Assembly: GCF_021184045.1 (NCBI RefSeq)
Contig: NZ_CP073710.1
Location: 2,056,685 to 2,120,684, forward strand
Length of the DNA: 64,000 nt
DNA from: Methanococcoides orientis
GTDB taxonomy: Archaea; Halobacteriota; Methanosarcinia; Methanosarcinales; Methanosarcinaceae
Direction: 5' to 3'
The notes below the pieces were generated by a model. It did not search any database and was not told where the DNA came from. It saw only the letters and a program-made list of their open reading frames with translations. The first letter of the stretch is position 1. Each line of letters starts with the position of its first letter. The position numbers and the translations under genes are program-made. Below, one piece after another: positions 1 through 64,000 of the stretch.

Positions 1-84
1 TTTCTTCTGGTCTGGTTGCCTGTCATCACATCCGCAATTCTGATCGCTACATGTAAGAAAAAGTTCACCAATCATGGCTCTTAA
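1..84 (+). CDS. C-terminal end of a possible membrane protein (partial)
   Basis: The window opens inside an open frame that runs 27 codons to a TAA at 82-84. The residues are a hydrophobic stretch (FLLVWLPVITSAILIAT) followed by a positively charged tail (CKKKF), as expected for a last membrane helix with a cytoplasmic end. Nothing identifies the family, and the fragment is short enough to be a chance frame. Confidence 0.35.
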   Translation, partial: FLLVWLPVITSAILIATCKKKFTNHGS

Positions 85-279
85 GAATTTGGATTGATGA
101 AGAAAAGATGGAATTTACGGATTCGGTCTGGGCGTATAAAATGAGACCATCAAATTAGAATGGAGGAAATTATGACCTGATCTGACGGGCTCATGTTGTC
201 TATCGCTATGGACATAACATATATGTATTGTAATAGTCTTCTAATCCATACTAAATAATCAATTATATAGGTGTTTTTA
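85..279 (+). promoter_or_regulatory. ftr leader with TATA box and a two-codon ORF
   Basis: Non-coding leader of ftr. A TATA-like TATAAAA lies at 135-141, which predicts a transcript start near 161-166. At 162-166 there is a strong Shine-Dalgarno GGAGG, followed 5 nt later by ATG-ACC-TGA (172-180), a start codon with one further codon and a stop. The real ftr ribosome site is AGGTG at 269-273. Whether the mini-ORF is regulatory or a gene remnant cannot be told from sequence. Confidence 0.4.
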
Positions 280-1173
280 ATGGAACTTAACGGAGTAGAG
301 ATCGAAGATACATTTGCAGAGGCCTTTCCAATCAAAATGGCCCGTGTACTGATCACAGCCGCAACAATGCGCTGGGCAACAGTTGCAGCTCAGGAAGCAA
401 CCGGGTTTGGAACATCCGTCATTGGATGCCCTGCTGAAGCCGGCATCGAGATGTTCGTAGACGGTAGTGAGACACCAGACGGCAGACCAGGTGTTTATAT
501 CCAGATCTACACCTTCGGATACAAGTCACTTGAAGGTCAGCTCCTTGAGCGCATTGGCCAGTGTGTCCTCACAGCACCAACAACCGCAGTGTTCAACGGT
601 TTCCCTGATGCAGAGAAACAGTTCGACACCGGAAACAAGCTCAGGTACTTCGCAGACGGAACAGAGTCCCAGACAGAGGTCGGCGACCGCAAGATGCACG
701 TAATCCCAATGATGGAGGGTGACTTCCTTGTAGAAGATTCCATTGGTGGAATAGAAGCTATTGCAGGTGGAAACTTCTTCATCTTCGCAGACTCACAGAT
801 GAACGCTCTTACCGCAGCAGAGAATGCAGTTGATTCTATCCAGGCTGTCGAGGGTGTAGTCACACCATTCCCAGGCGGAATAGTTGCAAGCGGTTCCAAG
901 GCAGGAGCAAACAAGTACAAGTTCCTCAAGGCAACAGCTAATGAGAAGTTCTGCCCAAGCATCAAGGACAAGGTAGAAGGTTCAGAGATCCCTGCAGATG
1001 TCAACTGTGTCTATGAGATCGTCATCAACGGTGTGGATGCAGACGCAATCAACGAGGCAATGGCAGCAGGTATCGAAGCAGCTGTAACAGTTCCAGGTGT
1101 CAAGAAGATCACCGCAGGTAACTACGGCGGAAACCTCGGACCACACAAGTTCAACCTCCACGACCTCTTATAA
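280..1173 (+). CDS. ftr: Formylmethanofuran--tetrahydromethanopterin N-formyltransferase
   Basis: Transfers the formyl group from formylmethanofuran to tetrahydromethanopterin (tetrahydrosarcinapterin in this group), the second step of CO2 reduction; it runs in reverse when methyl groups are oxidised. It is a soluble cytoplasmic enzyme. The 297-residue product has the usual family length and the typical N-terminus (MELNGVEIEDTFAEAFPIK) and C-terminus (GPHKFNLHDLL). I chose the ATG at 280 over the in-frame GTG at 271 because AGGTG at 269-273 then forms a Shine-Dalgarno site 6 nt upstream. It is a single gene followed by a T-rich stretch at 1174-1200 that probably ends transcription. Confidence 0.97.
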   Translation: MELNGVEIEDTFAEAFPIKMARVLITAATMRWATVAAQEATGFGTSVIGCPAEAGIEMFVDGSETPDGRPGVYIQIYTFGYKSLEGQLLERIGQCVLTAPTTAVFNGFPDAEKQFDTGNKLRYFADGTESQTEVGDRKMHVIPMMEGDFLVEDSIGGIEAIAGGNFFIFADSQMNALTAAENAVDSIQAVEGVVTPFPGGIVASGSKAGANKYKFLKATANEKFCPSIKDKVEGSEIPADVNCVYEIVINGVDADAINEAMAAGIEAAVTVPGVKKITAGNYGGNLGPHKFNLHDLL

Positions 1174-1202
1174 GGTCGTCCTTTTTTCTCTTTTCTTTTT
1201 TG
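1174..1202 (+). terminator. T-rich terminator after ftr
   Basis: Pyrimidine-rich run with several T tracts directly after the ftr stop codon, typical of archaeal intrinsic termination. No hairpin is needed or seen. Confidence 0.55.
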
Positions 1203-1276
1203 GTTTCTATTAAGTTTTTTAAGATTTTTTTTACTAAACCATTACATTTAAGTCTTAGAATTTCAGAGGTGAAACC

Positions 1277-1873
1277 ATGCAGGAATACCTACGTTCTACT
1301 GAAATAATCGACTGGGACCATCCGAAAGTCGAAAAGCTGGCAAAGGAACTTGCTTTCGGGCTGGATGATGTCGTCGAAATAACAAGGAACTGTTTTGAGT
1401 GGGTAAGGGATGAGATATATCACAGTCATGACCACTGCATGAACCCCATCACACTGAAAGCTTCGGAAGTGCTGGAAGCAGGTACTGGTTACTGTTATGC
1501 AAAAAGCCATCTTCTTGCAGCTTTACTAAGAGCAAGTTCCATTCCAACCGGGCTTTGCTACCAGCGTCTGAGCAGGGATGAAAATGGTGAACCTTTTTGT
1601 CTTCACGGATTAAATGCTGTCTACCTGCCTGAGACAGGCTGGTATCGCATCGATGCAAGAGGTAATAAGAAAAGTATTGATGCACAGTTCAACCCTCCGG
1701 AAGAGATTCTTGCATATGAAATAAAGGTTACAGGCGAAGCTGACCTCCCGGAGATATGGGCTGATCCGTTGCCTGTCATCGTTGATGTGCTGACAAAATA
1801 CGATAATTATGAAGATGTCTGGGAAAATCTTCCTGACATCCCATTGATACAAAAAACATCATTCAAAAAATAA
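1277..1873 (+). CDS. Transglutaminase-like cysteine peptidase family protein
   Basis: 198-residue protein of the transglutaminase-like superfamily. The putative catalytic triad is visible: Cys73 in GTGYCYAKS, His110 in FCLHGLNAVY and Asp126 in WYRIDARGN, in the usual order and spacing. No signal peptide or membrane segment is seen, so it is probably cytoplasmic. Family members are proteases, amidases or transglutaminases and the substrate cannot be deduced. The start ATG at 1277 follows AGAGGTGA at 1264-1271, a good ribosome site. It is convergent with the TraB gene, 16 nt away. Confidence 0.85.
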   Translation: MQEYLRSTEIIDWDHPKVEKLAKELAFGLDDVVEITRNCFEWVRDEIYHSHDHCMNPITLKASEVLEAGTGYCYAKSHLLAALLRASSIPTGLCYQRLSRDENGEPFCLHGLNAVYLPETGWYRIDARGNKKSIDAQFNPPEEILAYEIKVTGEADLPEIWADPLPVIVDVLTKYDNYEDVWENLPDIPLIQKTSFKK

Positions 1874-1889
1874 TGAGCAATAGGTCACT

Positions 1890-3284
1890 TCAAAGACCTA
1901 TCGCCGTAAGACCTGCACTGATCAAGTCTATTGGATTATGTCCTGTTACCTGGACCATAACATAAACACCAAGGAACGTACCTATGGTACTTCCAATATT
2001 GGCAAATGCAGCTACCATGATCACACGGAAGAAATTGTTTTGCTGAAGCTCTTTGAAACTTTCAAGCTTGACAACTTCCTTAAGGTCTTCAGTAGTAGGT
2101 TTCCTCTGTTTAGCTTCCATAAGTCCTGCGAACCATCCTGCAGCCATCATCGGGTTCAGGGATGTGAGCCATGCCACAAGAAAAGCAGTGATGATCGAAT
2201 ACGGATGTCCTTTTGCAAGGGCAGCTCCGATGGAACTTAAGATACCGTTTATGATGAACCACCAGCCAAAGGCCAGAAGCAAGAGCTCAATTGGTGTACC
2301 TGACATGATCAGCAACGCAAAGGTTGCAATTGCCAAAGCTACGATTCCAATTCCGAGAACCTTCATGAAACTGAAGCGCTTCTGGGGAAGCTCGGTAAGT
2401 GATGACATTGGAGGTATGGATTTTGGGTCCTTGAGATATTTCTCGACCCCTGTCTTATGTCCGGCACCAAGAACTGTAACTATCTTCTTGTTGCCGCCTT
2501 TGGCGATCTTGACGAGATTGCCTGCAATGTAAGCATCTCTCTCATCTATCAGAACAGCAGCAGCATTCGGAGATGCAGAACGCAGCTCATCTGTGAGCAT
2601 GGTAACCATGTCCTGATTGGTGATGTTATCAATATCAATGTTTTTTGATGAACCGATCCCTAAAGCAGAAGCAACAAGGGTCACAACAATATTCAGTTTT
2701 TCAAAGAAACCCATCTTGCTCCAGAAACGCTGGAGGGTCAGCTGGATATCACGATCAACAAGCGCTATTTTTGCTCCGCTGGCTTCTGCGGCATCGATAG
2801 CAGTGATCATCTCAGCACCCGGCTGGACACCCATTTCATCTCCGATCTTTTTCTGCACATAGGCAAGCAACAGATGTACAAGGAAATAGTAGATCTTCCC
2901 ACCGCTTAGAATATCCTTGATGGGTATCTCTGAGTCCTTGACTTCACCTTTCAGTGAATCATATCTGCTTTTACAAAGCTCTACAGCCACTATATCAGGT
3001 TTCTCGCGTTCAATAGTGTCTTTTACCTCATTGACACTCTTCTCCGAAACATGTGCGGTTCCCACGATGATGATCTGGGAAGGCTGGGGAGCAGCCTGAA
3101 GACCATCCGGTTGCTTTACCATGGGAGCAAGAGAAGGCGTCTGTGAAAAAGTTGCATCGCCATGGCCTGAATAGGTCGAACCCGATACCGTATCGTAATT
3201 ATAATTAGAAGCAGCTTTCTGAGAATCCGTGATGATCTGATCATCTGATTTCTCTTCTGCTGTTTTGTAGGTCATACTGTCCAT
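1890..3284 (-). CDS. TraB/PrgY family membrane protein
   Basis: 464 residues. A poorly conserved N-terminal 70 residues is followed by the TraB domain, with the GTAHVS motif at 75-80 and VELC at 101-104, and then by several hydrophobic helices from about residue 310 to the end. TraB/PrgY proteins are membrane-anchored members of the EreA/ChaN-like fold, proposed from Enterococcus PrgY to be metalloproteases or inhibitors that act on peptides; the archaeal role is unknown. The gene follows the site-2 protease gene by 8 nt on the same strand, so the two are probably co-transcribed, which fits a joint role in membrane proteolysis. An in-frame ATG three codons downstream is an alternative start. 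Confidence 0.85.
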   Translation of the reverse strand: MDSMTYKTAEEKSDDQIITDSQKAASNYNYDTVSGSTYSGHGDATFSQTPSLAPMVKQPDGLQAAPQPSQIIIVGTAHVSEKSVNEVKDTIEREKPDIVAVELCKSRYDSLKGEVKDSEIPIKDILSGGKIYYFLVHLLLAYVQKKIGDEMGVQPGAEMITAIDAAEASGAKIALVDRDIQLTLQRFWSKMGFFEKLNIVVTLVASALGIGSSKNIDIDNITNQDMVTMLTDELRSASPNAAAVLIDERDAYIAGNLVKIAKGGNKKIVTVLGAGHKTGVEKYLKDPKSIPPMSSLTELPQKRFSFMKVLGIGIVALAIATFALLIMSGTPIELLLLAFGWWFIINGILSSIGAALAKGHPYSIITAFLVAWLTSLNPMMAAGWFAGLMEAKQRKPTTEDLKEVVKLESFKELQQNNFFRVIMVAAFANIGSTIGTFLGVYVMVQVTGHNPIDLISAGLTAIGL

Positions 3285-3292
3285 TTTCTACA

Positions 3293-4396
3293 TCACTCGT
3301 TCAATAACATCATTGTATGCATCAGGTCGGTCCTGGAAAGAATACCAGACACAGAACCATTTTCATCGACCACCAATACCCTGCCGATGTTGTTAGAGAC
3401 CATCAGCTTAAAAGCATCTGCGGCAGTCGCCTCTTTTGGTATCGTTACAATATCTTTTGTCATAACATCGGACACCAATACACTGTAACGGTCCAGAGGC
3501 ATTACCTTGCGTACATCTGTAAATGTAATGATACCTTTTAAAGTGTTGTGTTCTATCACAGGATATCCCATGTGCTTTTTTTCGAACATGAACTGGGTCA
3601 GCTCATCGATCGTCAATGACGGCTCTACCGAAACAATGTCCTTTGTCATAACTTCACTGACAGGTACTTTCTCAAGGGTCACTGTAACAGCTGTGGAACG
3701 GTCCTCACCTGATGCTCCCATGTAAACAAAGACAGCAATGAGAATAAGCCAGGGATTCCAGGGATTTGATAAAAGACCCAGCATTCCCAGCAGGAATGCA
3801 AACATCTTACCGACACCTGCTGCTGCATGAGTTGCCTGTATGTAGGGCATCTTCCTTGCAAACCATGCACGAAGTATGCGTCCACCGTCCATAGGAAAAG
3901 CAGGGAGCAGGTTGAACATACCAAGGACAATGTTGATGGAACCTAACATCTGTACCAGCCTGAATATGACCGAATCCGCAAACGAAGCAACAGCACCGGC
4001 TGCCGCAAAATTGAGCAGTAGCAACGAACCTCCGATAATAAAACTGACCAAAGGTCCTGCAAAAGCCATCTTTGCCTCCTGGCCCGGGTCCCTCGGAATC
4101 TCTTCCATGGAAGAAACACCACCTATCAGGAACAAAGTTATATCTGTGATCTTAACACCGTACTTCTTCGCAAGGTAAGAATGTCCCAGTTCATGAAGCA
4201 GAACACAACCAAAGAGAAGTATAGTTGTCAAAAAAGATAAAGCGTATCCCAATGCTGCCGGCACTACATCATTGAAGCCATAGGGTGCCGGATTCATGGC
4301 AAAAATAATTGCAAAGAATGGAAGAACTAAAAGAAATGTTATGTGTATCTTAATAGGGATACCGATAATTGTTCCAATTTTGAAAGAATTTGCCAT
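3293..4396 (-). CDS. Site-2 protease (M50) with C-terminal CBS pair
   Basis: Intramembrane zinc metalloprotease of family M50. From the ATG at 4396 the product is 367 residues, with HELGH at 68-72 inside a membrane helix and the third metal ligand Asp170 in FPMDGGR. Two CBS domains follow from about residue 243 (VPVSEVMTKDIVSV and VSDVMTKDIVTIP), probably an adenylate-sensing regulatory module. This is the usual S2P-CBS layout of archaea and some bacteria. A longer start at 4429 is in frame, but MANSFKIG fits the family better. It is the first gene of a likely operon with the TraB gene. Confidence 0.92.
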   Translation of the reverse strand: MANSFKIGTIIGIPIKIHITFLLVLPFFAIIFAMNPAPYGFNDVVPAALGYALSFLTTILLFGCVLLHELGHSYLAKKYGVKITDITLFLIGGVSSMEEIPRDPGQEAKMAFAGPLVSFIIGGSLLLLNFAAAGAVASFADSVIFRLVQMLGSINIVLGMFNLLPAFPMDGGRILRAWFARKMPYIQATHAAAGVGKMFAFLLGMLGLLSNPWNPWLILIAVFVYMGASGEDRSTAVTVTLEKVPVSEVMTKDIVSVEPSLTIDELTQFMFEKKHMGYPVIEHNTLKGIITFTDVRKVMPLDRYSVLVSDVMTKDIVTIPKEATAADAFKLMVSNNIGRVLVVDENGSVSGILSRTDLMHTMMLLNE

Positions 4397-4524
4397 AGAT
4401 ATAAATTTTAGCTTTATTGTATTTAGCATTATCTGGTAAACACTTTTAGTGGTTTCATTTAAGCTAATCTAGTCACAATTTAGCATGATTTTAAAAAATA
4501 ATACTTTCACCCCGCTTGGCTTAA

Positions 4525-4540
4525 GAGTATATATACTCAC
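4525..4540 (+). promoter_or_regulatory. TATA box of the candidate small RNA
   Basis: TATATATA at 4528-4535 inside the palindrome GAGTATATATACTC. Its centre lies about 26-27 nt before 4558, where the base-paired small RNA begins, the standard archaeal TATA-to-start distance. The palindrome means it could also fire leftward, but the S2P start is more than 100 nt away. Confidence 0.6.
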
Positions 4541-4556
4541 GTCATAGGTAGTATTA

Positions 4557-4637
4557 GTCACGGATTCGATGGACACACGCCTTTACAAGTTTCAAGGCTA
4601 GGTGCCATCGAACCATCCCCTCAATCCGTGCATTTTT
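4557..4637 (+). ncRNA. Candidate structured small RNA, unknown family
   Basis: About 75-80 nt with nested pairing. Outer stem: CACGGATT (4559-4566) with AATCCGTG (4623-4630), 8 bp. Second stem: CGATGG (4567-4572) with CCATCG (4605-4610), 6 bp, stacked directly on the outer stem on the 5' side. Apical hairpin: GCCTT (4579-4583) with AAGGC (4594-4598). A 12-nt single-stranded segment (4611-4622) lies on the 3' side only. A strong TATA box sits at the right distance upstream and a short T run (4633-4637) follows. It lies between the S2P and mfnA genes and codes for no protein. It is not a tRNA (no D or T arm), and I do not recognise an SRP or RNase P RNA. Confidence 0.6.
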
Positions 4638-4713
4638 AAAACTTAGATCGAAGTTAGAACAAAAATCAATAGAATGAACTGAAAAACTGATCAAAAATAA
4701 AAAGATCTGTTCA

Positions 4714-5850
4714 TCAGATCAGTTTTTCAAGATCATTCAGGAAAAGTTCGATCGCACTATTATTAATATGAGGCATGATCACCAGACGCAGAGCTCGGGG
4801 GTTTCGTGTTATTGAAACATGCCAGCCGAATTCATCAAGTAATCTCTTTCTTATATTATCAGCATCTGGAACCTGTAGAGCTACAACATTCATGACAGGA
4901 TCAATGACAGGTTCGATTCCAAGTGCTTTACCACCTTCAACAATTTTCTCTGTTTGTTCCATGCATTGATCTATCACCTTCCTGTAACCTTCTCTTCCAA
5001 GATGCTTCATAACAGCATATGTTGAAGCTACTGCTGCACCACTTCTGGTACCTGTGAGAGAATATTGTTTATTGATGCTCAAATAAGGAGTGTGTATCTC
5101 AAGATCATTCAAATATTCAGTTTCACGGAACAGCAATCCGCCTGAAGGAATGGTGCTCAATCCCATCTTATGAGGATCAATTGTCATTGAAGTTACACCT
5201 TCAACTTCAAAATCATAATGATAATCCAGATCCATAAATGGAAGCACAAAACCACCAAATGCAGCATCAACATGCAAAAAAAGACTTTTCTCAAGAGCGA
5301 TCTCTGAGAGATGTTCAATAGGATCTATCTGACCAAATTCTGTTGTTCCGGCTATACCAACAAGACCTATTGTATTCTCATCGACAAGTGACTTCACTGA
5401 TCCGAGATCAACTTTCAGAAAATGATCAAGTGAAGCTTTCCTTATTTCTATTCCTGAAAGGTCTGCAACCTTGTCAAAAGAAAAATGTGCAGATTCCGGC
5501 ATTACAACATTTGGTTTTTTAATATCACGACGGGAATTAACCATGGATCTTATTGCCTGTATATTAGATTCGGTTCCACCAGTTGTCAAATAACCACATT
5601 CTTCAGGATTATTGTTATGGTGTAAAAGAGAACCGAACATTTTGAGCACTTCTTTTTCCAGATTATAAGTTCCAGGGAAAAGACCAGGATCTCCCATATT
5701 AGCTTCAATGAATTGTGTATGTGCTAAAACTGCAATTTCATGTGGATAAGTACACATAGAACTTAGAACACGATCATAACTAGTATCTGCTGATTTCGCG
5801 TTTTTTAAAATCGAGAGTATCTCATCTCTGCCTATTCCGGTTTCTTCCAT
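4714..5850 (-). CDS. mfnA: L-tyrosine decarboxylase (methanofuran biosynthesis)
   Basis: PLP-dependent decarboxylase that makes tyramine for methanofuran; homologues also decarboxylate aspartate to beta-alanine for coenzyme A. The 378-residue product carries the group II decarboxylase signatures: [11 protein letters not shown] at the N-terminus, HVDAAFGG with Asp195 that binds the pyridine nitrogen, and the PLP lysine Lys228 in TIDPHKMG. The ATG at 5850 ([12 protein letters not shown]) matches the start I remember for the M. jannaschii enzyme; an in-frame ATG 20 codons upstream (5910) is less likely. It is transcribed alone, away from the origin region. Confidence 0.93.
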
Positions 5851-6768
5851 GAATTCTCGTCTAATACAACATGTAACCTGCTTAAAACTATTTTGTTCAA
5901 AATGAGACATTATTGATGATGCATTCTTTTACACTTCTTTGGTAAGATGTAAAAATTAAAAATATTATTTCAAAAAAGGAAGTTTCAAATTTGAAATGAA
6001 TTCCATTTTGAGAAAACTCAACATTTTTAAAGGTTTTAATTTTTGAATATTTGTAATTCTAAATTTGTTTAAATGCAAACTTCATTTTACTTGCCTTTTT
6101 ACTATATTATATCTCTATACTTTTTTATTTTTAACTTTTTTTGTTTTTTTTTGTAGCAAGGGGGTCACCCCATCATTTCGACTGGAATATTTTAGTTAAT
6201 TTTCGTAATTTTATCTTTTTCTTGAGAAACCTTTATTACCTATTACTCTTATATTTGGAGCACCCTGTTTTTTTAACATAATAAAAAATATGTTCTCTTA
6301 TTTTTTTTCTGCACTCCAGTCGAAATCATAGGGTCACCCCTCTTTATATAATTTCCAAACGAAATAGAGGGGTCTATTTCCAAATGAAAGCTTCTAAAAT
6401 AGAATCTATATAAACTGAAATTTAATTTTAAATATAAGTTTAGTCATTAGAACCTGTTTCTTTTATTATTAACCTTAATTTATTTAAAGCTGGAATGGAA
6501 ATAGAGGGGTTATAACCATAAGGGTTAATAAGGTACACTTCCATTGGATCGTGTGGAAAATTGAAGGTTTCATATGTTGAATATTCATGTAGCATTCTCT
6601 TTGCTTATGAATCATTCAAATGTGAATTTGTAGCATTTCATAAATTATCATAATTAATCAGTAAAGGTTTTAGATCAATTAGCATGACGTTTCTCATTCC
6701 AGAGCAGCATTTTGTATTTGATCTATTTCCTATCCAATCTTATCACACTAATATATGGAAGGTTAAAA
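5851..6768. other. oriC: Replication origin region (oriC) with origin recognition boxes
   Basis: A very AT-rich gene-free stretch of about 0.9 kb beside cdc6/orc1. It holds ORB-like elements with the archaeal pattern of a CCAGT/GAAA core followed by a G string. ORB-A (6160-6191) is inverted and faces ORB-B (6313-6341); both share TCCAGTCGAAAT followed by GGGT. ORB-C (6351-6373) and ORB-D (6491-6510) share GAAATAGAGGGGT. A partial copy without the G string (TTTCCAAATGAAAG) lies at 6377-6390. Between A and B lies an AT-rich segment (6192-6312) suited to unwinding. An array of this type next to an initiator gene is how archaeal origins are recognised. Confidence 0.85.
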
Positions 6769-8004
6769 ATGGAGAACAAATCATTAGATGGATTATTTGA
6801 GGACTTATTACAAAATGAATCTCTTTTTAAGAACAAAGAAGTTTTAAGACCTTCATATACACCAGCATCCCTTCCTCACAGAACTGAACAGGTCAACACT
6901 CTTGCTACCATTCTTGTTTCAGCGCTTAGGGGAGATACACCATCAAATATTCTTATCTATGGAAAAACCGGTACTGGTAAAACAGCTGTTGCTCGTTATG
7001 TTGGTATTGAGCTTGAAAGAAAAAGTGACGATATCAGTATTGATTGTTCAGTCCTGTATCTAAACTGTGAGGTCATTGATACCCAGTACAGGCTCCTTGC
7101 AAATCTTGCCAAGCATTTTGGTGAAGACATCCCTATGACCGGCTGGCCTACTGATCAGGTGTTCACAAAGTTCAAAGAAGCTATTGATTCAAAAAAGCAG
7201 GTTATCATAATTATTCTTGATGAGATCGATAAACTTGTCAAGAAAGGTGATGATGTTTTGTACAATCTTTCTCGTATCAATACTGACCTTAAAAATGCAA
7301 AGGTCAGTATGATCGGTATTTCAAATGACCTGAAATTTACGGAATTCCTTGATCCAAGGGTAAAAAGTTCCCTTGGAGAAGAAGAGATCATCTTCCCTCC
7401 TTATGATGCTGAACAGATCAGTGATATCCTGAGGCAAAGAGCATCCATTGCATACAAAGAAGAGGTGCTTGATGAAATGGTAATTCCTCTGTGTTCTGCC
7501 TTTGCAGCCCAGGAACATGGTGATGCAAGGCGTGCACTTGACCTTCTGAGAGTTGCCGGCGAACTTGCTGAGCGTGAGAACGAAACAAATGTTGGTGAAG
7601 TTCACGTTAGAATGGCTCAGGAAAAGATCGAGATCGATCGTATCGTTGAAGTTGTCAGGACTTTACCCACACAGTCAAAGTTAGCTCTCTATAGTGTCAT
7701 GCTTTTGAGGAATAACGGACACAGGAACGTCACTACAGGTGAAGTGTACAACGTTTATCGTCAGTTATGCGTGAGTGTTGATATGGATATCCTGACACAG
7801 CGAAGGGTCACTGACCTTATCTCAGAATTAGATATGCTGGGTATTCTTAATGCAGTGGTTGTAAGCAAGGGACGCTATGGAAGAACAAAAGAGATCGTTC
7901 TGAGCGTACCTATCGAAAGCACACGCCGTGTCCTGCTTGAGGATTACAGACTGGGAATGCTTGCAGGTTTCAAACCGGTGATAACAGCACAGATGCATCT
8001 TTGA
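6769..8004 (+). CDS. cdc6: Orc1/Cdc6 replication initiator
   Basis: AAA+ ATPase that binds origin recognition boxes and loads the MCM helicase. The 411-residue product has Walker A GKTGTGKT at 65-72, Walker B IILDEIDKL with DEID at 151-154, sensor 1 in SMIGISNDLKF, the sensor 2 arginine region GDARRALDLLR, and a C-terminal winged helix (TTGEVYNVYRQL onward). I chose the ATG at 6769 because GGAAGGT at 6757-6763 is a ribosome site; the ORF also opens upstream at 6712. Its ORB array lies immediately upstream, so it is probably autoregulated as well as origin-proximal. Confidence 0.96.
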   Translation: MENKSLDGLFEDLLQNESLFKNKEVLRPSYTPASLPHRTEQVNTLATILVSALRGDTPSNILIYGKTGTGKTAVARYVGIELERKSDDISIDCSVLYLNCEVIDTQYRLLANLAKHFGEDIPMTGWPTDQVFTKFKEAIDSKKQVIIIILDEIDKLVKKGDDVLYNLSRINTDLKNAKVSMIGISNDLKFTEFLDPRVKSSLGEEEIIFPPYDAEQISDILRQRASIAYKEEVLDEMVIPLCSAFAAQEHGDARRALDLLRVAGELAERENETNVGEVHVRMAQEKIEIDRIVEVVRTLPTQSKLALYSVMLLRNNGHRNVTTGEVYNVYRQLCVSVDMDILTQRRVTDLISELDMLGILNAVVVSKGRYGRTKEIVLSVPIESTRRVLLEDYRLGMLAGFKPVITAQMHL

Positions 8005-8095
8005 TGCATCAAACAGTTTTTGTTAAAAAGAGAAAAAAAAGGAAAATGAGATCACATTTGTCAAAGGTATTAACAATATATCAACAACAGGAAGA

Positions 8096-8650
8096 TCATG
8101 AAAGCAAAAGCCTGAGATGGCCTGCATATGGTATCCTGTATCTCGCAATTCCAATGACCCATTCTTCCTTTACAGGTTGAAGATAACTTATCTGACCTTG
8201 CTGGTCATAGTACATGTTTGTCCTTTCGTTATCACCTTTAGTGATGTAACCACTATGTGGTGCAATTGGACCGCCTTCCCACATACTGTCCCCGGCTTCA
8301 ACAAAGTACATGGCCCTGTGTATGATCGGGGTGACACCTTCCTGTCCGTAAGGGCGGTAAAGTATAACGTCACCTTCTTTTTCGAAGGATATGTAATTTG
8401 GAGCAGCATCCTGATTGGTTATTATCTGTGTCCTCTCTATGTTTTCAATGAAAATTATATCCCCGATCTTCATATGAGGTTCCATACTTCCGGATTCAAC
8501 AGCAACCATAGGTGTCCACATCCCAAATAACGCCTGGGAAATGACTGCAAATGCCAGAACGGCCAAAATAACAGAAACAATGTCCCTTGAGAGGGATATC
8601 CAGAATTTATCACTCGTTCTGAATGTATGGAATGAGGCTTTTATGTCCAT
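8096..8650 (-). CDS. Signal peptidase I (archaeal, S26B type)
   Basis: Membrane-bound peptidase that removes signal peptides from secreted proteins. The 184-residue product has one N-terminal membrane helix (about 25-45), the nucleophile Ser55 in SGSMEP, His111 in PIIHRAMYF replacing the bacterial lysine (hallmark of the archaeal/ER type), and Asp140 in TKGDNERTN. It is convergent with cdc6 and transcribed alone. Confidence 0.93.
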   Translation of the reverse strand: MDIKASFHTFRTSDKFWISLSRDIVSVILAVLAFAVISQALFGMWTPMVAVESGSMEPHMKIGDIIFIENIERTQIITNQDAAPNYISFEKEGDVILYRPYGQEGVTPIIHRAMYFVEAGDSMWEGGPIAPHSGYITKGDNERTNMYYDQQGQISYLQPVKEEWVIGIARYRIPYAGHLRLLLS

Positions 8651-8915
8651 ATTATCTTTGAAACAATAGAAGCTGATTAGTTAAAAAATTTGGTATTGAA
8701 GCATCCAGTACGTAGCTTATTTATTTTATAGGAATGCTTTTGTTTGATACAAGAGTTTGACACATTAATTAGCAACTTAGTTCCTAAAGATTAAATTGTC
8801 AAAGACTAAGATCTATTCAAAAACAAATCAGAAGTCAAATTGTTTGTCATTATAAGAATTGAATGTAATTTTTGCAGTAAACTGCTAAATTCCACTGGTA
8901 ATTTCAGGTCCAACA

Positions 8916-10646
8916 ATGAAAGAGATCAATGTTCAAGAAGCTTTTTTAGAAGCCGGGTATCAGATCAGCCCTGAAGCTGTAAAGCTGATAGTATCTCACA
9001 GTTTACCAAAGGACCTGGTTTGCTACATTCTTGAACATATCGATGAGTCGGTTTTTGTTATTGAGACCGAACACATTGACCTTTCATCCTTTGAATCTGA
9101 ATATCCGAGCAGCGTGAAAGATGACTCAGGAACGATTTCAGATGTTGCTTCAAAGGTTGGTTCAGATGTTAGTTCACAGGTCTCACAGAATTCGTAGGTC
9201 ATTTCGGGAGAAACACCTTCCCATCCGGAGATATCACCTTCATTTGCTACATCTGAAACTGTATCTAAAGTTACATGTGAAGTATCTTCATCCAATGCTT
9301 CTCCCTCAAAAAAATATTCTTCTTCATTTCCATCCGGTTATGGAAGTAAGGGATTACCAGATGCCGGTCTTAATTTAAATTCTAATGCTAATGGCAGTAA
9401 CATCAATATCATGTCTGATATCACGGACATGTCGACCTGTGTTGGCGAATATATGGAATTCGTCCAGTATTTCAGGAACAGGTATAGTAAGCTTAGTGAT
9501 ATGATCCGTGGAAGGATAACTGCCAGACCAATTGAGAGCCTTAATAAGAACCGCAAGCAGGGAAGTGGCTTAAAGCGGAGTGGAGGCGGTGATTACAGTG
9601 AAGTTTCTATTATTGGAATGGTATCCGAGGTAAGGAGTACTGCAAATGGGCATAAGATGTTGCAGCTGGAAGATCCCACAGGTTCTTTTCTGGTGCTTGT
9701 GCATCAGGCGGAGAAAGATCTTTTTGAAGAGGCCAGTAAGATAATTCTGGATGAGGTTATCGGTATCACAGGTTCCCTGACCAATGATGGCAGTCTGATC
9801 GTAGCAAAGAAGATAATCCTCCCGGACCTTCCGAACATTTCACACAGGAGGGAAGGTACCTGGGGTAAAGCGGTGTTCACATCTGATGTCCATATCGGAA
9901 GCTCGACCTTCCTTGAAGAAGAATGGTGTGGCTTCCTTGATTTTCTTAACGGGAAGTGTGATAATGACCAAATGAAAGAGCTTTCCAAAGATATCCGATA
10001 CCTTGTGATAGCAGGCGATCTGGTTGATGGGATCGGAATTTTCCCTGGGCAGGAACATGAGCTGGATATTCTTGACATCTATGATCAGTATGCAAAGGCT
10101 GCTGAATACTTCAGTCAGGTACCGGAACACATCCAGATAATAATATCACCCGGAAACCACGATGCGGTCCGTCAGGCAGAACCCCAGCCCCGTTTTCCGG
10201 AGCGTATAACCTCCCTTTTTGAGGACAGGATAACTTTTGTGGGAAATCCTGCATTGGTTGATCTTGATGGTGTCCGGGTACTGATGTATCATGGACGCTC
10301 CATTGACGATCTTGTTGCATCGGTCCCGGGAGTTTCATATCAGGAGCCTGAAAAGGCCATGATAGAGATGTTAAAGCGCAGGCATCTTTCCCCTATATAT
10401 GGAAGCAGGGTTTCCATTGCACCGGAGAAACAGGACCATTTTGTAATTGACCAGATACCCGATATTCTCCATTGTGGTCATGTGCATACCATAGGTATTG
10501 GAAGATACAAGAATGTCCTTGCGATAAATTCCGGTACATGGCAGTCACAAACAGAGTTCCAGAAGAGAGTAAATTTAATGCCAACACCTGCACAGGTTCC
10601 TATCGTGGATCTTTCCACTCTCAGGACAACCCTTCTGCACTTCTGA
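8916..10646 (+). CDS. polB: DNA polymerase D small subunit DP1, with in-frame TAG
   Basis: Small (proofreading exonuclease) subunit of the replicative polymerase D. Reading from the ATG at 8916, a TAG occurs at 9195-9197 (codon 94) and the same frame then stays open to the TGA at 10644-10646, giving 576 residues if the TAG is read as an amino acid. N-terminal domain about 1-90; Ser-rich linker about 95-165; OB fold about 225-300; phosphodiesterase domain with SDVHIG, AGDLVDG, SPGNHD, MYHGRS and HCGHVHT. The TAG lies at the start of the linker, so translation without it would need the ATG at 9411 (411 residues, catalytic part only). In Methanosarcinaceae UAG can encode pyrrolysine, which explains an intact frame on both sides. 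It could instead be a split or decaying N-terminus. Confidence 0.88.
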
Positions 10647-10764
10647 AACCTGTAGACCTATGGTATTGATAGAATTTATGAAAGTTTATCTTTTTCCTGT
10701 TCCATGTTAAAAGGTGACACTTCTTTTCCAATTCCGATCACTATATATAGTGCAACAGGAAAGT

Positions 10765-11724
10765 ATGCACCAGATGTCCTCGAAAGATAAGGAAGAACTT
10801 ATAACAATTCCTGAAATACCTGACTTTGAGGCCTTGCTGAAAAAGCAGGGATATAGCCTTGCAGGTACTCATTCTGCTGTAAAGACATGCCTCTGGCTTG
10901 GTCGTTCTATGAAAGGAGAAGGTGAGTGTTATAAGTCCAGGTTCTATGGTATTACTTCACATTGTTGTCTGCAGATGACACCTACTTTGAGGTGCAATCA
11001 ACGCTGTCTCTTTTGCTGGAGGCCTACAGAAGCGGAGGTATCCTTCCCGAAAGATTGGGATTCTCCAGTGGAAATTGTGGGGTCATCAATCAAAGCACAG
11101 CGAAAATTGATATCCGGATTTGGTGGTTCAGCACCAAGGGAACGGTGGGAGGAAGCAAACCAGCCCAAACACGTTGCTATATCACTTTCAGGGGAGCCAA
11201 CCTTGTATCCGCATCTGCCTGAACTTGTGGAAGAGTACGAGAAACAGGGCTTTACCACTTTTATTGTAAGTAACGGTACTGTCCCTGATATGATGGAGAG
11301 GATCGAACCTTCCCAGTTATACATGAGCCTTGATGCTCCTGACAGGGAAACATATGAAAAGGTCTGCAATCCGAAATCTCCTGAACTATGGGACAATATC
11401 AACAGGTCCCTGGAAATACTTGGAAAGAAGAATAACCGCAAAGCAATACGCATAACCCTTGTAAAGGGTATGAATATGATCGATCCGGCAGGTTATGCAC
11501 GTCTTATTGAGATAGCGGATCCGGATTTCGTTGAGGTCAAGGCATATATGCACCTTGGTTTTTCCAGAAGCCGTCTTCCTCGTGAAGCGATGCCTTCACA
11601 TGAGGAGGTTGTCAGCTTTGCAAAAGAACTTGCCGAGCATCTTGGATATGCCATTGCAGATGAAGTGGAAGTAAGCCGCATAGCTCTGCTTTCGAAGGAT
11701 GGTAAAGTCACCTATCTTGACTGA
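10765..11724 (+). CDS. taw1: tRNA 4-demethylwyosine synthase
   Basis: Radical SAM enzyme that condenses pyruvate with N1-methylguanosine-37 of tRNA-Phe to form the tricyclic wyosine base. The product is 319 residues from the ATG at 10765. The radical SAM cluster is C77-x3-C81-x2-C84 (CNQRCLFCW). A second cluster is predicted from C42, C55 and C68, each 13 residues apart, the spacing known from archaeal Taw1. The SGEPTLYPHL and VSNGT motifs also fit. AGGAAAG before 10765 serves as ribosome site; an ATG three codons on is an alternative. It is a single gene after DP1. Confidence 0.94.
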   Translation: MHQMSSKDKEELITIPEIPDFEALLKKQGYSLAGTHSAVKTCLWLGRSMKGEGECYKSRFYGITSHCCLQMTPTLRCNQRCLFCWRPTEAEVSFPKDWDSPVEIVGSSIKAQRKLISGFGGSAPRERWEEANQPKHVAISLSGEPTLYPHLPELVEEYEKQGFTTFIVSNGTVPDMMERIEPSQLYMSLDAPDRETYEKVCNPKSPELWDNINRSLEILGKKNNRKAIRITLVKGMNMIDPAGYARLIEIADPDFVEVKAYMHLGFSRSRLPREAMPSHEEVVSFAKELAEHLGYAIADEVEVSRIALLSKDGKVTYLD

Positions 11725-11904
11725 GGCCGGGTATCAGATTCCTTGGCATTTATCATCTCAGTCACAATCTATATTTATATCCTTGTTTACATAGGATACA
11801 TCCATTTAGCTAATAGCATCCATGTTCTGTATGCAGAACATGATCATCAAGGTGTTCAACGCATCTACAATCCCAATTGATCCTTATTATGGAGTATTCC
11901 AACA

Positions 11905-13149
11905 ATGGTTGACCAATCTTCACATCAAAAATACGAGTTTAAAAAGAAACTTGAATCGTTAAGGGGCAAGCGAGGTCGTGGTACTGAGCTTATCTCATTG
12001 TACATTCCACCTGACAAGCAGCTCTCAGATGTAGTTGCACAGCTCAAGACAGAGCACGGTCAGGCCTCCAACATCAAGTCCAAACTTACCAAGACGAATG
12101 TGCAGGGTGCTATCGAATCCATCATGTCCAGACTCAGGTATGTGACCGTTCCTGAGAATGGGATCGTCTATTTCACAGGTGCTGTTGATGTCGGAGCTAA
12201 CAAGACTAACATGGAGTCAACCATCATTGAGCCTCCACAGCCAATTATAACATACAGGTATCACTGTGATTCATCATTCTACCTTGATCCTCTAGAGGAG
12301 ATGTTAAGAGAAGCAAAGACCTATGGTCTGCTCGTTCTTGACAGGCGTGAAGCCTCAATTGGTCTTCTTGTGGGCAAGCACATAGAACCATATCGGAACC
12401 TGACCTCAACTGTACCGGGAAAACAGAGGAAAGGAGGACAGAGTGCCCACAGGTTCCAGCAACTTAGACTCATTGCCATACATGATTTCTACAAGCGTAT
12501 CGGTGATGCAGCAAGTGAGGTCTTCCTCACAGTTGACCAGAAGGACTTTGAAGGTGTGCTTGTTGGTGGTCCTTCACCAACAAAAGAAGAGTTCGAATCC
12601 GGTCATTTCCTCCACCACGAGATAGAGAAGAAAATGCTCGGGCTTTTCGATGTGGCATATACAGATGAGTCTGGTCTTCCAGAACTTGTGAACGCAGCAA
12701 GTGAAAGGCTTGAGGACCTTGATCTCATGGTAGAGAAGAAACTGATGCAGCAGTTCTTCAGGGAACTGGTGTCTGATTCAGGCAAAGCGACCTATGGTGA
12801 GGACAATGTACGAGAGAACCTCATTATCGGTGCTGTCGATATAATGCTCGTATCAGAAGACCTGAGGGCTGAAAGGATGACCGTCAGGTGTACTTCTTGC
12901 GATTATGAGAAAAAGACAACCAGTGATTTCAAGCCTGGTGATTCGAAGACAAGTCTTGGTAACTGCCCGAAATGTGGTTCCTATCTTGAGGTAGTGGAAA
13001 AGGTCGATGTTGTTGATGAACTATCCGAAATGTGTGACCAGATGAGTACCACGGTAGAGTTCATTTCCACTGACTTTGAAGAGGGTGCACAGCTTCTGAA
13101 CGCTTTTGGTGGTATCGTCGCTATCCTGCGTTTCAACACAGGCATCTGA
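11905..13149 (+). CDS. prf1: Peptide chain release factor aRF1
   Basis: Archaeal class I release factor that recognises stop codons and triggers peptide release. The 414-residue product has NIKS at 56-59, YxCxxxF as YHCDSSF at 119-125, the catalytic GGQ at 177-179, and the C-terminal domain with a zinc-type C-x2-C pair set (CTSCDYE, CPKCGSY). The codon-reading motifs look standard, so nothing here suggests loss of UAG recognition; pyrrolysine insertion would have to compete with this factor. It lies 22 nt before argS on the same strand. Confidence 0.97.
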   Translation: MVDQSSHQKYEFKKKLESLRGKRGRGTELISLYIPPDKQLSDVVAQLKTEHGQASNIKSKLTKTNVQGAIESIMSRLRYVTVPENGIVYFTGAVDVGANKTNMESTIIEPPQPIITYRYHCDSSFYLDPLEEMLREAKTYGLLVLDRREASIGLLVGKHIEPYRNLTSTVPGKQRKGGQSAHRFQQLRLIAIHDFYKRIGDAASEVFLTVDQKDFEGVLVGGPSPTKEEFESGHFLHHEIEKKMLGLFDVAYTDESGLPELVNAASERLEDLDLMVEKKLMQQFFRELVSDSGKATYGEDNVRENLIIGAVDIMLVSEDLRAERMTVRCTSCDYEKKTTSDFKPGDSKTSLGNCPKCGSYLEVVEKVDVVDELSEMCDQMSTTVEFISTDFEEGAQLLNAFGGIVAILRFNTGI

Positions 13150-13171
13150 GGTTAATTAACAGGTGATCATT

Positions 13172-14875
13172 TTGTTTTTAGATTTTATAGAACAGGTTAC
13201 ATCCGTACTGAACGATGCTGTCAGCTCCGCAGGTTTTGAAGCAAACGATCTGGAGCTTGGACCGTCCCAGCATGCAGACCTTTCGTCAAGGGTCGCATTC
13301 AGGCTGGCATCTGTTGCAAAACAGAGTCCAAAGGACGTTGCTGACAGGATCGCTTCTGAGATAGTAATACCAGAGGGTTCCTATATTGGTAAGATAGAGG
13401 CATTGGGCCCATATCTGAATATCAGTGCCAGTCGCGATTTCATTGATGATGTCGTGTCAGGTATCAGGGAGAAGAAGGAGTCTTTCGGAGGTAATTTCTG
13501 TGAAGGCAGGATACTGCTTGAGCACACTTCTGCTAACCCTAATGGTCCTCTTCATGTGGGACACATAAGAAATTCCATTATCGGAGATACCCTCGGTCGC
13601 ATCCTAAAACGTGCAGGATATGATGTCGAGCTGCACTATTATGTAAATGACATGGGTCGCCAGATAGCTATAGTTTCCTGGGCTCTTGAACACTTCGAAT
13701 TCGATGAAAGTTCCAAGCCGGATCATGCTATTGCAGATGTTTACATAAAGGCGAATGCAGAGCTTGAAGCACACCCGGAAAAAGTTGCTGAGATAGACAA
13801 GCTCATGCAGCTTGTTGAGAGTGGTGATGAGGAGACAATTGAGCGTTTCGATAAGGCTGTAGGCCTTGCAGTTGAAGGTATCAAGGAAACCCTTGGAAAG
13901 ATGAATGTCTCCCACGATGAGTTCCCTAAGGAATCAAGTTTCATCAGGTCCGGTGATGTCTCAAGGATAGTGGATGAGATCAAGGCTACAGGACGTACTG
14001 AGATAGACAATGGCGCGCTTGTTGTTGACCTTAAGGATTACGGATTTGAAAAGACGCTCGTTATCCAGCGTTCTGATGGTACTTCACTTTATACAACACG
14101 TGATCTTGCATACCATGAATGGAAGGGCGAGCGTGCTGACAGGATCATCGATATCTTCGGAGCAGATCATAAACTGATCTCCGGTCAGCTCAAGGCAACG
14201 TTGAATGCCATAGGCAAAAAAGAACCGGAGTTTGTTATCTTTGAGTTCGTTTCATTGCCTGAAGGTTCAATGAGCACAAGACGTGGCAAGTTCATCAGTG
14301 CTGACGAACTATTCGACCAGGTCAAGGTCCGGGCACTGGAAGAGGTGGACAAACGCCGCCCTGAGATGCCTGATGATTTCAAGAAAGAGGTTGCTGACAT
14401 GGTCGGTATTGGTGCTGTCAGGTACGATATCGTGAAGGTCACACCTGAGAAATCCACGGTCTTCGACTGGAAAGAGGCTCTTGATTTCGAGAAACAGGGC
14501 GGTCCTTTCATACAGTACTCACATGCACGTTCCTGCAGTATCCTGCGAAAGGCAAAGGATGAAGGCCTGTGGGATAGTGAGGCGATCATTGCCCCTTCAC
14601 TTCTTGTGGAAGATAGTGAAATAGCTCTTATCAAGAAGATGGGAATGTTCGACAATGTGCTGGACCAGTGTACGAAGGAACTGAAACCACATATGCTTGC
14701 TATTTACGGAAGGGAACTTGCAGATGCATTCAACCAGTTCTATCGTTTCGTGTCCGTCCTCAATGCTGAGGAAGAGGATGTCCGCGCAAGCCGTCTGGCT
14801 CTTGTGGACTGTGCAAGGATAGTTCTTGCTAACACTCTGGACACCCTTGGAATGGGTGCACCGGATTCGATGTAA
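13172..14875 (+). CDS. argS: Arginyl-tRNA synthetase
   Basis: Class I synthetase charging tRNA-Arg. 567 residues, with HVGH at 128-131 as the HIGH motif, an MSTRRG segment in the KMSKS position, the N-terminal Add-1 domain (about 1-90) and a C-terminal anticodon-binding DALR domain ending NTLDTLGM. The start is probably the TTG at 13172 (MFLDFIEQ), because AGGTGAT at 13161-13167 then sits 4 nt upstream; the GTG at 13163 overlaps that ribosome site. It is downstream of aRF1, a likely two-gene translation operon. Confidence 0.95.
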   Translation: MFLDFIEQVTSVLNDAVSSAGFEANDLELGPSQHADLSSRVAFRLASVAKQSPKDVADRIASEIVIPEGSYIGKIEALGPYLNISASRDFIDDVVSGIREKKESFGGNFCEGRILLEHTSANPNGPLHVGHIRNSIIGDTLGRILKRAGYDVELHYYVNDMGRQIAIVSWALEHFEFDESSKPDHAIADVYIKANAELEAHPEKVAEIDKLMQLVESGDEETIERFDKAVGLAVEGIKETLGKMNVSHDEFPKESSFIRSGDVSRIVDEIKATGRTEIDNGALVVDLKDYGFEKTLVIQRSDGTSLYTTRDLAYHEWKGERADRIIDIFGADHKLISGQLKATLNAIGKKEPEFVIFEFVSLPEGSMSTRRGKFISADELFDQVKVRALEEVDKRRPEMPDDFKKEVADMVGIGAVRYDIVKVTPEKSTVFDWKEALDFEKQGGPFIQYSHARSCSILRKAKDEGLWDSEAIIAPSLLVEDSEIALIKKMGMFDNVLDQCTKELKPHMLAIYGRELADAFNQFYRFVSVLNAEEEDVRASRLALVDCARIVLANTLDTLGMGAPDSM

Positions 14876-14920
14876 GTCAGGTCCGAAAAATAGATTAACA
14901 CAGATAAGGGAGAACAGAAT

Positions 14921-15202
14921 ATGAAATTGTACATGTACCTTCTCCTGTATCTCTTTTTAGTAAATGCTTATGCTTTCTGGCTGATGTACTCTGACAAAAA
15001 GAAAGCCATCAAGAGCCAGTACAGGATACCGGAAAAGACCCTGTTCACCTGGGCATTGCTGGGCGGAAGCATAGGTTCCATTGCAGGAATGCAGAAGTTC
15101 AGGCACAAGACCAGGCATCCGAAGTTCAGGATCGGAATGCCTTTGATATTTGTTGTGGAAGGCTATCTCTTCTTTGAATATGTTCTGCCGGTACTTTTTT
15201 GA
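14921..15202 (+). CDS. DUF1294 small membrane protein
   Basis: 93 residues: an N-terminal helix (about 3-23), a short charged loop with YSDKKKA, a second hydrophobic segment with LLGGSIGSIAGM, the KTRHPKFRIGMP motif and a last helix. This is the DUF1294 layout. The function is unknown. AAGGGAG at 14907-14913 is a ribosome site before the ATG. It lies 45 nt after argS and may be part of the same transcript. Confidence 0.85.
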   Translation: MKLYMYLLLYLFLVNAYAFWLMYSDKKKAIKSQYRIPEKTLFTWALLGGSIGSIAGMQKFRHKTRHPKFRIGMPLIFVVEGYLFFEYVLPVLF

Positions 15203-15279
15203 GATAATTGATTCAGACACCTGTATCTGAAAAACTAGCCTGCAAAGCGTTTTATAAAAAAGGAGTTGATTATTTCATA

Positions 15280-15687
15280 ATGAAGGTCCGGATAGAAACT
15301 CCAAAGTTCAGCTTTTTCAAGTACCAGAAAGTGGATGACGGGTACAAAAGGGTCCTCTTTTCCCCGATACCCACGATATTCAACTATGGTTTCATTGAAG
15401 ATACTTTAGGCGATGATGGGATGGAAGAGGATGCCATCGTACTCGGACCCCGCCTTCCTCAAGGTACTCTGGTAAAACTGACCAATCCCGGTGGTGTGGT
15501 GAGATTTGTGGATGACTCGGTTCAGGACGATAAGAAAGTGTTCTATCTCGTAGACAAGTATTCTGAAAGGCTGTTCGGATTATATTTCAGGATGTATGCA
15601 CTGTTCAAAAGGTTCCGTTATCTGGCATTTGAGAGGAGAATTGCGGAATGCAGGTTCGAAGGCATTGAACTATTCGGAGAAGAGTGA
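15280..15687 (+). CDS. Inorganic pyrophosphatase-like protein, altered active site
   Basis: 135 residues from the ATG at 15280. The segment PTIFNYGFIEDTLGDDGMEEDAI matches the family I pyrophosphatase pattern NYGFIPxTxxxDGDPLD, but the central DGDPLD reads DGMEED, so one of the three metal-binding aspartates is replaced. The protein is also shorter than the usual 165-180 residues. It may be a diverged pyrophosphatase or a non-catalytic relative. The ORF also opens upstream at 15208, without supporting signals. It follows the DUF1294 gene by 77 nt. Confidence 0.65.
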   Translation: MKVRIETPKFSFFKYQKVDDGYKRVLFSPIPTIFNYGFIEDTLGDDGMEEDAIVLGPRLPQGTLVKLTNPGGVVRFVDDSVQDDKKVFYLVDKYSERLFGLYFRMYALFKRFRYLAFERRIAECRFEGIELFGEE

Positions 15688-15823
15688 AAACCGGTCAGTT
15701 TGTCAATCACTGTAATGATCGCGGTAAACTAAACTGATAACTGCGATCAAATATTGTTCTAAAAAAAGGGCTTAGGGAAAAGGAATACCTTTTCCACAAA
15801 AATTCCTTTGATCTTTCTTGTCC

Positions 15824-16858
15824 TTAAAGAATGTCGATGGTCTGTATATTCTTCACCTTATTGCTGAAAGGTATGGCTTCCTGCTCCAGATGCTCTTTTA
15901 TCGTACCCTCAACGATCTTCACCAGCTCTTCCTTTTCCACATTTGTAACTGCTGAGAGGAACTTCAGGCTGCAATCCTTTTCTTTTGTTTCAAAGAACTC
16001 TATGTTAGGTATGCTTTCTGAAGAGGTGATACTTGCTTTCATGAGAGTTCCGGGATATTCCATGGCTATTTTTATGTGACCTACGAAATCCGGATTGAGC
16101 TTTTTGACCTGCTTGCTTATGGAAGTAAGGACATCTGTTGCATACTTTTCTGCCTTTTGTTCTTCCAGTTCGCAGTCCTTGATGGTAAGCTCGCCGGAAT
16201 AGGAGCTAACCTCGGAGGCCTCGATGGAGTTGATAGCTTCCCTTGTTTCCCTTTCCTTGCTCTTGCCTGCCAGCAGGTCGATGAGCTTCTGGAACTTCTC
16301 ATCGGCTTCCTTTGCAGAGAACTCGATGACCTCTGCCTCGGGATTGATCTCCTCCAGGAAATTCCTGACCTCTGCAACCTTTTCTTCCTCTGCGATATCG
16401 ACCTTGTTGATGCAGAGGATCTCAGCATCTTCTATCTGTGTCAGGATGAACTTCGGTGTCTGTTTTATCTCGGTGTTGAACCTTGTTCCGTCAATAATGT
16501 TAACGATAGGTGCAAAGCTCAGGTCATCTATTTTCATAAGAGCGATATCTTCCTTGATCTGCCTTGGGAAGGCGATACCTGTAGGTTCGATAATAATAAC
16601 GTCAGGGTGGAAGTCATCTGAAAGTTTGGAAAGAGTGTATTCCATGCTGATCTTGAGAGTACAGCAGATACAGCCGCTTGTAAGTTCTTCGGTAACGATC
16701 CCGGTGCTTGAAAGTGTGTCACCGTCAAGTCCGATCTCACCGATCTCGTTCACAATTATCGCGATCTTGTGGCCTGTTTCGCTCAAATGCTTACCGAGCC
16801 TTAACAATGTAGTGGTCTTGCCGCTTCCGAGAAAGCCGCCTATGATCATTATTTTCAA
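15824..16858 (-). CDS. CobW/G3E-family GTPase
   Basis: 344-residue P-loop GTPase of the G3E (CobW/P47K) family, whose members act as metal chaperones or activators of cobalamin or metal enzymes. Walker A GFLGSGKTT is at 8-16, the metal-binding CICC at 63-66, the base-specificity motif in CINKVD, and the C-terminal CobW domain follows. The gene is divergent from a core-MetE methionine synthase, an enzyme that uses a corrinoid methyl donor in methanogens. A role in supporting corrinoid proteins is therefore plausible but inferred from context only. Confidence 0.88.
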   Translation of the reverse strand: MKIMIIGGFLGSGKTTTLLRLGKHLSETGHKIAIIVNEIGEIGLDGDTLSSTGIVTEELTSGCICCTLKISMEYTLSKLSDDFHPDVIIIEPTGIAFPRQIKEDIALMKIDDLSFAPIVNIIDGTRFNTEIKQTPKFILTQIEDAEILCINKVDIAEEEKVAEVRNFLEEINPEAEVIEFSAKEADEKFQKLIDLLAGKSKERETREAINSIEASEVSSYSGELTIKDCELEEQKAEKYATDVLTSISKQVKKLNPDFVGHIKIAMEYPGTLMKASITSSESIPNIEFFETKEKDCSLKFLSAVTNVEKEELVKIVEGTIKEHLEQEAIPFSNKVKNIQTIDIL

Positions 16859-17073
16859 TTATCTCACCAGTGGTAGAATGATATTATTTAAGAAAATTAC
16901 TTCTTTTTAAGCTTCTTTTCAACTTGTGAGTCTTTACTTATAAAACTTGTAGGTTAATATCTGGATAGATATTTGCGGTCTGATATGTATGATCTGATAT
17001 TTGTCCCATTTCCCAGACTCCAGAAGAAAATAATTCGCTAACATTATAAATGATACTTGCACATACGATGATT
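16859..17073. promoter_or_regulatory. Divergent promoter region, cobW-like / core-metE
   Basis: 215-nt gap between two genes transcribed away from each other. It has TATA-like stretches on both sides (CTTATAAAAC near 16936, TGATATGTATGATCTGATAT near 16981). The direct repeat TCTGATAT occurs twice (16979-16986 and 16992-16999), separated by a few bases, and could be an operator. Confidence 0.4.
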
Positions 17074-18102
17074 ATGAGTGACCTGATCTTTGATGACATT
17101 GGCAGTTATCCGCTACCTGAAGGCGTAACAAAGGAGTGGATGGAGAGTGCATTTTCGAAAAGGGACAGTGATGAGAAGCTTTTTTCTGTCATACGTTCAG
17201 CCTTTAGCCAAAAGCTTGATGCCGGTGTGCATGTAGCCACATATCCCCAGTTCCAGGACATGAACCAGCAGTTCCTGTCAATTATCAATGATCCGGAATG
17301 TGTGGAAGAGCCTTTTAAGGTCAAAGAGAACAGTGCACGTATCCTTGAGCTTGATATCATAGAAGAAGCTGCTGCAGATTACAGGGATGAGACCGGTGAA
17401 AAACCGGATGTCCGTATCTGTGTGACCGGTCCGCTTGAACTTTATCTCAAGGACTTCGGGGGAACACAGTATACCGACATCCTGAACCTACTCGCAGTAA
17501 GTATTGACCGTTTCATAAGCAATTCCATCAAGTCCGCAAAGAACTTCAACATCAGGACTGTTTCCATCGATGAGCCAAGTATCGGTATCAACCCCCAGAT
17601 CATGTTCGAGGATGCTGAACTGGTGGAGGCACTGAGCACCGCCACTTCCTATGCAGGCAAACAGGATGTTGATGTGGAGATCCATCTGCATTCACCGCTT
17701 CATTACAGGATAGCCTGTGATACACCGAGCATCAATGTAATAGGTGTGGAGTCTGCAGCAAATCCTTCATATCTCGATCTTATCGACAGGAAGATCCTGG
17801 AAGATACCGATTCTTTCCTGCGTGTGGGTGTTGCAAGGACCGATATCTTCAACCTTGCATCTGTGCTCAACGAGAAGTACAACACCAATGTCTGGAAGGA
17901 CACCCAGTATCTGCCGGAGATAGTAACGGAAATGGAAACTCCTGAAGTCATCTCAAAGCGCCTTGAGAACGCAGATTCCATATTCGGAGATCGCATCAAG
18001 TATGTTGGGCCCGATTGTGGTCTTGGTTCCTGGCCGACACAGGAGATCGCAGGACAATTGCTCAGGAATGTTGCTAAGGGAATTGCCAAGTTCTCCAAAT
18101 AA
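17074..18102 (+). CDS. Core-MetE family methionine synthase
   Basis: 342-residue single-domain relative of the catalytic half of cobalamin-independent methionine synthase. Archaeal proteins of this core-MetE type are known to take the methyl group from methylcobalamin or a corrinoid protein rather than from folate. Visible motifs are FDDIGSYPLP at the start, SIDEPSIG in the middle, EIHLHSP with a zinc-ligand type His, and VGPDCGLGSWP near the end, with the metal Cys. The start is probably MSDLIFDD at 17074; ATGs at 17050 and 17068 are alternatives. It may instead act on coenzyme M or another thiol, but the DCGLGSW segment supports methionine synthase. Confidence 0.82.
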   Translation: MSDLIFDDIGSYPLPEGVTKEWMESAFSKRDSDEKLFSVIRSAFSQKLDAGVHVATYPQFQDMNQQFLSIINDPECVEEPFKVKENSARILELDIIEEAAADYRDETGEKPDVRICVTGPLELYLKDFGGTQYTDILNLLAVSIDRFISNSIKSAKNFNIRTVSIDEPSIGINPQIMFEDAELVEALSTATSYAGKQDVDVEIHLHSPLHYRIACDTPSINVIGVESAANPSYLDLIDRKILEDTDSFLRVGVARTDIFNLASVLNEKYNTNVWKDTQYLPEIVTEMETPEVISKRLENADSIFGDRIKYVGPDCGLGSWPTQEIAGQLLRNVAKGIAKFSK

Positions 18103-18137
18103 GACAATTCAGGTTCCTGGAAGGACAACTTTTAAGA

Positions 18138-19208
18138 TCATATCAGGAGATTGCTGATCAACAGACCCATGAGGTCGATCACATTTCCTGCTATCTTTGG
18201 TGTTAACTGTATTTCTATATATGCAGCAACAAGGAGCATAAAGATCGCAATTGAGAATATTCTCCACAGGTATCTCGATCTCAGATAAGATTCTGTTATA
18301 TTCTCGATCCTTCTAATGTCTTCTTTTAGGTCCTCCTCTTTTTCAGCTTCGAATAAACGTCCTTCTGTGATCTCTTCTGAATTTACTCTTGCAAACCTGT
18401 ATGCAATAGATGTTGCTATGAAAATTGCCGGTAGTTCAATTATTCCATGAGGGAGTATTGAAGCAAAGTAATATATGAAGGCAAAGTCAGCTCCTACAAG
18501 AATACCACCAAATCCTAATGTTTGACTTCCCCACAGTATTCCATTGAACACAAAAAATGCAAGTACTGTTCCTGCTATAAAAGAATTAAGGAACAATGTC
18601 AACACAGGAAATATGAGTGGGAGTACTGATGCGATTGCTCTGTAATCCTCGCCGGTGTAACCACAATGTTTCCAGATGGAATTTGGGCTGTCATTTTTCT
18701 CATCCAGACCATTTTTCTTTATATCAGGATAGATGTGCAGGGCGACCTTCTGTACAAATGAAAAAAAGGGTGAAGATAATTTTTCCATATTACAGGAAAT
18801 CATAGAATAGAACGGGTGCCTTGACCGCAATAGTAACTCTTTGAAAACTATTCTGTGACTGTATGTTATGGCTGCGGCACCTATAGATGTGACAAATATT
18901 GCTATTATATTGAAGAAAAAAACAGAATATAGCGGACCGATATATCTGGCACCGAAGTCCACTTTTGAAGTAGCGGCATCTGAGGTTGAAATAATTGCCT
19001 CGTTGACGACATCAACTTCTGAAGTAGCAGCCTGTGCAGTTGAGATCAGGACAGCATTTACAAATTCAGGTTGTGAAAACAAGAAAGCAACTGTGTAAAT
19101 AGAGATGCTGAATACAAAGGACAGTATCGTAAATAGTGTGAATAGTTTCACTGACCATATTACATCTGTCCGTTTTATTTTGAATTGGCTGCTCTCTTTA
19201 TTTCTCAT
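18138..19208 (-). CDS. SpoIIM/DUF95 integral membrane protein
   Basis: 356 residues with about six hydrophobic helices and the family signature HGIIELPAIFIA. This is the stage II sporulation protein M superfamily, widespread in archaea where no sporulation exists. Its role there is unknown; membrane remodelling or transport is often suggested. Between the first helix and the second there is an imperfect internal repeat (STAQAATSEVDVVNEA and STSDAATSKVDFGA). It is convergent with core-metE. Confidence 0.82.
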   Translation of the reverse strand: MRNKESSQFKIKRTDVIWSVKLFTLFTILSFVFSISIYTVAFLFSQPEFVNAVLISTAQAATSEVDVVNEAIISTSDAATSKVDFGARYIGPLYSVFFFNIIAIFVTSIGAAAITYSHRIVFKELLLRSRHPFYSMISCNMEKLSSPFFSFVQKVALHIYPDIKKNGLDEKNDSPNSIWKHCGYTGEDYRAIASVLPLIFPVLTLFLNSFIAGTVLAFFVFNGILWGSQTLGFGGILVGADFAFIYYFASILPHGIIELPAIFIATSIAYRFARVNSEEITEGRLFEAEKEEDLKEDIRRIENITESYLRSRYLWRIFSIAIFMLLVAAYIEIQLTPKIAGNVIDLMGLLISNLLI

Positions 19209-19382
19209 TTTCGTTTGTTTATTAGTTATGTTTATCAGGATTTCACTTAACTTTAACTGTTTTAAATTTCATGATCTCTGGCTAATAAATATAAAATTTA
19301 AGACTTCATCGATGACTTAAAATATATCTCCATACAAATATATCTAAAAGATTCATGGTTCGGTACTAAAAAGAGGTTTAAT

Positions 19383-20126
19383 ATGAGGATACAATCTGGA
19401 ATTGAAGGTTTCGATGAACTTGTTCAGGGTGGACTTGTTCCGGAACGTGTTTATCTTTTAAGTGGTCCCCCAGGAAGTGGAAAAACTACTTTTGGCATGC
19501 AGTTCCTTGCGCAGGGTGCTACTTTTGGGGAAGTTGGTCTCTACGTTAGCCTTCTTGAAAGTCCCCAGAACATCATCAATGACATGTCTAATTATTCGTT
19601 GAATGTGGCAACTTTGATAAAGATGAAGAAGCTGCTTTTTGCTGACCTTGGTCCCAGGATGGAATATGGTTACATGGATGATCTTCATGAGGTCATAAGT
19701 TCAGATTATGATGTAAGTCATTCATCTGTAGAAGGCGAAGCTCCGTCCCCTGCAATGGTATTCAAGGAGATATCTGCATATGTTCAGGAATACAATGTAA
19801 AAAGGCTTGTTATAGACTCTGTATCTGCTATCCGTTTTACCACAAAGGACCGCATTTCAGAAGAAAAAGAGATGGGTAGGTTCATCAGGAATCTGAAACA
19901 GCTTGGATGCACTACTCTACTCCTCTCTGAGATGACAGACCCGAATGCATATTCAACAGAACAATTCGCATCACATGGAGTAATGTTCCTTCATAACTTC
20001 CTCTATGGTAAGAAGATGACCCGTGCATTGCAGATCATAAAGATGCGTGGAACAAAACATGATTGTAATATGATGGGACTTGAGTTCACTGAGAAAGGTC
20101 TGAAAGTATCTTCCTACCTTGAATAA
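19383..20126 (+). CDS. KaiC/RadA-like (RAD55 family) ATPase
   Basis: 247-residue single-domain RecA-superfamily ATPase. Walker A GPPGSGKTT is at 28-36 and the Walker B aspartate is Asp145 in RLVIDSVSA. The family includes circadian KaiC halves and many archaeal signalling ATPases of unknown role. AAGAGGT at 19371-19377 is the ribosome site. A 170-residue-class gene of unknown function starts 13 nt after the stop and is probably translated from the same transcript, so the pair should work together. Confidence 0.87.
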   Translation: MRIQSGIEGFDELVQGGLVPERVYLLSGPPGSGKTTFGMQFLAQGATFGEVGLYVSLLESPQNIINDMSNYSLNVATLIKMKKLLFADLGPRMEYGYMDDLHEVISSDYDVSHSSVEGEAPSPAMVFKEISAYVQEYNVKRLVIDSVSAIRFTTKDRISEEKEMGRFIRNLKQLGCTTLLLSEMTDPNAYSTEQFASHGVMFLHNFLYGKKMTRALQIIKMRGTKHDCNMMGLEFTEKGLKVSSYLE

Positions 20127-20139
20127 TGGTAGTGTGGAA

Positions 20140-20631
20140 ATGGATCTGTTCAAGAAGAATAAAGACAAGCCTACCCTTGCTGAAATGAAAAGGGTAGAAA
20201 TTGAAAAGAAGGCTTTTGAACTTGGTTTAGAAGTAGGTTACCACAAGCACTCGGAGATCGGTTGGGTCAAAGAGAATATTATGAAGCTGGAAACCCTTGC
20301 CAACAATCTTGGTCTTGGTGACATTGTTTCTGAAAAATATATCCAGGGCAAAGGCGAAGGTGGTCTTGCGAGGGAGAAGGGACTTAATATCGGTTCTGTC
20401 ACATCTGCACTAAAAAAAGAAGAAGGCTACTCTTCAGCAGACAAACCAGCTTTCAAGAAGCCAGAAGAAAAGACTCCCGAGGGGTACAAGGATTATGCAG
20501 GAAATGATGCTATATTTGCTCCTGTGGACCGCCCGGAACTTCTCACTAGCCCCTCATGTATCTCTCTTACCAAAGCTGTTGAACGCCCTGCAAATCTTAA
20601 TGGCTTCAAACCATTAATGCCAAAGAAATAA
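20140..20631 (+). CDS. Unknown protein coupled to the KaiC-like ATPase
   Basis: 163 residues from the ATG at 20140 (a TTG at 20119 is in frame). I do not recognise the family. The N-terminal 65 residues are charged and probably helical (KKNKDKPTLAEMKRVEIEKK, then GLEVGYHKHSEIGWVKENI). The C-terminal half is low in hydrophobic residues, with a run rich in Lys, Glu and Pro and a final segment rich in Pro and Leu, so it may be largely disordered. It follows the KaiC-like gene by 13 nt; an adaptor or substrate role for that ATPase is a guess. Confidence 0.7.
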   Translation: MDLFKKNKDKPTLAEMKRVEIEKKAFELGLEVGYHKHSEIGWVKENIMKLETLANNLGLGDIVSEKYIQGKGEGGLAREKGLNIGSVTSALKKEEGYSSADKPAFKKPEEKTPEGYKDYAGNDAIFAPVDRPELLTSPSCISLTKAVERPANLNGFKPLMPKK

Positions 20632-20656
20632 AATATAAAATGTGGGATATTGGGCT

Positions 20657-21694
20657 TTAAGCCTTGTAACCATATCCCGCAAATCTCTGTTTATCATCCA
20701 GATTGCAGATCACAAATCTGTCTGATTCATTATAAGCCAGCAACTTCGATCCTAATAGTGTTACAATACATTCGGCGTCTGTTGTTGTTCTCTCAACTTC
20801 TTCGCCATTTACAACTATCTTTTCCACTCTCATCGGGGATGACTGAAGTCCGACGAAGATATGTGGAACATCTCCGATCGCAAAGCCCTTTGAGAATGGT
20901 GAGAACTTACATTTGAGTGTAAGGTCTTCAGTGACATCTTCTTTTTCCGAGAGTATGAAACCTCTCTCGACATCCTTTGACTGGACGTTCTTAAGTGCAA
21001 GTCCGACCCGGGCACCTGCGGGTGCGCTCTTTGCATCCACATCATGCAGCTGTATCGAGCGGACCTCGATGGTCTTGTCTGTTGGGAAAGCTACAAGTTT
21101 GTCCTTTGCTTTCAGGGTCCCCTGCATCACAATTCCAAGTACTACACAACCAATGCCTGTTACATTGAAGGACTGGTCGATAACAACACGTGTTGGCAGG
21201 TCGTTCAGTTCCTCCTGGTCCTTTGCAACTACATCCCCCATATCGAATATCATTTCCTTCAATTCTTCCATTCCTTCGAATGAGGTTGTGGAAATCGAGA
21301 TATATTCCCAGTTCTCAAGAGAGGTACCTGTTGTCACTTTTTTAAGTTTCTCTTTCAGCTCATCTAGTGCAAAGGGGTAGCTGGTATCTGCTTTTGTAAG
21401 GACAATGATACCATGCTTGTATCCCAGGAGGTCAAGTGCAATGATACATTCGCCTGTATGTGCATCAAGACCTTCAGGAGGTACGCACAAAAGGACAATG
21501 TCCGAAAGATTGAAGGCGGTCACCATAGGTTTGATGGAAGTTGGATAACCGACTGCATCTATGGTCGTCAGGACCTTGTCGTTCTTGGAAAAATCGTACA
21601 TCGTAATGTCTGCTGTGTTTCCTTTTTTCCCAAGTTTTGAAGCAAGGGTGGTTTTGCCGCTTTTTTCGCTTCCGATAATAGTTATTTTTGTCAT
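20657..21694 (-). CDS. SelB-like elongation factor homologue (aSelBL)
   Basis: 345 residues: a translation-factor GTPase domain followed by EF-Tu-like domains 2 and 3, without the C-terminal SECIS-binding domain of SelB. G1 is GSEKSGKTT, G3 is DAVG, and the base-specificity motif reads LTKAD instead of NKxD, the kind of disruption described for the aSelBL family. aSelBL was first proposed as a pyrrolysine-specific elongation factor; later phylogenetic work found it more widespread than pyrrolysine and left its role open. It lies 57 nt downstream of an RNA ligase gene that contains an in-frame TAG and is probably in the same transcript. Confidence 0.85.
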   Translation of the reverse strand: MTKITIIGSEKSGKTTLASKLGKKGNTADITMYDFSKNDKVLTTIDAVGYPTSIKPMVTAFNLSDIVLLCVPPEGLDAHTGECIIALDLLGYKHGIIVLTKADTSYPFALDELKEKLKKVTTGTSLENWEYISISTTSFEGMEELKEMIFDMGDVVAKDQEELNDLPTRVVIDQSFNVTGIGCVVLGIVMQGTLKAKDKLVAFPTDKTIEVRSIQLHDVDAKSAPAGARVGLALKNVQSKDVERGFILSEKEDVTEDLTLKCKFSPFSKGFAIGDVPHIFVGLQSSPMRVEKIVVNGEEVERTTTDAECIVTLLGSKLLAYNESDRFVICNLDDKQRFAGYGYKA

Positions 21695-21751
21695 ATATGA
21701 TCACACTTTTAGTGTACAGAAATACCTTTTGTCATATATGCTTTTTTGAGA

Positions 21752-22921
21752 TCACCAGAGTTCTCCTTTGAACATGGAAAGGGTCTTATCATTAGTGCTC
21801 TTGTTCAGCTTCTTTATTTTGATGAGGAATTCATTACCGATCTTTTCCGGTTCATCGAACATTGCATCGATTCCCTGTCGCCGGAGATATTCCTTGAACT
21901 CTGTTAGAGTATCAAGACTTCTAACTCTGATCTGTACCTCTTCAGCCACTTTTTCGCCTTTTTCCATATCAGTGATAGCCTCTATCATTGGATTAAGTAT
22001 GCTTTCCCCGAGTTGAAGGCACCGCTTTTTGAGATCTTCTTCGCTTTCTCCCCATTCAAAGGCCTGGAAGCCTTCCCGCACTACCCTTGAAAAAAGATAG
22101 TCACGCCCCACATCATTGTAGAACCTGAATGCATGTCTCAGATCTGCACAATTGCTCTGGGAACAAGTGTATTTTATGGGTGAAATGTTCATATTTGGGT
22201 CTTTGATCACAACACCTTCATGCTCGATCTTCCCGAGTTCCTTGATAATGGCATGTATCTTCCCAGTAGCTTCTTCTTTTGTAAATTCTCCGAAAAGCCT
22301 GACCTGTGTGAAACCATATTCTTCTGCCATCTTCCTTCTTTCATTTACAGGCAGGGGCTCACCACTGCCCTTATGCCTTATATCGAAGATAGAGAAATCA
22401 AGAGAATTGATATCATAGATATTCTTGGGTACATAAGGATTGTCGGGTCCGACCATTTCCCCGTGAAGGACAAGATCCGGATGATCATTAAAAAAATCAA
22501 TGTTCAGCAGGTCCCTCGCTTTTTCGGTGGAATAGGGACAAACATATCCACCGCGTGTGATGGCGGTTATTTTCCCGTCAATAGCTATGGCTCGTACATT
22601 AAAGCCATTCATTTTCTCTTCCACACAGATGGTATCAATATCAGAAAATTGAGAATTGATGGCAGGTTCAAGAAGCATGGCCCGCTTTATCTTTGGAAAA
22701 CCCTTTATCAGCTCAAAACAGCCATCCTTTTGCTAGACAACAGTTCCACTTTCGATCTGTGAAAAAGTGGTCTTAAAACGAAAAAGATGCTGGTACTCTC
22801 CCCAGTTCTGCACAAGCTCACGCTTATCCAGCAGTTTCTGGAGTCTGGAAATGGGTATGCTAAGATATTCCGCCATACCCTCTATGTCCAGCTCAATATC
22901 TTTACCAGCATCCTGTTGCAT
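21752..22921 (-). CDS. ATP-dependent RNA ligase (archaeal Rnl3 type), with in-frame TAG
   Basis: Archaeal RNA ligase that adenylylates itself and seals RNA ends. From the ATG at 22921 the frame meets TAG at 22735-22733 (codon 63) and then stays open to TGA at 21752, 389 residues in all. The conserved core is split: IESGTVV just before the TAG, and FELIKGFPKIKRAMLLEP just after it, a stretch that is continuous in homologues as I remember them. The nucleotidyl lysine is Lys103 in EEKMNGFNVR; the motif near EHEGVVIKDP and a C-terminal helical domain follow. The start overlaps the preceding CBS gene and a ribosome-site-like AGTGA lies upstream. TAG is most simply read as pyrrolysine; a catalytic fragment from the ATG at 22678 would lack the conserved N-terminal part. 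Confidence 0.9.
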
Positions 22922-22926
22922 AGTTT

Positions 22927-23712
22927 TCACTTTGCAATGGTGTTCACAAGTGTTCTTCTTGTGATGAGCCCGACCAGATATCCTTCGAGGTTAATAACAG
23001 GCACACCACCAATGTTCTCCTCAAGCATCATGTCCTTTACTTCTGATACCGGAGTGTTGGTCTGTACGGTCTTGACCCCCCTCTTCATGATATCCTCTAT
23101 AATGAGGTTCTTGATACGGGAATCCTGCTTGTTTCCTGAAACCACATCTCTGAAGGCACGCATTGACTTTGCAATATCCTTCTCTGTAACGATCCCCACA
23201 AGCTTGTCATCCTCAATAACAGGGAATCTTCCAACATCTTCATCAAGCATCTGATGCCTGACATGGCTTACTCTGTCTCCGGGATGTATAGTTATCGGGT
23301 TGCTGTTCATAACCTCGGCAGCATACCCGTCGAATGTTACATTTTGAAGCAGTTCAGCGGGTGTTACCCATCCAAGAACGTTCTCATTGTCGCTTACAAT
23401 GATAACACCGCTTTTTTTAGCCATTAATACGACTGCATCATTGAGATCCATATCAGGCAGGACCTTCACATAGTTGTCTGATACAGCAGTAGCAACATGA
23501 AGTGAAGAAGCTGGTTTCGCACCTTTCTTTCGTGTTCCCAGTTGTTCGGTAAGTCCCCTCATGGTGAGAACACCGACCAGATCATTATCATGTGTCACTA
23601 ATAGGCGACGTGTACTTTTCTTCTCCATCACATCAAGTGCATGTGAGATCGTGTCTGATTTGTCAATTGATGTTGGTTGTACCATTATGTCCTTTACTTG
23701 CATGTCTGTCAC
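22927..23712 (-). CDS. CBS-domain protein 1 (four CBS motifs)
   Basis: 261 residues made almost entirely of four CBS domains (two Bateman modules), starting VKDIMVQP, then a divergent second, AAEVMNSNP and IEDIMKRG. The modules usually bind adenosine nucleotides or S-adenosylmethionine and regulate a partner; no enzymatic domain is present. It is the last of five tandem CBS genes and overlaps or abuts the start of the RNA ligase gene (TGA at 22929-22927, ligase ATG at 22921), so it is translationally coupled to the ligase. Confidence 0.9.
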
Positions 23713-23759
23713 CTCTTTAACTCATGTTCTTAGTCTATACTTCCTTGCTACACCTTTTA

Positions 23760-24599
23760 TCAGGCTGCCTTCATCACATCTGTTCTGCTGACAATACCAA
23801 CGATCTCATCGTTCTCAGCAATAGGGATGCCTGTGACGTTCTTATCGATCATGACCTTTGCAGCTTCCGTGATCGGATCAGTAACTTCCAGTATTTTTGC
23901 GATATTGGCCATTATATCCTCTGCAACAAGTGGAACTGCTTTCACATATCTGTATACCTTTTCACCACCTGATTTTGGTTTTCTTGCCATCTTGATGCTC
24001 TTGGATGGGAGTTCTCCCTCATTGTTCGCAAGAACGTGGAGTGCAAGTTCCCTTGTGGTGATGATTCCTACGGCTTCACCGGTATCGTCTGTAACAATAA
24101 GTTTGCTTACCTTGTTACTTTCCATTTCATCGACCACGTGATTTACTGTGTGGTGCCTGTGCACAAATACAGGGTCAAGTGTCATTATTTCACCAACTTT
24201 CTTATCGCTGGGAAGTTCTGACATGCGGCGTACTACGTCAAATCTCGTTACAATTCCAAGAAGTCTTCCGTTGTTGACCACAGGGACATTATTGATATCA
24301 TTATCGATCATCACCTCAGTAACCTGGGAAATAGATGCTTCAGGGTAGATCGTGACAGGGTCTTCTGTCATTATCATTTTCACAGGTACCTTGTCGATAG
24401 GTCTTCTTCTCCACATGGGTTCTGCCTGTGCAAGACGTCTTCCCAGATCGGACTTCGTGACTATGCCCACCATTTCGTCGCGATCTACAACAACAATAGT
24501 GCTTATCTTGTGCCTTAGCATAAGGTTTCTTGCATGTGATACAGGCTCATCCGGTCCCATTACATGGACAGGTGATGTCATAATGTCTGATACTTTCAT
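23760..24599 (-). CDS. CBS-domain protein 2 (four CBS motifs)
   Basis: 279 residues, four CBS domains: VSDIMTSPV, VKMIMTEDP, VGEIMTLDP and a fourth at VAEDIMANI. No other domain is seen. It has the conserved GIVTKSDL / GIVTRFDV / GIISRTDV-type ends that contribute to nucleotide binding. It is the fourth gene of the array, 47 nt before the next CBS gene, with AAGGAGGATAAG as a strong ribosome site in front of the start. Confidence 0.9.
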   Translation of the reverse strand: MKVSDIMTSPVHVMGPDEPVSHARNLMLRHKISTIVVVDRDEMVGIVTKSDLGRRLAQAEPMWRRRPIDKVPVKMIMTEDPVTIYPEASISQVTEVMIDNDINNVPVVNNGRLLGIVTRFDVVRRMSELPSDKKVGEIMTLDPVFVHRHHTVNHVVDEMESNKVSKLIVTDDTGEAVGIITTRELALHVLANNEGELPSKSIKMARKPKSGGEKVYRYVKAVPLVAEDIMANIAKILEVTDPITEAAKVMIDKNVTGIPIAENDEIVGIVSRTDVMKAA

Positions 24600-24642
24600 A
24601 TCTTATCCTCCTTGTTCTTTTGTTATCCTTGTGGATTCTCAT

Positions 24643-25611
24643 TCATTCAGCCATTGCTCTAAGTATATCCCTTTCTGTGATTATACCGCAGAGCTTTCCG
24701 TTGTCAATTACAGGCAGTGCCCCAACATTATTTTGAACCATAAGCTCGCTTGCTTTCCCAAGATCTGCATCTGATGATACCCAGATAACATCTTTTGAGA
24801 TCAGTGAGCTGATAGGAGCATCCATTGCTTCATGGATGTTACCGGTGGTGAGCTTTTCAAATGCCTCCCCATTTCCCAGGAAGTGCATTATAGAAGATGC
24901 ATTGACAACGCCAATTAGAATATCTCCTTTGACCACAGGAAGCCTGCGGAAACGATTCATTACCATTATCTTTGCAGCATCACTAATGGTCATGTTTGCA
25001 GGTGCTTTCTCAACCCTTTTGCTCATGTATTCAGCGATAGTTTTGTTGGTAACTATTCCAGCTGTAAATGTCAGAAAATCCTTCTCTGTGCAGATGGCGT
25101 GTACATGATTTGTACTATCTACTATCGGAAGGCTTCCGATATTGTTCTTGAGCATAAGATCAAAGGCTTCCTTGATATTCCCATCACTGCGGATCGTTGT
25201 TACATCATGCTGCATTATTGTGCTGACATCTGCATTGATGGCTGCAAGTAGGTTGCCTTTATGTCTCTTTTCAACAAGTTGGTTCTTGTCTCCTCCTCCG
25301 AGGAAATCAATAACATCAAAAGAGGTAACGATACCCTCGATCCTATTTGTACCAGCATCAGTAAGGGGGATATGCCTGAAGTTGTTTTTTGTCATGATCT
25401 TTATGGCATCGATGATCCGTGTTGTAGGCGGAGCCGTGATAACTTCCCTGGTGGCCACCGACATAATATCTCCTTCATGCTCTGAGATCTTTGTATGAAA
25501 ATCAAAAGCCCCACGATCCATTGTACCGGAAGTGGTGATCAACACATGATCCTTTTTTTGAACTCTGCTTTTCGTAGGGCTATGTGCTTCAAGTTTCATT
25601 TTATCCTCCAT
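24643..25611 (-). CDS. CBS-domain protein 3 (four CBS motifs, N-terminal extension)
   Basis: 322 residues. An N-terminal extension of about 50 residues (charged, EDKMKLEAHSPTKSRVQKKD) precedes four CBS domains: IMSVATREVI, VSTIMQHDV, IAEYMSKRV and ISSLISKDV. The last ends GIITERDILRAMAE at the C-terminus. The extension distinguishes it from its neighbours and may be the contact site for a partner. Third gene of the array; GGAGGATAAAATG is its ribosome site. Confidence 0.9.
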   Translation of the reverse strand: MEDKMKLEAHSPTKSRVQKKDHVLITTSGTMDRGAFDFHTKISEHEGDIMSVATREVITAPPTTRIIDAIKIMTKNNFRHIPLTDAGTNRIEGIVTSFDVIDFLGGGDKNQLVEKRHKGNLLAAINADVSTIMQHDVTTIRSDGNIKEAFDLMLKNNIGSLPIVDSTNHVHAICTEKDFLTFTAGIVTNKTIAEYMSKRVEKAPANMTISDAAKIMVMNRFRRLPVVKGDILIGVVNASSIMHFLGNGEAFEKLTTGNIHEAMDAPISSLISKDVIWVSSDADLGKASELMVQNNVGALPVIDNGKLCGIITERDILRAMAE

Positions 25612-25749
25612 ATTTTTCGTTTATTTTAATGATGTTCGACTGTCGATACGGGTTCGGGTGTGATCTTAGATTACCCGGAATGATCTCTGGGATTTAGGAT
25701 AAAGACCCGGATTTGACTACTTTATAAATTTGAGATGGAATTTCCTCCA

Positions 25750-26547
25750 TTATTGAACAGGACCATTTCCCATTACAAATGCCCGTAAGATATCAGTGCG
25801 ATCCACGATACCTACGATACTATCTTTATCAAGAACTGTCATTCTGCCAACATCGTAATGGAGCATCTTATCGAGACATTCCTTTACCGATGTGTCGGAA
25901 GACACGGTATAAACAGGCGTGGACATTATCTTTTCAACTACCGTGGTGTCCTTTGGTTGAGTGCCGTGTGCATCGTTCAGGGCTGTCCTGACGAATCCGG
26001 AACGTATTATGTCCATTCTTGTTACCATTCCAATGGGTTCTCTTTTGTCAGAGATCACAGGAAGACCCGAAAAGTTCGATTCAAGCAAAACCGGCCAGAC
26101 CTTTGTGAGATTTTCCTGTGGTGTACAGGTTATCACATCTGCAGTCATGATGTCAGCTACCGCTGCATCCAGTTTCCTGTCACTGCCAATGTTTCCGAGT
26201 ATGTCTGAATTGCTCAGAATTCCGGCTATCATCCTGTCCTCTGTGGAAACAATGACAGGGCATCGGCCTACTTCCGAATCGAGAAGATGCTTTGCAGCAT
26301 CCATAATATCTGTTTCCGGAGTTATCAACGGACAATCGTGCATGTACCCTTCAACTGTGACATTTGATCTTGTGGATCTGATGTTGAGAACATCTTTATC
26401 CTTGAGGATACCCACTACTTTTTGTTCCTCATCTATTACAGGGAGACCCCTGAGGTAGTGATCTCTCATCAACTGGCGTGCATGGGTGATGCTGTCATGC
26501 TCTTTTATGCATACGGCATCTTTGGACATAATCTCATTGACTTTCAT
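25750..26547 (-). CDS. CBS-domain protein 4 (four CBS motifs)
   Basis: 265 residues with four CBS domains: VNEIMSKDA, VEGYMHDCP, VADIMTADV and VEKIMSTPV. It starts directly with the first domain. Second gene of the array; 138 nt separate it from CBS gene 3, the largest gap in the array, which may hold an internal promoter or terminator. Confidence 0.9.
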   Translation of the reverse strand: MKVNEIMSKDAVCIKEHDSITHARQLMRDHYLRGLPVIDEEQKVVGILKDKDVLNIRSTRSNVTVEGYMHDCPLITPETDIMDAAKHLLDSEVGRCPVIVSTEDRMIAGILSNSDILGNIGSDRKLDAAVADIMTADVITCTPQENLTKVWPVLLESNFSGLPVISDKREPIGMVTRMDIIRSGFVRTALNDAHGTQPKDTTVVEKIMSTPVYTVSSDTSVKECLDKMLHYDVGRMTVLDKDSIVGIVDRTDILRAFVMGNGPVQ

Positions 26548-26584
26548 AAGAACCCCCGTTCATACGATCATTCAAAGAAGTGGA

Positions 26585-27193
26585 TCAGTCGTAGTAGCCT
26601 TCGTCTTCCTTACAGTCTTCACATAACATAAGACCGTTAACAGGGCTAAGGCTCTCCACATACGATTCACATCTCTGGCAGACCCCCCTTCCAAATTCAG
26701 TCGTTGCAGGAATATCCTGCTCCCGGTTCATCTCTATCAGGTTTTCAAGAATAGTATTCAGACCCGGAGCTACGGTAAGGATATCCCGATCCGTGATAAT
26801 ACCAATGATCTTCTCATCATCGGTAACTGCAAGTCTGCGAATCCTGGATTTGAGCATCATCTCAGACGCTTTGATGACATCTGTGGATGATTTTATTGTT
26901 ATAATAGGAGATGACATTATCTCCTCAGCAAGCATGGTACTGGGTTTTACATCCTTTGCCATGACCTTGTGAACAATATCCCTCTCAGTGATAATTCCTA
27001 CAGGTTTGCCATTTTTTGAGACAATGAGGCTACCGATATTTTCCTCTTTCATTGTCTGGGCGGCTTCAAGTGCTGTACTTGTAATGTCAAGGACAAGAAC
27101 GCCCTGTGTCATGATCTCACGCACGACAATATCGTTCAGGAGCTGATCTGCAGGTGCATCAGCCTCGACATCCAATTTGGTCCCAATGACCAT
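26585..27193 (-). CDS. CBS-domain protein 5 with C-terminal zinc ribbon
   Basis: 202 residues: two CBS domains (VREIMTQGV, AEEIMSSPI) and a C-terminal ribbon with two C-x2-C pairs (CQRCESY and CEDCKED, about 20 residues apart) that should bind zinc. CBS plus zinc ribbon is a recurrent archaeal arrangement, often linked to nucleic acid or protein binding. First of the five tandem CBS genes, 86 nt downstream of the RPA-like gene. A TATA-like CTATATATG on the minus strand lies near 27270, so the array may have its own promoter here. Confidence 0.9.
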   Translation of the reverse strand: MVIGTKLDVEADAPADQLLNDIVVREIMTQGVLVLDITSTALEAAQTMKEENIGSLIVSKNGKPVGIITERDIVHKVMAKDVKPSTMLAEEIMSSPIITIKSSTDVIKASEMMLKSRIRRLAVTDDEKIIGIITDRDILTVAPGLNTILENLIEMNREQDIPATTEFGRGVCQRCESYVESLSPVNGLMLCEDCKEDEGYYD

Positions 27194-27279
27194 ACGATAT
27201 CACCCTCCTATGCTATTGCTTGTGTTCCCACACTACACAAATAATATTCTGACTTAATAGCATATATAGGTGATTGTGC

Positions 27280-28413
27280 TCACAATATGTTGATCCTTGT
27301 GCGGTTTCCGGCACTTAGTTCTATTTCGTCGTTAAAGCCTGATTTTGAGTATGCATCAATGATCCGGATAGGAGTATCGATGTCCAGTTCGTCCACAAGA
27401 AGTGCATGATCTCCCCACAATGCTATGCGTATACGTCCGGAGTCATCCGAGACATAGATATTTGAGACCATGTTGGTTGTTCCGTCATCCCTGTCAAATT
27501 CCCTGAGCTCCCCAAGACCTGAAACTGAACCTTCGATAGAATAGGATTCCCCGGGTATTATGTCAGCTATCGGAGTGAAGCTTTCTTTGTATTCTACTTC
27601 TGCATTTGTTTTTCTGAGGACACTATTATTTCCGATCTGGATCTCGACCTGCTGGCTGAAGTTGTTCATTTTGGCATATCCGTTTATGATCTCAACAGCA
27701 TCATCAAGGTTCAGGGCACTGGCAGAATCTACCTTTTCATCCCATAATGTCACACGTATCTTTCCGGTCTCATCACCAATGAGTATGTTACCGACCCGTC
27801 CCTGGCTACCATCTTTCTTCTGGAACGTCCTGACATCTGATATGTCAAGCAACTTTCCGGATACGTTGATGTCTCCCATACCATCCTTGATCTCAGATAT
27901 CTTCTGTGAGTCCAGCCTGACCTCGATCTCCTGGTCGGTCTTATTCATCACACCATACTTTCCGATGTTGATCTCAGTGCCGGAATATCCATCCTTTGCA
28001 TAGCCACTGATCTCCATGCAGTCCCCTACTTCCACACTTCCATTCTTGATAAGCTCAGCACGCTCGTCCCAGAGTGTAAGCCTGATAGAACCGGTCTCAT
28101 CAGCTACCATGACGTTACCGACCCTTCCGGTGGTGCCGTCATTCCTGTTAAACTCACGTACATCAAATACTGAGACTACCTTTGCAACGAAGTTGACATT
28201 ACCGATCTCAGGGGTTATGTCCTTTATTTTGATAACTTCCTTTGCGGTATCCGTGACACCAAGGTCATGGGCAACAAGCATTGCCGCTGTCTTAGTATCA
28301 CAAAGGCCGCTCATCTGATCGACCTTTTCATCGACCTTCTTTCGAAAATCATCTTCGCTGATAATGCCTCCAAGCTTATTGTAGATCTCAGTTATATCGT
28401 CCATTGATGACAC
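27280..28413 (-). CDS. RPA-like single-stranded DNA-binding protein (three OB folds)
   Basis: 377 residues. After an N-terminal helical part of about 70 residues come three OB folds, each with the repeated signature F-R-x-DG-x-x-GRVGN followed by DETGxIRxTLWDE (around 85, 195 and 295; the third is more diverged, DDGTTNMVSNIYVSDDSG). This is the Methanosarcina RPA layout without a zinc finger. It would protect single-stranded DNA in replication and repair. First gene of a leftward series that continues with the CBS array; divergent from kptA. Confidence 0.9.
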   Translation of the reverse strand: MSSMDDITEIYNKLGGIISEDDFRKKVDEKVDQMSGLCDTKTAAMLVAHDLGVTDTAKEVIKIKDITPEIGNVNFVAKVVSVFDVREFNRNDGTTGRVGNVMVADETGSIRLTLWDERAELIKNGSVEVGDCMEISGYAKDGYSGTEINIGKYGVMNKTDQEIEVRLDSQKISEIKDGMGDINVSGKLLDISDVRTFQKKDGSQGRVGNILIGDETGKIRVTLWDEKVDSASALNLDDAVEIINGYAKMNNFSQQVEIQIGNNSVLRKTNAEVEYKESFTPIADIIPGESYSIEGSVSGLGELREFDRDDGTTNMVSNIYVSDDSGRIRIALWGDHALLVDELDIDTPIRIIDAYSKSGFNDEIELSAGNRTRINIL

Positions 28414-28669
28414 CTGTGAATAGGTTCTTAGAACATGGGTTCCCAGAACTGTTTAGAATATATGTGATATGTAAAGCAATTTGTTCGTCCTCTATTCTGC
28501 AATAGCGTGAACTCCGATTAAGTTTAATCCGATATGATATAATCCTAACGAAAGATACGTTCTAGTTTTCTTATATCATCTTCAGGAATCATGTTTATAT
28601 CCGGCTTCCTGTAAACGGGATCGTGGATAAAGTTATATTAACTATTAAATGCATCTGCAATTAGATAGC

Positions 28670-29299
28670 ATGATTCGAAAATGTAAAGAGCATGGATACT
28701 TCAGAGGCGAAGTTTGTCCTGATTGCGGCAAAAGTGGCAGGTATGTACTGGATGACGAACGTGAAGAACGCCTTGGAAGGTTCGTTTCAGGTGCCTTGAG
28801 ACATTTCCCGGATGATGTAGGTCTTACAATGGATAAGCAGGGCTGGGTCGACATGGACCTGCTTTGTGATCTTATGGAACGCCGCTACAGGTGGGCAAGC
28901 AGGGAGCGCCTTATATCACTTGTAGAATCTGACGTTAAGAACAGGTATGAGATAACAGATTCCGGAATAAGAGCAAGATACGGTCATTCTGTAGATGTGG
29001 AACTGGATTATCCTGAGAATGAATTGCCTTACCTGTACTACGGTGTCAGCCAGGAAGAAGTTGACATGCTTCTTGATGCCGGTATTACCCCACTCAGGCA
29101 AACATACGTGCATCTTAGCACAACTCCTGAAAAAGCTACGGAATCAGCATCAGTTCACACAGAGAATCCGGTTGTACTTGAGATCGATGCGGATGAGGCA
29201 CAAAATGACGGCATAGAGTTCATGGCCGTTAACGATGACATCGTTCTGACCGAATCTGTACCGCCTGAATATCTGAGCATTGTGGAAATTGAAGATTGA
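28670..29299 (+). CDS. kptA: RNA 2'-phosphotransferase (Tpt1/KptA)
   Basis: Removes an internal RNA 2'-phosphate by transferring it to NAD+. 209 residues from the ATG at 28670; the ATG at 28649 is in frame, but a TATA box at 28633-28640 puts the transcript start near 28663. An N-terminal zinc motif (CKEHGY...CPDCGK) precedes the Tpt1 core: SGALRHFPDDVGL, QGWVDMDLL, GIRARYGHS and PLRQTYVHLS, which hold the expected Arg-His, Arg and Arg residues. The usual LYHGT reads LYYGV here. Convergent with rtcA, 10 nt apart, so two RNA-end enzymes are neighbours. Confidence 0.88.
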   Translation: MIRKCKEHGYFRGEVCPDCGKSGRYVLDDEREERLGRFVSGALRHFPDDVGLTMDKQGWVDMDLLCDLMERRYRWASRERLISLVESDVKNRYEITDSGIRARYGHSVDVELDYPENELPYLYYGVSQEEVDMLLDAGITPLRQTYVHLSTTPEKATESASVHTENPVVLEIDADEAQNDGIEFMAVNDDIVLTESVPPEYLSIVEIED

Positions 29300-29309
29300 A
29301 CAAATTTGT

Positions 29310-30305
29310 TCATATCACCAATATTTCCATCATATTATCCTTTTTTTGTATCTTGAACTTCACATCAAGGAACTGTTCTGTGACCCAGATGTTCGTTGCT
29401 GTATGAGATGATATCTCTCTTACTGTTAGTGAACCGCCTTTTGCCAGTCCCAGATAGGGTATAAGCTGGTCTGCAAGATGTACATCTACAGAAGAGTGGC
29501 TTGAGAGCTCGTCCAGAAGTTCCGTAGCTGCCTGAGAACCGACCTTTTCAGCAGGTAATCCTCTTTTTCCCGGAACATATGCACCTTTCATTCCACAGTA
29601 TAATGTTATTCCACTTCCTGTGGATGGACATTCGGCACATTCAGTTAGGATGTAGCAGTCATATCCGGCTTTTTCAATTATATCCTTTGCAGAATCTGCC
29701 TGACGGTTTGCAACATGCTCAGGAAGGTTTGAGCAGTGCGATATACCAAGTATATCCCCGGTCTCTTCTGTAAAGTCATAGGGTTTTGGTCCTGATGGGC
29801 TTATAGTTGCATGAACAACTCCGCCACCACGGGGATAGTATCCTCTTTTGCGAGTATCTATCTCACATCTGTACCCCATCTTTGACATTGCTTTCAGTGT
29901 GACATTCTCAAGGTAATCAATACTTGGAGCCCACGAAACGTCTGTCCCTCCGATAATGTTCAGCTCGAGATCAATGTCAGAATATGCTGCAGCCGGCATG
30001 ATACATTGAAGCAGAAGAGCTATGCTACCAGCGGTGCCGATATCAATATTATAGTAACCCCCCTTCACTTCCTGTGGAGAAAAAGTGACACTTGTAGAAC
30101 CAATGCTAACTCCTTCCACAGTGGCACCACAGATAAGGGCAGCTGTTTCTATTGCTTTTACGTGCTGGGCTGAAAGGCCTGGCTTTGGGCGGTTGCTGCG
30201 TATGTCAGTGATGTGCACCGCTTTCCCTGTTACTGCTGAAAGTGCCACTGATGTCCTTAATATCTGGCCGCCGCCTTCACCGTAGGACCCGTCGATATGG
30301 ATCAT
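29310..30305 (-). CDS. rtcA: RNA 3'-terminal phosphate cyclase
   Basis: Converts RNA 3'-phosphates to 2',3'-cyclic ends using ATP. The 331-residue product begins with the family motif IDGSYGEGGGQILRTS and has NRPKPGLSAQHVKA, the RGYYPRGGG segment, and a C-terminal GSLTVREISSHTATNIWV with the His of the adenylylation site. It is followed by kptA on the opposite strand and preceded by an oxidoreductase gene 52 nt away on the same strand. Confidence 0.95.
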   Translation of the reverse strand: MIHIDGSYGEGGGQILRTSVALSAVTGKAVHITDIRSNRPKPGLSAQHVKAIETAALICGATVEGVSIGSTSVTFSPQEVKGGYYNIDIGTAGSIALLLQCIMPAAAYSDIDLELNIIGGTDVSWAPSIDYLENVTLKAMSKMGYRCEIDTRKRGYYPRGGGVVHATISPSGPKPYDFTEETGDILGISHCSNLPEHVANRQADSAKDIIEKAGYDCYILTECAECPSTGSGITLYCGMKGAYVPGKRGLPAEKVGSQAATELLDELSSHSSVDVHLADQLIPYLGLAKGGSLTVREISSHTATNIWVTEQFLDVKFKIQKKDNMMEILVI

Positions 30306-30357
30306 TGGCAGTTCCTCATTTTTGTCACTCCATCAATTCTTTCCATATTATTCCTCA

Positions 30358-31725
30358 TTATTCTCCATTATTGTTCCTCATTTTCCTGAAAGCGTCCTTT
30401 ACAGCATAGAGAAGAGGATCTACAACAGTGGCAACCGGTGGTGCATAGCAGGTTTCCATTGTGAGCATTTCATCTACTGTGGTCTTTTTCTTGATCATGA
30501 AAGCAAGGCTGTCGATCCGTTCCTTAACTCCGTCTTTGGCTATGACCTGTGCACCCACAAGATATTGTTCCCTGAAAAGAAGTTTGATATGGATATCACT
30601 GCTACCAGGATAGAAGGTTGCATGCGTTACTCCTTTGGCATAGCCTGTTACTATCCCAATGTCTTCTGTTTCTGCTTTTCTGGAAGTCAATCCCACAGAA
30701 CCGATCAGGAGATCTCCTGCAACATAAACACTGGGTCCGAGAACAGGTCCTAATGTTGTTCCTTTACCACAGATGTTGTCTGCTATTACGGTAGCCATAC
30801 GTCTTGCTACCGGTGCCAGTTGGATCATGTTTTTCTTTCCTGTGACAAGTTCGGTAACTTCAGAGCAGTCACCGCCGGCAAAGACATCAGTTGAGAAATT
30901 GTTATGGATCCGGACCTGAAGATTATCATTGGTGACCAGACCACCTCTTTCACCAACGGAAATGCCTGCTTCTTTTGCAATTTCTATGTCCGGAATTATC
31001 CCGGTACTAATAATAACTACATCTGCAGGAACTTTTTCTTTTGAAAGGACAACATATTCAGCTTTTTTCTCTCCTTCAATTCTTTCCGGGATCTCTCCTG
31101 TGATAAGATCGACTCCTATGGAAGTAAGGTAGCCTTTAACTATCTCCGACATGTCAGTATCGATCAGTCGCGAGAGTACCGAGGAGCTACGATTGATAAG
31201 TCTTGTAGGTATGCCGCGTTTTGCAGTTCCTGCAGCGATTTCTACCCCAATGGCACCAGCGCCGATGACAACAACATTCTCAGCAGAAAGGAGTGCACTT
31301 TCTATTTTCATACCATCAGATAGCGTTTGGAGGGTGAATACACCGTCCAGCTCAAGGGAAGCCTGCAGATGAGAAGGAATGCGATGGATTCCACCGGTGG
31401 CGATGACAAGTTTCTCAAAGCCGATATCCCTGTCCTCCAGTTTAATCTTTTTTTCGTTAAGGTCTATTTCTTTTGCTTCTGTTTCCAGCAGGATATCGAT
31501 TCCCATTTTATCAAAGAAATCCGGGGTTCTTACGATGAGAGAATCAAAATCCCGTACCTTGCCGGAAAGCTTGAAAGGTATTCCACATTCGCTGTAGGAT
31601 ACATGACTGTCCTTTGAAATAACAATAACAGAAAGATCACGGCATCGTCTCACACGTGTGGCGGTTGACATTCCGGTGGCTCCTCCACCTAGAATGGCAA
31701 CATCGTATTTTGTAATATCTTTCAT
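30358..31725 (-). CDS. FAD/NAD(P)-dependent oxidoreductase (NADH oxidase / CoA-disulfide reductase family)
   Basis: 455 residues with the N-terminal FAD site GGGATGMSTATRVRR, the redox-active single cysteine in SYSECGIPFKLSG (about residue 47), the NAD site GAGAIGVEIAAG, the second FAD motif VFAGGDCSEV and a C-terminal dimerisation domain. Members reduce oxygen, CoA disulfide or polysulfide, using a cysteine sulfenic acid or mixed disulfide. The exact substrate is unknown. It is probably part of oxidative or sulfur stress response. Confidence 0.87.
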   Translation of the reverse strand: MKDITKYDVAILGGGATGMSTATRVRRCRDLSVIVISKDSHVSYSECGIPFKLSGKVRDFDSLIVRTPDFFDKMGIDILLETEAKEIDLNEKKIKLEDRDIGFEKLVIATGGIHRIPSHLQASLELDGVFTLQTLSDGMKIESALLSAENVVVIGAGAIGVEIAAGTAKRGIPTRLINRSSSVLSRLIDTDMSEIVKGYLTSIGVDLITGEIPERIEGEKKAEYVVLSKEKVPADVVIISTGIIPDIEIAKEAGISVGERGGLVTNDNLQVRIHNNFSTDVFAGGDCSEVTELVTGKKNMIQLAPVARRMATVIADNICGKGTTLGPVLGPSVYVAGDLLIGSVGLTSRKAETEDIGIVTGYAKGVTHATFYPGSSDIHIKLLFREQYLVGAQVIAKDGVKERIDSLAFMIKKKTTVDEMLTMETCYAPPVATVVDPLLYAVKDAFRKMRNNNGE

Positions 31726-31961
31726 AAGATAAGTTCGACAGCCTGGTTAATAGATTTTTGTACAGGACCTGACTAACATTTAGTAATTTTAAAAATGTAT
31801 GGATAAGCAACGTATGGGATGATCAATGCAAGAATGATGTTAAGGATGTATGGAATAAGAATGCAATAGTGATGTTAATAGAGTGTAAAATTATTCAAGA
31901 ATGTGTAAAATAAGCAATTGAAGAATGATGTTAAGAGTATGTAGAAAAAGATGAAGTTATC

Positions 31962-32040
31962 GACGAGCGAGTTTGGGGAGTGGGGGGTTATTGTAGCAAA
32001 AAATAATGTGTCCCGCTCGTCTTAATGCTGCTACATTATT
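31962..32040. repeat. Nested inverted repeats
   Basis: GACGAGCG (31962-31969) pairs with CGCTCGTC (32014-32021), 8 bp. A second pairing, AATAATGT (32002-32009) with ACATTATT (32033-32040), is mutually exclusive with the first because it crosses it; a third, GTAGCA near 31993 with TGCTAC near 32028, also crosses the first. Competing stems of this kind are seen in RNA switches and terminators. Confidence 0.5.
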
Positions 32041-32686
32041 ATTCTATATATACATGTTGGTATGTCTTATTGTAAATTTCTACGCAATGAACCTAATACA
32101 TTTCTTTACATTATTCCTTTCTGGATAATGCAAGACAAAATACATTGTTTTCAAATATAAACTTTATTTGTCATGAGGACAATTTAGACTGTTTTATTAT
32201 AATCGTGTTGCAGAGATATTCTGGAAAGTTGAAAACCACAAGGTTATTAAACTGTAAGAACTAATTAGCCTATTGTGATCGAAGTAAGATCACGTCATAA
32301 GTAAAATTTAATTGGTTTATCAAAAATCCCATTGGGTGCTTTATCTAATGGGGGTAAGCAGATCATCAAAATATAATCTGAATCATATTCATGGTCACAC
32401 TATTGGGAAAATAGTTGTGCCACATCACATAATACAAACATAGGGAGTTATCTAAAGGACCAGGTTTCATTCATATCTTATTGGAATTGAACCACCGGCA
32501 TCTTAGATCTAGTATCATATTGTTCCATAATCGTTCAAACGGTTCAAGTAAATAAATGCCGGAACGTTCACAAATAAGGCCATGGCATAGCTACATGCTG
32601 AGAATGTAGATATTTTGCCAGCCATTAGGCGGTCAGGCCTGTGGACTATCCGGATAGTTGATACATTACTTGTTAGTTTGAACAAA

Positions 32687-32763
32687 GAAGAACCTCCTTA
32701 ATGGGATTGCTTAAGAACAAGCATCCTGATGGTCAGGATACAGTAGCCGATAAGTAGTTCTTC
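32687..32763 (+). ncRNA. Candidate three-way-junction RNA element before dnaG
   Basis: Closing stem GAAGAAC (32687-32693) with GTTCTTC (32757-32763), 7 bp. It encloses hairpin TGCTT-aagaac-AAGCA (32708-32723) and hairpin ATCCTGA-tgg-TCAGGAT (32723-32739). The element ends about 115 nt before the dnaG ATG. Either strand could form it. No known RNA family is recognised. Confidence 0.4.
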
Positions 32764-32880
32764 CCTTGATCTTCGAGATCCTATATTTGTGTTATGTCCG
32801 AATGATTCTGTTTTGCTGTTCTGTTTACGTTCGGGTACTGTCTAAAAGGCAATATACCACACACAAATGGAGACTTACAT

Positions 32881-34221
32881 ATGCAAAATACTGATACAAC
32901 TAAATATATCATTCATTCAAAGATCAATGCTGATGGGATAATCGAACGTCCGGATATAGTCGGTGCGATCTTTGGTCAGACCGAGGGTTTGCTGGGTTCA
33001 GACCTTGACCTGCGCGACCTGCAGAAAACAGGACGAATTGGCAGGATCGAGGTCTCAGTTGCTGCAAAAGGCGGCAAGACCAGAGGTAACATCTTCATAC
33101 CATCCAGTCTTGACAGGGTTGAGACATCAATACTTGCAGCATCCCTTGAGACCATCGACAGGGTTGGTCCATGCACTGCAAAGATCGAGGTATCACAGGT
33201 CGAAGATGTCCGTGCTACAAAGAGGAGACAGATCATAGACCGTGCAAAATACATTCTTACCGACATGTTCGATGAGAACCTTCCTGAGTCACAGGAGATC
33301 GCAGATGAAGTTCGCCAGTCAGTCCGTATCGAAGAGATGGAGTACTATGGCAAGAACAAGATTCCATGTGGTCCAAATGTGCTTGATTCAGATGCTATTG
33401 TGGTCGTTGAGGGCAGGGCAGATGTCCTGAACCTTTTGAGATACGGCATCAAGAATACAATTTGTGTTGGCGGGACCAACGTTCCTCCTGAAGTTGCTGA
33501 ACTTACAAAGAAGAAGACAGTAACTGCATTCACCGATGGTGACCGTGGAGGAAAGCTCATCATTAAAGAGCTTTTGCAGGTTGCAGATATTGATTATATT
33601 GCACGTGCTCCTGATGGAAAGAGCGTGGAAGACCTTGTACAGAGGGAGATCGTACGTTCCCTGAGACAGAAGATCCCTGTAGAGCAGGCTCTTGAAAGCT
33701 ATAGCATAAAGGGAGAGGTCAAGCCAGCCAAAGAAGAAAAGCCGGCCAAAACAGGCAGGATCACACGTTTGCCAAAGCGCAAGGAAAGAGTTAAAGGTGA
33801 GCTTTCAAGGCCATCTGCAGGTGCACAGAAAGTGGAGAAGAAGGCAGAACGTTCTGAGGAAGAGCCTAAACAGGTAAAACCGGCAAGAAAAGTTCAACCA
33901 GCTAAACCGGCTAAACCAGCTCAGATATCTCCGCAGGCCCGCAGGTTCAAGCCTCATTCCGATGCACTTCTCGGTACTCTTGGAGCCAGGCTTCTGGATT
34001 CAAAGGATGAGGTAATTGAGGAGACCGCAGTCCGCGATCTTGTCAACACTCTCAAAGAGACCAGTGATAGCATCAAGACAGTTGTTTTTGATGGTGTAGT
34101 AACGCAGCGCATCCTTGACATCGCATCAGACAAAGGTATCGAGAACCTTATTGGTGTAAAGAAAGGTAACATTGCTAAGAGTCCTGCGACCGTCAATGTT
34201 CTAACAGCAGCAGATTTTTGA
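32881..34221 (+). CDS. dnaG: Archaeal DnaG-like primase
   Basis: 446 residues with a Toprim domain ([13 protein letters not shown] with the catalytic Glu at about 179, and TDGDRGGK), flanked by the archaeal N-terminal domain. In archaea DnaG is found in the RNA exosome and can also act as primase. A Lys/Pro/Ala-rich linker (about 280-350, repeats of KPAKxxKPA and QPAKPAKPA) joins the Toprim part to a conserved C-terminal domain. The linker is longer and more repetitive than I expect for thermophile relatives. The start codon follows a 1.15-kb non-coding region. Confidence 0.95.
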
Positions 34222-34275
34222 TCTTTTAAGGGGATTTACTCCCTTTTACTTCTCTTTTTTCTTTTTTCCCTCTAT
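34222..34275 (+). terminator. T-rich terminator after dnaG
   Basis: Several T-rich tracts (from about 34237 to 34268) right after the dnaG stop codon, consistent with archaeal termination. Confidence 0.5.
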
Positions 34276-34435
34276 TGTGCATTATTATTCATAAAAATTA
34301 AATCGAAAAAGGTTTATATGATGATGCAGAAGGGGATTGCCGCGAAAAATGGTTTTATTTGAGTTTTTAGTTTATTATATTGCAGCCCGCTCTTACGCAG
34401 TGCTGTCGTATAAAAAATGAATATGGATAAAAACC

Positions 34436-34723
34436 ATGCACAAAGATGAATTGATTCAATTGCATACATTGCTGGCTCAAATAAAGAGGCATCTGGAAAC
34501 CCAGGACACTGATCATGACTTTTCTGAGTACCAGTCGCTTGCCATAAGTCCTGTGCACATCCATCGAAGCAAGGCAGAGCACAAACATGCTATATTCGTA
34601 CTCGGTAACCATCTTGCATCAATAATGTCAGAAGATGAGCTTTCAGGTATTGGCAGGACCTCCACCAGAATGCAGGAATTTGCAAAACGTACCAGCAGGA
34701 ATGTTTCCGGTAGCAACAATTAA
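34436..34723 (+). CDS. UPF0058 family protein
   Basis: 95-residue conserved archaeal protein (MHKDELIQLHTLLAQIKRHLE at the start, then VHIHRSKAEHKHAIFVLG). Largely helical. The family has no established function. It is a single gene in a gap between dnaG and a convergent acetyltransferase; a TATA-like TTTATATGATG at 34311-34321 lies about 120 nt upstream. Confidence 0.85.
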   Translation: MHKDELIQLHTLLAQIKRHLETQDTDHDFSEYQSLAISPVHIHRSKAEHKHAIFVLGNHLASIMSEDELSGIGRTSTRMQEFAKRTSRNVSGSNN

Positions 34724-34768
34724 ATGCTGTCGGGTAGCCTGATCTCATTTCAGGTGTAAAACATATCC

Positions 34769-35239
34769 TTAAAGGCTAGCTTGGATGCTATTAACCCAGC
34801 AGAGAGGAGAAAGCTGCTTCTTCATTATGATGGCATTCTCTCCGTCTGAATAGTATCTCTGTTCTACCCAGCATGCTATGAATCCCATATCCTGATATAG
34901 CTTTTTAGCTATGTGATTGCTGGGTCTTACTTCAAGGCTGGCAGACTTTAATCCCTGCTGCTGGAACGCGTTCAGTATGGTTTGCATAAGCTGGCTTCCG
35001 ATTCCTCTTCCTTTATACTCTTCTTTAACTGCCAGTGAAAAGACACGGCCTTCTGTAAATGCAGATCGATATCCTATGACAAAACCCACGATCCTGTTGT
35101 TAATGGAGGCGACAAAGAACCCGTCTTTGTTCATTTCATAGAAATTCATATAGACAAAAGGATTGTGTTCTGTGAAAGCCTCCATTTCAATGTTCAGAAC
35201 ATCTTCAAAATCATAAGGTTCAAACTGTCTGATGATCAT
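34769..35239 (-). CDS. rimI: GNAT acetyltransferase, RimI-like
   Basis: 156 residues with the acetyl-CoA motif VKEEYKGRGIGSQLMQ (Q/RxxGxG/A) and the LEVRPSNHIAKKLYQDMGF segment typical of RimI, which acetylates N-termini of ribosomal and other proteins. The C-terminus beyond KKQLSPLC is specific to this protein. Upstream gene arcS is not in the same direction of entry: arcS also lies on the minus strand but downstream in sequence, so this gene follows arcS by 66 nt in transcription order. Confidence 0.85.
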   Translation of the reverse strand: MIIRQFEPYDFEDVLNIEMEAFTEHNPFVYMNFYEMNKDGFFVASINNRIVGFVIGYRSAFTEGRVFSLAVKEEYKGRGIGSQLMQTILNAFQQQGLKSASLEVRPSNHIAKKLYQDMGFIACWVEQRYYSDGENAIIMKKQLSPLCWVNSIQASL

Positions 35240-35305
35240 CAGGAAATATAATGTTCTTTTTCTTAAAAAGAATATTGAAAAAAAAGAAGAAAAGGATCTT
35301 GAAGA

Positions 35306-37171
35306 TCAATCCTTATCCTTATCTTTATCAGCTTTTTTTATGTGACGCAGATCAACAGCTATACCTCTTGTGGAGGCAACCATTTCTTTCCCGTTCATCA
35401 TGGCACGCCCTACTCCGATAGCTTTACTTCCTTTGACAAGGACCTCGTCACCGGGTCGTATCCTCTCATCAGCATCAATAACACCTGGTGCAAGCAAAGA
35501 GCCTCTTGGGAGGAAATCATTGATAGTTACAGTGTAGCCTTCATAATCATCTGATGCGGCAAGCAGACGGGTACCATCGATAGTAAGTGCTATTATCCCA
35601 TATTGTGGTATCAGTGTAGCTATCTGTTTCTTGTCTATGAACACCTGGTGTTTTGGGAATGGTGCCTTTATCTTTGATCTGTCAGGAACAAGTAACTCTC
35701 CTGCACCCGGACCGAACTGGTAGTCTGCAATAGCGCGCATCAGGTCACTTCTTGGTTTGTTCTGTCCAAATTCTCCTTCTGCAACGATACCTGATACGGT
35801 GTTCTTGAGGTTGTCAAGGGATTCGTAGGAGGTCACATTGCCTGAGCTTGTATAGATGATCTCAATTCCAAGTTCCTTTGAAACGATCTCACAGATTTCC
35901 CTGTATGCTTCTTCCACATGGGCTATGATATGTGAATATTTGTTCTTTGAAAGATACTCAGAGAGACATGATGATACCCATTTTATCTCTTCAGCATCCC
36001 AGTACCCGGTCACAACGGTATCATAATGGGATGCAGGATAGGTAAGTTCGAGTTCCCTTGGTACAACTCCGAGTGGAGATGTGATTATTACTTCATGGAC
36101 GTATCTGCGGTTCTTTCCCAGTGATCTTATGAACTTGCTATGTGAGTTCGAGATTGAATATGGCTTTTTGGCAGAGCAGGGCAACAGGACCAGAATATCG
36201 GTTTCAGGGGGTGTATATCTTTCCTGTATCCTTCTGGCAAATCGAACGACCTCAGGCCGGGTCATTGATTCTGAAGTGGTCGCAAGCAACTGCTTGGAGC
36301 GTGCAATAGGTGCATGCTCTTCCATGTAACCATACTGGGTATCGAAAAGTCTCAGGAGTCCTGCAAGCCAGGGTTCTACACGGCACTGGCCTTCCACGTA
36401 TTCACGCAGATTGCCCGCGCGTATCCTCTCTCTTGCCAGGACAACCTCTGCTTCAAGCATGTTGCAGTTGTGTTTTGTTAATATCTCAGCACGCTCTGCT
36501 TTTGGCATTTCCCTGAGCTCTTCCAGTGTTATGGGAGCACAGGCGTCACATTTGCATGGAAGTTCGGCCATAGAGTCGACAAAGTAGCTTCCTGATGTGG
36601 TAAGATAAATGTCATTGTAACCGGCCACAGTGGCACGGGTGTTGTCAACAATATCGATGCCAAGGTAGATCAGCATTGCAGCATTAGCAGGTGTGCAAAG
36701 GTTCGGGACATAGAGAGCAGTATCAGGAGCTATCTTTTCCCGGATCTCAATTATCCTTTGCATGAACTTCCTGGCATTGCCCTGGAAGGAACCTGCTCCT
36801 TCCATAATGTAAAGGTCTGCTTTCTTTGCATCCTGGCCATGTCGGTAAATTCGTCCAATAGGGCCGGTAGCTTCCATCTCGATCTTCTTTGCAATTGTCT
36901 CTGCCACATCATCCGGCACATCCGGTGTGAGGTCCTGGTGCGGCAAAATGAGGATCGCGTCATCACCGGAAAGCTCGCGTATCTTCCGGATATTTTCCAT
37001 AGCTTCTTCTGCAGAAAGGTCCCACATGGACCCGGCATCTGCAAAAGGACCTGCTGGATCTTTAAGTGATACCGTATCAATTATGTGCGGTGTCCTGATA
37101 GGTGTTGAAAGGAGAATTTTTCCAATACGGGCAGCACCATCCCGCTGTTCTACCTCAAAATATGATGTCAT
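35306..37171 (-). CDS. arcS: Archaeosine synthase (ArcS, TgtA2)
   Basis: Adds nitrogen to preQ0 at position 15 of tRNA to form archaeosine. 621 residues: a TGT-like domain without the catalytic DSG, a TGT-type zinc site (CKCDAC at 206-211 with nearby His/Cys at 234-236), the ArcS-specific PCSAKKPYS at 331-339, and a C-terminal PUA domain (about 540-615). The PCSxKKPYS motif separates it from TgtA, the guanine transglycosylase. Transcribed leftward, followed by rimI. Confidence 0.92.
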   Translation of the reverse strand: MTSYFEVEQRDGAARIGKILLSTPIRTPHIIDTVSLKDPAGPFADAGSMWDLSAEEAMENIRKIRELSGDDAILILPHQDLTPDVPDDVAETIAKKIEMEATGPIGRIYRHGQDAKKADLYIMEGAGSFQGNARKFMQRIIEIREKIAPDTALYVPNLCTPANAAMLIYLGIDIVDNTRATVAGYNDIYLTTSGSYFVDSMAELPCKCDACAPITLEELREMPKAERAEILTKHNCNMLEAEVVLARERIRAGNLREYVEGQCRVEPWLAGLLRLFDTQYGYMEEHAPIARSKQLLATTSESMTRPEVVRFARRIQERYTPPETDILVLLPCSAKKPYSISNSHSKFIRSLGKNRRYVHEVIITSPLGVVPRELELTYPASHYDTVVTGYWDAEEIKWVSSCLSEYLSKNKYSHIIAHVEEAYREICEIVSKELGIEIIYTSSGNVTSYESLDNLKNTVSGIVAEGEFGQNKPRSDLMRAIADYQFGPGAGELLVPDRSKIKAPFPKHQVFIDKKQIATLIPQYGIIALTIDGTRLLAASDDYEGYTVTINDFLPRGSLLAPGVIDADERIRPGDEVLVKGSKAIGVGRAMMNGKEMVASTRGIAVDLRHIKKADKDKDKD

Positions 37172-37284
37172 GTTTCCCTAATATGCTTAAGGTAGATGTA
37201 AATCTTTTCTACCGGATCTTACTGACCTTTACCGAAGATCCGGCAAATTTGGTTGAAATACCCAAACGTTTATTTTGAAAAAGG

Positions 37285-38670
37285 TTGCAGGGTATGTTAA
37301 TGCTCAAGAAACAACTGGAAGCCATTGTTGGAAGAAAGAATGTCTCAACAAGGTCCTCAGAGCTTTATTGTTATTCTTTTGATGCCTCTCAGGTAAAAGG
37401 CCATCCTGATGCAGTTGTCCGACCTCATAATTCCGAACAGGTCGCATCTATTGTCAGGTTGGCAGCTGATCTCGAACTTCCTGTGATCGCAAGAGGCGCA
37501 GGTTCCGGTCTCTGTGGAGGTGCTGTTCCCGTAAATGGCGGTATTGTGCTTGACATGTCCTCAATGGACCGGATTGTTGAAATTGATCTTGACAATCTCC
37601 AGGTGACCGTGGAGCCGGGAGTTGTGCATGCGAAACTGAACGAGGCACTTTCTCCCTATGGATTTTTCTTTCCGCCGGATCCCGGAAGTACTGCCATGTG
37701 CACAATTGGAGGGCTTATGGCGAACAACGGAAGCGGGATGCGTTCCGTAAAATACGGTACAACAAGGAACTATGTGCTTGACCTTGAGGTCGTTATGGCA
37801 GATGGAAAGATAGTAAGGACAGGTTCAAGAACACTCAAGACCGCATCCGGATACGATCTTACTGATCTTATGATCGGTTCGGAAGGGACACTTGGAATTA
37901 TCACTCAGGCAGTTATCAGGATGCATCCTCTTCCCAGGGCACGTAGTGTAATACTGGCTTCTTTTGGTAATACAGCCCTTGCCGGCAAAACCGTGGTAAA
38001 GATACTGTCAGCAGGAATTATCCCCTCTGCATGTGAGATCTTTGACAGCACTGCAATAGAGACTGTCCGCAGATATGATCCCACTGTGGAGCTTCCTGAT
38101 GCAGGAGCTATTCTGCTTATAGAGGTTGACGGAATGGAGAGTGCTGTGAAGGAAGAGGCAGATACTGTCGGAAAGGTTTGTTCTGATCTTGCTTCTGCAA
38201 TAAAGGTGGCTTCAACTGCAGATGAAAGTTCACGTCTCTGGAATGCGCGCAGGCTTGTGGGTGCTGCTATATCCAGGATCGACCCGAAACGAACCCGTGT
38301 CTATGTCGGGGAGGATATAGGGGTCCCCATAAAGGAGCTTCCCGGAATGCTGGAATATGTTCGCTCATTATCAGAGGAGTTTAACATCCCGATAATGACA
38401 TACGGACATATCGGTGACGGCAATCTTCACACAGGTATGACCATCGATATGCTGGATGAAAATGCAATGGAGCATGTCAATACTGTGGCTGACAGGATAT
38501 ACAGGCGTGTTATCGATGTAGGTGGTACTGTAAGTGCTGAACATGGGGTGGGGAGGGCGCGTGCAGGCTATATGGAGCTGGAACACCCGACCTCGATGTA
38601 TGTGATGCGACAGATCAAGAATGCACTTGATCCTCAGGGGATATTGAATCCGGGAAAGATGGGGTTGTGA
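37285..38670 (+). CDS. FAD-linked oxidase, GlcD/D-lactate dehydrogenase type
   Basis: 461 residues. FAD_binding_4 domain with ARGAGSGLCGGAVP near residue 70 and the GSEGTLGIITQAVI segment; C-terminal FAD-oxidase domain with YGHIGDGNLHTGM and SAEHGVGRARAGYM. It oxidises a 2-hydroxyacid (D-lactate or glycolate) and passes electrons to the iron-sulfur partner encoded next. The TGA overlaps the start region of that partner by a few bases, so the two subunits are coupled. The natural electron acceptor in a methanogen is unclear. Confidence 0.88.
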   Translation: MQGMLMLKKQLEAIVGRKNVSTRSSELYCYSFDASQVKGHPDAVVRPHNSEQVASIVRLAADLELPVIARGAGSGLCGGAVPVNGGIVLDMSSMDRIVEIDLDNLQVTVEPGVVHAKLNEALSPYGFFFPPDPGSTAMCTIGGLMANNGSGMRSVKYGTTRNYVLDLEVVMADGKIVRTGSRTLKTASGYDLTDLMIGSEGTLGIITQAVIRMHPLPRARSVILASFGNTALAGKTVVKILSAGIIPSACEIFDSTAIETVRRYDPTVELPDAGAILLIEVDGMESAVKEEADTVGKVCSDLASAIKVASTADESSRLWNARRLVGAAISRIDPKRTRVYVGEDIGVPIKELPGMLEYVRSLSEEFNIPIMTYGHIGDGNLHTGMTIDMLDENAMEHVNTVADRIYRRVIDVGGTVSAEHGVGRARAGYMELEHPTSMYVMRQIKNALDPQGILNPGKMGL

Positions 38671-38672
38671 TT

Positions 38673-39737
38673 ATGGAGGATGAGCATTTAAGGTCAATAC
38701 TAAAATGCGTGCGTTGCGGAACGTGCCGTTCGGTATGTCCTATATTTGAAGAGCTCGGATGGGAATCTTTCAGTACCAGGGGACGGATGATGATCGCAAA
38801 AGGGATCTCTGAGGGAATGGAACTTGATGAGAGTATTATTGATAGCATCAATACCTGCACTACATGTGGCATATGTGAGGAGATGTGTCCTGCAGGAGCA
38901 ATGCCGCCTGATGTCTTTGAAAATATAAGGCATGAAATTGTGGAAATGGGTAAGGAAACAGAGACCCAAAGGTACCTGCGTGAGAACACGCTTTCCACAG
39001 GTAACCCGATGAATGAAACTCATTCTAGACTTGGGTGGCTAATGGAGCAACGCGATATGCCGGAACACGCTGAGAATGTGTATTTTGTTGGTTGCCTTGG
39101 ATCTTACCGATATCAGGAAACTGTACTTAGGACATACGACCTTATCAGCCACCTTGATGTGACAGTGCTTCCCGATGAGGTCTGTTGCGGTTCCCCTCTT
39201 CTGAGAACAGGTTCTGATGCAACTGAACTAATAGCGCATAATGTCAGGCAGATGGAAAAAGCAGGTGCTCATACCATAATAGCCAGTTGTGCGGGCTGCT
39301 ATAGTACTCTTAAAAATGACTACCCTGACAGGTTCAATATTGTTCATATAACAGAATTCCTGGAAGAGAATCTGGATAAATTGGAACTTGACAGGCTTGA
39401 TATAACTGTAACATATCATGACCCATGCCACCTTGGAAGGGCAAACAGGATATTTGATGCCCCAAGAAAATTGATAAAAGCTGTCTGTGAGCTCAGGGAA
39501 ATGAGGACCTTCAGGGAGAATGCCAGATGTTGTGGAGGCGGGGGCGGAGTTCGCAAAGGTTACCCTGAACTCTCAAAAGCGCTTACAGAAAAAAGAGTTG
39601 CAGAAATTCCTGAAGGTGTGGATTACATTGTAACTTGTTGTCCATTATGCCGTACCAATATGGCACCATTTAGTAAAGTTCCGGTGATCGATCTTCTAGA
39701 CCTTCTGACATGGGCGCAAAAAAAGAAAAGAGAATAA
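38673..39737 (+). CDS. Iron-sulfur subunit, GlcF/HdrD-like (CCG domains)
   Basis: 354 residues: two 4Fe-4S ferredoxin motifs (CVRCGTCRSVCP and CTTCGICEEMCP) followed by two cysteine-rich CCG domains (VCCGSPLLR and ARCCGGGGGVRK). This pattern is shared by GlcF, LldE/LutA-like subunits and HdrD. With the GlcD-like gene upstream it forms a two-subunit hydroxyacid dehydrogenase. The ATG at 38673 is used here; a GTG at 38667 overlapping the upstream TGA is an alternative. Confidence 0.88.
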   Translation: MEDEHLRSILKCVRCGTCRSVCPIFEELGWESFSTRGRMMIAKGISEGMELDESIIDSINTCTTCGICEEMCPAGAMPPDVFENIRHEIVEMGKETETQRYLRENTLSTGNPMNETHSRLGWLMEQRDMPEHAENVYFVGCLGSYRYQETVLRTYDLISHLDVTVLPDEVCCGSPLLRTGSDATELIAHNVRQMEKAGAHTIIASCAGCYSTLKNDYPDRFNIVHITEFLEENLDKLELDRLDITVTYHDPCHLGRANRIFDAPRKLIKAVCELREMRTFRENARCCGGGGGVRKGYPELSKALTEKRVAEIPEGVDYIVTCCPLCRTNMAPFSKVPVIDLLDLLTWAQKKKRE

Positions 39738-39840
39738 AGAAAAAAGAACTACGGAGTAAAAAGGCAGAGAATAAAAAAAGGGAAGTGGTATGCAGGTGTT
39801 TTTTTATTCGAATTAAGGTCCTGTGATCGCGGATCTTGCC

Positions 39841-41385
39841 TTATTCACTGATAGTTTTCTCATTTTCAAATGCTGGTAACCGGACATGGATCTCAGTTCC
39901 ATTCCCTGTTTTAGTATCGATGCCCATATCACCTTTGTGTGCGCTTATGATCTTCTTACAGATGATCAGGCCGTAATCCCGGTTAGTGCAACAGATATCA
40001 CTTTCACTGGCATCTTCCGGAATATCGGTGCAAAACTGGCAGAGTATATCGTTTGGAATTCCCGGTCCTGAATCTCGTACAATGATATGCACAATTCCAT
40101 TCTCTTCTGAAGATGACACCGAAACCGTTTCTCCTGCAGGAGTGAATTTTATTGCATTGTCAAGCAGGTGTATTAGCACAGATTCGATATATTTGCTGTT
40201 GCCTTTCACTATTGGCAATGTTTCAGGTATCTCTTTTTTGAATTCAATACCTTTATGCTCTATATTTGAGAGCATGCTGGCAGTTATGCTTTCCAGCATC
40301 TCTTTGAGGTCTATGAGGCTAAATGTATATTTTATTGTCTCATTTTGCATGTCGCTGACATAGAACAGTGATTCTATCAAATGTCGAAGACGTTCTGAGT
40401 TATGGACAACAGTTTTCATGGTCTTCTTTTGATGCTCGTTCAACTCACCCAGACGCTCATTGTATAGAAGTTCACTAAATCCTTTTATCGATATCAGAGG
40501 GGTTCGAAGTTCGTGGTTGATGTTTGCCAGGAACTCATCCTTCATCTTATGGGAAAGACGAAGCTTCTCATTTGCCTTTGTGAGCTCTTCTTCCATGTTC
40601 GCTCTTTCTGTGTTGTCCTCACCTGAGCGGATCATGCCGATGATCTTTCCTTCCTCATCCTTTAAGATCACATCATGCCAGAGTATCAGCCTTTTTTCTG
40701 TGGTCCCATCGCTGTTTTTTGTCAATAGCAGCAGTTCATGGAATTCAGGCAGTTCTCTTTTACCTTCAAGTATCTGGAATAGTTCTTTTTTCTGGATATC
40801 TTTCGTATCTTCCGGGAAGAAATCGGCCAGGCTTTTCCCTAAAATGTCCTCTTTTTTCCATCCCAGCAAGTTACAAGCTTTCTTGTTGGCAAAATCGATG
40901 TTTGAATCTTTATCAAGTATTATGATAATGGAGCCAATAACATCAAGGTACCTGGAGGCCTGATTGCGTTCTTTGATAACTTTATCCTGCAAACGTTTGA
41001 TCTTTAGTAACGCCTTCACACGCGTGGAGATCTCCAGATGACTGACTGGTTTGTTAACGAAATCATCAGCTCCTTCTTCAAGGCTTTTTATTTTTTCATC
41101 CTTTTTATCGGGAGTTGCAATAATGACGATTGGTATTAGCTTTGTACTTTCGTTGTTCTTCAGTATCCTGCATATCTCATGAGCAGCAATGTCCTTTATC
41201 ATGTTATCAAGCAGGATGAGGTCCGGTTCATTATCAATGGCTTTTTGGAGCCCTTCGTTTCCGGAAGATGATCTGATGATATCATGTTCAGAGATAAGAA
41301 TGGATTCCAGAAGCTCGACATTGCGGTCTTCGCTGTCGATGATGAGTATCTTTGATCTTTCTTTCTGGTTCATTCCTTTCTCCAT
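39841..41385 (-). CDS. Hybrid sensor: receiver–PAS–histidine kinase
   Basis: 514 residues. A receiver domain comes first (phosphoacceptor Asp60 in LILLDNM), then a PAS domain (about 145-265), then HisKA with His291 in NINHELRTPL, and a HATPase domain ending near GTEIHVRLPAF, with GPGIPND. No membrane helix, so it is cytoplasmic. Order REC-PAS-HK means that it receives a phosphate from another kinase or tunes itself. The ATPase N-box region is present (LLDNAIKF). The cognate partners are not in this window. Confidence 0.9.
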   Translation of the reverse strand: MEKGMNQKERSKILIIDSEDRNVELLESILISEHDIIRSSSGNEGLQKAIDNEPDLILLDNMIKDIAAHEICRILKNNESTKLIPIVIIATPDKKDEKIKSLEEGADDFVNKPVSHLEISTRVKALLKIKRLQDKVIKERNQASRYLDVIGSIIIILDKDSNIDFANKKACNLLGWKKEDILGKSLADFFPEDTKDIQKKELFQILEGKRELPEFHELLLLTKNSDGTTEKRLILWHDVILKDEEGKIIGMIRSGEDNTERANMEEELTKANEKLRLSHKMKDEFLANINHELRTPLISIKGFSELLYNERLGELNEHQKKTMKTVVHNSERLRHLIESLFYVSDMQNETIKYTFSLIDLKEMLESITASMLSNIEHKGIEFKKEIPETLPIVKGNSKYIESVLIHLLDNAIKFTPAGETVSVSSSEENGIVHIIVRDSGPGIPNDILCQFCTDIPEDASESDICCTNRDYGLIICKKIISAHKGDMGIDTKTGNGTEIHVRLPAFENEKTISE

Positions 41386-41554
41386 GAAAACTATAACGGA
41401 TCTTTAATGATCCATAAAATATCTTCGAAATGGTAATGAAAATTAAGCTTTGCGTGCGCTACATATTTTTGCTATTTTAGATAGCAATAGCGCTATATTT
41501 GCTATTTCCTTACCCTTTCAAGTATTACCGATTATTCTTATGCTATAAAACCAT

Positions 41555-43426
41555 TCATCTTTTTGTAAATGATGAAGTTTTCTTCCCTTTTCTTGATATG
41601 AGACAGTTCCATGTATTTCCGATTAGATCCTCTCGACCTGCCTGCTTGAGACCTTCATATACAAGGCTCTGGTTTCGGGGGTCGCGGTAATGCATCATAG
41701 CGCGTTGTATGTTCTTTTCCCTTCGTGATGTAGCTACATATACCTTCTTCCCCGTGAAGGGGTCCAGTCCTGTGTGGAACATGCAGGTGGCAGCTGTCAT
41801 GGGTGTTGGTGTGAAGTCCTGCACCTGTTCAGTATACCTGTTCGTTTCCTTTATGTACTCTGCAAGCTCGACCATATCTTCCATGGTGCAGGCAGGGTGT
41901 CCTGACATGAGGAACGTCACAAGATACTGGTCTTTGTTAAGCTTCTTGTTCGTCTTCTCAAAGATGTCGGCAAATTCCTCGAAAACCTCTTTTCCAGGCT
42001 TTTTCATGCAGTCGGTAACCTCTTTAGAATAGTGTTCAGGAGCGATCTTCAGCTGTCCACTGATATGATGTTCACATAGCTCTTCGATATATTCAGTATC
42101 AAGAAGTGCAAGGTCATAACGTACACCGTAACTTACAAAGACGTTCTTTACCTCAGGGATCTCCCGAAGGTGACGTAACATCTCTATGTTCTCTTTGTGG
42201 GATGTGGCCATGGAGGGGCAGGGTTCAGGATACAGGCAGAGTTTATCCTTGCATGCTCCGCTCTTTTCCCATTTCTTGCACTTCATAGCGTACATGTTGG
42301 CGCTGGGACCTCCGACTCCGATTATATTGCCTTTGAATCCTTTTAGTTTCGTAAGCAAGTGTGCTTCACGCACTATGGACTCGATGCTTCTACTTGAAAC
42401 GGTACGTCCCTGATGCTGGGTTATGGCGCAGAAAGAGCAGCTTCCAAAGCAACCCCTGTGAGTTGTAATGGAGAATTTAACAGTTTCCAGTGCTGGCACT
42501 TTTTCCTTGTAAGAGGGATGTTCTTCCCTTGTGTATGGCAACTCGTAGACATGGTCAAGTTCTTCCTGTGAAAGTTGCCTCATGGGAGGGTTCTGGATGA
42601 TGGTTGTTTTTGGATGGGGCTGTATTAGCGCTATGCCTCTGACAGGGTCCTGCTGTTCATACATCAGCTTGAATGCTTTTGCATAGAGTTGCTTGTCAGA
42701 TGATACTTCTGTGTAGGAAGGAAGTTCCACGTAAGGGAAAGTAGTATCTTCACTTGTCTTCATTTCCTTCCACTTTTTCACTTCCAGCTTCCAAGCGGTT
42801 CCCTTGATATCCCTTATGCTGCTGATATCTTCGCCTGCATCAAGTCTTTGGGCAATTTCCGTGGTCTGCAATTCTCCCATTCCATAGACCAGCAGGTCTG
42901 CAGGCGCATCTGCAAGCACGGATTGCCTTACTTTGTCGGACCAGTAGTCATATTCTGCAAAACGGCGGAGGGATGCCTCGATACCTCCGATCACGATCGG
43001 TACGTCAGGGTATGCTTGCTTTAGTCTGTTGGAATAAACGACAGTTGCACGATTCGGACGCAGCCCGGTTTTGCCACCGGGGGAGTATAGGTCCTTTGGT
43101 CGGGGTTTGAGTGCAGGTGTGTAATTGCTGACCATTGAGTCAGTGTTGCCTGCAGCTACTGCGAAAAAGAGGCGGGGTCTGCCAAGTTTCATGAAGTCAT
43201 CGGTATTATCCCATTCTGGCTGGGCGATGATACCTACTTTAAAACCGGCATCTTCGAGGACACGGCCTATTATCGTTGCACCAAAGCCTGGATGGTCTAC
43301 GTATGCATCCCCGGAAATGATGATGATATCAAGCTCATCCCATCCGCGTCTTTTGCACTCTTTGCGGTCCATGGGAAGGAACCTAGACTCATCAGAGCCT
43401 TTTTGTTTACGTTTTTTTCCTGACAT
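41555..43426 (-). CDS. YgiQ family radical SAM protein (UPF0313)
   Basis: 623 residues. N-terminal B12-binding-like Rossmann part (DIIIISGDAYVDHPGFG), radical SAM cluster C-x3-C-x2-C in HRGCFGSCSFC, and a long C-terminal extension characteristic of YgiQ. The biochemical reaction is unknown. Last gene of a leftward operon with leuA-like, tatD and a metallo-beta-lactamase gene; it starts 11 nt after the latter. Confidence 0.9.
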   Translation of the reverse strand: MSGKKRKQKGSDESRFLPMDRKECKRRGWDELDIIIISGDAYVDHPGFGATIIGRVLEDAGFKVGIIAQPEWDNTDDFMKLGRPRLFFAVAAGNTDSMVSNYTPALKPRPKDLYSPGGKTGLRPNRATVVYSNRLKQAYPDVPIVIGGIEASLRRFAEYDYWSDKVRQSVLADAPADLLVYGMGELQTTEIAQRLDAGEDISSIRDIKGTAWKLEVKKWKEMKTSEDTTFPYVELPSYTEVSSDKQLYAKAFKLMYEQQDPVRGIALIQPHPKTTIIQNPPMRQLSQEELDHVYELPYTREEHPSYKEKVPALETVKFSITTHRGCFGSCSFCAITQHQGRTVSSRSIESIVREAHLLTKLKGFKGNIIGVGGPSANMYAMKCKKWEKSGACKDKLCLYPEPCPSMATSHKENIEMLRHLREIPEVKNVFVSYGVRYDLALLDTEYIEELCEHHISGQLKIAPEHYSKEVTDCMKKPGKEVFEEFADIFEKTNKKLNKDQYLVTFLMSGHPACTMEDMVELAEYIKETNRYTEQVQDFTPTPMTAATCMFHTGLDPFTGKKVYVATSRREKNIQRAMMHYRDPRNQSLVYEGLKQAGREDLIGNTWNCLISRKGKKTSSFTKR

Positions 43427-43437
43427 GATCTTTCTCT

Positions 43438-44073
43438 TTATCGGAATGATTTTGACATTTGCAGGGACAGGAGTATCTGTTTGTTCACGTCCTCACTGGT
43501 TACAGGACCGTGTCCCGGGTAAAGGGTGATAACTTCCAGCTCGGTGAGTTTTTCAATGGATCTTGAGAGTTCTTCCATGTTCCCTCCTGCAAAATCAGTA
43601 CGTCCAATGCCGCCATTAGGGAACACTGTATCCCCTGAAAAGAGCCCTTTGGAATAAGGCTCGTAGAGGCTGATACCTCCTGGGGTATGTCCAGGTGTAT
43701 GGATCAGTTGAAGTGCTTCTGTGTCACTTATCTGGATGATGTCGCCGTCCTCATAGAGTATATCCGGTTCAAAGTTGGGTGCCGGGGATGAGAACAACAT
43801 GGATGCGCTTGTCTCCTCACTTTTCAAAGATGCAGCATCGTTCTTGTGTATCGCTATGGGTGCGTCACAGAGCTCAGCTACAGGTTTTGCAGCTGCACTG
43901 TGATCGAAATGTCCATGGGTGAGGATGATCAGTTCGATGTTCCTTGGGTCGGTAAGCTCTTCCAGCTTTTGGATAAGCTTGCTCGTATCCATTCCAGGAT
44001 CGATTAGTATCTTTTCATTGATAAGGTATGAATTGGATGCATATGGTGATGTGTTGATCCTCTGAACTTTCAT
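43438..44073 (-). CDS. Metallo-beta-lactamase fold hydrolase (glyoxalase II-like)
   Basis: 211 residues with the metal-binding motif THGHFDHSAA, a following HTPGHTPGG with the next His, and FSGDTVFPNGG with the bridging Asp and YPGHG at the C-terminus. It is short, like archaeal glyoxalase II-type hydrolases. The substrate is unknown. It lies 21 nt after tatD and 11 nt before the YgiQ gene on the same strand. Confidence 0.88.
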   Translation of the reverse strand: MKVQRINTSPYASNSYLINEKILIDPGMDTSKLIQKLEELTDPRNIELIILTHGHFDHSAAAKPVAELCDAPIAIHKNDAASLKSEETSASMLFSSPAPNFEPDILYEDGDIIQISDTEALQLIHTPGHTPGGISLYEPYSKGLFSGDTVFPNGGIGRTDFAGGNMEELSRSIEKLTELEVITLYPGHGPVTSEDVNKQILLSLQMSKSFR

Positions 44074-44094
44074 TATGTATCTCCTTTTGTTATC

Positions 44095-44850
44095 TTAAAG
44101 ACCAAATACACTTCTTGTATTTTTAAGGGTTGCCTTTGCAATTGCTTCTTCTTTAATTCCCTTTGCCTCTGCAATCACCGGAAGAATGTCCAGCACGAAT
44201 GCAGGTTCATTGCGTCCCTTTCTGGGAGATAAGTAAGGGCTGTCGGTCTCGATCAGTATTTTGTCAAGGGGTACATTTTCAGCTATGGACCTGTGATGAT
44301 CTGAAAAACATACAATGGTGGGGATTGAGATGTAGTATCCGGCATCTGTTATCATGCTGGCGGTCTCTACTGAACCTCCATAGCAATGGAAGATGACCTT
44401 ATCAAGGTCTCGTACCATCTCGAAAGAATCTTCTTCGGCTTCCCTTCCATGGATAATCAGGGGTTTATTATAACTGTCTGCTATCTCGATGACCTTTTGG
44501 AAGTATTCTTTCTGGTGTTCCCTTTCCTTGCTATCCTTATAGTAGTGGTAATCAAGACCTGCTTCGCCGATACCGACACTGTGCTCAGCTTCCTGTTCAA
44601 GCTGGAGAAGGATCTCGTCGGCGACTTCGTTACCGTAATGAGAAACAACAAGTGGACTAAGGCCTATTGTAGGATGGATAAAATCGTATTGTTTTGCAAG
44701 TGCGAGTGTTGAGATGTTCGTCTTAAGGTCAATACCTGAATTGACCATTTCAACAACACCCGCATTGCGTGCTCGTTCGATTACTTCTTCACGGTCACGT
44801 TTGAATTTTGGAAAATCCAGGTGACAGTGCGAATCTATGACCTCTTGCAT
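44095..44850 (-). CDS. tatD: TatD family metal-dependent hydrolase
   Basis: 251 residues. Starts with the TatD signature IDSHCHLDFPKF, contains IGEAGLDYHY, PLIIHGREAEED and the late ETDSPYLSPRKGRNEP. TatD proteins are metal-dependent 3'-5' exonucleases or deoxyribonucleases. It starts 5 nt downstream of the leuA-like stop codon, so it is translated from the same message. Confidence 0.94.
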   Translation of the reverse strand: MQEVIDSHCHLDFPKFKRDREEVIERARNAGVVEMVNSGIDLKTNISTLALAKQYDFIHPTIGLSPLVVSHYGNEVADEILLQLEQEAEHSVGIGEAGLDYHYYKDSKEREHQKEYFQKVIEIADSYNKPLIIHGREAEEDSFEMVRDLDKVIFHCYGGSVETASMITDAGYYISIPTIVCFSDHHRSIAENVPLDKILIETDSPYLSPRKGRNEPAFVLDILPVIAEAKGIKEEAIAKATLKNTRSVFGL

Positions 44851-44855
44851 GCTCC

Positions 44856-46401
44856 TTATGTTTTAAGGAGCATGTTAATAGCTGTTACGAGCGCTTCTAC
44901 AGAAGCCAGGACAATATCCGCGTTTGCTGCGCGGGCTGTGACGATTCTGCCTTTTTCATCCTGTACGCCGATAACGACTTCTGCAAGTGCATCTGCACCG
45001 CCGGTCACAGCTTCTATTCTGAAGTCATGTATGCTTACGCTTGTTGCATGTTTTCCGATGAGGGTCTCAACGGCTTTCAGGGCTGCATCCACAGGTCCGA
45101 CACCTACATCGGATGTGATGCGCTCGGTTCCGTTGACCAGAGCCTTTACAACAGCTGTTGATGTGGTGACATTTCCTGTCATCACGCTCACCTCTTTGAG
45201 ATCGATGGTTGGCATTCCTTCAGGTTTACCAAGGATATCGAATGCTATTACATAGAGATCGGCATCGGTTATGCGTTTGCCTTTGTCTGCAAGCAGTTTC
45301 ACCTTATCGATGATGGCATCGAGCTGTTCATCGGAAGGATGGATGTTCGCAGATTGAAGTGATCTGAGAACTGCATGTCTGCCTGCGTGCTTTCCGAGTA
45401 CGATCCTGCGCGTATGACCAACCATTTCCGGGGTCATGATGCCGGGTTCGAATGTATCGGAGTTTTCGAGGACGCCGTGTGTGTGTATGCCTGATTCATG
45501 GGCAAATGCGTTCTCTCCGACTATCGGCATATGCGGTGGAATGGCCACTCCTGTATAACGTTCTACCATGCGTGCAGTTTCAACGATGTATTCGGTGTTG
45601 ATGTTCGTCTTTGCACCATAGATAGAGCGCAAGCTCATTACTGTCTCCGCAAGATCGGCATTTCCTGCACGTTCTCCAAGTCCGTTGACCGTAACTTGTG
45701 CCTGGCTTGCACCGGCTTCTATGGCCATCAGACTGTTTGCTACGGCAAGTCCGAAGTCATTGTGGCAGTGAGTATCGATAGGGATGTTGATCTCCTTATC
45801 CAGTTCACTTATGAGGCGATACATGCCTGATGGAGCTATCACTCCCACGGTATCAGGAACGTTGATGATGTCACATCCTGCATCTTCTACTGCTTTGTAG
45901 ACCTCGATCAGATAGTCCATATCTGTTCGGGTTGCGTCCATTGCAGAGAACATGCAGCGCATGCCGTGGTCCTTGATGTACTCTACGGCATTGGTCGCCA
46001 TTTCAATTACTTCTTCACGGCTTTTCTTGATGGTGTGTATCCTCTGGATGTCAGATGTGGAAACGAAGGTGTGTATCATTCCTACATCTGCCTGAATACA
46101 GGCATCAAGGTCCTTTGTGAGAACACGTGCAAGTCCGCATACCTCTGATGTGAGACCTGCGGTTGCTATATTGTGCACGGATTCCATATCGCCTGCAGAG
46201 GCGATCGGGAATCCTGCCTCGATAGTATCCACTCCAAGCTTTGCAAGCTGATGAGCGATCTCGATCTTTTGCTCAGGAGTAAGGGATACACCGGGGGTTT
46301 GTTCGCCGTCACGAAGGGTCGTGTCAAAAATGCTTATCTTTCGGTCTTGAATCGGTTTATCGCCGTAAAAAGCGATCCCTCAGTTGTGTAGTTGTATCCA
46401 T
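44856..46401 (-). CDS. 2-isopropylmalate / (R)-citramalate synthase family, apparent frameshift at N-terminus
   Basis: Claisen condensation enzyme of leucine or isoleucine synthesis. The frame from GTG 46232 to TAA 44856 codes for 458 residues, with the GDNDFG-type [28 protein letters not shown] and the LeuA dimer domain at the C-terminus. The essential N-terminal [14 protein letters not shown] is open in the same frame further upstream, but that frame has no start codon after the in-frame TGA at 46382-46380. An ATG at 46401 (MDTTTQLRD) sits one base out of frame. One extra base somewhere in 46353-46379 (for example the GGG or the T run) would explain this: sequencing error, mutation or frameshifting. 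The family fits both LeuA and CimA. Confidence 0.85.
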
Positions 46402-47297
46402 AATGATCGTATAATCTACATGATTAATGGTATAAATAGGAAATGGTGGTCGTCAGTTCTTAAAGTCAAATGAGTTCTATGAGGTCCATGTGTGGGTATT
46501 TGAGTTATCTGTTATGGCATTGATACCTGTTTCCTGCTCCATTTTAATGTGTAATTATGGGATATGTGAATGCGATCCGTCAGGCAGGAGTATTTCATCG
46601 CCATGTGTTTTCGTGTAGATTGGGTCTATCTATAGAGGTTCCTCCTAGTTAGCTCGCAGGTATTAGTTGGGATATACTATAATAGTATAGAAAATCAGGC
46701 AATTGTCCTATTTTTCTTATTTGCTTAAAAAGCATTCCTTAGATATTTCTGTAGTTTCTTTTGGATGCCATTTTGGGTAATTGTATTCTAGTAAATGTCA
46801 CGGCAATGCGGGATGCAGAATTTATGCTAGGGTAAATATTATTGTTATATCTCTGTTTCTAGTATTTTGTTCAATTCTATGAATCTCTTCTATAGATGTC
46901 GATTTTGATCTATCTTAACTACAAATAATATTTCTCTGAACAGGCAGGGAGTTTGTTGAAATTTGTGATTTGTTTAATGAAAAATGCCTTTAATCGGCGG
47001 TCATATAAACCCGTGCCACATACTGACACACAACGTATAAATACGAGTGAGATATTGTAGGGGTGCTCTCAGTGAGCTGGTCGCTGTCGATTCTGACACG
47101 ATCTATTGAGAGTTCGAAAAACGTCATACATTTCGCGTATATCGACACATTCTCCAAAAATGTGTCATAATCTTCCGATCAGGAAGGTATATATGCGATG
47201 AGATGTATTATGAGAATCTCGCACAACGTGCGTGGAATTTCAATCACCTCCATTTCAAAATCATTAGTGGAGACCTGAGCTTTTCAGGTCTGACGTT
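46402..47297 (+). promoter_or_regulatory. Upstream region and promoters of the rRNA operon
   Basis: No gene is supported. Several TATA-like boxes point to the rRNA genes: CATATAAACC near 47002, CGTATAAATACG at 47034-47045 and GTATATATGCG at 47187-47197. The last two are followed by the leader that ends in the 16S processing stem. The rest (46440-46980) is AT-rich, and I see nothing defined in it. A short open frame at 47203 lies within the leader and is not coding. Confidence 0.6.
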
Positions 47298-47330
47298 GAA
47301 AGTGGCAGTTCGGTTAATTCTGACTGATAG
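47298..47330 (+). other. Left half of the 16S processing stem
   Basis: GAAAGTGGCAGTT (47298-47310) and TTCTGACTGATAG (47318-47330) pair perfectly with 48983-48995 and 48963-48975. The two helices are separated by short unpaired segments on both sides, the bulge-helix-bulge arrangement cut by the archaeal splicing endonuclease to free pre-16S. Confidence 0.85.
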
Positions 47331-47456
47331 TGACTTTATCTATCAAACAGAACTAACCAACATTGTGCAAAGAAAACAACTCTCTAATTAAACAAAAGAG
47401 TTCTTTTCCGACAATTTTCTTAGTTAACTTCCAAATTTTGTGTGCTTTAACAAATA

Positions 47457-48932
<1,476 letters not shown>

Positions 48933-48962
48933 AAGCAACGATCCGCACAAAGCGGATCAACG

Positions 48963-48995
48963 CTATCAGTCAGAAATCGATAAACTGCCACTTTC
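48963..48995 (+). other. Right half of the 16S processing stem
   Basis: CTATCAGTCAGAA (48963-48975) and AACTGCCACTTTC (48983-48995), complementary to the left half at 47298-47330. Confidence 0.85.
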
Positions 48996-49044
48996 GACAA
49001 ACCACTTCAATGAAACAAGATTTCGCTGGAAAAAATGCGAGCGA

Positions 49045-49117
49045 GGGCTTGTAGATCAGTTGGAAGATCGTCGCCTTTGCAAGGCGAAGGCCCTGGGTTC
49101 GAATCCCAGCAAGTCCA
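49045..49117 (+). tRNA. tRNA-Ala (TGC)
   Basis: Spacer tRNA between 16S and 23S. Acceptor GGGCTTG/CAAGTCC, anticodon loop with TGC within TCGCC-TTTGCAA-GGCGA, T arm CTGGGTTCGAATCCCAG, discriminator A at 49117. No CCA encoded. tRNA-Ala in this place is the rule in euryarchaea. Confidence 0.96.
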
Positions 49118-49222
49118 TTGGATCATTACGATTCACAATCATCAAGTGCACCGAGCAAGTAATGTTGCTTGGGAAGGATGGATGTGCCCTTTCCCCGATA
49201 TTGGGCACTATGAGATCATGTA

Positions 49223-49254
49223 TATATTACATATCAGACGCTCACTGGACAAAG
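49223..49254 (+). other. Left half of the 23S processing stem
   Basis: TATATTACATATCAGA (49223-49238) and CTGGACAAAG (49245-49254) pair with 52206-52221 and 52190-52199, with 6-nt unpaired segments on each side; the bulge-helix-bulge for pre-23S excision. Confidence 0.88.
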
Positions 49255-49256
49255 TG

Positions 49257-52180
<2,924 letters not shown>

Positions 52181-52189
52181 TCCGTTTTG

Positions 52190-52221
52190 CTTTGTCCAGG
52201 CGAAATCTGATATGTAATATA
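52190..52221 (+). other. Right half of the 23S processing stem
   Basis: CTTTGTCCAG (52190-52199) and TCTGATATGTAATATA (52206-52221), complementary to 49245-49254 and 49223-49238. Confidence 0.88.
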
Positions 52222-52250
52222 ATAACATGATCATTTCCAGTATTAGAGAT

Positions 52251-52377
52251 GAGTATGGCGGCCATAGCGGCAGGGCAACTCCTGTTCCCATTCCGAACAC
52301 AGAAGATAAGCCTGCCCACGTTGCTTACTGTACTGAGGTACGAGAGTCCTCGGGAAATCTGCGTCGCTGCTATGCTC
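52251..52377 (+). rRNA. 5S ribosomal RNA, copy 1
   Basis: 127 nt. Helix I pairs GAGTATGG at the 5' end with CTATGCTC at the 3' end. Internal CTCCTGTTCCCATTCCGAAC and GTACGAGAGTCCTCGGGAA match archaeal 5S. Differs from copy 2 at positions 6, 27 and near the 3' end. Confidence 0.95.
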
Positions 52378-52569
52378 ACTCTTTACCTTAACTTTTCTTC
52401 AATCTGCTACAACTCATGAGTTGTAACTTTATCTTTTTCTAGTATCCAACAGTCCTTGAGCTTTGCTTAAAGTTAGTACTGAGCTGGTGGCTGATCATCA
52501 GACTTGTGCCTTCATTGTCGCAATGTAAAGGCTTATATGTCTGTATTACCTACTAGGATTCGTTCAAAT

Positions 52570-52641
52570 GCCAAGGTGGCGGAGCGGCTACGCAATCGCC
52601 TGCAGAGCGATTCCATTCCGGTTCGAATCCGGACCTTGGCT
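52570..52641 (+). tRNA. tRNA-Cys (GCA)
   Basis: Acceptor GCCAAGG/CCTTGGC, anticodon loop CTGCAGA (GCA), T arm TCCGGTTCGAATCCGGA, discriminator T at 52641. It lies between two 5S genes. A decayed copy of its 3' half is found 34 nt downstream. Confidence 0.95.
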
Positions 52642-52674
52642 TTCATCCGTTAAAAAAGTAAAGTCTGATTCAGC

Positions 52675-52745
52675 ATCTTGACCTCTTGAGCAAAGCTCAA
52701 AGGTCGCGCGCTGCAGAAGCGCTGATCTGGATTTGGACTTTGGCT
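52675..52745 (+). pseudogene. tRNA-Cys remnant
   Basis: The 3' half keeps GCGCTGCAGAAGCGC (anticodon arm with CTGCAGA) and a T-arm/acceptor-like GATTTGGACTTTGGCT, followed by the same flank TTTCATCC as the intact tRNA-Cys. The T loop and acceptor no longer pair, and the 5' half is replaced by a hairpin (GACCTCTTGAGC/GCTCAAAGGTC, 52680-52705). It is best read as a decayed duplicate of the tRNA-Cys block. Confidence 0.7.
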
Positions 52746-52766
52746 TTCATCCATTAATAAGAGTCA

Positions 52767-52893
52767 GAGTACGGCGGCCATAGCGGCAGGGCCACTCCTG
52801 TTCCCATTCCGAACACAGAAGATAAGCCTGCCCACGTTGCTTACTGTACTGAGGTACGAGAGTCCTCGGGAAATCTGCGTCGCTGCTGTGCTC
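52767..52893 (+). rRNA. 5S ribosomal RNA, copy 2
   Basis: 127 nt, nearly identical to copy 1. Helix I reads GAGTACGG with CTGTGCTC, so the pair T6-A of copy 1 is C6-G here, a compensatory change that keeps the stem. The remaining difference is A27 to C27. Confidence 0.95.
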
Positions 52894-53068
52894 ACTCTAT
52901 TACCCTTTTTCTTTAACTGATCTTAACTCACTAGCTTTGGGTTTGTTGTTCTGATATGTTCTTATTCATGATCACAATTTTGCAGATTCGAATTCCTATG
53001 CACATATGAAATAATGTTATATCCGATTGAGTCCTAAGTTCTTAATGTTAGGGATATCGGGGGTTTCT

Positions 53069-53443
53069 ATGAGTAAAGTTTCAATAGTTTTCGTATACAA
53101 TGCAGACAGTGGTCTAGTCAATGAAATGAAAGATTATGTTCATAAAATTGTATCACCATCGAGTTACGGATGTAATCTCTGTGCTATCACCTATGGTAAT
53201 GCAGGCATGAAAAGTGAATGGAGGTCCTTTGTGGATGATCTTCCCATCCCTGTGTTTTTTCTGCACAAGGATGAGTTTGATAAAAAATACAATTATCCGG
53301 GAGCTTCATTCCCCTGTGCCTATCTTGAGAAGGACAACAGGCTCAATCTGCTGATCACATCTGATGAAATGAATGATTGCAGCGATCTTGAAGATCTAAA
53401 AGCGCTTGTCAATGACAAACTGAAGTTCATTGCAGGAAATTGA
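53069..53443 (+). CDS. Small protein, unknown family
   Basis: 124 residues from the ATG at 53069 (MSKVSIVFVYNADSG); the ORF opens earlier at 53027. I do not recognise the family name. The sequence VSIVFVYNADSGLVNEMKDYVHKIVSPSSYGCNLCAITYG, with a lone CxxC (CNLC) and the later FFLHKDEFDKKYN, suggests a thioredoxin-like fold as in some DUF proteins predicted to be GTPases or redox proteins. It overlaps the next gene by 14 nt. Confidence 0.75.
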   Translation: MSKVSIVFVYNADSGLVNEMKDYVHKIVSPSSYGCNLCAITYGNAGMKSEWRSFVDDLPIPVFFLHKDEFDKKYNYPGASFPCAYLEKDNRLNLLITSDEMNDCSDLEDLKALVNDKLKFIAGN

Positions 53444-54005
53444 TCTCATTGTTTCTTTTACTGAAAAACTTCAGGCATTCTTAGTTTTGACAAGTTTTGG
53501 AAACTCCTTCTTTGGCATGTTCTCCGTTATCCTTTCAGGCATCCTCTCAATGGAATTTTTTGAAAATGGAACTGAATATGCGACAGCAGCAGCGGTCTCT
53601 ATCTTAATGGCATTTCTGGTAGGCATCGCTTTTGAGATCATGGCAGATATCTCTGATATGGAAGGAGATATGCAACACCGTGTACAGACAGTAGCATGGA
53701 GTGTCTCTCCACGTTTTGCAGCCATAATCTCTTCTCTGATCTTTTCAGTTGTCTTTATATTTGATCCTCTTCCCTATGTGAACCTGCATCCTAATCTTGT
53801 TCATGACAAACTATTCTTATTGTTGATACTGCCGGTAGCAGTTGTTTATTTCTTAATTAATTATTTAATTAATTTCCAGGTCTTTGATATGCGACCAGTC
53901 AAAGAACAATGTATTGAAATTGAGGTCAAGAACGATAGTACTGATGCAAATAGGTCCAATGGTCTACCTGATAGGATTCCTTATCTGAAAAAGCATCATA
54001 TATAA
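53430..54005 (+). CDS. Truncated UbiA-like prenyltransferase (C-terminal half)
   Basis: 191 residues with four to five hydrophobic helices. The segment AFEIMADISDMEGDMQHRVQT matches the second aspartate-rich motif of UbiA prenyltransferases (REIxxDxxDxEGD), followed by a typical PRFAAIISSLIF helix. The first aspartate motif (NxxxDxxxD), which lies in the N-terminal part, is missing. Complete enzymes have about 280 residues. The only start is the TTG at 53430; no open frame upstream supplies the missing half. It may be a remnant or a fragment that no longer catalyses transfer. It overlaps the upstream gene by 14 nt. Confidence 0.7.
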   Translation: MQEIDLIVSFTEKLQAFLVLTSFGNSFFGMFSVILSGILSMEFFENGTEYATAAAVSILMAFLVGIAFEIMADISDMEGDMQHRVQTVAWSVSPRFAAIISSLIFSVVFIFDPLPYVNLHPNLVHDKLFLLLILPVAVVYFLINYLINFQVFDMRPVKEQCIEIEVKNDSTDANRSNGLPDRIPYLKKHHI

Positions 54006-54053
54006 TAATGAAACAGGCATAATATCTCTTATACGTAATTTTGGGGTGTGCAA

Positions 54054-55481
54054 ATGAAAGAATATGATCTTATAGTGGTAGGCAGCGGTTCAGGGATGAA
54101 CTATGTTGGTTTGATGATGCAAGAGAACCCGGGGATGAAAGTAGCGGTCATCGACAAGGACAATCCCGGAGGAATCTGTCTTACAAGGGGTTGTATCCCA
54201 TCCAAGATGCTTCTCTATCCTGCAGAACTTGTAAGGGAAATTGGAAGATCTCAGGAATTTGGAATTGATGCTGAGATCAAAAGCATAGATTTCAATTTTA
54301 TTATGGAAAAGATGCGTTCTTCCATAGGAAAGGATATTGAGATGATCCACAGCGGGCTTTCATCCAGTCCAAATATGGATTACTACCAGGACACTGTAGA
54401 ATTCATTGAACCATATGTGCTTAAAGTTGGGGACGGGACGATCACTTCAAAGATGATCTACCTGAGCATAGGTTCAAGACCTATGATCCCATCGGTCAAA
54501 GGTCTGGAAGATGTTGGTTATCTTACAAGTGACACAGTTCTGGAGCTAACGTCATTACCGGAAAGTCTTGCAATCATAGGAGGCGGTTACATAGCTGCCG
54601 AATACGGTCATTTCTTCTCTTCCATGGGCTCTGATGTAACCATAATAGGTCGCAGTCCCAGAATTATTGCTCAGGAAGAACCCGAGATAAGTGAACTTGC
54701 AAGAAGGAAAATGGAAGGTCACATTTCTATAATCACCAATCACGAAGTTGCTGAAGTTCAGGCGTCAGGCAACCGGAAGAAGATCATTGCAAAGGACAGG
54801 CAGACCGGCGAACAGGTCGAGATATTAGCCGATGAGATCCTTGTAGCCACCGGTAGAAGTCCGAATACTGATATCCTCCATCCTGAAAAAGGAAATATTG
54901 AGACTGATGATAGTGGATGGATAAAGGTAAACGATCATATGGAAACAAGTTGCTCAAATGTCTGGGCCTTTGGAGATGCCAATGGTAAATATCTGTTCAA
55001 GCATGTTGGCAATTATGAGTCTACGGTCGCCTACCAGAACTCCGTTCTAAATGGTGATGTGGAAGTTGATTACCATGCAGTGCCGCATGCCATCTTTTCC
55101 TATCCTGAGATCGCCGGGGTCGGAATGGGGGAAGCAGAGGCTGTTGAAAACTATGGCAAAGATAACATCTCCATCGGTTTCCAGAGGTTCGAAGATACCG
55201 GAAAAGGAGTTGCTATGGCCCTTGAGGATTACTTTGTCAAGGTTATACTGGATAACTCCACTAACATTCTGCTTGGTGCTCATATCATAGGACCACAGGC
55301 ATCTGTTCTCATCCATCAGGTGATAACTCTTATGAACACTCCTGGCGCAAATGTAGGTCCTATTGTTCATGGAATGGATATCCATCCATCCCTGAGCGAG
55401 GTTGTAAAACGTGCATTTTATTCAAGGATGCCCGTTGAGGAATATCATTCAGTATTGAACTCCCTTGAACTTGAATACTGA
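54054..55481 (+). CDS. Dihydrolipoamide dehydrogenase-like flavin disulfide reductase
   Basis: 475 residues. FAD site GSGSGMNYVGLMMQ, redox pair C-x4-C in GGICLTRGCIPSK, NAD site GGGYIAAEYGHFF, FAD motif VWAFGDANG, and the C-terminal His-Glu pair in HGMDIHPSLSEVV. Similar in build to dihydrolipoyl dehydrogenase and mercuric reductase. No lipoate-dependent complex is encoded nearby, so the physiological disulfide is unknown. Ribosome site GGGGTG at 54043-54048 supports the ATG at 54054 over the GTG at 54048. Confidence 0.88.
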   Translation: MKEYDLIVVGSGSGMNYVGLMMQENPGMKVAVIDKDNPGGICLTRGCIPSKMLLYPAELVREIGRSQEFGIDAEIKSIDFNFIMEKMRSSIGKDIEMIHSGLSSSPNMDYYQDTVEFIEPYVLKVGDGTITSKMIYLSIGSRPMIPSVKGLEDVGYLTSDTVLELTSLPESLAIIGGGYIAAEYGHFFSSMGSDVTIIGRSPRIIAQEEPEISELARRKMEGHISIITNHEVAEVQASGNRKKIIAKDRQTGEQVEILADEILVATGRSPNTDILHPEKGNIETDDSGWIKVNDHMETSCSNVWAFGDANGKYLFKHVGNYESTVAYQNSVLNGDVEVDYHAVPHAIFSYPEIAGVGMGEAEAVENYGKDNISIGFQRFEDTGKGVAMALEDYFVKVILDNSTNILLGAHIIGPQASVLIHQVITLMNTPGANVGPIVHGMDIHPSLSEVVKRAFYSRMPVEEYHSVLNSLELEY

Positions 55482-55493
55482 CCTCTTTTCTCT

Positions 55494-56870
55494 TTATGAT
55501 AATGTTCCTATCCATCCTCTGACAAGTATAAAAATTATGATAAGCGGAAGGACGTATTTTATATATGTTCTTGTCTGCTTTGGGAACTTCAACCCCTTTC
55601 CGGAATCTGTCTCCCGAATGAAATTGTTCCATCCCCATCCGAAACTATAACTGCAGAACAGTACCAGCGTAAGTGCACCTAATGGAAGGATATTGTTGGT
55701 AAATATGAAATCTTCCAGATCTAGGATCGATGTACCTTCACCAAAAGGCTGATACCAGCTCAATGGTCCGAATCCAAGGCAACATGGTATGGATAAAACG
55801 AATATCGCAATTCCGCTTATAATTGATGCCTTTTTTCTTTTCCATCCCCATTCATCCATTGAGAAAGCTATTACATTCTCCGAGATACCCATTACAGTTG
55901 ACATTGAAGCAAAGGCAAGGAACAAGAAGAAGAGAGTTCCCCACAAAATGCCTGCAGGCATTTGATTGAAAACGTTCGGCAATGTTACAAAGAGGAGCCC
56001 GGGACCTGAACCTACATCAACCCCGAAAGCAGAACATGCCGGAAATATCATAAGTCCTGCCATGAGTGCTATGGATGTATCCAGGAATGTGATCCTTAGG
56101 GATTCGCCTGTAAGTGAATGATCTCTGTTGATATAGCTCCCGAAGATTGTCATCCCACCGACCCCTACGCTCAAAGTAAAGAATGCCTGGGTCATGGCTG
56201 CATAGATAGCCTTCCAGCTTAAGACCGAAAAATCCGGTTCAAGATAAAAGCTGATCCCTTCAGCAGCACCGGGAAGGGTCACAGAACGAAGTACAAGCAC
56301 TACCAGAATAAAGAATAGTCCTGACATCATGAACTTGCCAGCCCTTTCAACCCCTCTTTGTAGCCCTGCTGAACATATAAGGATCCCAAGACCCACTACC
56401 AATGCCATCCACGTTATCATTTCCATGGTCCTTCCCATGAACAGGTCAAAGAAAAGCCCTATTTCCGAGGGTTCGAGGTAAATAAAACTACCTTTGACCA
56501 TGTAATAGAAATATGCAAATCCCCATCCTGCAACGGTAGTGTAGAACATAAGCAGGATAACATTTCCTATGATGGCGATATATCCGAAAAGGTGCCATCT
56601 TTTCCCTTCTGGTTGGAGCTTACGCAAGGATCCTGCGATATTCTGCCTTCCAGCTCTTCCGGTGGCAAATTCCATTATCAATATAGGCAATCCGAGGATT
56701 AGGAGAAATGCAAGATAGACGATAACAAAGGCAGCACCTCCGTATTTTCCTGCAATGAAAGGGAAACGCCAGATGTTTCCAAGACCTATGGCACATCCCG
56801 CAGAAACAAGCAAGAACCCGATCCTTGTAGCTAATTGCTCACGGCTGGTATCCGGTATATCGTCTTTCAT
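55494..56870 (-). CDS. Sodium:neurotransmitter symporter family (SNF) transporter
   Basis: 458 residues, about 11-12 membrane helices, with the SNF signature near the N-terminus (SAGCAIGLGNIWRFPF), a sodium and substrate site region. Related prokaryotic members move amino acids such as leucine, tryptophan or tyrosine with sodium; the substrate here is unknown. It is convergent with the disulfide reductase gene. Confidence 0.92.
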   Translation of the reverse strand: MKDDIPDTSREQLATRIGFLLVSAGCAIGLGNIWRFPFIAGKYGGAAFVIVYLAFLLILGLPILIMEFATGRAGRQNIAGSLRKLQPEGKRWHLFGYIAIIGNVILLMFYTTVAGWGFAYFYYMVKGSFIYLEPSEIGLFFDLFMGRTMEMITWMALVVGLGILICSAGLQRGVERAGKFMMSGLFFILVVLVLRSVTLPGAAEGISFYLEPDFSVLSWKAIYAAMTQAFFTLSVGVGGMTIFGSYINRDHSLTGESLRITFLDTSIALMAGLMIFPACSAFGVDVGSGPGLLFVTLPNVFNQMPAGILWGTLFFLFLAFASMSTVMGISENVIAFSMDEWGWKRKKASIISGIAIFVLSIPCCLGFGPLSWYQPFGEGTSILDLEDFIFTNNILPLGALTLVLFCSYSFGWGWNNFIRETDSGKGLKFPKQTRTYIKYVLPLIIIFILVRGWIGTLS

Positions 56871-57001
56871 CTTTATCCCTTTTCATATGAATGTCAACGG
56901 GATAACTATACGCGATGCAATGTATAAATATAAATCTATAAAATCTCTAAATAATGTCTCGTCTGGAAAAATAATAAAAAAAGCAGGAACCCGTTATGGG
57001 T

Positions 57002-57352
57002 TCATGAGGAAAGAGCAAGAATAGCTTCTGCAAGATCACCGTTAGCATCTTTGAGAGCGCCAAGCGCAGCTTCTTCGCTTGCACCGGTCTGCTCTGCCAC
57101 AAGTCTTACATCATCTTCAGGGATAACGACCTCACGTGGCATATCCACAGGGGTACCTGTTACCTGATAGGTATCAACTCCCTGTGCATTCATTATGCTG
57201 ACACTTGCATCGTTAAATACTATATCCTTGTCTGCGGTTCTTATGATGACCTGTTCCACATCTTCTATCTCATCGATGTTAATGCCCATCTGTTTCATCA
57301 TCTGTTTGACCTTTTTCGGGTTCATGCCCCGTCCGCCCATGCCTGGAATCAT
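57002..57352 (-). CDS. nac: Nascent polypeptide-associated complex protein (NAC)
   Basis: 116 residues. A NAC domain (DEIEDVEQVIIRTADKDIVF, later VDTYQVTG) and a C-terminal UBA domain (ASEEAALGALKDANGDLAEAI). Binds the ribosome and nascent chains. Preceded on the same strand by an iscA-like gene 59 nt upstream. Confidence 0.95.
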   Translation of the reverse strand: MIPGMGGRGMNPKKVKQMMKQMGINIDEIEDVEQVIIRTADKDIVFNDASVSIMNAQGVDTYQVTGTPVDMPREVVIPEDDVRLVAEQTGASEEAALGALKDANGDLAEAILALSS

Positions 57353-57411
57353 TTGATCACCTTTTAGTTATTACCGCGTAGGATGGTATTACTCAATTAA
57401 ATATCTTGTTC

Positions 57412-57735
57412 TTAATGGCAACTGCCACCGCAGCTACTGCATCCGCTTGCTGCTGCTGGGTTGTCGATGATGAAGCCTTTGCCACCTTCTGTGTCAATGT
57501 AATCGATGGTTGCTTTGTCCAGCTGTTCGCTGATATCTGAGCCCATAACGACCTTGATCTCTTTGCTTTCGACTGTGATATCTTCATCACTGGTCTCGTT
57601 GTCGAGTGCCATTCCATACTGGATACCGCTGCATCCCATACCTGCAACAAATATTCTCAATGCATGGTCCTGTTTGTCCTCAGCCTCAAGCAATGCTTTC
57701 AATTCGGTTGCAGCAACGTCTGTAATTTCGATCAT
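57412..57735 (-). CDS. HesB/IscA family iron-sulfur assembly protein
   Basis: 107 residues with the three conserved cysteines of the A-type carrier: one in GMGCSGIQYGM and two in the C-terminal GCSSCGGSC. It carries iron-sulfur clusters to acceptor proteins. The C-terminal CSSCGGSC has extra cysteines, as in many archaeal members. It is upstream of nac on the same strand. Confidence 0.9.
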   Translation of the reverse strand: MIEITDVAATELKALLEAEDKQDHALRIFVAGMGCSGIQYGMALDNETSDEDITVESKEIKVVMGSDISEQLDKATIDYIDTEGGKGFIIDNPAAASGCSSCGGSCH

Positions 57736-57838
57736 TCTTTGTCACTCCATTGTTTGGTAACTTTCTAAAGCCAATAAATGCGTTGGTCTCTATATACAGT
57801 TTTCGTATATATATGTTCGGTTAGTTACGAACGTTCAT

Positions 57839-59068
57839 TCACATGAACTCAACATCATCATCTACAGGATTGGTCAGTATTTCCTGTGTATATGCGTTGA
57901 TTTCCACTGAGTTCCTTGCACCTTTTACTTCCCATATAGGCACATAGACAAGGTCGATCTTGAACCTGATATCATCCATTGATGGTTTGAACATCTTGTG
58001 TTCGGATATCATTGCCTCTCCAACGACATTGTTGAAACGCACATCCTTTGTGTATTCTTCGATAATGTTCGATATTAGCGTGCTTTCCGCTTCCTTCTGG
58101 TCGATCATCTTGCTCTTGATCTCATAGTTATCATCAGGAAGTGTCACACGGTCATTTACCTGGTGCAGTTCTAACTCTTCCTTATTGCCGTTGAGAGCAT
58201 TAAGACAACCCTGTCCCTGCCCGGAAATATCAATGACCTTGTTCTTGAACCTGTGTTCTGCTTTGACAGCATAGGCATAATTCCAGAAAGGTACGAACTT
58301 GAGAACAACATCCTCAGGGATCCCTATCTCGGACTTTGCCATTGCTGCAGCCCTTTCCTTTTCCAATTTTATAGGCGCAGTGTGAAGGTCAAGTGTTGAT
58401 GGAACTGGTTGTGGAACTGGGGTTGGAGCTTCCCATAATGACTGCTGATGCTCTGGTGCGGTTGTCACAGGTGCTTCCATATATGTTCGCTTAGTTTCCT
58501 GATACCTTTCAACTGTGTCTGCCTGCTGCATTTCAGGTGAAGTTGCCCAGATGTTGAAACCATCCTGTTCTTCCTGTGTGGGCATCTGCGGAGCAGATGG
58601 CGTGAAAGGCTCTACTGAAGGACTTGATATCTCGGAGCTTATTTCAAAGCTTCCTGAGAATCCAGTGGATCTGGATGCAAGCTGATCTGCTATCATAGCA
58701 TTACTGTCTACATCGTAAGCCACAAGTTGTAGGTCGGTAGCATTGCCTTCAAGGTCGGCGATGACAGCTTTTCCTATCTGGAGGGAGAGTTCGTCCCGGT
58801 CCCATGTGATAAGTCCCACATGTGTTGCATAATCGTAGAGCTCTGGCTCCATTTTCTGCATGGTGACATATAGTCCTACTCCGTCCCTGATCTGATCTGC
58901 AAAGTTTTTGATCTGTGCAGGATCTGGCTGACTGGTAAGTAAAATATAGGTTCGGTGGTCGTTTTTCTCTACGATCAGGTCCACAGTGTCAGATTCTGAA
59001 ACACTGTGTCCGGAAGTTGTGAATATGTTTGTCAGGAGTTCAGCAAGTTTTTCTTTCATTCTCATCAA
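57839..59068 (-). CDS. Conserved protein of unknown function, paired with KaiC-like ATPase
   Basis: 409 residues (an ATG one codon downstream of the first, MRMKEK, is an alternative start). The N-terminal 100 residues (KEKLAELLTNIFTTSGHSVS, then a beta-rich part, YATHVGLITWDRD) resemble restriction-endonuclease-like folds by pattern but lack a clear PD-(D/E)XK motif. A Ser/Pro/Thr/Gln-rich linker (about 165-235) precedes a conserved C-terminal domain (about 245-405). It follows the degenerate KaiC-like gene by 42 nt on the same strand and is probably its partner. Confidence 0.75.
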   Translation of the reverse strand: MMRMKEKLAELLTNIFTTSGHSVSESDTVDLIVEKNDHRTYILLTSQPDPAQIKNFADQIRDGVGLYVTMQKMEPELYDYATHVGLITWDRDELSLQIGKAVIADLEGNATDLQLVAYDVDSNAMIADQLASRSTGFSGSFEISSEISSPSVEPFTPSAPQMPTQEEQDGFNIWATSPEMQQADTVERYQETKRTYMEAPVTTAPEHQQSLWEAPTPVPQPVPSTLDLHTAPIKLEKERAAAMAKSEIGIPEDVVLKFVPFWNYAYAVKAEHRFKNKVIDISGQGQGCLNALNGNKEELELHQVNDRVTLPDDNYEIKSKMIDQKEAESTLISNIIEEYTKDVRFNNVVGEAMISEHKMFKPSMDDIRFKIDLVYVPIWEVKGARNSVEINAYTQEILTNPVDDDVEFM

Positions 59069-59110
59069 CCATTTTGTTATTCAAATCTGAATGTCTTCGC
59101 TACAAGAAGA

Positions 59111-59875
59111 TCAGAGAACTCTGGTCGTAGTTTCCAGTTCAATGCCTTTTTGAGTTATATTATATGATATGGTCTTGTCTGGAGGTATCATTCCTCTCAT
59201 CTTACGTATCAATATAGTTCTCTCTATCTCGCTTCCACGTTCTCTCATGCGGAATTCAATAACCCCGTCACAAATGCTCTTGAGTGCATTTTCCACTTGT
59301 GGTTCATGTGTACCGCCGGTCATAAGGATGAGTTGTACAGCATTAGTGAACTTTCCGATAGAGGAGATAAATTCGATAGCTTCCGTAACAGATTTCATAT
59401 CGTAGGATCTCAGGAAATATGATATGGAATCGATAACCCCTCTGTACTGGCCTTGTCTCTCTTTAGAGGTGGCAGACTTAAGTTGGTTCATTGTATCAGT
59501 GTTCTGTTTCAGGAAATCCTTGGCAGAGAGGTTGCATGTAACACTTTTGGGCAGAATATTGCAGAACCTTAAGGTATAGGCATCAACGAAGTCCATTTTT
59601 CCGTCTTCGACATATTGCTCAACATCCCATCCGAAGGTCCTCATATCCTCAATTATTTCCTGAACCGGATGTTCAGCAGAGAAATAGTAAACTTCTTCAT
59701 TGTTCGTCAGACCACCATATACGAACTGTTGTGCAAATAGCTCTGAACTTGCACCGGGTTCTGCAAGTATCAATATAGTTGTTCCCGGAGGGACTCCTCC
59801 TCCAAGTTGAACGTCAAGTCCTAGCAAGCCAGTCGGTACCCTGTATCCCCCTCTTCCATCGAAACTATAATCCAT
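59111..59875 (-). CDS. KaiC-like ATPase homologue with degenerate P-loop
   Basis: 254 residues, the layout of RecA-like KaiC/HTR-like proteins: RVPTGLLGLDVQLGGGVPPGTTILILAEPGASSELF. The Walker A motif should read GxxGxGKT, but here it is EPGASSELF, without the lysine, so ATP hydrolysis is probably lost. The Walker B area (SISYFLRSY) is also unusual. It could be a sensor or scaffold rather than an active ATPase. Upstream of the unknown protein at 57839 on the same strand. Confidence 0.82.
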   Translation of the reverse strand: MDYSFDGRGGYRVPTGLLGLDVQLGGGVPPGTTILILAEPGASSELFAQQFVYGGLTNNEEVYYFSAEHPVQEIIEDMRTFGWDVEQYVEDGKMDFVDAYTLRFCNILPKSVTCNLSAKDFLKQNTDTMNQLKSATSKERQGQYRGVIDSISYFLRSYDMKSVTEAIEFISSIGKFTNAVQLILMTGGTHEPQVENALKSICDGVIEFRMRERGSEIERTILIRKMRGMIPPDKTISYNITQKGIELETTTRVL

Positions 59876-59999
59876 TCTTTCACCTTGATATCATATGCAA
59901 AAAAATATGCTAATGAAGTTTCTATACACCATATTGTTATCATTACATATTGATTCCTCTTAGTTTTTATAGTTATAGTATATTCATTAACTGATTAAT

Positions 60000-60365
60000 A
60001 TGATAGAGCTTGACAATCTCAAATATGATGACAATGGGCTTATCGCAGCCATTGCACAGGACAATGAAACTGGTGAAGTTCTCATGTTTGCCTACATGAA
60101 CGAGGAGGCTCTCAAACTTACCATTGAGACTGGCATTGCTCACTACTGGAGTCGTAGCAGGCAAGAACTGTGGAAAAAAGGAGAAAGTTCCGGGCACATG
60201 CAGACAGTACACGAGATGCTGATAGATTGCGATATGGACGCCATCGTAATGAAGATCGAACAGGAAGGGGGCGCATGCCACACAGGGTATCGTTCATGCT
60301 TCTACCGAAATATCGAGGGTAATATCGTTGGTGAGAAGGTCTTCGATCCCGATGAGGTCTATTGA
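60000..60365 (+). CDS. hisI: Phosphoribosyl-AMP cyclohydrolase
   Basis: Third step of histidine biosynthesis, opening the adenine ring. 121 residues with [17 protein letters not shown] and the zinc ligands in [14 protein letters not shown], the normal single-domain archaeal form without HisE. A TATA-like stretch (59968-59982) lies about 25-30 nt before the ATG, so the message may be nearly leaderless. A pyrimidine-rich stretch at 60400-60452 probably ends transcription. Confidence 0.95.
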
Positions 60366-60394
60366 TATTTCTAAGAACAATACTTCGAGGAACT

Positions 60395-60455
60395 ATCTTT
60401 GTTCTCTTTTCTTTCCCTTTTCTTTCCCTTTTCTGATCATCTCTTTTTTTCCGTC
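60395..60455 (+). terminator. Pyrimidine-rich terminator after hisI
   Basis: A repeated CTTTTCTTTCC-like run and a T8-type tract between hisI and the next gene, on the coding strand of hisI. Confidence 0.5.
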
Positions 60456-60491
60456 AGTTATATTAAATAGTTTTGAACGATAGTTCTGTTT

Positions 60492-62348
60492 ATGGAAAAC
60501 AATGAGATAACAAGGATAGTTCCTGATACAAGTGTAATTATTGATGGTCTTGTATCCGAAATGATCCTTGAAGGGGACTATGAGGGGGCTGAAATATTCA
60601 TTCCCGAGGCCATGGTGGCAGAACTGGAATCCCAGGCAAACCGTGGTCTTGAGATTGGTAATAAAGGTCTGGATGAGCTGAAAAAACTGCAAGAATTGGC
60701 AACAGAGGGTCTTATCGATATATCTTTTACAGGTGAGCGGCCGACCATAGAAGAGAGAAAGTATGCTAAAGAGGGTGCAGTGGATGCCATAATCCGGTCA
60801 TGTGCTGAAGAGCTGGAAGCTACTTTTGTGACAGGGGACAGGGTTCAGTACGACGTTGCAGTGGCAAAGGGGATGGAAGTGGAATACCTTCCTCCGAAAA
60901 AAGCCGAGTTCATTACCCTGCATATTGAGGATTTCTTCACTGATGATACAATGTCTGTGCATCTGAAGAACAAGGTCATTCCAATGGGCAAACGTGGTTC
61001 CATCAGGAATGTGGAATTTGTAGAAATAAGGGATACCCCATCCACTTCAGGTGAGTTGAAAGAGATCACCCGTGAGCTTCTTGAAAGAGCAAGGGCTGAC
61101 CCCGAATCCTTCATTGAAATGTCTCTAAACGGTGCTACCGTATTGCAGATACGCGATATGCGAATAGCTATCTCAAACCCTCCATTTTCAGATGATGTAG
61201 AGATCACGGCAGTACGTCCTGTGGCCTCGGTAAAGCTGGATGAGTACCGTCTGGGTGATAAGCTCAAGGAGAGGATACTTGGACAGCGTGGAATTCTGGT
61301 ATCAGGTCCTCCAGGAGCGGGTAAATCCACATTTGGAGCAGGAGTTGCCACTTTCCTGCATGAACACAATTATGTTGTAAAGACAATGGAATCCCCAAGG
61401 GACCTACAGGTTCCCAGGGAGATCACACAATATGCTCCTCTTGAAGGAAGCATGGAAAAGACCGCAGATGTGCTGTTGCTTGTAAGGCCTGATTACACTA
61501 TCTATGATGAAGTGCGAAAGACCCGTGATTTCGAGATATTTGCTGACATGAGGCTTGCAGGTGTCGGCATGATCGGTGTTGTGCATGCCAACCGTGCGAT
61601 CGATGCTGTGCAGAGGCTCATCGGTAGGGTGGAACTTGGTGTTATTCCACAGGTCGTTGATACTGTCATCTTTATTGACAAAGGAGAGGTCGCCCAGGTC
61701 CAGACCCTTGAGTTCACCGTAAAGGTACCATCCGGAATGATGGAAGCTGATCTTGCAAGACCGGTAATTGTTGTTTCTGATTTTGAGACCTCAAAACCTG
61801 AATTTGAGATATATACCTTCGGTGAGCAGATCGTTGTCATGCCAGTATCAACTTCAACAGAAAGCAGGAAACCTGTCTGGTCTCTTGCGGAAGGCGAGAT
61901 CAAGGACGTTGTCCAGCGTTATACCAGTGGTCCTGTTGAAGTGGAGATGACCTCCGACACAAATGCTGTTGTAAAGGTTTTCGAGAAGGAGATCTCAAAG
62001 GTGATCGGTAAAAGTGGTGCAGTGGTCGATGAGATCGAGAGGATCGTAGGTGTCCACATTGATGTGCGTGAACTTAAAGAGCAAGGTCGCAAGGGCAAGG
62101 GTGCGGATAAGAACAGATTCTCCGGAAGTTCCTATCGTCCTACTGTCGAGCACACAAAGAAGCATGTGATCCTGAACGTTCCTGAAATAGCTTCACAGGA
62201 TGTCGAGATATATGCAGGTGAAAGTTACCTTTTCACTGCAACAGTTGGTCGCCATGGCGATGTCAAGGTCAGGAGTAATTCTGCAATTGCTCACAGCATA
62301 ATGGATGCTGTGGATGATGGGGAACCGATCCTTGTGAAGATCCTGTGA
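60492..62348 (+). CDS. PIN-ATPase-KH protein (PilT-like ATPase with PINc and KH domains)
   Basis: 618 residues: an N-terminal PIN nuclease-like domain (VPDTSVIIDG with the first acidic residue, GAVDAIIRSCAEE, TGDRVQYDVAV), then a type II/IV secretion-type ATPase with Walker A GPPGAGKST near residue 271 and YDEVRKTRDF, HANRAIDAV; then a KH RNA-binding domain (VIGKSGAVVDEIERI near 510) and a C-terminal part. The set is conserved in archaea, and an RNA-processing role is inferred from the domains. The start ATG is in a good position 25 nt after a TATA-like TTATATTAAATAG. Confidence 0.92.
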   Translation: MENNEITRIVPDTSVIIDGLVSEMILEGDYEGAEIFIPEAMVAELESQANRGLEIGNKGLDELKKLQELATEGLIDISFTGERPTIEERKYAKEGAVDAIIRSCAEELEATFVTGDRVQYDVAVAKGMEVEYLPPKKAEFITLHIEDFFTDDTMSVHLKNKVIPMGKRGSIRNVEFVEIRDTPSTSGELKEITRELLERARADPESFIEMSLNGATVLQIRDMRIAISNPPFSDDVEITAVRPVASVKLDEYRLGDKLKERILGQRGILVSGPPGAGKSTFGAGVATFLHEHNYVVKTMESPRDLQVPREITQYAPLEGSMEKTADVLLLVRPDYTIYDEVRKTRDFEIFADMRLAGVGMIGVVHANRAIDAVQRLIGRVELGVIPQVVDTVIFIDKGEVAQVQTLEFTVKVPSGMMEADLARPVIVVSDFETSKPEFEIYTFGEQIVVMPVSTSTESRKPVWSLAEGEIKDVVQRYTSGPVEVEMTSDTNAVVKVFEKEISKVIGKSGAVVDEIERIVGVHIDVRELKEQGRKGKGADKNRFSGSSYRPTVEHTKKHVILNVPEIASQDVEIYAGESYLFTATVGRHGDVKVRSNSAIAHSIMDAVDDGEPILVKIL

Positions 62349-62407
62349 TTTACAAAAAAGTTAGGGGAGGAAATATTTCCTCCTTTAAATACCTGTTTTC
62401 TAATTTT

Positions 62408-62716
62408 TTAGTTAGATCTGTTTGATTTCAGCACTTTTGCAAGCCCAAAGCTTATGACAAGGATCCCAATGGTGCCTGCTGAAATAGCAAGGATCTCACC
62501 GAGTTTGCCCTTTCCTTCAATTGAATAGTCCGGCATAGGGGATTCGATTGCAGGGTCTGCTTCTTCAAGTTCAGCAAATCTTTCTTCATCGATCACACTT
62601 TCTGCAGCACTTTCCAGACCATCAGGATCTGAAGATGCAAGGTATGGTGCAAGTACTGATATCAGGAGTGCTATTGCCAGTCCTGCGTACAATAATTTCA
62701 TGTTCTGGCTCGTCAC
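62408..62716 (-). CDS. cbiN: CbiN/PDGLE-type cobalt/nickel transporter component
   Basis: 102 residues with two membrane helices, one at the N-terminus and one near the C-terminus, and the PDGLE signature (SSDPDGLESAAES) between them. This is the small extra subunit that works with CbiM in cobalt or nickel uptake. Its start overlaps the cbiM stop by 4 nt (ATGA), so the two are translationally coupled. Confidence 0.88.
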   Translation of the reverse strand: MTSQNMKLLYAGLAIALLISVLAPYLASSDPDGLESAAESVIDEERFAELEEADPAIESPMPDYSIEGKGKLGEILAISAGTIGILVISFGLAKVLKSNRSN

Positions 62717-63369
62717 AATAATGCCTCCTTTGAATCTTCTGTGATCTTGCTGTCCACAAGATCAGGACGTGCTTTCGCGATCGCTGCGATTGCAATTGCA
62801 GTGATAAGTCCTTCTCCGATGATGCCTATTACAAAGTGGAATGTTCCCATTGCCACCAGCCCTGGTACGAGTGGGAATGTACCTGCGATGCTCATCTCGA
62901 TCGCTGTTGCGATAGAGGATATGAAAAGGCCTAACCATGCACCGAAGAATGCTGATACCTTAATGTCAATGTTTTTGCTTCTCAATGCAACGAATGAGTA
63001 GTAACCTACAAAACCTGAGATAACTCCCATGTTCAGGATGTTGGCACCCATTACAGTAATTCCACCGTCAGCGAACACGATACCCTGAACCAGCAGTACA
63101 AGTGTCAGTACAAGTACTCCGGCAAAAGGGCTTCCAAAGATTATTGCTACAAGTGCAGCTCCGACCATATGGCCACTGGTGCCCATTCCAATAGGTATGT
63201 TGAGCGCCTGAATTGCAAATATTCCTGCAGATAATGCTGCAAGTATTGGTATCTTCATATCATCCATATCTTTTCGTGCCCATCTGAAGGACATAAAGAT
63301 AAACGGAAGGGCTATTGCCCAGTAAACAAGTGCCTGGGATAGCGGCATAAACGAATCTGGTATATGCAT
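62713..63369 (-). CDS. cbiM: CbiM cobalt/nickel substrate-binding membrane protein
   Basis: 218 residues, six or seven membrane helices. The N-terminal MHIPDSF holds the metal-binding Met-His pair, and GTSGHMVGAAL supplies a second His. It is the substrate-specific component of an energy-coupling-factor transporter. The metal (Co2+ or Ni2+) cannot be told from this sequence; both are needed by methanogens for corrinoids and coenzyme F430. The ATPase gene lies divergently at 63655. Confidence 0.9.
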   Translation of the reverse strand: MHIPDSFMPLSQALVYWAIALPFIFMSFRWARKDMDDMKIPILAALSAGIFAIQALNIPIGMGTSGHMVGAALVAIIFGSPFAGVLVLTLVLLVQGIVFADGGITVMGANILNMGVISGFVGYYSFVALRSKNIDIKVSAFFGAWLGLFISSIATAIEMSIAGTFPLVPGLVAMGTFHFVIGIIGEGLITAIAIAAIAKARPDLVDSKITEDSKEALL

Positions 63370-63654
63370 TATATTTTCCTCCTTCTTATGAATATCTATA
63401 ATTTTGTATTATTTAGTATTACGTAATTACAAATTGGTATTACTAAAAAAACTGCAATAATATATATAAGTTTAACGGGATTCAAAAGGTCAATGTTTCT
63501 GTAAATCAGCTTTCAGACCTCAAAAGCTTGAAGCTTTTCGTAATGATGTCAATAAACAGAGTGTGAAAATTGTGGCATAATTTATTAATAATAATATATC
63601 TTCTTCCTGTTACTTAGCACCGGTAATGCATGATAAGTAGCAGATGAGATCAAC
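63370..63654. promoter_or_regulatory. Divergent regulatory region, cbiMN / cbiO
   Basis: 285 nt between divergent genes. The repeat GTATTA appears at 63406-63411 and, as AGTATTAC and GGTATTAC, at 63415-63422 and 63436-63443, with the palindrome TTACGTAA at 63419-63426. A TATA-like TAATATATATAAG runs 63458-63470. The repeats could be an operator for a metal-sensing regulator. No cobalamin riboswitch is seen. Confidence 0.4.
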
Positions 63655-64000
63655 ATGGCTCGTGAAAACCCTATTATCGAATTGAAGAACCTTTCTTACA
63701 AATATTCCAGTAGCGATTCAAAGGCACTTGAGAACATTGATCTGATCATCAATGCAGGTGAGAAGATAGCTATTCTTGGAGCGAATGGTGCAGGCAAGTC
63801 AACACTTTTCAAACATCTTAATGGCATACTGTCACCTTCTTCCGGTGAGGTTGCTATCAAGGGAGATACGATATCTAAGAAGACCATCCGTAAAGCACGG
63901 CAAACGGTCGGTATCGTCTTTCAGAATCCCGATGATCAGGTATTCTCTCCTACTGTGGAGGAAGATGTGGCCTTTGGTCCGATGAACATGGGCCTGCCGG
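63655..64000 (+). CDS. cbiO: CbiO ATP-binding protein of cobalt/nickel ECF transporter (partial)
   Basis: The first 115 codons of an ABC ATPase cut by the window end. Walker A is GANGAGKST and the Q-loop reads [12 protein letters not shown], both typical of CbiO. It would energise CbiM/CbiN-mediated uptake. It is on the opposite strand from cbiMN, an unusual split, since these genes are normally in one operon. The start is set at ATG 63655 ([15 protein letters not shown]). Confidence 0.88.

Follow-up and report, generated by a model that had tools for sequence, protein, structure and literature searches.

Nearly all of the long-known pyrrolysine-containing proteins are methylamine methyltransferases. 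In MtmB, MtbB and MttB, pyrrolysine (Pyl) is a conserved catalytic residue, encoded by an in-frame UAG and inserted by the pylTSBCD machinery. A case outside the methyltransferases is nevertheless already known: Thg1 (tRNA-His guanylyltransferase) of Methanosarcina acetivorans contains an internal UAG codon that can be translated as Pyl, is dispensable for activity and has been ascribed to neutral evolution (Heinemann et al., 2009, as given in PMC2933860). The M. burtonii table of a 2005 survey of Pyl genes lists methyltransferases only (PMC1242214), and the candidate section of a 2013 survey does not name an RNA ligase (PMC3639795).

The RNA ligase gene analysed here lies in a 64,000-nucleotide stretch of the Methanococcoides orientis genome (the window). 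It resembles mtmB, mtbB and mttB in having an in-frame UAG in a genome with the same pylTSBCD machinery but, unlike in those genes, the UAG occupies a variable position that in the sequence is remote from the catalytic motif. As in Thg1, an RNA-processing enzyme has acquired an in-frame UAG; however, whereas the UAG of Thg1 is found in one species, that of the ligase is present in all but two of the 11 genomes of the genus and apparently dates from its base. The ligase would bring an ordinary enzyme of housekeeping type under a decoding rule that is already known. Kivenson and co-workers, writing in Science in 2025, have reportedly described archaea, M. burtonii reportedly among them, that read every TAG as Pyl (the 'Pyl code'); the scarcity of TAG stops and the occurrence of TAG in many ordinary genes, both seen here, are features of the same kind. 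The locus comprises the following features:

22927–23712, minus strand: upstream neighbour, a protein with four CBS domains, syntenic through most of the family
21752–22921, minus strand: ATP-dependent RNA ligase gene (Rnl/Pab1020 type, TIGR01209), 389 residues when the TAG is read through, ending in TGA
22919–22921, minus strand: ATG start codon of the ligase
22736–22921, minus strand: upstream part of the ligase, codons 1–62
22733–22735, minus strand: in-frame TAG, codon 63, candidate pyrrolysine
22679–22732, minus strand: codons 64–81, from the TAG to the internal ATG, with the invariant GFPKI-RA
22676–22678, minus strand: internal ATG (Met82), rejected as translation start
22613–22615, minus strand: motif I catalytic lysine, Lys103 (EEKMNG), assigned by alignment to 5d1o
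20657–21694, minus strand: downstream neighbour, a SelB/EF-Tu-like factor (aSelBL, a relative of M. mazei 3wnb), syntenic family-wide

The first-pass annotation of this DNA had described a frame open from the ATG at 22921 to the TGA at 21752 on the minus strand except for a TAG at 22735–22733, and we confirmed that this codon is the single interruption of one ligase. The read-through product matches TIGR01209 with 401 bits (curated cut-off 136.9 bits) over residues 20–389 and model positions 5–373 of 375, and it also matches the Pfam families RNA_ligase (PF09414) and Lig_C (PF18330, 150 bits), the latter being the Pab1020-type domain at the C terminus. Judged from its sequence, the gene is an archaeal ATP-dependent RNA ligase of the TIGR01209 / Rnl3 type. 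The nearest solved structures are those of MthRnl (5d1o) and PAB1020 (2vug), which belong to the same ligase family and have the same domain order and motif I lysine but, unlike the M. orientis gene, contain no in-frame stop. The lysine that had been proposed as catalytic, 40 codons past the TAG, is Lys103 of the EEKMNG sequence (motif I, KxxG); it is invariant in an alignment of 30 sequences and corresponds to K97, the motif I lysine of MthRnl (PMC3514331). A position equivalent to the ATG at 22921 is kept in all 11 genomes of the genus, whereas a GTG at 22930, considered as an alternative start, is not retained in relatives.

The TAG was originally placed within a conserved block, with IESGTVV before it and FELIKGFPKIKR after it. 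This description holds for the flanks, which are conserved, but not for the TAG column itself, where family members differ (Tyr, Val, Ile, Leu, Cys and Gln). Within the genus, nine of the 11 genomes show TAG at this column, one CAG (Gln) and another TGC (Cys); such recurrence at a single column can be attributed neither to chance nor to sequencing error. The alignment to archaeal RNA ligases that had been suggested as a check showed mostly Tyr in the rest of the family (12 of the 19 aligned sequences from outside the genus, the remainder having Val, Ile, Leu or Cys), and a Tyr of MthRnl (5d1o) is aligned with codon 63. No in-ligase TAG was found in 91 further genomes of the family with a ligase match. 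On the tree, the distribution of TAG requires three changes and fits a single gain in the ancestor of the genus and two later losses. All 11 genomes of the genus encode pylS, including both that lack the TAG, so the two losses did not follow from loss of the decoding system. The existence of two pylS-bearing members without the codon also indicates that pyrrolysine is not required in the ligase, and the natural Gln and Cys variants are ready-made controls for any role of Pyl63.

Two of the alternatives deny that the TAG is translated. According to one, the functional ligase begins at the ATG at 22678 and the part upstream of it is a separate or dead ORF; according to the other, a premature stop has left the gene a pseudogene. 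The internal start can draw on the invariance of Met82 in the family and on the 308-residue ORF that runs from it and is open under the standard code, and the pseudogene on the interruption of the frame itself. We compared the rates of substitution on the two sides of the TAG. Pairwise dN/dS values were about 0.14–0.52 for codons 1–62 among the pairs tested, 0–0.22 for codons 64–81 (that is, no greater than 0.22 in every pair with a synonymous change) and 0.05–0.21 for codons 82–389. In addition, G74, F75, P76, K77, I78, R80 and A81 are invariant in all 30 aligned sequences, and in relatives without the TAG the region of codons 64–81 is the middle of one protein. Because codons 64–81, which precede the ATG at 22678, are under selection and contain these seven invariant residues, initiation there cannot account for the observations. 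Such a start would also delete what is modelled as the entire N-terminal domain. All members of the family align through the upstream part and Met82 is not the conserved start, the outcome that would have refuted the original reading; we hold the internal start to be highly improbable. A pseudogene is barely conceivable: nine species-level genomes have this TAG in common, with synonymous sites near saturation between the two subclades of the genus, the frame is otherwise undamaged, and dN/dS stays well below 1 before and after the codon. Purifying selection on both sides of the TAG rules out internal initiation and pseudogene decay alike.

The Pyl reading also calls for a decoding system, and the genome has one: the tRNA-Pyl(CUA) gene is followed by pylS, pylB, pylC and pylD in one cluster, with a pylS match of 707 bits and the matches of pylB, pylC and pylD above cut-off. 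The use of TAG in the genome was assessed by a census of stretches totalling 1.25 Mb, half of the genome, with a simple codon-usage gene caller, so that the counts are approximate. TAG ended 13 of the 941 gene-like ORFs (1.4%), although about 20% of the stop triplets between genes are TAG. Ten of these 13 ORFs run on in frame as coding sequence for at least 45 codons and three have no continuation. This census overlooks genes with short upstream parts; when frames of that kind are counted as well, there are 21 TAG-containing frames, a few of them merely 5' leaders. In a sample of a Pyl-encoding genome that belongs to a different genus of the family, TAG accounts for 16 of 155 stops, nearly all of them real, with another stop within a few codons.

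The read-through set of M. orientis contains known Pyl genes (a dimethylamine methyltransferase gene and two MtmB-like genes, the latter two recognised by sequence), and a subtilase, a histidine kinase and a surface protein of the beta-helix type are also encoded by frames of this set. Further frames with a TAG and a coding continuation include those for an FrhB-like and an S-layer-like protein. Apparent TAG stops persist in pylB and in about two other sampled genes, which indicates that release at UAG has not been abolished in this genome. The pylB stop (L061:9128–9130, minus strand) is TAG in all 11 genomes of the genus and in several other genera, and pylC begins immediately past it; pylB genes ending in TAG have been noted before for three species (PMC2933860), and this stop might conceivably serve in feedback. 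A PYLIS-like stem-loop was sought 3' of the codon-63 TAG in three species and none was found, folding being no better than that of shuffled sequences (z 0.45 to 1.55); an RNA element after the UAG is not required for Pyl insertion (PMC9499178).

The ligase gene is not alone in the window in having an in-frame TAG: the gene for DP1, the small subunit of PolD (8916–10643, plus strand), carries one at 9195–9197, as codon 94, in a linker; the sister genome, which is 98% identical, has Glu at this codon. Three other members of the genus, one of which we take to be M. burtonii, have a different DP1 TAG, within the phosphoesterase domain and at a codon that is CAG (Gln) in relatives; in these M. burtonii-like genomes, it forms an Asp-TAG-Val site. 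PolD is essential in those archaea where this has been tested, and termination at the DP1 TAG codons is accordingly hard to accept. Together with the presence of the ligase TAG across most of the genus, the occurrence of UAG at two independent sites of DP1 indicates that ordinary genes here use UAG as a sense codon, and standard annotation will split or truncate genes that contain it. A gene for an M50/CBS protease (3296–4576, minus strand) was considered as a further TAG case and was not counted, as its TAG precedes the likely true start (MANSF).

The remaining alternatives accept translation through the TAG and differ in how, or to what end, it occurs. Reading of UAG by a near-cognate tRNA (for Gln, Tyr or Lys) instead of tRNA-Pyl would be compatible with the range of amino acids tolerated at residue 63, but the genome has a dedicated tRNA-Pyl(CUA) and a full pyl cluster, and its methyltransferase genes have TAGs of a kind known to encode Pyl, so we regard such misreading as very unlikely. 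A different proposal, which refines rather than replaces translation as Pyl, is that the UAG is regulatory, full-length ligase being made only when pyrrolysine is plentiful and RNA repair thereby being coupled to growth on methylamines. Its chief attraction is that the TAG has been kept in both subclades, which match at 37% of fourfold sites, a divergence that gives a rough expectation of 5% for three neutral sites; this survival is a weak indication of retention, against pure neutrality. Yet two members have dropped the TAG and keep pylS, a sense codon may offer no advantage over TAG, and TAG is also found in unrelated genes, DP1 included; we consider a regulatory role improbable. Broader still is the idea that the genus reads UAG as a proteome-wide Pyl sense codon, in enzymes of replication (DP1) and RNA repair among others, such that core processes depend on the supply of pyrrolysine and the levels of full-length ligase and polymerase follow methylamine metabolism; we consider this speculative and unlikely.

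The explanation that we favour, and hold to be very probable, is that the ligase is intact and that codon 63 is a sense UAG at which Pyl is inserted, the TAG having had a single origin from a Tyr codon and two losses in near-neutral evolution. A full-length product with Pyl63, which the first-pass annotation had put forward as the simplest reading, is thereby supported; we infer the identity of the residue from the pyl machinery, whose presence had been posed as a test, and from genome-wide TAG use. In mechanistic terms, Pyl-tRNA(CUA) produced by the pylTSBCD cluster would outcompete the release factor at the UAG and insert pyrrolysine, presumably with good efficiency. The product would be a 389-residue ligase in which Pyl63 belongs to a beta hairpin of the N-terminal domain, lies on its first strand and is separated in the sequence from Lys103; in an AlphaFold2 model (mean pLDDT 90), residue 63 is found in the strand formed by residues 61–65 of this hairpin. 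The codon probably has a single origin, a TAY to TAG change in the ancestor of the genus, and was later lost twice. With TAG hardly serving as a stop in this genome, the replacement would have been near-neutral and so tolerated. The variability of the column and the fact that the codon was lost twice argue for such a change, as has been reported for Thg1 of M. acetivorans (PMC2933860).

In most of the family, the ligase gene lies between the same two neighbours, the CBS gene and the gene for the SelB-like factor. The aSelBL family, to which the downstream neighbour belongs, was once proposed to serve as a Pyl elongation factor. We considered this adjacency as a clue to Pyl decoding and set it aside as uninformative, because the same adjacency is found in genera without the ligase TAG. 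Upstream of the ligase, three CBS-domain-like genes form a run at 22927–25611 on the minus strand, the HMM result applying to the first of them only.
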